A DNA stretch of 25,399 nucleotides, taken from positions 1 through 25,399 of IMG/VR virus record IMGVR_UViG_3300042569_001206; one strand, 5' to 3'. Below are positions 1 through 25,399 of the stretch, piece after piece (position 1 is the stretch's first letter; the number at the start of each line of letters is the position of its first letter). The notes under the pieces were generated by a model. It was not told the DNA's origin. It saw only the letters and a list, made by a program, of their open reading frames with translations, and searched no databases. This DNA is from a virus. The position numbers and the translations under genes are program-made.

Positions 1-255
1 CTCACTGTGAGTGCATTAAAATGGAACATTGCCAGCATACGAACTCCCCAGGTCCTGGTCACAGATCCTGAACACATTGAGGAGTTCTTGCGCAATACCG
101 ATAGAAAATTGTTTGTGACCATTCGTGACTTGATTATTGAAAAACGCAGTGTCAGCGAATTCAAACCGGTCAAAATCAAGTGTGTGGCTTGCAACCATGA
201 ATACGATCAAACAGTTACATTGGATCAAACAAGTTTTTTCGGTCAAGCCTCCTAA
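1..255 (+). CDS. gp26: Baseplate hub/tail-assembly protein, gp26-like, C-terminal part (5' end outside window)
   Basis: The reading frame is open from the first base of the window, so this is the C-terminal end of a longer gene. The GTG at 7 is the first possible start inside the window but probably not the true one. The visible 84 codons carry the C-terminal signature I recognise from T4-like gp26 proteins: a predicted helix, the segment KPVKIKCVACNHEY with a CxxC pair, then TVTLDQTSFF just before the end. T4 gp26 (about 208 residues) acts in assembly of the central baseplate hub. The stop TAA is at 253-255. An in-frame slippery heptamer lies 13 nt upstream of it, and the -1 frame runs into the next ORF, so a longer fusion product is likely. 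Identification rests on remembered family pattern; moderately sure. Confidence 0.7.
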   Translation, partial: LTVSALKWNIASIRTPQVLVTDPEHIEEFLRNTDRKLFVTIRDLIIEKRSVSEFKPVKIKCVACNHEYDQTVTLDQTSFFGQAS

Positions 256-264
256 CCCTGACCG
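234..264 (+). promoter_or_regulatory. Candidate programmed -1 ribosomal frameshift site
   Basis: Bases 234-240 read T TTT TTC in the zero frame of the gp26-like gene (codons AGT TTT TTC), an exact X XXY YYZ heptamer. After a -1 slip the ribosome reads CGG TCA AGC CTC CTA ACC with no stop and enters the gp51-like frame, which ends at 470. The -1 frame is closed by TGA at 198-200, so it is open only from 201; the zero frame stops at 253-255. The heptamer lies in this overlap of about 50 nt. Bases 240-245 (CGGTCA) can pair with 259-264 (TGACCG), a 6-bp stem that abuts the heptamer, closer than usual stimulators. The downstream ATG at 282 has no Shine-Dalgarno, which favours frameshifting over independent initiation. 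Confidence 0.65.
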
Positions 265-281
265 CTGACGAAATTTCTGCC

Positions 282-470
282 ATGGTTGATCGCATGGAAA
301 AGGAGGCAAATGATATCAAGGCACAGTGTATCAAAATGTCGTGGCACATGCGCGGTGGCAGCACCTATGAAGATGTAATGAACATGAGTTATCGTGAACG
401 TGGCATGATCGCTGAACTGATCAAGACCAATCTTGAGACCACCCAGAAATCAAAATTGCCATTTTTTTAA
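282..470 (+). CDS. gp51: gp51-like baseplate hub assembly protein, probably made as a -1 frameshift extension of gp26
   Basis: This short, Met-rich and mostly helical protein (62 residues from the first ATG) contains WHMRGGSTYEDVMNMSYRERGMI and ends in LETTQKSKLPFF. I associate that pattern with the small gp51-like proteins encoded after gp26 in marine T4-like phages. T4 gp51 is described as a catalyst of hub assembly; its 249 residues make this version very short unless it is joined to gp26. No ribosome binding site precedes ATG 282 or ATG 294. In the same frame, codons from 240 onward (RSSLLTLTADEISA) look coding and are continuous with this ORF, which supports expression through the slippery site at 234-240. 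The stop TAA overlaps the next gene's ATG (TAATG). Confidence 0.65.
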   Translation: MVDRMEKEANDIKAQCIKMSWHMRGGSTYEDVMNMSYRERGMIAELIKTNLETTQKSKLPFF

Positions 471-970
471 TGAACATAGAACAAGTACAAGCTGATATAG
501 AATCCTGGATTGAGAACTTTGTAGAAGTTCCGCATCCGGCCCTGGGCGGATTTCCACCTTGTCCGTTTGCACGAAGTGCAAGACTCAAACGTACATATGG
601 TGTCTTCCTGGGTACGGATCCACTTTACGATTTAAAGAATCGTGCAAGGTATGGCATGGGCACGTTTGAAGTTGTTATCTATGCTTACGATACTGCAGAG
701 TGGTCACGTGAGTTATTTGCCAACAGCATAGAACTTGCCAATCGAGAAACACTCATACCCAGAGATTTAATTGCCATGGAAGATCATCCTGCTGATCCAG
801 AAATTGTAAACGGAGTTTCAATGAATCAAGGCACCTATGCACTGGCGTTGATACAAGGTCTAAGTGACTTGAATGCCAAAGCCCAACAGATGGCCGCTCG
901 AGGTTTTTATCATGACTGGCCAGAAGCCTACTTGCAAGGCCTGTTCCATCACCGACAGGATCCAAGATGA
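470..970 (+). CDS. Conserved marine T4-like phage protein of unknown function
   Basis: The protein has 166 residues. Near its N-terminus is the compact motif VPHPALGGFPPCPFARSARL (about residues 20-39), followed by an alpha/beta stretch (YGMGTFEVVIYAYD) and a long helical C-terminal part. No catalytic motif that I can name is visible and there is no signal peptide or membrane segment. The start overlaps the previous stop (TAATG) and the stop overlaps the next start (ATGA), so translation is probably coupled in one operon with the hub-assembly genes. I recall similar proteins as hypotheticals in cyanophage genomes, but no role follows from that. Confidence 0.8.
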   Translation: MNIEQVQADIESWIENFVEVPHPALGGFPPCPFARSARLKRTYGVFLGTDPLYDLKNRARYGMGTFEVVIYAYDTAEWSRELFANSIELANRETLIPRDLIAMEDHPADPEIVNGVSMNQGTYALALIQGLSDLNAKAQQMAARGFYHDWPEAYLQGLFHHRQDPR

Positions 971-1410
971 CTTATCAATTTGCTAGAATTGATCTCAGCC
1001 AAACCAATTATGAACTCTGCGTGGAATGGGCTTACATTGAACATTTTGATGCAGAAACACTGGCACGTCTTGACGACATCTACAAGACTTATACCACCTA
1101 CAAGCATTTTGCCAGTGTGATGCCTGTGTTTCACAGTCGGTATCTTGACCCTATGGCTGATGTGATTGGCTACTATGACAATCAGAAACTTGTGGCCTGG
1201 AGTTTGATTCGACGGTTTGATCAGCACAATGCCTTGTGCGATCAATTTGCCTGGAACTATCGTAATCCTCGATTGCGATTGGGTATTGAAACAATGAAAA
1301 CAGAGTGTGCTATTTACAAAGCTCGGGGTTTCAAGTACCTGTACCTTGAGCAAGCACACTTGTACAAATCCCAAATAGACGGATTTGAAATACTAGGACC
1401 AATGGAGTAA
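967..1410 (+). CDS. GNAT-like acyltransferase-fold protein (tentative)
   Basis: The protein has 147 residues. The middle segment DVIGYYDNQKLVAWSLIRRF, then a strand ending in CDQFAW, an Arg-rich helix (NPRLRLGIETMKTECAIYKARG) and a final strand (FKYLYLEQAHLY) resemble the order of elements in N-acetyltransferase-fold proteins, where a strand is followed by a cofactor-binding helix. The usual acetyl-CoA loop (Q/RxxGxG/A) is not present in clear form, so activity is uncertain. The start codon overlaps the previous gene by ATGA, with AGGA at 957-960 as a possible ribosome binding site. Substrate unknown. Confidence 0.75.
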   Translation: MTYQFARIDLSQTNYELCVEWAYIEHFDAETLARLDDIYKTYTTYKHFASVMPVFHSRYLDPMADVIGYYDNQKLVAWSLIRRFDQHNALCDQFAWNYRNPRLRLGIETMKTECAIYKARGFKYLYLEQAHLYKSQIDGFEILGPME

Positions 1411-1412
1411 CT

Positions 1413-1745
1413 ATGGATTTATACACAATTTGGGCCGATAAAGAAGGCGATATCTCAGACCTTGACTGGGTCAACGGAATGAAAAGTTTCTTCGATCATT
1501 TGATCTCTGAAGGAAAAATGGAGTCGTACAGAATCACCCGATGCAAGATGGGATTTCGTTCAATCCCCGATCTTCCAGAGTTCATGATACTAATGGAATT
1601 TCGAGACATGGGTCAAATGGATTCAGCGTTCCGACGAGTAGCACCACTCGAAGGTGAACTCGAAGTCAAACACAAAAGTTTTAATCAATTCGTCTCAGGT
1701 AACATACAACATGCCTTGTTTAGAGATTGGCCAGATCAATTTTAA
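1413..1745 (+). CDS. DUF6614-like small protein
   Basis: The protein has 110 residues. The pattern YTIWADKEGDISDLDWVNGM, then a helix, EGKMESYRITRCKMGF, and FMILMEFRDMGQMDSAF suggests a ferredoxin-like (dimeric alpha/beta barrel) fold: two beta-alpha-beta units with an aromatic-rich C-terminus (ALFRDWPDQF). I associate this arrangement with DUF6614, a family also seen in free-living bacteria and cyanophages; its function is not known to me. A good Shine-Dalgarno (GGAG, 1404-1407) sits 5 nt before the ATG, and the gene follows the previous one after 2 nt, so it belongs to the same operon. Confidence 0.8.
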   Translation: MDLYTIWADKEGDISDLDWVNGMKSFFDHLISEGKMESYRITRCKMGFRSIPDLPEFMILMEFRDMGQMDSAFRRVAPLEGELEVKHKSFNQFVSGNIQHALFRDWPDQF

Positions 1746-1748
1746 AAC

Positions 1749-2717
1749 ATGCTGGCCATACTGACTGACCTAAGCAGTGGCGGGACTTTTTTGTCCTGGA
1801 CTGTGTACTATTTGTCTGGACAAACTCACTATTTTTCTGTCAGGCAACAATCTATGGTTACGTTAACAGACAACCCGTTGACTGATAAAAATGCACACGG
1901 GTTTGTTCCAAATCAACCCTACACGGAGGATGAATTTAAAAAGTTTCTACCTTTACTGGTTAACACAGATGAATGCATGTACATGCATGCGTTCAGAAGC
2001 GGCACACCTGAAGCGATACAACAACTATGCAAACAATCAACCAAAGTAATAGTATTGTCTATACATCCTGACCAGATGTTATATCAATGCGGATATACCC
2101 CCAGGGCCTCTCTGACGCACGCCTGGCGTTTTCAAGGAAAACTGTCTAACCCAGACGACATTTACAATGATTTTACAGACCACTTTTTCAAAGAATCCAA
2201 ACAACAATGGGAGAAAACAAATCTTACCAATGTCTGGGACAAGAGAGAATTTATTGCATTAAATTTTGATCCGTTTGATCACCGCAGTATTTTAGATTAT
2301 ATCAACCACAACACAAAATATTACCATATTAACGCTTTGCATTTATGGACTAACTTTGAGCATAAAGTACACGAACTATTTGATTATCTAGGTGTGCCAA
2401 TAAGCCAGGACAGATACCAATCTTGGTTGTCGGTAAACAACCAATGGAAAAATATGCACACCAAAAGATTGATGTTTGCACAAAACTTCAAAACTATTGT
2501 TAACAACATACTATCTGGGATTGAATTTGACTTAACTGCGTTTGATTTAGACATACAACAAGAAGCAGCCATACAACATCAAATAATGTACAAACACAAT
2601 CTTAATTTCAAGACTTGGCAATTAGAAAAATTTATCAACACAAAGCAGTTGCACAACCTACTAGAACCAAACATACACGATTTAAGTAAATCACTTATTA
2701 AAAGACTTACTGCGTAA
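1749..2717 (+). CDS. Sulfotransferase-like P-loop protein (tentative)
   Basis: The protein has 322 residues. It opens with a short strand followed by a glycine loop and helix, LTDLSSGGTFLSW (residues 5-17), which resembles the 5'-phosphosulfate-binding loop of PAPS-dependent sulfotransferases. A second strand, KVIVLSIHPDQ, stands where the 3'-phosphate-binding segment would be. The rest is helical, aromatic-rich and Asn/Lys-rich, and looks more AT-rich than the upstream structural genes, as accessory phage genes often are. No Shine-Dalgarno is visible before ATG 1749, 3 nt after the previous stop. The catalytic residues of the family cannot be confirmed by eye. It is the last gene of the rightward unit; an 8-bp hairpin overlaps its stop codon. 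Confidence 0.7.
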   Translation: MLAILTDLSSGGTFLSWTVYYLSGQTHYFSVRQQSMVTLTDNPLTDKNAHGFVPNQPYTEDEFKKFLPLLVNTDECMYMHAFRSGTPEAIQQLCKQSTKVIVLSIHPDQMLYQCGYTPRASLTHAWRFQGKLSNPDDIYNDFTDHFFKESKQQWEKTNLTNVWDKREFIALNFDPFDHRSILDYINHNTKYYHINALHLWTNFEHKVHELFDYLGVPISQDRYQSWLSVNNQWKNMHTKRLMFAQNFKTIVNNILSGIEFDLTAFDLDIQQEAAIQHQIMYKHNLNFKTWQLEKFINTKQLHNLLEPNIHDLSKSLIKRLTA

Positions 2718-2721
2718 GTCT
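2704..2721 (+). terminator. Hairpin overlapping the stop codon of the 1749-2717 gene
   Basis: GACTTAC (2704-2710) pairs with GTAAGTC (2714-2720) around a TGC loop, and A2703-T2721 can extend the stem to 8 bp. The T-rich sequence GTTGTTTC follows. This is an intrinsic-terminator-like arrangement at the end of a transcription unit, but the T tract is interrupted and the stem is AT-rich, so termination may be weak. Confidence 0.4.
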
Positions 2722-2797
2722 GTTGTTTCGCTATCGCTCAACAACTGATTGTTTTTAAAGAGCGAAGCGATTAAGTATTCATGTAGATTAATCTAGT

Positions 2798-2827
2798 CAG
2801 ACGGAACCGTTTGCATGGTTCCGTCTG
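2798..2827. terminator. Perfect 11-bp hairpin, possible bidirectional terminator or RNA element
   Basis: CAGACGGAACC (2798-2808) is perfectly complementary to GGTTCCGTCTG (2817-2827) around an 8-nt loop GTTTGCAT. It is the strongest local hairpin I saw in the window. It lies between convergent operons, where a bidirectional terminator is expected, but neither side has a T tract, so a classical Rho-independent mechanism is not supported. It could instead be an RNA-stability stem or a protein-binding site. Confidence 0.45.
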
Positions 2828-2884
2828 CGTCTTCATGTGAGTATCACTAGCCAAGACTTTGGAAGTAGGTAATTTATTATACAC

Positions 2885-2998
2885 CGTATGCTAAAGGACT
2901 CTGTGCTTTTCCTTCCTACCACGACCCACATATTTCTATGCGCTCTAAACCTCGTTCCTAGTGTTTAGATTTTTATAGCCGGTGTTCTCGTATGCTAA
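2885..2998 (+). repeat. 10-nt direct repeat CGTATGCTAA, two copies
   Basis: Exact copies lie at 2885-2894 and 2989-2998, 104 nt apart. The first is overlapped by ACACCG (2881-2886) and the second is preceded by the complementary CGGTGT (2980-2985), so the repeat copies flank the base of a possible long stem. The significance is unknown. Confidence 0.5.
2944..2975 (+). terminator. Hairpin followed by T tract
   Basis: TCTAAAC (2944-2950) pairs with GTTTAGA (2963-2969) around a 12-nt loop, followed by TTTTTA at 2970-2975. The layout matches an intrinsic terminator for + strand transcription, although the stem is low in G+C. Confidence 0.4.
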
Positions 2999-3187
2999 CA
3001 TTCATACTATATCAATGCGTTGAGCGTAGGGTTCTGCTCTCAGACTCACTTCCGATTTTTCAGGATAGTTGGATTTACCAACGGGAGTGCATCAATATGT
3101 CACGTGTCCGGTTTATGCCCCGGTTTTTCCACAGCGGTATTACAAACTGGCCCGCCAACCTTAAGTGTTAGATTAAAAAAATGCCTA

Positions 3188-3616
3188 TTAAATTTTGTTT
3201 ATTATATGTGAGCCATGCACCCTAACCTGGATGTGGCCGTTGTAATAATCTCGTGATTCCAATACTCGTCTTGCAAATTGTTCTCTTGCCTCGATGTAAC
3301 TACATTCTGACTTTGAATTGCAATAGTAAAGTATTTCTCTGGTAAAGTTTTCGGTGCCTAGTTTGATTACGTCTGCGGTTAATTCTGGGCTTGACCCATA
3401 GTACTCTCTCCAATCACTGTCGATCTTGGAGCGTATCTTCTTGCGCTTCTTTGTGCCGTTTTTTTGTTTTACAGTCTTGTATGTTGTTTTTGCGAATTTT
3501 GCTAATTTTTTGCCTATGTACTTGCGTCCAGTGAGATTACATGTGATCAAGTAAACAAATCCTACACATTCTTCGGGCAACGTCTCAATTGGGGTATCTT
3601 GATATAGCCATGTCAT
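3188..3616 (-). CDS. GIY-YIG nuclease-fold protein
   Basis: The protein has 142 residues. The N-terminal motif VYLITCNLTGRKYIGKK (residues 21-37) matches the GIY-YIG signature, with VYL in place of GIY and YIG conserved. A basic linker rich in Lys/Arg follows, then WREYYGSSPEL, a helix, and SYIEAREQF, which could supply the catalytic Glu. GIY-YIG enzymes cut DNA as homing, restriction or repair nucleases. Nothing here shows that it is a homing enzyme, and it is free-standing. It is the last gene of the leftward unit, 42 nt after the radical SAM gene, and is followed by the non-coding region. No good ribosome binding site precedes ATG 3616. Confidence 0.75.
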   Translation of the reverse strand: MTWLYQDTPIETLPEECVGFVYLITCNLTGRKYIGKKLAKFAKTTYKTVKQKNGTKKRKKIRSKIDSDWREYYGSSPELTADVIKLGTENFTREILYYCNSKSECSYIEAREQFARRVLESRDYYNGHIQVRVHGSHIINKI

Positions 3617-3658
3617 GTGTTTTTGTGTAGATTTATCCTTGCTGTATAGTTATCTCTT

Positions 3659-4669
3659 TCACCAGGAAGTTGCGTAATTCTTGTCTACCAGCGAACTTGA
3701 GCATTTGGTCTGGCATTCATGCCATTTAAACGCCTGAAATTCGTCGTTCCAAAAAGGATCTGCCAGTACATTTGTTAAAGTTTTTTTGTGTAAATTGAAT
3801 TTTTCTGCCAGTTGCTGCCATTCTGAATTGTGATTGTATCTGTTAGCCACCCAACAGCAAGGGAATAATCTGCCCCTAGCGTCAATGTACAAACCTTTGT
3901 TGCCTATTTCGCATAACGGAGTTACACCGTCGCGACTTGGAGTTTGATTGTATAGTTCAATATTTTTACTGTGTACAGGAGTCCATGATCCGCGAGAAGT
4001 TAATTCTGAGACTTCTCTTTCGAATCTGTAACTGCTACTGACAAATTTTACACTGGGTTGTAGTGGATCGTCTATGCCATAACTGGGATAGATACTGCCA
4101 AATTTGGTACTTTTGGTCAATTGAAAGACATCAACATCTAATTGTTTTGCTAAAGTCTTCATAGAATCTAAACGATCCTCATTGAATCGGAATGCAATAG
4201 AGGCCCATACAATTTGACAATCGCTTGCACCACGTAGTGCAGTGACGCCATCGACAATACTTGTGAAGTCACTGTTCACACGATACAGATTGTTGCTGGC
4301 ATCGTCCCAACCGTCTATACTGAAATGCACAGTATCACCGTTATCTAAAACATATCCTAGTTGTGTCCACCAATCAGATTTTTTGTGACTGCCGTTTGTG
4401 ATAATAACAATTTCAACATGCTTTATACTTTTGATATATTCTATAACAGCAATCAAGTCGTGAGCATAGATAGGATCACCGTCATCACCGCAGAACGTGA
4501 TCTTTTCTACGTTTGTTTGTATAAACTCTGGAGTAAAGTTGCGTTGGAAAAATTCTAAATCTAGTTCTGTATTCACCAGACTGTCAGGAACTTCTTGTCT
4601 AGCACAGCGTGGACACCGCAAGGTACATTTGCTGGATACTTCAATATGGAAATGCCAAGTGGCTAGCAT
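3659..4669 (-). CDS. Radical SAM enzyme with SPASM-like C-terminus (copy 1)
   Basis: The start is placed at ATG 4669 (MLATWHF), with a strong Shine-Dalgarno GGGAGGT just upstream, giving 336 residues; an in-frame extension to 4906 has unlikely composition and overlaps the next gene. CTLRCPRC (Cys15, Cys19, Cys22) is the CX3CX2C motif that holds the [4Fe-4S] cluster binding S-adenosylmethionine. FCGDDGDP takes the place of the GGE motif, and VIITNG and HFSIDG follow as later core strands. The C-terminus has PLCEIGNKGLYIDARGRLFPCCW and CQTKC, suggesting an auxiliary cluster as in SPASM/twitch enzymes, which often modify peptides. The next radical SAM gene is a paralog by motif order. It overlaps that gene's stop by 7 nt. 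Substrate unknown. Confidence 0.85.
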   Translation of the reverse strand: MLATWHFHIEVSSKCTLRCPRCARQEVPDSLVNTELDLEFFQRNFTPEFIQTNVEKITFCGDDGDPIYAHDLIAVIEYIKSIKHVEIVIITNGSHKKSDWWTQLGYVLDNGDTVHFSIDGWDDASNNLYRVNSDFTSIVDGVTALRGASDCQIVWASIAFRFNEDRLDSMKTLAKQLDVDVFQLTKSTKFGSIYPSYGIDDPLQPSVKFVSSSYRFEREVSELTSRGSWTPVHSKNIELYNQTPSRDGVTPLCEIGNKGLYIDARGRLFPCCWVANRYNHNSEWQQLAEKFNLHKKTLTNVLADPFWNDEFQAFKWHECQTKCSSSLVDKNYATSW

Positions 4670-5517
4670 AATGCTACCTCCCTTTGCCACTGCTGATCGA
4701 ATACTGTGCCATGGGCAGTTTGCCCACATGCAGACAAGCACACGGGATCCTGCGTAGGAATAGCATCTACATCTGTAACAAAATCTTTTTGTCTTGATCC
4801 CAACCAACAGCAAGGTCCAAGACGGCCTTGTGCATCTATGTACACACTTTGTTCTTTTAACGCATGACAACTGATACCAGTAGCCTGCTTTTCTATTGGT
4901 TGCCATGCCGTAGGAAACTGTAGCGATTCAGTAAATCCGCGCTTGGAAACTTTGGCTCGGAACCATGTGAATCCCATGTCTCGAGCCAGTTGTTCACAGG
5001 AATCAACCTCGTGTTGATTATGCCGATACACCAACATGTCCCAGTGTGCTGAACCACCGGCTTCGATAAATGCACGAGCGTTGCTCATGAGTTTAGCCCA
5101 AACGACGTTTCGACGATAAGTGCCGTTGTTCGACTCTAACCCATCAATTGAAAATACCACATAGTCTTGAGACTGATTCATGATATTGGCCAACTCGTAC
5201 CACCAGAATGTAGTTTGTATACCACCATTGGTATTCATACCTAACACAATGTTGGGATTAATTTTTCTAAATTCTTGAAATATATCTAACGTATGTTTAC
5301 CAGCAGCAGGATCACCATAATTGCCGCACATGAACATCTTGTCTAATTGCTGAATTTTTTCTTTGTCAAAAACTTGTAGGATCTGATCCATAGAGAGATG
5401 ATGCTGACGATCTTTTTTAAAGTTTGTGTCAGTTTCTCTAGCACACAAAGCACACGCCGCCTGGCATACGTCTGTGGGCTCTAGATGTAAAACTTTTATA
5501 TCACGCAAGTTCAACAT
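4663..5517 (-). CDS. Radical SAM enzyme with SPASM-like C-terminus (copy 2)
   Basis: The start is placed at ATG 5517 (MLNLRDIKVLHLEPTD), giving 284 residues; it overlaps the gp46 stop by 17 nt, consistent with coupled translation. CQAACALC (Cys18, Cys22, Cys25) is the CX3CX2C iron-sulfur motif. It shares with copy 1 the order CGxxGDP, TNG, FSIDG, then YIDAQGRLGPCCWLG and a final cysteine pair (PVCLSAC), so the two are probably an old tandem duplication. The Cys-rich C-terminus suggests auxiliary iron-sulfur clusters. Radical SAM enzymes split S-adenosylmethionine to form a 5'-deoxyadenosyl radical; the target here cannot be deduced, and I saw no candidate precursor peptide nearby. Confidence 0.85.
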   Translation of the reverse strand: MLNLRDIKVLHLEPTDVCQAACALCARETDTNFKKDRQHHLSMDQILQVFDKEKIQQLDKMFMCGNYGDPAAGKHTLDIFQEFRKINPNIVLGMNTNGGIQTTFWWYELANIMNQSQDYVVFSIDGLESNNGTYRRNVVWAKLMSNARAFIEAGGSAHWDMLVYRHNQHEVDSCEQLARDMGFTWFRAKVSKRGFTESLQFPTAWQPIEKQATGISCHALKEQSVYIDAQGRLGPCCWLGSRQKDFVTDVDAIPTQDPVCLSACGQTAHGTVFDQQWQREVALC

Positions 5518-7264
5518 CCGTATTGTAACTTGTAAAGCCGTTCTCTTTGACGACCTTGAGAATGTTCTCCACACGTCCGGCCAGTTCATCTCTGTGCGAG
5601 ACCAACCAAATACTCTTGTGACGCTCTCTGCTCATCTTCTTGAGCAAGGCTAGAGCGTTCTCTACACCTTGTGTGTCCAGGCCGTTGTCAATCAACTCGT
5701 CAATAAACAGCAAGTTGATTGGGCTGTATAAACTTTCCCAAACATCACGGAACGCCCAGGACATAGACAAGATCAATCTGTTGCGTTCGCCACGTGATAA
5801 GTTGTCGAAGTCCAGTTCACGACCCAGTTCCTCAATACTCACAGTCAAATCGTTTTGGAACTTCACAGTATGTGGCAAGCCAATACGATCCAAGTAGTGG
5901 GTGAGTCGTGCATTCAAGTAACTCAAATTCTGATCAATAATCTTCTTGCGTACAAAACTGTCTTTGCTTGTTAAGAGTTTGAGCAAGAAGTCTTGATGAT
6001 CTTGTACCCGAGTAAGTTCGTTCAGCGCATCGTATGTTACAACTTGCAAGGCTTGTCCTTGCATGTCTGTGATTTGTTCTTCGTAAGGATCTACATCTGC
6101 AGATCTTGTGGTCAAATCTTTGCGTAGTGTCTCCACAGTATTGCGATGATTCAATGCTTGCTCTAGTGAATCATAGAACACCGTGGGTGCTGTGCCTAAC
6201 ACACCAATTTGGGTAATAGTATCTTCATGCCCTTGGCGTTGAGTGTCATTGGCCAAGAGTTGTAGTGCGGTTTCTTGAACTAGAGCCTGTTTGGCCTGTT
6301 TTAATTCATCTTGTTTGTCATCATGCAAGTCTTGACCACATGAGTGACACCGGTGGGCATCCAGGGCCTCAATCTCTGTCTTGAGTTTAGCTAACAGTCG
6401 GTTTAGTTTGGCATCATCTGAGTCAATTTGGCGAATGTGACGGTTGGCATCGTCTAGGGCTTTTTTCTTCTCATGAAATGCTTCTAGATCTCTGTGTGCT
6501 TGCACTTCAGCCTCAATGTCTATATGTTCTAAGTCACCAATAGCCTGTTCCAGTTTGCTCACATCCTCGTCACGTTTGGCCGTCCAAAGACGTTGACGTT
6601 TACGCAGACTTTCGATCTGTTCTTCAATGCGCTTGTTGGCTTCTTGCACAGCACGAATGCGGAACTCTTCTGCTTGAATAGCATCTTTGGTTTGCCGGTT
6701 GAGTTCTTTGATTGCATCAGCACGTTCACTCAGCAAGGTGATGCCCAACAACTGCTCAATGATAGTTCTTTGATCATTGGCTTTCAAACTCAAGAACGGT
6801 TCAGTGTAGGTGTTCAAGGCCAGCACATGCTTAAACATGTCGTGGCTCATGTTCATCACACGCTCAATAGCATCTTGTGTTTCTCTTGAGTCGCCTTGTG
6901 CTTCGTCTTCGGCAGCCTTGTGTTCGTTGTTGATGTAGAAACGCAACACATTGGGTTTGCGTCCACGTTCAATTCTGTATTCTTGACTGTTAACACTGAA
7001 GTCCAAACTCACAAGCATGTTTTTGCCATTGGTCTTGTTTACTAGATTGTCTTTGCGGATGTTTGACAATGCTTGCCCATACAATGCATAACTCAAGGCA
7101 TTGATTATTGTGGTCTTGCCTGTTCCGTTACGACTACCATCGCCACCTAGGTCTAAGTTTTCACCTAATACTAATGTAAGATCGTTGCGGTCAAAGTCAA
7201 TACCTTGGGTAGCCGCACCCACACTCATAAAATTCTTCACAGTTAGATTTTTAATTTGTATCAT
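5501..7264 (-). CDS. gp46: gp46, SbcC/Rad50-like recombination nuclease ATPase subunit
   Basis: The protein has 587 residues, close to T4 gp46 (about 560). It has an N-terminal ATPase half with the Walker A RNGTGKTT (residues 45-52), preceded by the LGENLDLGGDG loop; long charged coiled-coil arms; a zinc-hook CHSC near residue 305; the ABC signature NLSRGERNR near 485-495; and Walker B LLFIDELIDNGLD near 512-525. With gp47 it forms the complex that resects DNA ends for phage recombination-dependent replication and host DNA breakdown. It is separated from gp47 by two accessory ORFs and followed by two radical SAM genes. Upstream of ATG 7264 there is no clear Shine-Dalgarno; TATAAAATA lies in the 29-nt gap. 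Confidence 0.95.
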   Translation of the reverse strand: MIQIKNLTVKNFMSVGAATQGIDFDRNDLTLVLGENLDLGGDGSRNGTGKTTIINALSYALYGQALSNIRKDNLVNKTNGKNMLVSLDFSVNSQEYRIERGRKPNVLRFYINNEHKAAEDEAQGDSRETQDAIERVMNMSHDMFKHVLALNTYTEPFLSLKANDQRTIIEQLLGITLLSERADAIKELNRQTKDAIQAEEFRIRAVQEANKRIEEQIESLRKRQRLWTAKRDEDVSKLEQAIGDLEHIDIEAEVQAHRDLEAFHEKKKALDDANRHIRQIDSDDAKLNRLLAKLKTEIEALDAHRCHSCGQDLHDDKQDELKQAKQALVQETALQLLANDTQRQGHEDTITQIGVLGTAPTVFYDSLEQALNHRNTVETLRKDLTTRSADVDPYEEQITDMQGQALQVVTYDALNELTRVQDHQDFLLKLLTSKDSFVRKKIIDQNLSYLNARLTHYLDRIGLPHTVKFQNDLTVSIEELGRELDFDNLSRGERNRLILSMSWAFRDVWESLYSPINLLFIDELIDNGLDTQGVENALALLKKMSRERHKSIWLVSHRDELAGRVENILKVVKENGFTSYNTDVELA

Positions 7265-7293
7265 TGATATATTTTATAGGATGTAGACAAAAA

Positions 7294-7833
7294 TCACAAC
7301 TCCATTTTTTTCATACGCAACTCAAGTGCGCTACATTCCTTTGATCTTATATCTGATAATACCTGAAAATTATGCTCAAATCTTTGATGATTTTTAAGGT
7401 AAAAATCTTTTATATCATCAAGGGGTTGTTTTATAAACTCCTTTGTGGTTTGAATTATTTTTCCAAATCGTTCCATTGGACAAGATATATCGTCATACGA
7501 TTCGTCTAGAAAATCGCTAAATGTTTCAAACCCTTTGTCGTGCAATAATTTTAAAATATGTTTAGGACCCATGATTATGAACATTCTTTTGCAGGCAATA
7601 GGACGGAGTGTTTTTTCTGATACATAAGGATACGGATAGTCAAAAACTGATTCGGTTACAATATCTAACGCAATTTTTTTGTAAAAAGACGCTTGATACC
7701 TTGTATCAATGGAATTTGGCAAACCTTGTATTAATGGATGGGAAACACTTGATTGGGGGATAGTGCAATTTATAGACTCATCCTGGATGAATTTGTCGTT
7801 TACTCTAGTTGGGCATTCTGGAACAAGTATCAT
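7294..7833 (-). CDS. C-terminal half of a split glycosyltransferase-like phage protein (tentative)
   Basis: The protein has 179 residues. The pattern IVTESVFDYPYPYVSEKTLRPIACKRMFIIMGP, then LKLLHDKGFETFSDFLDESYDDI and an Arg-containing helix, is typical of the C-terminal half of a family of about 350-400 residues that I recall from marine phages and metagenomes. That half resembles the donor-binding region of GT10-type fucosyltransferases (a TEK motif followed by a strand and Gly). The upstream ORF supplies what looks like the matching N-terminal half, ending in an RxHRxxL motif. The start ATG 7833 overlaps that ORF's stop (ATGA), and this frame is open upstream of the ATG, so one gene may have been split by a small indel. 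AT-rich, accessory in character. Confidence 0.7.
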   Translation of the reverse strand: MILVPECPTRVNDKFIQDESINCTIPQSSVSHPLIQGLPNSIDTRYQASFYKKIALDIVTESVFDYPYPYVSEKTLRPIACKRMFIIMGPKHILKLLHDKGFETFSDFLDESYDDISCPMERFGKIIQTTKEFIKQPLDDIKDFYLKNHQRFEHNFQVLSDIRSKECSALELRMKKMEL

Positions 7834-8387
7834 TGATTGTGGCCTTGTATTGTTACTGCGATTTTAGAAGGATCCAAATCTTTTAATTCGTGATATAAAG
7901 CTAATCTATGCGATCTACCCGCACCCATCATGCTGATAGCGTGATATTCTATTTGATCTGCATCAAGGTCAACAACATGATAATGATCGTTAATGTGTGT
8001 TGTTGCACTGAATGATTCTATTAACATAGGACGATCTTTTGCGTGTCGATTTTTACATAATATATCAATTTCTTTTTGTAATCCAAAGTGATTGGTCCAG
8101 ATGATAAGTGTATAGAAAGGAATATCAATTTCCTGCACCACTTGGAAAAAATTTCTTAAATTGACACCAACACACATCTCGTTAATGTAGATATCTGTAT
8201 CTTGATGCACAATAAGATATCGATCATTCCTGTGGTATTCTTGTTTTTTTGTGTTTATAAAAAATGTTCTTAGGACGTTCCAATTTGTGTCAAAGTTTGG
8301 AAACACAATACTGTCAATAATTTTAAATTGAGTTTGTAGTACTGCTAAAATCTCCGGTGGTATAAGTTCGTTCTTTTTAAAGTGCAT
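7830..8387 (-). CDS. N-terminal half of the split glycosyltransferase-like protein (tentative)
   Basis: The start is placed at ATG 8387 (MHFKKNEL), because GGAGAG at 8394-8399 lies 6 nt before it; an ATG at 8408 would add seven residues but has no ribosome binding site. The 185 residues include YLIVHQDTDIYIN, NFFQVVQEIDIPFYTLIIWTNHFGLQ and, near the end, GAGRSHRLALYHEL. The last motif precedes the C-terminal domain in intact relatives as I remember them. The stop TGA overlaps the next ATG, so both parts could be made in equal amounts and act as a two-chain protein. Function is unproven; a sugar-transfer role is only an inference. Confidence 0.65.
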   Translation of the reverse strand: MHFKKNELIPPEILAVLQTQFKIIDSIVFPNFDTNWNVLRTFFINTKKQEYHRNDRYLIVHQDTDIYINEMCVGVNLRNFFQVVQEIDIPFYTLIIWTNHFGLQKEIDILCKNRHAKDRPMLIESFSATTHINDHYHVVDLDADQIEYHAISMMGAGRSHRLALYHELKDLDPSKIAVTIQGHNQ

Positions 8388-8474
8388 GCAAATCTCTCCA
8401 ATAACCATGTTGGATTTTTATTTTCTTGAAACTCAATATTGGAATATTTTCGTAAAAATTAATCATTTTTTTGC

Positions 8475-9488
8475 TTATAAAGTCTGATAAATTTTCAACA
8501 GTAATTTGTTGTCGTAGAATTCGGATTCAATGTTGGTAATCTGATCAGTGACAATTTGATCTACACTTTCAAACTTGACTTCACCAGGAGCCATGTCAGT
8601 ATCCACTGCGGAGTTCTTGTTGGGGATCAAGGCCATCTCTCTCAAGCCATATTCTCGGATATAGGTTTCTTTGATGAAGTTGGCTTCTTCGTATGAAATT
8701 TCAATATCCAACTGCACACGTACATGCATGCCTGGTGCAAGCAAAGTAGGTGCATTGTCAATAATACTTGCCAGTCCCAGCACACGATATCTTGGTTGAT
8801 CTGGCCAGGCATAAAACTCTGGCTCCTGCCCCCACTCAATGATGGTCAAGCCGCGGTCATCATCTCCGGCATCAGCATAGTTATGTGGGAAACAGTTACC
8901 AATGTAGGTAATGTTCTTTTTGGTCTGACGTTTGTGAAAGTGTCCAGTGAACACATGTTCAAAGTTGTTGAAGTCTTCTCTACGCACCTCACCATGATCT
9001 GGCATCTCCACCATGGCGTTCATTAGGTAACCGGGCAGTTCAAAATGCCCGAACATGTACTTGCCTTTTAGTTTGGGTATGCGTTTGTGGTCATCGGCTA
9101 CAAGCCAAGGAGCAATGACAACATCGCCACTGCTAAACCAATCGTTACATATCTGTACACGGGGGAGATGCTTTGCCCATTCCACACTTTGTATGTCGCG
9201 CTTATCTCGATAATACAAATCATGATTACCAGGAATGAAATACACGTTTGTAAAATTATCATTCATGTGCTCCAGTGCCCGTAGGCTGTAATTAAGTGTG
9301 ACAATGTTTAGGCTGGCACGGTTGTTGTGCCAGTCGCCTAGAAACAAACAGGTTTCGCAACCTTCTGATTTGGCCTTGGCAGTGGCCCATTTTACAAAGT
9401 TTAGGCAATCCTCGTTGTGTTGAGTGCTGTTGCTTTTTAATCCAAAGTGAATGTCTGTGAAGATCGCGGCTTTACGAAATAAATTCAT
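8475..9488 (-). CDS. gp47: gp47, SbcD/Mre11-like recombination nuclease subunit
   Basis: The protein has 337 residues, matching T4 gp47 (339). The metallophosphoesterase motifs are in order: FTDIHFG (Asp12, His14), LGDWHNN (Asp52, His54), GNHD (87-90), GHFE near 147 and GHFHKR (182-187). These bind two metal ions, usually manganese, at the nuclease site. The partner is gp46. The start ATG overlaps the preceding gene's stop (ATGA). A 66-87 nt gap follows before the split accessory gene, depending on that gene's start. Confidence 0.95.
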   Translation of the reverse strand: MNLFRKAAIFTDIHFGLKSNSTQHNEDCLNFVKWATAKAKSEGCETCLFLGDWHNNRASLNIVTLNYSLRALEHMNDNFTNVYFIPGNHDLYYRDKRDIQSVEWAKHLPRVQICNDWFSSGDVVIAPWLVADDHKRIPKLKGKYMFGHFELPGYLMNAMVEMPDHGEVRREDFNNFEHVFTGHFHKRQTKKNITYIGNCFPHNYADAGDDDRGLTIIEWGQEPEFYAWPDQPRYRVLGLASIIDNAPTLLAPGMHVRVQLDIEISYEEANFIKETYIREYGLREMALIPNKNSAVDTDMAPGEVKFESVDQIVTDQITNIESEFYDNKLLLKIYQTL

Positions 9489-10396
9489 AATAAATGATCC
9501 AAGTTTTGTTGGCAGTGCATATTGGATAAATGTGCAATTGTATTAGTTAACATTTTGTTTGTAGCAGCATCAAACTGTTCATACCATTGAGTTTGGGCCT
9601 GTTCATAATTACATATAAGTTGTTGTTTGTTATATTGAACTCTGTCATGATTTACCAGGTGATGATAATTATTAATCATTTTGTTACCATCTAGCAGTAA
9701 AAAACTGTGAGTCGGTAATAACGACCGCAAGTTGCACCAAAAATTCAATGTAGATATCAGTATTGATTCAAAGTATAACATATCATCTATAGTAATTTCA
9801 ATCGGTTTGACTAAACTCCAGTCAAACTCGTTGCCGTGGTGATAACCGTAATGCTGACCCAACACTGTGCTAGTAAATGTTTCCCACAATAGAGGTCGGT
9901 AGACAAATACCAGCGCAACTTCAGGATGTAACCGGGCGTGACGCCAGTAATCTAACATCACACTGTTACTAGACTCAACCCCAACATGCATTCGATGCAA
10001 AATTCTAAATTTTTTAAGTAGTTCTTCCACAAACCTTGTGCCAGATCTAGCAAGGTGGATTACCCAAAATTTAGGCTTGTCTGTAAAATGTGTATATGTC
10101 GCTGTGCTGACAAAATCGTTGGCACAGCACCAATACTTATTGTCTTGTATAACTAGTTCAGGATCCTGACTGTAAAAGATCTTGGTTCGATCAAGATCAC
10201 AAAAAAGTAATTCACGCAGATTTTGACAATCAGAATATGCAATTTCATACAGTTCAGAGTTGCAACCGCTAATGGGAAATTTTTTTGTCCACTTCCCGGA
10301 ACTACTGGTTTCCAAATTGGTGTAGTTAATAAACTTAGAAGCAAACCATTCCCGTTCACCAATGGTATCGTGTGTGAATACAATTCTGTTGTTCAT
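9485..10396 (-). CDS. Sulfotransferase-family-like protein
   Basis: The protein has 303 residues. After an N-terminal extension of about 105 residues comes FWVIHLARSGTRFVEELLKKF: a strand, the loop HLARSGT (114-120) and a helix, matching the PAPS 5'-phosphosulfate-binding loop of sulfotransferases. VALVFVYRPLLWETFTS (160-176) matches the 3'-phosphate-binding strand, with Arg167 and Ser176 in the expected places. A conserved-looking HSFLLLDGNKM segment follows. Possible substrates are surface sugars or small molecules; none can be named. It lies between gp55 and gp47, overlapping gp47 by ATGA, and is AT-rich like the other accessory genes. Confidence 0.75.
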   Translation of the reverse strand: MNNRIVFTHDTIGEREWFASKFINYTNLETSSSGKWTKKFPISGCNSELYEIAYSDCQNLRELLFCDLDRTKIFYSQDPELVIQDNKYWCCANDFVSTATYTHFTDKPKFWVIHLARSGTRFVEELLKKFRILHRMHVGVESSNSVMLDYWRHARLHPEVALVFVYRPLLWETFTSTVLGQHYGYHHGNEFDWSLVKPIEITIDDMLYFESILISTLNFWCNLRSLLPTHSFLLLDGNKMINNYHHLVNHDRVQYNKQQLICNYEQAQTQWYEQFDAATNKMLTNTIAHLSNMHCQQNLDHLL

Positions 10397-10419
10397 ACAG
10401 AGTTCGCGTTGCCTAAAAG

Positions 10420-11310
10420 TTAGGTTGTAATAGTGACCGGTCCGGACATGGCGGCCATTGAGTGTTTACCAGAGTTCTGACGAGTCCATGAAGGATTGAG
10501 TCCGTTCATCTCTAAAATATCATCACGTATGTTTTGATTTTTCTTTTCAATATTCAAGATACGAGTAAAGCTGTTAGTGATAGCGGCAGTATAATACGCA
10601 AAAGGGTTCTGCGATTTTGACTCGTCAAACTGCAATCCGATTTGAGACAGTTGTAGCAAGGCTTGTCCCCGCATTTCTTCGTTGTAGGTGTATCCACGCC
10701 AGTTACTCCTTGTAGCATATCTTTCGCATAGTTTCATAAACATCATGGCTAACTTTTTGGTCATGTCGCCGTGGTCTTTGGAAAACTCTCCAGTGGCCAA
10801 ATCGCCTTTCCAATGACTGCGTCCCACAATGTAGGGTTTCTTTTCGTTGTCAATGCGATAGTGCTCGAACGGTGGAAAGTTCACTCGCACGTGATTCATG
10901 TCCAGTACCGGGACGTCCACAATGTCTGCTAAGGGATCTTCTTCTACTACGTCATCAAGATCTAAAATTTCTTCTAACTTGCGCTTTTTTGCTTCGGCTT
11001 TGGTTATTTTTTTGGGTGCTTTGGGTATGTGATCCCAACATGTAATCCGGAACACAATTTCTGTATTTGGGATTTTTTTAGGGTCTACAATAGTACCTTC
11101 TCGCTTGAGTCGATCTGCTCGGTTACGTCTTGCTTCAGCAATAGTACGCTGATTGATCCGGTCTATCGACGGCAAAATAATATCAAATTGATGATCCATT
11201 GCTCTATCTTGATACCAACAGTAGTTGTTTTTACTGAGGTGAATTTCTTTTAAGATATCTCTGTTGTTGAGATAGTTCACACGAGGTGCGGCTTTGGGTA
11301 GTAAAGTCAT
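10420..11310 (-). CDS. gp55: gp55, late-transcription sigma factor, with long insertion
   Basis: The protein has 296 residues against 185 in T4. Residues 11-22 (VNYLNNRDILKE) match the start of T4 gp55 (YNYVNNKELLQAI). Residues about 180-265 carry the sigma-like core: LAMMFMKLCERYATRSNWRGYTY, GLQFDESKSQNPFAYYT and ITNSFTRILNIEKK, matching T4 GYT, FDETKYKNPHAYIT and FNAFVQRIKKE. Between lies a charged insert of about 150 residues. gp55 directs host RNA polymerase to late promoters (TATAAATA). The T4 C-terminal clamp-binding motif (SLDFLYE) is not evident in the tail GKHSMAAMSGPVTITT. AGGAG at 11323-11327 lies 12 nt before the ATG. First gene of the leftward unit. Confidence 0.9.
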   Translation of the reverse strand: MTLLPKAAPRVNYLNNRDILKEIHLSKNNYCWYQDRAMDHQFDIILPSIDRINQRTIAEARRNRADRLKREGTIVDPKKIPNTEIVFRITCWDHIPKAPKKITKAEAKKRKLEEILDLDDVVEEDPLADIVDVPVLDMNHVRVNFPPFEHYRIDNEKKPYIVGRSHWKGDLATGEFSKDHGDMTKKLAMMFMKLCERYATRSNWRGYTYNEEMRGQALLQLSQIGLQFDESKSQNPFAYYTAAITNSFTRILNIEKKNQNIRDDILEMNGLNPSWTRQNSGKHSMAAMSGPVTITT

Positions 11311-11338
11311 GAGTGACTGGGTCTCCTAATATGTACTT

Positions 11339-11366
11339 ATTGTAGCACATTTACAACAGTTGTCAA
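11339..11366 (-). promoter_or_regulatory. Near-consensus sigma70-type promoter driving gp55 and the leftward operon
   Basis: On the - strand, TTGACA (complement of 11361-11366, a perfect -35) is followed after 16 nt by TACAAT (complement of 11339-11344, one mismatch to TATAAT). Transcription would start near 11332, about 20 nt before the gp55 ATG, leaving room for the Shine-Dalgarno AGGAG. It is the best promoter I found in the window and fits early expression by unmodified host RNA polymerase. Confidence 0.85.
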
Positions 11367-11397
11367 CCTCATTGTAAAATACGCCGTTTTAGAAATG

Positions 11398-11405
11398 GGT
11401 AAATA
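11398..11405 (+). promoter_or_regulatory. T4-late-type promoter motif upstream of the structural operon
   Basis: GGTAAATA matches the gp55 consensus TATAAATA at 6 of 8 positions, 18 nt before ATG 11424. A start a few bases downstream would leave a short leader with AGGA (11412-11415) as ribosome binding site. The position ahead of the rightward structural run is right; the match is moderate. Confidence 0.5.
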
Positions 11406-11423
11406 AGTGATAGGAATACTAAT

Positions 11424-13976
11424 ATGGCAGACCCAACAGGATCAGACAGCAACGGCGGAACAACTACAGTGGTATCAAATCCACCCAATCCCCCTACGAC
11501 TAACACTGTACCTAACACCACAACAGATACAACTACAGTTCAATATCAATCTGCAACATCAAAAGCCGCAGTTGATACAAACAATGGTGGTGAAGGATTT
11601 AGCCTAGGCACATCTGATGGCAACGGTGGCTTTGTCAACGCACAAGGCGACCCAGTTGATTCAAACGGCATGCCCATTGCGGGAGTACCGCCCACAACAT
11701 ATTCTAGTCCAGTCAATGATCCTCTTGCAGGACTCTCGCCGACACAATTGCAAGATCTTGGCGGGGCAGATCCCACAGATCCGTACATCCGTGCCAGATT
11801 GGGCATACCACAATTGCCTGGCAGTATATTGTTTGCCACCGGTAGTTTTGGCACCATCAAAACAGGTGTGCCAGCAATTGACTCAGCACTGGGTATTATT
11901 GGCAGTGGCGTTACTTCTTTATTCTCTAACTTCAGCAACACTGTAGGCGGTTTGTTTGGCACCAAGCCCACAGCATCTGCTGTGGCCGCAACCACAGGAT
12001 CAGGAGTGGCTGCCTTGGTGGCACCTGTTGGGCCTTCCACAACCTTGGCACCAGTTGACGCAACCACAACAGAAGGTTTTGGTATTCAAGCTTCAGTTGA
12101 TCCGACCACAACAGAAGGTTTTGGTATTCAAGCCGCAGTGGACCCAACCACACTGGACGGGTACGGAGTACCAGCATCGTCAGAAGGAGTCACAGCTAGA
12201 GGAATCAATACTACAACCCTAAGCGCCGACCAGGCAGACGCTTATTACAATGGCACAGGAACATTAACTGCTGACCAACGCATAGCACAGGATCAACAAA
12301 CAGCCGCAGATGCTGCTGCATTGTATCCAGGCACAAACAATACCAATCTCAAGAATATTGATGCGGCAGGCGGAGCCATTGCTAGGAATCAGGTTGGGAT
12401 TACTAACGCTGAACAAATCATTGCTGAAAACAATGCTGAACTAGTAGACCCTAACATTTCAGATCAACGCAGAGCAGAACTAGAAGCCAACAATGCCAGT
12501 CAAGAAAATTATATAAGATTGGCCAACGACAACACAGCAGAACAAGAACTAGTAATTGAAGCCAATGCTGATGGATATGCAGCTGGTGGCGGCAACGAAG
12601 GCTCTGGGCAAACAACAACTCCAGTTGACCCAACTACCCTGGAAGGCTATGGAGTTCAAGCCGCAGTGGACCCAACTACTACAGAAGGCTTTGGAGTTCC
12701 TGGACCAGCACCAGTTGATGCAAACAACACTGGCGAAGGATTTGGCAATGTATTTCCGGATGGATTTGGTGGATTTGTCAACGGTGATGGTCAGCCAGTT
12801 GATGCCAATGGATCATTGATACCCACTGGTGATAACCTAACCCAATCAGCTGCATTGGTTGATCCAGGCACTGGTGGAGAAGGTTTTTCAGTCACACCAG
12901 ATGGCGAAGGCGGATATACAGATGCAGCCGGAAATCCAGTTGACCAATTTGGCATGCCAGTAGAGGCTGTACAACCTACAACCTATCCACCGGCCGCAGT
13001 TGATCCATTGTCAACTGGGTATACCGCTGATGCTGAACAAATTGCAGCCGCCAACATAGATGCAGGTGGCGAAACAGACGCAAGTCTGGGGGCGGCCGGA
13101 GAAACTGCTCTGGCAGCCAATGCAGCCAATGCCAAAAATTTAGCCCGACAGCAGGCCACAATACAAGCACGGTTCAAACAACCCGGCAACAAAGATTGGC
13201 GAGTGAGACTGAGTCTTGGTCCTGGTGCACAGTACCTTTACAATGCCACTCCTGCAGGGGTGTTGAAACCCTTGGCCGCCAATGGCGGAACAGATGGGGT
13301 AATATTTCCCTATACTCCCAATATCACCACCACGTATTCGGCCAACTATGAACAGTATGATCTTGTGCATTCCAACTATCGTGGTATATTTTATAAAAAT
13401 TCTCGAGTGGGCGATATCCAACTGCGTGGTACCTTTACTGCACAAGATACTACAGAAGCCAATTATCTCTTGGCAGTGATACATTTTTTCCGCAGTGTGA
13501 CCAAGATGTTTTATGGTCAAGATGATGAACGTGGTACACCACCTCCCATCTGTTTATTGAACGGGTACGGCGGTTACCAGTTTTCAGATCACCCTGTGGT
13601 GGTCAGTTCATTTAATTACAGTCTGCCCAATGATGTGGACTACATAAGAACAACCAACCCCAACAATTTTGGATTGAATTTGAACAATCGTTACAACCCG
13701 TCAGGTGTGAGCTTGCCAGCAGGTGGTGCACTGGCAGGTCTCAACAGATTGCTAAATGCCGTCCCTGGTGGTCTCAGCAAAGGTGCCCTGCCTCGGGTTC
13801 CAGCACCCAACACAGTGGCAGGCAGTGTGACCAACAATGTGCCTGCTAGTTATGTACCAACCAAAATGGAAATAGACATCACATTGATACCAGTACAAAC
13901 ACGCAGCCAAGTGAGTCAACAGTTCAAGCTCAAAGACTTTGCCAATGGTGACCTACTCAAACGAGGATTCTGGTAA
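11424..13976 (+). CDS. Large repeat-containing baseplate/tail structural protein
   Basis: The protein has 850 residues. About 570 N-terminal residues are Thr/Pro/Gly/Ala-rich and probably disordered, with two repeat types: a 13-14 residue unit VDPTTTEGFGIQA (five copies near 211-255 and 401-428) and a unit of about 45 residues with GEGF, GGF/Y and PVD (starts near 50, 431 and 479). From about 572 a folded domain begins (DWRVRLSLGPG, FPYTPNITTTYSANYEQYDLVHSNY, FRSVTKMFYG, LPNDVDYIRT), of a type I recall in marine T4-like baseplate proteins and compatible with a tube-cap or tube-like part such as gp48; the exact equivalence is unproven. The stop overlaps the gp53 start (TAATG). AGGA at 11412 supports the start. 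Confidence 0.75.
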   Translation: MADPTGSDSNGGTTTVVSNPPNPPTTNTVPNTTTDTTTVQYQSATSKAAVDTNNGGEGFSLGTSDGNGGFVNAQGDPVDSNGMPIAGVPPTTYSSPVNDPLAGLSPTQLQDLGGADPTDPYIRARLGIPQLPGSILFATGSFGTIKTGVPAIDSALGIIGSGVTSLFSNFSNTVGGLFGTKPTASAVAATTGSGVAALVAPVGPSTTLAPVDATTTEGFGIQASVDPTTTEGFGIQAAVDPTTLDGYGVPASSEGVTARGINTTTLSADQADAYYNGTGTLTADQRIAQDQQTAADAAALYPGTNNTNLKNIDAAGGAIARNQVGITNAEQIIAENNAELVDPNISDQRRAELEANNASQENYIRLANDNTAEQELVIEANADGYAAGGGNEGSGQTTTPVDPTTLEGYGVQAAVDPTTTEGFGVPGPAPVDANNTGEGFGNVFPDGFGGFVNGDGQPVDANGSLIPTGDNLTQSAALVDPGTGGEGFSVTPDGEGGYTDAAGNPVDQFGMPVEAVQPTTYPPAAVDPLSTGYTADAEQIAAANIDAGGETDASLGAAGETALAANAANAKNLARQQATIQARFKQPGNKDWRVRLSLGPGAQYLYNATPAGVLKPLAANGGTDGVIFPYTPNITTTYSANYEQYDLVHSNYRGIFYKNSRVGDIQLRGTFTAQDTTEANYLLAVIHFFRSVTKMFYGQDDERGTPPPICLLNGYGGYQFSDHPVVVSSFNYSLPNDVDYIRTTNPNNFGLNLNNRYNPSGVSLPAGGALAGLNRLLNAVPGGLSKGALPRVPAPNTVAGSVTNNVPASYVPTKMEIDITLIPVQTRSQVSQQFKLKDFANGDLLKRGFW
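12063..12133 (+). repeat. 29-nt exact tandem repeat, 42-nt period, inside the 850-residue gene
   Basis: The same 29 bases, starting ACCACAACAGAAGG, occur at 12063-12091 and 12105-12133, encoding TTTEGFGIQA twice. A related third unit follows directly, and two more copies lie at about 12624-12710, sharing the exact string GCCGCAGTGGACCCAAC. Near-identity at DNA level suggests recent duplication or gene conversion. Confidence 0.85.
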
Positions 13977-14275
13977 TGGCCAACTACGATGCAACCAGTC
14001 CATATTTTGAAACTGGCTACAGTCAGTTTTTTCTTGATGTCATGGTCAACAGACCTATTCCCAAAGAAGATGACGATCTGACATTCACTATCAATACCAC
14101 CTATCAGTATCGACCAGATCTTTTGGCCTATGACTTGTATGGCATAGCAGGTCTGTGGTGGGTATTTTATCAACGCAATCCTAATAGCTTGCAAGCACCG
14201 CCCTTGGATTTCAAAACAAACACCCTGATCTACTTGCCAAAAATTACCACGCTGAAATCAGCCCTGGGGTTCTAA
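13976..14275 (+). CDS. gp53: Baseplate wedge protein gp53
   Basis: The protein has 99 residues, about half of T4 gp53 (196). The core RPDLLAYDLYG, LWWVFYQRNPN and TNTLIYLPK follows the gp53 family pattern, whose fold is LysM-like. In T4, gp53 joins wedges around the hub during baseplate assembly. Here it overlaps the stop of the repeat protein (TAATG) and is followed after 3 nt by the hub candidate, so all three are translated from one message. The short N-terminal segment SPYFETGYSQFFLDVMVNRPIP replaces the longer T4 N-terminus. Confidence 0.85.
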   Translation: MANYDATSPYFETGYSQFFLDVMVNRPIPKEDDDLTFTINTTYQYRPDLLAYDLYGIAGLWWVFYQRNPNSLQAPPLDFKTNTLIYLPKITTLKSALGF

Positions 14276-14278
14276 CCC

Positions 14279-17200
14279 ATGGCCACAGCCGCTGAACTCC
14301 AATCAGAAATTCGTCGATTACAGGAAAGATATCGCATAGCTCAGAACGGGCTTGCTACACTCAATAGAAATTTGCAAAGCAATCAGGCCATACTGGCAAG
14401 ATACACAGCTGAAGTTTCTACTATTCCTGGACAAGTGGCTGCTCTGGAATCACAAATAAATGCAATACAAGTTCCGCCTCCAGCCACTGCCAGTCAAGCC
14501 GCCAGTGATGACGCACCCCGGGGTCCTAATGCTCCTGCAGCCGCACAAGTTGCTAATAATGGTCGTATAGTGCCACCACCTGATACCAGCAGCTCAAGCA
14601 CAGCAGATGTCACAGTCACATCCAACACCGGTGGTGAGACTGGCACCAATGGACCTGTGCGCACTACTGAACAAACTCAAGCCACCGGGCCTGACAGCAA
14701 TAATGGAGAGGCATTACAAGCGCCTGCAGCGGGCGCCAGTTCAGAAGGCAATGCCGGAGAAAGAGAAGCACAATTAGCACAGGCTAAAACAATTACAAGT
14801 CCTGGAGCGGCAGCACTTCCTGACGATGCCAAAAACAACAGCACCAGCACAGCACAGACCACTGCCAATGCCGCAGTAAATGCGCTCAAAATACAGGCTC
14901 GACCAAATCCTCTAGATCAGTTTGCCAGTTATACCTATTCAATATCAGTTTATCTACTGAGTGCTGATCAATACACAAGATTGTTACGAGGTAAAACAAA
15001 AAAGATTGACGGGTACTTTTTGTTATTTCAAGACGGTGGAGCACCAATCAATCGTGGCGGGCCCAAAGACAACATGGGCACCGCCGTCAATTTATCGGCC
15101 AGCGACAGCGGACGCAATCCATTCTTTCCCAATGACTACTACATTGACTCCTTGACCTTGGATACCAGTCCATTGGGCAAGGCCACTGGTGCCAGTCACA
15201 TGACAGCATCAATGAAAATGACAGTGAACGAACCCAACGGTATCACCTTGATTGATAATCTATATTCAGCTGTGGCCAACCTGCAGCAAAAAGATGGCAG
15301 TGGCAAAGTCAACTACACCGCGGCTGATTACCTGGCCGTGATAAGATTTTATGGGCAAGGTGCCGACGGCAATCCAGTGCAAGTTCGTGCCAGCGGCGGC
15401 GCTGCAATAGAAAAGTTTATACCGTTCAAATTGGCCGCAATCAACTGGAGCGTTGGCAGCAAAATGGTCAGTTATGAATGGGATTGTGTGCCTCAAGGCT
15501 TGCTGATTGCAGGATACACTGCTCGTGGCGCTGTGCCACATGACGTGCAGTTGGCCAGCACTACTGTGGGCAAACTTTTAGGCGGTAACTCAGTGTATGC
15601 TGGAACAGCACCCAATGCTGCCACACCTGGCCAATCTACCACTGCCACACAAGGGGATCGCGACCGAGCAATTCGTGCAGCCGACGAAGATAGGGATATA
15701 CCCAAGTCACCGGCAAAAGCAGTGGCTGCACCAACAAATAAAAAAACAATCACGCAAGGGCTCATGGCCGCGTTGACCGAATTTCAGGAAGAATTGACCA
15801 AACCACAAAAGGGCCAGTCAGTGCCAATATTTGACATAGCCGACAGATATTTTATTCGATTTGTGGATGGCATAGGGTATGACGGCAAAAAGATACCGGC
15901 GTCTGCTATTGAAAATGCCAAGATCACAATACCACAAGCCAAGACTGATCAACGCCAGACTGCAATGGGCCCACCAGCTGCTGGCAAAGGTGGCAGTCCT
16001 GAAGCAATTGAACCCAACAAACAGGCAGTAGACAATGCCTCAAGAACCTTTAGCATCACAGCAGGGCAAATGATCACACAGGCCATTGATCTTGCTATTC
16101 GCAACAGTACCTATATCCTGGATCAGGCCTTGGTAATGCAAAACAGCGACGGCCTACAGATACCAAACCCAGACAAAAGAAATTCGCCCATGAGCTGGTT
16201 CAACATCATAATGAACGCCGAACCAAGACCCGGTGGCATTGATCCCAAACGCAACGATTACGCATTTGACATCACCTACACTATCAAACCCTATAGATTA
16301 CAAAACTTCAACAGCAAATATTTTCCTCCCAGTAGATTCGCAGGAGTACACAAAAGTTATCCTTACTGGTTCACAGGACAAAATACTGCTGTGGTAGAAT
16401 ACCAAGAAACATTGAACGCCTTGTACAGTATCACTGTGAGTGGTAGTGATCCAAAAAATAGTGGTGCGGCCCGTATACGAGAATTGGCCACTGCAAGTTT
16501 ACGAGATATTGCCAAATACAACTATGCTGTGACTAGCGGACAAAGTACTCAAGGCTCAGCAGATACTAGACTCAACGAAACTGCTGCCAATGCAGCAGAC
16601 TATTTGTTCAGTCCTGGTGACCTGGCCAATGCCAAAATTAAAATTCTTGGTGATCCAGATTGGATACAGCAAGGCAGTTTGTTCAAACAAATCACACCGG
16701 GCCAAAGCGAAGTGGCTGACGTGACCGGGTTTGGCGAAGATGGCAGTATCAGTTTTGAAACAGGAGATGTATTGTTTGAAATTGTTTGGCAACGTCCTGA
16801 AGACTATGATCTAGCCACAGGCGTAGCTGATCCCTACAGCGGTGGTTATAGAGGTGTGGCCAACAAATCACGTGAACCTATACAAAGCCGAGTATACACA
16901 GCCGTCAAGGTCTTGAGTGAATTTAGACAAGGTGCCTTTTATCAAACTATTGAAGGAACCCTGTATCAATTCCCATTGCCCAGCAAAAAGAACACAGTAA
17001 ATGCCACTGCCGCCTCTACCACCAGTGACTCACTGGATAACGCACGTGCCAGCAATACAGGTGCGCAAAGCAATGGCGCAAGAACAAATGCCAATCCATT
17101 ACCTGGACGTGGACGCACTGGTATTGATTTACAAAATAGAATACAAGGCACAGCCACCACCGATCCACGTTCATTATTGAGTGCAGATGGAGGCACAGCA

Positions 17201-17545
17201 GCCATACTGGGCGCACAGCAAGCGTCAGCATCACAGCCCATTCCCAGATCTGCTGCCAGTAATACTGGTACCGGAATAGATATAAATGGGTTGGATGACA
17301 CCACAACTTCCAATATAAGACCAGCGGCTCCGCCACAGGCACCCACTGACGGCACAGACAACACAATCTCAGTTACAGCACCAATCAATCCTGGACCTCG
17401 CAAGTTGCCAGGAGTAGGTGAAGGACAACCAGGATTGACAGACGTACAGTTGGCTCAGTTACAAGATGGTATTCCAGCCGACAGCGGAGATCCCACAAGT
17501 TCAACAAATCCCAGCAATCAAGATATTGCTACAGACGGAGGCTAA
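14279..17545 (+). CDS. Large baseplate hub candidate (gp27-like regions with disordered ends)
   Basis: The protein has 1088 residues. An N-terminal coiled coil (about 1-65) leads into a disordered Ala/Thr/Gly/Asn-rich stretch (65-200). A folded region at about 205-415 contains YTYSISVYLLSADQY, DYYIDSLTLDTS and MTVNEPNG. A second region at about 490-895 contains WFNIIMNAEPRPGG, DYAFDITYTIKPYRL, VVEYQETLNALYSITVSG and KIKILGDPDWI. The last 190 residues are again disordered. The folded segments look like tail-hub proteins of the gp27/gpD type, and the gene sits directly before gp5, the partner of gp27 in T4. Assignment to gp27 is an inference. It replaces the direct gp53-gp5 neighbourhood of T4. 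Confidence 0.7.
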   Translation: MATAAELQSEIRRLQERYRIAQNGLATLNRNLQSNQAILARYTAEVSTIPGQVAALESQINAIQVPPPATASQAASDDAPRGPNAPAAAQVANNGRIVPPPDTSSSSTADVTVTSNTGGETGTNGPVRTTEQTQATGPDSNNGEALQAPAAGASSEGNAGEREAQLAQAKTITSPGAAALPDDAKNNSTSTAQTTANAAVNALKIQARPNPLDQFASYTYSISVYLLSADQYTRLLRGKTKKIDGYFLLFQDGGAPINRGGPKDNMGTAVNLSASDSGRNPFFPNDYYIDSLTLDTSPLGKATGASHMTASMKMTVNEPNGITLIDNLYSAVANLQQKDGSGKVNYTAADYLAVIRFYGQGADGNPVQVRASGGAAIEKFIPFKLAAINWSVGSKMVSYEWDCVPQGLLIAGYTARGAVPHDVQLASTTVGKLLGGNSVYAGTAPNAATPGQSTTATQGDRDRAIRAADEDRDIPKSPAKAVAAPTNKKTITQGLMAALTEFQEELTKPQKGQSVPIFDIADRYFIRFVDGIGYDGKKIPASAIENAKITIPQAKTDQRQTAMGPPAAGKGGSPEAIEPNKQAVDNASRTFSITAGQMITQAIDLAIRNSTYILDQALVMQNSDGLQIPNPDKRNSPMSWFNIIMNAEPRPGGIDPKRNDYAFDITYTIKPYRLQNFNSKYFPPSRFAGVHKSYPYWFTGQNTAVVEYQETLNALYSITVSGSDPKNSGAARIRELATASLRDIAKYNYAVTSGQSTQGSADTRLNETAANAADYLFSPGDLANAKIKILGDPDWIQQGSLFKQITPGQSEVADVTGFGEDGSISFETGDVLFEIVWQRPEDYDLATGVADPYSGGYRGVANKSREPIQSRVYTAVKVLSEFRQGAFYQTIEGTLYQFPLPSKKNTVNATAASTTSDSLDNARASNTGAQSNGARTNANPLPGRGRTGIDLQNRIQGTATTDPRSLLSADGGTAAILGAQQASASQPIPRSAASNTGTGIDINGLDDTTTSNIRPAAPPQAPTDGTDNTISVTAPINPGPRKLPGVGEGQPGLTDVQLAQLQDGIPADSGDPTSSTNPSNQDIATDGG

Positions 17546-17548
17546 TCA

Positions 17549-19069
17549 ATGGCAGAAAGTGTACAACGCAGTAAAGGGCGTCCCAGCAATTACAAAATGG
17601 ATCGCGGGGGCGTACCCGCAGAATTTGGACCGTTTGCCGGCATAGTCATGAGCACTGTGGATCCCACACGTGCCGGGCGCCTACGAGTGTTTATTGATGT
17701 GTTTGCCGCAGGAACTGAAAACAACATGCAAGATGAAAGTTGTTGGACCACGGTAAGTTACATGCCACCGTTTTATGGATCGACTCCCTTGCAAGGCAAC
17801 GCCAATACCAACAACTCTGGTACATACCCAGGCAATCAAAACAGCTATGGCATGTGGTTCACTCCACCTGACGTGGGCATGACTGTGATGTGTATATTTG
17901 TGAATGGTGATCGCAGCCAAGGTTACTACATTGGCACTATACCAGATCAAGGCTTAGGCAGAATGGTTCCAGCCCTTGGCTCAGTGGACAGAACACAAGC
18001 AAAAGTGCAAAATCAAAATCAAGAAAAATATTTTGCCAATGCACCACGCTTGCCAGTAACCGAAATAAACACCAACAACACGGATCTTTTCAATAGTCCA
18101 AGATTTTTTGACAGTATAAAACCTGTGCAAAGTGTGGTAGCACAGGCTTTGTTACAACAAGGTCTTATCAATGACACCGAACGCGGCACTATAAATTCCA
18201 GTAGTCAGCGTGAAAGTCCAAGTGCAGTGTTTGGTGTTAGCACCCCCGGTATACCAATATATTCAGGAGGTATGAAACCCAATGACATTAGAACCAAACT
18301 CAACGCAGGAGAAATAAAACCCAATGACGCCAAGATCATAGGTCGAGTGGGTGGTCACAGTCTTGTGATGGACGACGGGGATCTCGAAGGAAACAACGCT
18401 CTGTTGCGGTTACGGACATCAAAAGGTCATCAAATTACCATGAACGATTCAGGAAATTTTTTCTACATTGTTCATGCTAATGGCCAAACCTGGATTGAGT
18501 TTGGGGTTGAAGGTACTGTGGATGTGTATGCTACCAACAGTGTAAATGTTCGCACCAAGGGTGATATTAATCTACATGCCGACCGAGATATAAACATGTT
18601 TGCCGGAAGATTTGTCAAAATAAAAAGCAAGCAAGACATGCAGTTAGATACAGATACTTTTTTAAGTGTACGTGCCCAACAAGATATCACCTTGTATAGC
18701 AAAAACACAATTGGAGTCAAAGCAGATGGCACACTCACTCTCAACAGCGCATCAGGTTCCTGGGGTGCAGGATCTGCTCTGGCTTTGCAAGCAGGCGGAA
18801 TTGACCTCAATGGACCTGCCGCAGGTACTGTGGCCAACCCACAACCATTGACTACAACTTTATTGGATGATACAGAATGGAATAGCAGTCGAGGTTGGAT
18901 AGTCAAACCTGAAGGATTAAAAAGCACAGTGAGTCGTGCGCCCACACATGAACCTTATCCATATCACAACAAAGGAGTGGATATTAACATCGCATTTGAG
19001 GACGGCAAACCCAGTCCGCCACCGGGAGCAGTGCCAGTGCCTCCTGGTATAGAAATACAGGCACAATAA
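17549..19069 (+). CDS. gp5: gp5-like baseplate central spike protein without a lysozyme domain
   Basis: The protein has 506 residues. Residues about 25-145 form the N-terminal OB-fold: FGPFAGIVMSTVDPTRAGRLRVFI, a loop, then MWFTPPDVGMTVMCIFVNGD and GYYIGTIP. A linker follows, then VGGHSLVMDDGD, LLRLRTSKGHQITMND and TWIEFGVEGTVDVYA (about 265-328), as in VgrG/gp5 proteins. Short repeats at about 320-400 (SVNVRTKGDINLHADRDINMFAG) fit the trimeric beta-helix spike. T4 gp5 has a lysozyme domain between these parts; none is visible here, as I recall for cyanophage gp5. Ribosome binding site GGAGG at 17537-17541. The Pro-rich tail (about 485-506) is unusual. Confidence 0.85.
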   Translation: MAESVQRSKGRPSNYKMDRGGVPAEFGPFAGIVMSTVDPTRAGRLRVFIDVFAAGTENNMQDESCWTTVSYMPPFYGSTPLQGNANTNNSGTYPGNQNSYGMWFTPPDVGMTVMCIFVNGDRSQGYYIGTIPDQGLGRMVPALGSVDRTQAKVQNQNQEKYFANAPRLPVTEINTNNTDLFNSPRFFDSIKPVQSVVAQALLQQGLINDTERGTINSSSQRESPSAVFGVSTPGIPIYSGGMKPNDIRTKLNAGEIKPNDAKIIGRVGGHSLVMDDGDLEGNNALLRLRTSKGHQITMNDSGNFFYIVHANGQTWIEFGVEGTVDVYATNSVNVRTKGDINLHADRDINMFAGRFVKIKSKQDMQLDTDTFLSVRAQQDITLYSKNTIGVKADGTLTLNSASGSWGAGSALALQAGGIDLNGPAAGTVANPQPLTTTLLDDTEWNSSRGWIVKPEGLKSTVSRAPTHEPYPYHNKGVDINIAFEDGKPSPPPGAVPVPPGIEIQAQ

Positions 19070-19070
19070 T

Positions 19071-20693
19071 ATGGCACAATTTTCATTTACCAGCAGTGAC
19101 GGCAAATTATTCAGCATAAAAGGTCCGCAAGGTTTCACAAGAGAACAAGCCGAAGCTGTGTTCAAAAAACAAGATGCAACAGGTAGTCTAGTGGGATTTC
19201 AGCCTGGCGACAGTCTCTCTGCTGCTTCACAAGCGGCTGACGGTCTTGCTTCTGCACAAGGAGCATTGTCTCAGACACAAAGTGGACTTGCAGGAGCTCT
19301 TGACAGTGTTGGTAGTGTTGCTTCTGTTGGATCAATTAGTAAAGCACTTGGAGCCGCTGGCGGAGCACTTGGTGGATCTCTAGCTGCAACAGCTACGGGA
19401 TTAACCGCAATAGTAGGTCCTGCTGTGTCAGCCATATCTGGCGCAATATCAAAGATATCTGGTGCTGGAAACACAGGACAACCTTTGGTCAGTGCGGCAG
19501 TTATACAAGGAAGCACAGCGGTGTCTTCGATACAGACTATCAACAAAACCATAACTGGTTTTCCTGTAACAAACCCCATCAACACTGCTGACTTCACAAA
19601 GGTAGCCGGCAGTATCACTGGGGAGAGTGCTGTGACTGGGATTGGTCCCATGAGTGTGCCAGAAGTGAATGGCGTGTTGGCACAGGCCAAGAATCTTGTG
19701 GGCCAGGCATCGAATGTTCTCAGCAACGACAAAGGACTGGGATCTTTTGGATTTGATCTCAAACAATTGGAAACAGCAGGATATGTCAAACCGGGTGTGG
19801 CTGCCCTGGCCAATCAAGGCGCCAGTTTGTTTGCTACTGTGGCCAAGAGTCCGGCAGCCTGGACTGGCAAAGATGGTATCAAGAGTGCAACAGATTTATT
19901 GGGCAATGCTGGCAAACAAAGTCAAATACAACAGGATCTCATGACCAAGGGTGTTGCAGGGCTAGGCGCGGTAGGCATTCCAGTTCAAAATTTGTCAAGT
20001 CAAGGTATTGCAGGCATGGCACTGAACGCGGCCAAAAACCTTCCAGATGCTGAAGCGTTTGCCAAAGGATTGCCTATTCCAGGCGATTCCACAGGTACAG
20101 TGCAGGCAGCTTTTTCCAGTGCAGTGCGTGATGGTGCATTTGCAGTAAACTTGGTCAACACCAAGATACCCACAGTATTTAAAGAACAAGATATTCCTGT
20201 GCCCAAGTCAGACACAGTAAATCGTGCCACACTTGATGCTGCCAGCACTAGAGTTGTTGGTGATCCGAAAGTACCCACACCCAGTTATACTGCCAAAGAC
20301 AACACAGGCATCGCAAGCGATTACACAACTCAAGCCACAGCTTTTTTAAACGACGTGTTTATACCTGCGGCACAAAAATTTGAAGCAATAAATCCAAAAA
20401 TTGCCGCCCTACAAAATCAACAAACTATTACACAAGCTCAGTATAGTGCAATCAATTCTGAACGTGATACCGCGCTTAACAATTATATTATCAATGTTGT
20501 GCCCAAAGGGGCAGCATTAATTGAATTATATGGTGCCTTGCCCAGTGCTGAACAAGTCATAATCAAAGATACGGAATTGTCAGTCGGTGCAATTACCACA
20601 AAGGTTCAAGCCATACAGGCCTTGTTAGTCCAGCAGAAAGAACAATTGTATGCATTGAGCCTCAAGATTGAAGGACGTGGAGAGGGTGAATAA
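19071..20693 (+). CDS. Ala/Gly/Ser-rich virion structural protein
   Basis: The protein has 540 residues. The N-terminal module FSFTSSDGKLFSIKGPQGFTREQAEAVFKKQ with GSLVGFQPGD (about 4-47) is a small domain I have seen at the start of several phage structural proteins; its role is unknown. A long stretch of small residues follows, with an apolar segment at about 88-125 (SISKALGAAGGALGGSLAAT), then helical repeats and a C-terminal region with long helices (about 420-535) ending in EGRGEGE. Lying between gp5 and gp25, it is most likely a baseplate-associated protein. No enzyme motif is visible. It begins one base after the gp5 stop and has no clear Shine-Dalgarno. Confidence 0.75.
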   Translation: MAQFSFTSSDGKLFSIKGPQGFTREQAEAVFKKQDATGSLVGFQPGDSLSAASQAADGLASAQGALSQTQSGLAGALDSVGSVASVGSISKALGAAGGALGGSLAATATGLTAIVGPAVSAISGAISKISGAGNTGQPLVSAAVIQGSTAVSSIQTINKTITGFPVTNPINTADFTKVAGSITGESAVTGIGPMSVPEVNGVLAQAKNLVGQASNVLSNDKGLGSFGFDLKQLETAGYVKPGVAALANQGASLFATVAKSPAAWTGKDGIKSATDLLGNAGKQSQIQQDLMTKGVAGLGAVGIPVQNLSSQGIAGMALNAAKNLPDAEAFAKGLPIPGDSTGTVQAAFSSAVRDGAFAVNLVNTKIPTVFKEQDIPVPKSDTVNRATLDAASTRVVGDPKVPTPSYTAKDNTGIASDYTTQATAFLNDVFIPAAQKFEAINPKIAALQNQQTITQAQYSAINSERDTALNNYIINVVPKGAALIELYGALPSAEQVIIKDTELSVGAITTKVQAIQALLVQQKEQLYALSLKIEGRGEGE

Positions 20694-20698
20694 GCACC

Positions 20699-20706
20699 CA
20701 TAAATA
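20699..20706 (+). promoter_or_regulatory. T4-late-type motif abutting the gp25 start
   Basis: CATAAATA matches TATAAATA at 7 of 8 positions but ends only 4 nt before ATG 20711. Transcription from it would begin about at the start codon, so it could not give a normal leader for gp25. It may be a chance AT-rich match or serve a leaderless or internal transcript. Confidence 0.3.
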
Positions 20707-20710
20707 TCAT

Positions 20711-21088
20711 ATGGCACAAACATTCATCGGGTTCAACACACAAGGACAATTTAAAAAGTTCACACTCACAGGGTTTGAACTGATCAAACGCGACTTGTTG
20801 AACGCATTTAACATACGACAAGGACAATTGCCCGGTCGTCCGGCCTACGGCACGGTGTTGTGGGATTTTTTGTTTGAGAATCAACTGGAAGAATTACAAA
20901 CTGGTATAGTAAACGAAATACAGCGTGTGGCCGGCGGCGATCCACGCATATACATCAGTGACACACAGGTATATCCACAGGACAATGGTATTTTGATTGA
21001 GATTGAACTACAAATCATACCCAGCAGTGATGCTCAACGTCTCAGTATCTTTTTTGATCTACAACAACGATCTGCAAGTTATGTATAA
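20711..21088 (+). CDS. gp25: Baseplate wedge protein gp25
   Basis: The protein has 125 residues, close to T4 gp25 (132). It belongs to the gp25/lysozyme-like wedge family, shared with contractile injection systems and the TssE component of type VI secretion. Visible family features are IGFNTQGQFKKFTLTGFELIKRDLLNAFNIRQGQLPGRPAYGT, the VLWDFLFEN helix, EIQRVAGGDPRI and a final strand EIELQIIP. It attaches to gp6 and gp53 in the wedge and contacts the sheath end. Despite the old name, family members act structurally rather than as enzymes. Upstream there is only AAATATC before the ATG, with no Shine-Dalgarno, so translation may depend on the upstream gene. Confidence 0.92.
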   Translation: MAQTFIGFNTQGQFKKFTLTGFELIKRDLLNAFNIRQGQLPGRPAYGTVLWDFLFENQLEELQTGIVNEIQRVAGGDPRIYISDTQVYPQDNGILIEIELQIIPSSDAQRLSIFFDLQQRSASYV

Positions 21089-21108
21089 ACTAAGCCGTTT
21101 TTAAAATC

Positions 21109-21116
21109 CATAAATA
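21109..21116 (+). promoter_or_regulatory. T4-late-type promoter of gp6
   Basis: CATAAATA matches TATAAATA at 7 of 8 positions, 20 nt before ATG 21137, in a 48-nt gap. A start a few bases downstream leaves a short leader that contains the Shine-Dalgarno AGAGG (21123-21127), 9 nt before the ATG. Of the three late-type motifs in the window this has the best spacing. Confidence 0.65.
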
Positions 21117-21136
21117 AACAATAGAGGCTCAGTACA

Positions 21137-24100
21137 ATGGCAACCACCACAAGACAAACGGCAATATTTGGAGTTGAAGACTGGAAACAGATCTATCAAA
21201 CCTATAGAGAAGCTGACTTTCAAAGTTATGATTTTGAAACTCTTCGCAAGAGTTTCGTAGATTATCTGCGCTTGTATTACCCCGAAACATTCAATGACTA
21301 CATTGAATCTTCAGAGTACATCGCCTTGTTGGATGTTATTGCATTCATGGGTCAAGCCCTGGCCTTTCGTACAGATCTCAACACTCGTGAAAATTATTTA
21401 GACACTGCTGAGCGCCGCGACAGTGTGGTCAGATTGGCCAACTTGGTTAGTTACACAGCCAAACGTAACACCGCTGCGCAGGGTCTACTCAAAGTTTTTT
21501 CAATCAGTACTACAGAAAATGTTGTGGATTACCAAGGCATCAATCTTTCCAACCTCACAGTGAACTGGGCAGATCAAACCAATCCCGATTGGCAAGAACA
21601 ATTTACTGCCATTATCAATGCCAGCCTGGTAGACACACAACGAGTTGGACGTCCGGGTAATAGACAAACTATTTTGGGTGTGGATACCAACGAATACAGC
21701 ATCAACCTTGTGCCGGGATTTTTGCCCATTGTACCTTACACTGCAACAGTTGATGGAGTAAGCATGCCATTTGAGGCTATGACATCCACATCAGTGGGCG
21801 AAACTTATTTGTACGAGCCACCTCCACAGGCCAATCAACCATTTAATGTGTTGTTCCGCAACGACCAATTAGGGTTCCAGTCAGCAAATACCGGTTACTT
21901 TTTTATGTTCAAACAAGGTGTGCTACAGAATCAAGATTTTAACTTGGCTGAAAAAGTCACCAACCGCACAGTAAACATCAATATCGAAGGGGTCAACAAC
22001 GAAGACCGTTGGTTATTCCAGCTGGACGATGTGGGCAATATAAATCGCGAATGGACATATACAGAAAATATCTATGCGGCAGCTGCAGAACAAACTGCAA
22101 CTGATCTACGCCCCATCTATTCGGTGACCAGTCGCACAAACGATCAAATAACCATGGTGTTTGGTGACGGCGTGTTTTCAGAGATTCCAGTGGGCACATT
22201 TCGTGCCTACGTTCGTGCATCAAACGGATTACAATACATCATCAATCCTGAAGAAATGCAGAGTGTGACTGTTCCTATCAGTTATATCAGTCGCGCTGGC
22301 AACCTTGAAACAATAACATTTACCTGTGGTATTACTCAACCAGTCAGCAATTCACAAGCACGTGAAACCATTGATCAAATCAAACAACGTGCTCCTGCCA
22401 GATATTACACACAAGATCGCATGGTCAACGGTGAAGATTACAATCTCTTTCCTTACACACAATACAATTCCATAGTGAAAAGCAAGGCCTTGAATCGTGC
22501 CTCAATTGGTACCAGTCGGTATCTTGACCTAGTAGACAACACAGGCAAATATTCCAGCACCAATTCATTTGGTGCTGATGGCGCATTATGGGAACAAAAT
22601 ATTCTTCCTACCATTTTATTCACATTTACCAACCGCAACGAAATTGCTGATTTTGTTACCAATCAAGTGCAACCTGCTGTTGGGTTCGCCACAATGAGAC
22701 AGTTTTATTATGAAAACTTTCCTAGAGTTACCTCCAGCACATTGCCCACATACGGCGGCACAACATGGGTGACCGGAGCGTCCTGGACACAGAGTACCAC
22801 GCTGGCCAATGAAACCACCGGTTACTTTAAGAATGCAGTGTATTCAATAACATTTCCCACAGGATCACCTATTCCAGTGGGTCCAACCACCACTACCGCA
22901 TTTAAATATGTGTCAGTAGGTAGTTTGATAAAGTTTGTTCCTCCCACTGGATACTACTTTGACAAAAACAACAAATTACAAGCTGGTACACCAACATCCG
23001 CTGATCAAACTTTGCAAATATGGGCAAGTCCTATCAGTATCCAAGGCTCGGGCTACAACAATGGTCTTGGTAATCTTTCTTCTGGCGAAGGTCCAGTTGC
23101 ACTCAATAATTTTGTGCCTACTGGTGCGCTAGTAGACACAATCATTCCATTGTTTGTGACTGATATACCTGTTGCTATAGAGCAAAGCATTGCTGAACAG
23201 ATTTTGTTGAATCGCAACTTTGGTCTTGGCTATGACAACGACGGTGATATCACCGGTACACCTTACTCATGGTATCTGATTACCAGCACTAATCTTGCAC
23301 AAGATTCCACATGGAGCCAACAGTATGCTGGCAACACGTCAGGTACCAATCTAGACGCATCATGGTTGATACAATTTGTTGTGCAAAATCAAAACTACAC
23401 AACCACTTTCCGAGGACTTGGCTACTATTTTGGATCAGTGTTAAGCACAAGATTTTTCTTTTATGATGGCGGCCAGATATATGACAGTCGCACAGGCACA
23501 GTGGTCAAGGACTTTATCAATGTGTTGGCAGTAAACACTCAGCCAGATTCAACAGATCATTTGCCTGGCGATATCTTCATGACCATTACAGGACAACCAG
23601 TGGAGAGCGATGGCTATGTTGACGATTTTCAGGTGCTAGTAGGGTATCGTGACAGCGACAACGATGGGGTGCCAGACAATCCAGACTTTTTTAGTGAAAT
23701 TGTGGCACCAACTGTGAATTCCACTCAAAAATATATCTATCTACAGAAAACAGTGGACTTTGACAATTTGCAAAGATATTTGTTGGTAGAACCCAATATA
23801 GTTACCAGCGACTATGCCACGCTGAGCGCAATTGAATTGCAAAAAAGTGCTTGGTCACCTGGTCAAGTGTTCTACGCATATTCAACACAAGAGTTTTATC
23901 AATTGTCAATCACAGTGACTGGATCCAGAACCTTGATCAACGTAACCGACGAATGGATTGCTAGAATTGGTCGTCAAAGTTTGTATTTTCAATATCGTCA
24001 CAACGCACCATTGACTTCGAGAATTGATCCAGGCACAACCAACATCATTGATTTATATGTGGTAACATTGAGTTACTACACTGCCTATCAGAACTGGATA

Positions 24101-24613
24101 CGCGATACCACAGGTACTATAGTTGAGCCCTTGGTACCTACCATTGATCAATTGTCAACTGAATATCAAGGACTACAAAACTACAAAATGTTAAGTGACA
24201 ACATTATTTTAAATTCGGTAGTATTCAAACCCTTGTTTGGAGCCAAGGCCGCACAAGAATTACGTGCTACAATCAAAGTAATTCGTGCGCAGGGATCTAC
24301 TGCCAGCACTAGCGAAATCAAAAGCAGTGTAATTGCGGCAATGAATACCTACTTCTCAATTGACAAGTGGAACTTTGGTGATACATTTTACTTTTCAGAA
24401 CTTGCTGCATACTTGCATAGAGAACTTGGAACAATTATAAGTTCAGTGGTATTGGTACCACTTAACAGTCAAAAGTTTTTTGGCGATCTTTATGAAATAC
24501 GGTCAACCCCCAGCGAAATATTTGTTAACGGTGCCACAATTAACAACATTGAAGTGATTGAAGCATTGACCAGTACCAACTTGCGTACTGCACCTGGCAG
24601 CGGAGTAATTTAA
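21137..24613 (+). CDS. gp6: Baseplate wedge protein gp6, greatly enlarged
   Basis: The protein has 1158 residues against 660 in T4. The N-terminal part has the gp6 pattern: SFVDYLRLYYPETFNDYIESSEYIALLDVIAFMGQALAFR, LDTAERRDSVVRLANLVSYTAKRNTAAQG (about 34-120), then a beta-rich region and MVNGEDYNLFPYTQYNSIVKSKALN (about 430), matching the T4 segment VTATDYDTFVSERFGSIIQAV. The C-terminal part (about 990-1125) has the dimerisation-like pattern with IDKWNFGDTFYFSELAAYLHRELGTIISSVVLVP. The extra length lies mainly between, about 450-980, and includes a calcium-loop-like DSDNDGVPDNPD at 839-850. gp6 dimers form the continuous ring of the baseplate. The stop overlaps the next ATG (TAATG). Confidence 0.9.
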   Translation: MATTTRQTAIFGVEDWKQIYQTYREADFQSYDFETLRKSFVDYLRLYYPETFNDYIESSEYIALLDVIAFMGQALAFRTDLNTRENYLDTAERRDSVVRLANLVSYTAKRNTAAQGLLKVFSISTTENVVDYQGINLSNLTVNWADQTNPDWQEQFTAIINASLVDTQRVGRPGNRQTILGVDTNEYSINLVPGFLPIVPYTATVDGVSMPFEAMTSTSVGETYLYEPPPQANQPFNVLFRNDQLGFQSANTGYFFMFKQGVLQNQDFNLAEKVTNRTVNINIEGVNNEDRWLFQLDDVGNINREWTYTENIYAAAAEQTATDLRPIYSVTSRTNDQITMVFGDGVFSEIPVGTFRAYVRASNGLQYIINPEEMQSVTVPISYISRAGNLETITFTCGITQPVSNSQARETIDQIKQRAPARYYTQDRMVNGEDYNLFPYTQYNSIVKSKALNRASIGTSRYLDLVDNTGKYSSTNSFGADGALWEQNILPTILFTFTNRNEIADFVTNQVQPAVGFATMRQFYYENFPRVTSSTLPTYGGTTWVTGASWTQSTTLANETTGYFKNAVYSITFPTGSPIPVGPTTTTAFKYVSVGSLIKFVPPTGYYFDKNNKLQAGTPTSADQTLQIWASPISIQGSGYNNGLGNLSSGEGPVALNNFVPTGALVDTIIPLFVTDIPVAIEQSIAEQILLNRNFGLGYDNDGDITGTPYSWYLITSTNLAQDSTWSQQYAGNTSGTNLDASWLIQFVVQNQNYTTTFRGLGYYFGSVLSTRFFFYDGGQIYDSRTGTVVKDFINVLAVNTQPDSTDHLPGDIFMTITGQPVESDGYVDDFQVLVGYRDSDNDGVPDNPDFFSEIVAPTVNSTQKYIYLQKTVDFDNLQRYLLVEPNIVTSDYATLSAIELQKSAWSPGQVFYAYSTQEFYQLSITVTGSRTLINVTDEWIARIGRQSLYFQYRHNAPLTSRIDPGTTNIIDLYVVTLSYYTAYQNWIRDTTGTIVEPLVPTIDQLSTEYQGLQNYKMLSDNIILNSVVFKPLFGAKAAQELRATIKVIRAQGSTASTSEIKSSVIAAMNTYFSIDKWNFGDTFYFSELAAYLHRELGTIISSVVLVPLNSQKFFGDLYEIRSTPSEIFVNGATINNIEVIEALTSTNLRTAPGSGVI

Positions 24614-25399
24614 TGGCCAACATACGTAGCGTTGATTTTCTTCCTGAAATTTTTCAGACCGATGCAAACAAACAATTTTTGGCGGCCACTCTTGACCAAC
24701 TGATTCAAGAACCCAACTTTAGAAAAACACAAGGATTTATTGGACGCACAGTGGGGCCGGGCATTGATCCCAACGACAAGTATGTGATAGAGCCCACAAA
24801 AACACGCACCGACTATCAATTGGAACCGGGCGTGGTAAGTCTTGTGCCTGACACTGATACCATCAAAAATGTCATCACATATCCTGGGTTGAATGATGCT
24901 GTTACATTTCAAGGTGGAGATGGCAACCGTCCTGACCGATTGTATTCAAGTGAATACTATGCTTGGGATCCATTTGTTGACTTTGATCCTTTTATTAATT
25001 TCAGCCAATACTATTGGATTCCAGCAGGGCCTAATGCAGTAGATGTTGCATCTGCTGGCATTCCTACCACTGACAATTTTGTTGTTACCACCAGTGGTGA
25101 TTCGTACAATTTTTCAGGCATCAATGGTAACAATCCTGTTGTTACGCTAGTGCGAGGGGGCAGTTATACTTTTCAGGTAACAGATCAATTTTTCATACAG
25201 GCTGCTCCAGGAATTGCAGGAACACTTCCTGCCACCCCAAACATCAGCAGTAGAGATGTATACGGTGTGACCAACAATGGCACAACATCTGGAACCATTG
25301 TGTTTAATACTCCTACAAAAGATGCACAAAGTTTTTATTACAATCTTACCAGTATTGGTCCTATTGAGTTGGTTACAGAATTAGCATATGATGATATCA
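24613..25399 (+). CDS. Large virion structural protein, N-terminal part (gp7 position; runs off window)
   Basis: 262 codons are visible and the frame is open at the end. It starts MANIRSVDFLPEIFQTDANKQ, with an ordered region containing LDQLIQEPNFRKTQGFIGR and YYAWDPFVDFDPFINFSQYYWIP. I recall this beginning from large baseplate or fibre-like proteins encoded after gp6 in marine T4-like phages, the place of T4 gp7. From about residue 178 a beta-sandwich-like module starts (VVTLVRGGSYTFQV, FFIQAAPG, GVTNNGTTSG, IVFNTP) that looks like the cupredoxin-like modules scattered through marine phage structural proteins. Translation is coupled to gp6 through TAATG. Identity with gp7 is not shown by sequence. 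Confidence 0.7.
   Translation, partial: MANIRSVDFLPEIFQTDANKQFLAATLDQLIQEPNFRKTQGFIGRTVGPGIDPNDKYVIEPTKTRTDYQLEPGVVSLVPDTDTIKNVITYPGLNDAVTFQGGDGNRPDRLYSSEYYAWDPFVDFDPFINFSQYYWIPAGPNAVDVASAGIPTTDNFVVTTSGDSYNFSGINGNNPVVTLVRGGSYTFQVTDQFFIQAAPGIAGTLPATPNISSRDVYGVTNNGTTSGTIVFNTPTKDAQSFYYNLTSIGPIELVTELAYDDI

Follow-up and report, generated by a model that had tools for sequence, protein, structure and literature searches.

The window, a 25,399-base IMG/VR virus record, begins inside a gp26-like gene whose 5' end is cut by the contig edge, and beyond the stop codon of that gene a gp51-like open reading frame (ORF) begins in a different frame. The question raised by this locus is whether these are two genes or a single gene from which two proteins are made through a programmed change of frame. 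It is very probable that a -1 frameshift joins the gp26-like frame to the extension frame, in the manner of the G/GT tail-assembly chaperones, as an earlier note on this DNA had proposed; this part of the proposal has been borne out by the conservation of the slip site, the coding character of the -1 frame and the lack of a conserved start. The computed support consists of these three lines together with the homology of the two parts, one to T4 gp26 and the other to the T4 gp51 tail, and from sequence we infer slipping in cells, a stimulatory role of the stem and a chaperone function. The features concerned are the following.

1..255, + strand: 3' end of the gp26-like gene (zero frame, TAC-N), an ORF with its stop TAA at 253-255
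201..255, + strand: overlap in which, by frame reading, the -1 frame is open beside the zero frame
234..240, + strand: slippery heptamer T TTT TTC for a predicted -1 tandem slip, with zero-frame codons TTT 235-237 and TTC 238-240
240..470, + strand: -1-frame C-terminal extension ("T-like" domain) of 76 residues, RSSLLTLTADEIS...KLPFF, with its stop TAA at 468-470
247..253, + strand: predicted stimulatory stem, 5' arm GCCTCCT, starting 6 nt after the heptamer
301..307, + strand: predicted stem, 3' arm AGGAGGC, loop of 47 nt
240..264, + strand: 6-bp stem of the earlier note (240-245/259-264), present in this sequence, not supported in relatives
282..284, + strand: ATG once taken as the gp51-like start, not conserved, without a Shine-Dalgarno (SD) sequence, not thought to be a start

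Zero-frame codons begin at 1, 4 and so on, and AGT TTT TTC at 232-240, followed by the stop at 253-255, places the heptamer in X XXY YYZ register, separated from the stop by 12 nt (the earlier note had counted 13). The -1 frame, whose prior stop lies at 198-200, can be read from 201 to 470 with no stop in between, a point taken from the earlier note and confirmed by direct reading; the gp51-like ORF at 282-470 is the inner part of the longer extension. A full-length gp26-like gene was obtained from a near-identical relative (L002:2413-3252, 98% identical over the shared part), in which the predicted short and long forms are about 280 and about 352 residues long, respectively, and share their N-terminal part, as predicted from the gene layout.

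In the proposed mechanism, most ribosomes would stop at TAA 253-255 and release the short protein (gp26, TAC-N). A fraction of them, with both tRNAs on TTT-TTC, would slip back by one base at T TTT TTC (234-240) and continue from CGG 240-242, yielding the long protein (TAC-NC) with its 76-residue C-terminal extension, and the stem 247-253/301-307, six nt past the heptamer, would probably stimulate the slip. If lambda gpG/gpGT is taken as the model, the tape-measure protein may be coated by the short form and tail-tube subunits may be recruited by the long one, with many short and few long copies per tape-measure protein.

Slip site and coding of the -1 frame

A heptamer found in one sequence could be luck, because 312 of 45,278 other zero-frame positions in the relatives (0.7%) also carry an X XXY YYZ heptamer in register and the overlap is about 17 codons long. 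T TTT TTC is, however, kept in 171 of 172 distinct junctions from uncultured phages, drawn from three IMG/VR sets in which the junctions are related within each set and so are not independent events, although the sets are very divergent from each other; luck is therefore removed as an explanation. In those 171 junctions the heptamer lies 3-12 nt before the stop and the -1 frame runs for at least 173 nt beyond; the lone exception, L166, reads AAATTTTTCC. The earlier note had asked whether the heptamer and the overlap are kept across relatives, and both were found in every window-clade relative examined, down to 39% identity. The same arrangement occurs in the isolated jumbo phages Atu_ph07, RaK2, Hallingskeid, Phosso and XaC1, in 121Q, Munch, GAP32, CBB, XbC2, PA5oct, SNUABM47, Vibrio 2.275.O, SCTP-2, XacN1 and RAS14, and in the cyanophages S-PM2, Syn30, S-CAM8 and C48C1; the jumbo phages among these cover the RaK2/121Q, Atu_ph07 and Vibrio/Salicola kinds. 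Counted over database phages, T TTT TTY is present in 20 of 21 (all but SP-15), plus phiN3, AsFcp_2 and Vibrio F86, with XacN1, RAS14 and C48C1 carrying the variant T TTT TTT. Within this lineage, no relative was found that combines an intact intergenic region, a ribosome binding site for gp51 and the absence of the heptamer.

These comparisons also bear on the idea that a sequencing or assembly indel split one originally continuous gene. Homopolymer runs are error-prone and L166 is without the exact heptamer; yet the same two-frame layout recurs in many independent metagenomes as well as in isolated phage genomes, so that the comparative sequence data appear already to have refuted the indel for the lineage, and its probability is practically nil.

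Further support for the slip site was provided by the codons used to write it. The C-terminal FF dipeptides are coded T-TTT-TTC in 174 of 174 cases, as against 2 of about 115 for other FF dipeptides in the same genes, and therefore protein constraint does not explain the heptamer; judged by this codon usage, the slip site is selected beyond protein constraint. In T4 and PWKp16, which are phages with separate, divergent genes 26 and 51, the equivalent FF is written TTCTTT, after G.

Other arrangements were seen in three further phages. In Bacillus phage SP-15 (L044:2093-2416) the frame that resembles the extension is offset by +1 (equivalently -2) from the gp26-like gene, a TTTTTT run stands near the end, and a +1 or -2 shift may take the place of the -1 shift. 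The gp26-like genes of Salmonella phage GG32 (L288) and Vibrio phage K483 (L289) overlap a homologous-looking -1 frame that continues for 161-176 nt, with no X XXY YYZ heptamer in the -1 overlap, which implies another slip sequence or mechanism.

That the extension is translated as protein was examined through pN/pS in 21 window-clade sequences, where the -1 frame gave 0.34 over 256-470 and 0.50 over 256-281, compared with 0.86 to 1.98 for the other frames. Past the zero-frame stop and upstream of any start codon, the segment 256-281 has a ratio that agrees with the earlier impression that the peptide between the heptamer and the first ATG looks coding. By this substitution pattern the -1 frame is protein-coding from the slip site onward, and in most lineages the extension opens with the motif FFR.xLL.

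The main alternative for the downstream ORF is that it is an independent gene, gp51, started at ATG282 or by reinitiation or translational coupling at the stop. The ATG is in frame, reinitiation would be conceivable at the ATGA overlap of Atu_ph07 and Phosso, and the public records of S-PM2, phiN3 and Vibrio F86 annotate gp51 as a separate CDS; against this stand the start codon itself, the segment upstream of ATG282, which evolves as a -1-frame protein, and the slip site, which is kept at the codon level far beyond protein need. As had been noted earlier, nothing SD-like precedes ATG282, the SD core being absent from the 20 nt before it (CCGCTGACGAAATTTCTGCC). The codon is missing from L003-L006 and L009, the first ATG lies 102 nt past the heptamer, inside the conserved domain, in L009, L010 and L126, and among 171 junctions only 8 have a -1 start preceded by an SD-like core. 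An independent gp51 start was rejected on these grounds (the unconserved ATG282, the missing SD and the scarcity of SD-like -1 starts), and the separate-gene explanation as a whole is highly improbable.

A perfect SD sequence, AGGAGG, does occur within the coding region of the extension (window 301-312), at the place of the predicted stem's 3' arm; it is followed by a zero-frame ATG at 310-312 that opens a short ORF of about 22 codons.

Stimulatory RNA elements

The earlier note had pointed to a 6-bp stem, 240-245/259-264, behind the heptamer. It pairs in this sequence, but across the relatives 50% of its pair cells form, and it was rejected as an element. The best stem in the window is instead 247-253/301-307 (P 0.02 vs shuffles). 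All 7 of its pairs form in 31 of 42 clade members, being missing or incomplete in the other 11, and 92.5% of cells are paired in the window clade, compared with 42-62% for slid controls. In addition, the nucleotides of the 3' arm are kept while the residues that they encode vary among KEA, EEA and QEA. Little covariation is seen within the clade (three cells at one pair), RNAalifold called no structure on the window clade, the region of the window folded as a whole does not stand out (z -0.43), and Rfam gave no match within the window; the case for the window-clade stem is thus made by pair counts and per-sequence tests. Taken together, it is probable, but not proven, that this stem is real and more than chance pairing.

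A clearer picture is offered by the sister clade (L012), in which an equivalent 13-bp stem has 25 double-change cells versus 8.8 in shuffles, with 0 of 500 shuffles as high, and is recovered independently by RNAalifold. Different strong stems lie close behind the heptamer in Atu_ph07, Phosso, XacN1 and S-PM2, and no strong stem was found behind that of the enterobacterial jumbo phages. An upstream element was observed in the cyanophage-like loci (L205-L284), where an SD-like GAGG stands 8-11 nt before the heptamer in 39 of 55 distinct junctions; such an upstream stimulator is found in 0 of 116 junctions of the window's lineage (its two nearest groups). The cyanophage GAGG may be partly forced by Glu-Gly codons; at this site GAG is preferred over GAA, 31 vs 13.

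The run of six T would also be compatible with slippage of the RNA polymerase, which would produce mixed mRNAs that join the two frames without any ribosomal slip. The homopolymer is invariant and reaches eight T in C48C1. Six T is nevertheless a short run for RNA-polymerase slippage, and three features fit tandem tRNA slipping better: the precise register of T TTT TTC, a G directly after the heptamer in 168 of 171 junctions, and the covarying downstream stem. Transcriptional slippage is thus extremely improbable, and ribosomal -1 frameshifting is the reading followed below.

Relation to T4 gp26 and gp51

The full-length gp26-like protein of L002 (280 residues) scores above the gathering threshold with PF12322, T4_baseplate (E 1.3e-15), and also matches PHROG 150, baseplate hub (E 1.8e-15), while the fragment in the window, alone, is too short for a confident match (PF12322, E 0.025). 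A gp26 profile finds T4 gp26 with E 1.4e-10. The AlphaFold model of gp26 is confident (pLDDT 88.8), and in the viral library it is related to T4-like baseplate-hub proteins; against solved structures, tail chaperones included, there was no match by sequence or fold, and the fold search with the T-like domain was uninformative.

T4 gp51 consists of a PF12322 domain (residues 1-201, 177 bits) followed by a 48-residue tail, and it is this tail (200-244) that matches the extensions of the cyanophage, phiN3, AsFcp_2 and Vibrio F86 genes (E 1.6e-5), T4 gp26 giving no match to frameshift extensions. The fusion would thus be the counterpart of gp51, and the unshifted product that of gp26. The direct match between the window's own T-like domain and T4 gp51 is weak (a single-comparison E of 0.0086 with a broad profile), and the window extension is linked to gp51 through its relatives. 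Viral contigs were searched with single-protein queries, the broad alignments A2 and A3 being without conserved stretches for profile searches.

On these alignments, the "gp51-like ORF" is the C-terminal extension of a frameshifted gp26 and not a gene, and T4 gp51 is, by the same homology, the in-frame equivalent of the gp26 frameshift fusion. The former view of the -1 ORF as a whole gp51 has to be abandoned, as it matches only the C-terminal extension of T4 gp51 and lacks its gp26-like domain. T4 does not use the frameshift itself: it is without a slip site and its two genes are separate and divergently transcribed.

As for the neighbourhood, no tape-measure gene lies immediately downstream of the extension in the window lineage. 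The adjacent large gene is divergently transcribed, with a tape-measure PHROG match in L018 (E 6.6e-5) and no match in L002, and is a weak, homology-based candidate for the tape measure. In S-PM2, the gene right after the extension matches a tape-measure PHROG with E 5.3e-21; the product of this gene (L029:31357-34860, after gp51) is 1167 aa long, with tape-measure, phage tail lysozyme and ADP-ribosyltransferase-like matches.

Other genes of the window include a small conserved DUF6614 protein downstream of the chaperone locus (1413-1745, E 3.6e-22), also found in relatives, and, on the minus strand at 3188-3616, a SegE-type GIY-YIG endonuclease gene (PF19835, E 3.2e-33), which by ORF sequence is common to L002, L019 and L012. 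Two overlapping radical SAM ORFs (PF04055; 3659-5589, minus strand) adjoin a gp46-like SMC/AAA gene, the second of them overlapping its 3' end; in L002 a different gene occupies the place of these ORFs.

Known systems compared

This class of frameshift, and at least part of its distribution, is already known. That gp26 and gp51 are the tail-assembly chaperones of T4 goes back to Vladimirov, Gautam & Davidson (2022, Virology 566:9-15; cited by PMC10885494 and PMC12846349), a work that, to go by its title and by PMC10885494, argued for a mechanism other than frameshifting. A 2025 paper, in a passage that cites that work, speaks of poly-T -1 signals in T4-like TAC-N genes (PMC12846349). Two points may be unreported, namely that stimulators were exchanged and that the distribution reaches RaK2/121Q-type jumbo phages, as no report of either was found in the searchable literature, which is incomplete and in which Vladimirov 2022 is represented by citing papers. 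The jumbo-phage and cyanophage records examined carry no frameshift annotation, and the extension appears in them as a separate hypothetical protein, as "gp51", or not at all.

The evolutionary reading is put forward with modest preference: T TTT TTC would have stayed invariant in one orthologous chaperone gene of jumbo phages, cyanophages and some Strabo-type phages, with its stimulators exchanged from lineage to lineage (different covarying stems, and an upstream SD-like motif in cyanophages), and T4-type phages would have replaced frameshifting by a gene duplication that gave separate genes 26 and 51. The predicted frameshift corrects how a core tail gene is annotated in many phage records and makes T4 gp51 the in-frame counterpart of a protein otherwise produced by frameshifting, so that T4 looks like the derived exception; the group also offers a natural series in which the turnover of stimulators can be followed at a slip site that stays the same. 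Aeromonas phage AsFcp_2 (L286; Straboviridae, Angelvirus) keeps the frameshift arrangement, whereas in T4, a member of that family, genes 26 and 51 are separate and divergent, so that the switch between arrangements seems to have occurred within Straboviridae as classified.

A close parallel is G/GT of lambda and of long-tailed phages (Xu, Hendrix, Duda 2004; PMC5009743), which likewise has a short form and a -1-frameshifted long form, with a C-terminal extension encoded in an overlapping -1 frame. It differs in that no solved chaperone was matched by the proteins described here, in sequence or in fold, in that the slip site here is T TTT TTC with lineage-specific downstream stems, and in that the neighbouring large gene is divergent rather than downstream. 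T4 was listed as an exception to G-T frameshifting in a 2016 recoding review (PMC5009743). Its gp26 shares the PF12322 domain with the protein of the window, and its gp51 joins that domain to a tail homologous to the present extensions; the difference is that one gene with a predicted frameshift would give here both of the forms that T4 makes from two separate divergent genes with no slip site. The gp26-gp51 pair of the Kyanoviridae cyanophages, for example S-PM2, has the same T TTT TTC, the -1 overlap and a short extension ORF annotated gp51, but its shift site is closer to the stop, an SD-like GAGG lies upstream in 39 of 55 junctions and the stem is different. Finally, the TAC frameshift of Vandenendeviridae and Andersonviridae, with its GTTTTT motif (PMC12846349), follows the same TAC-N/TAC-NC logic through a -1 shift at a T run; these are different phage families, compared with the present locus by slip logic.
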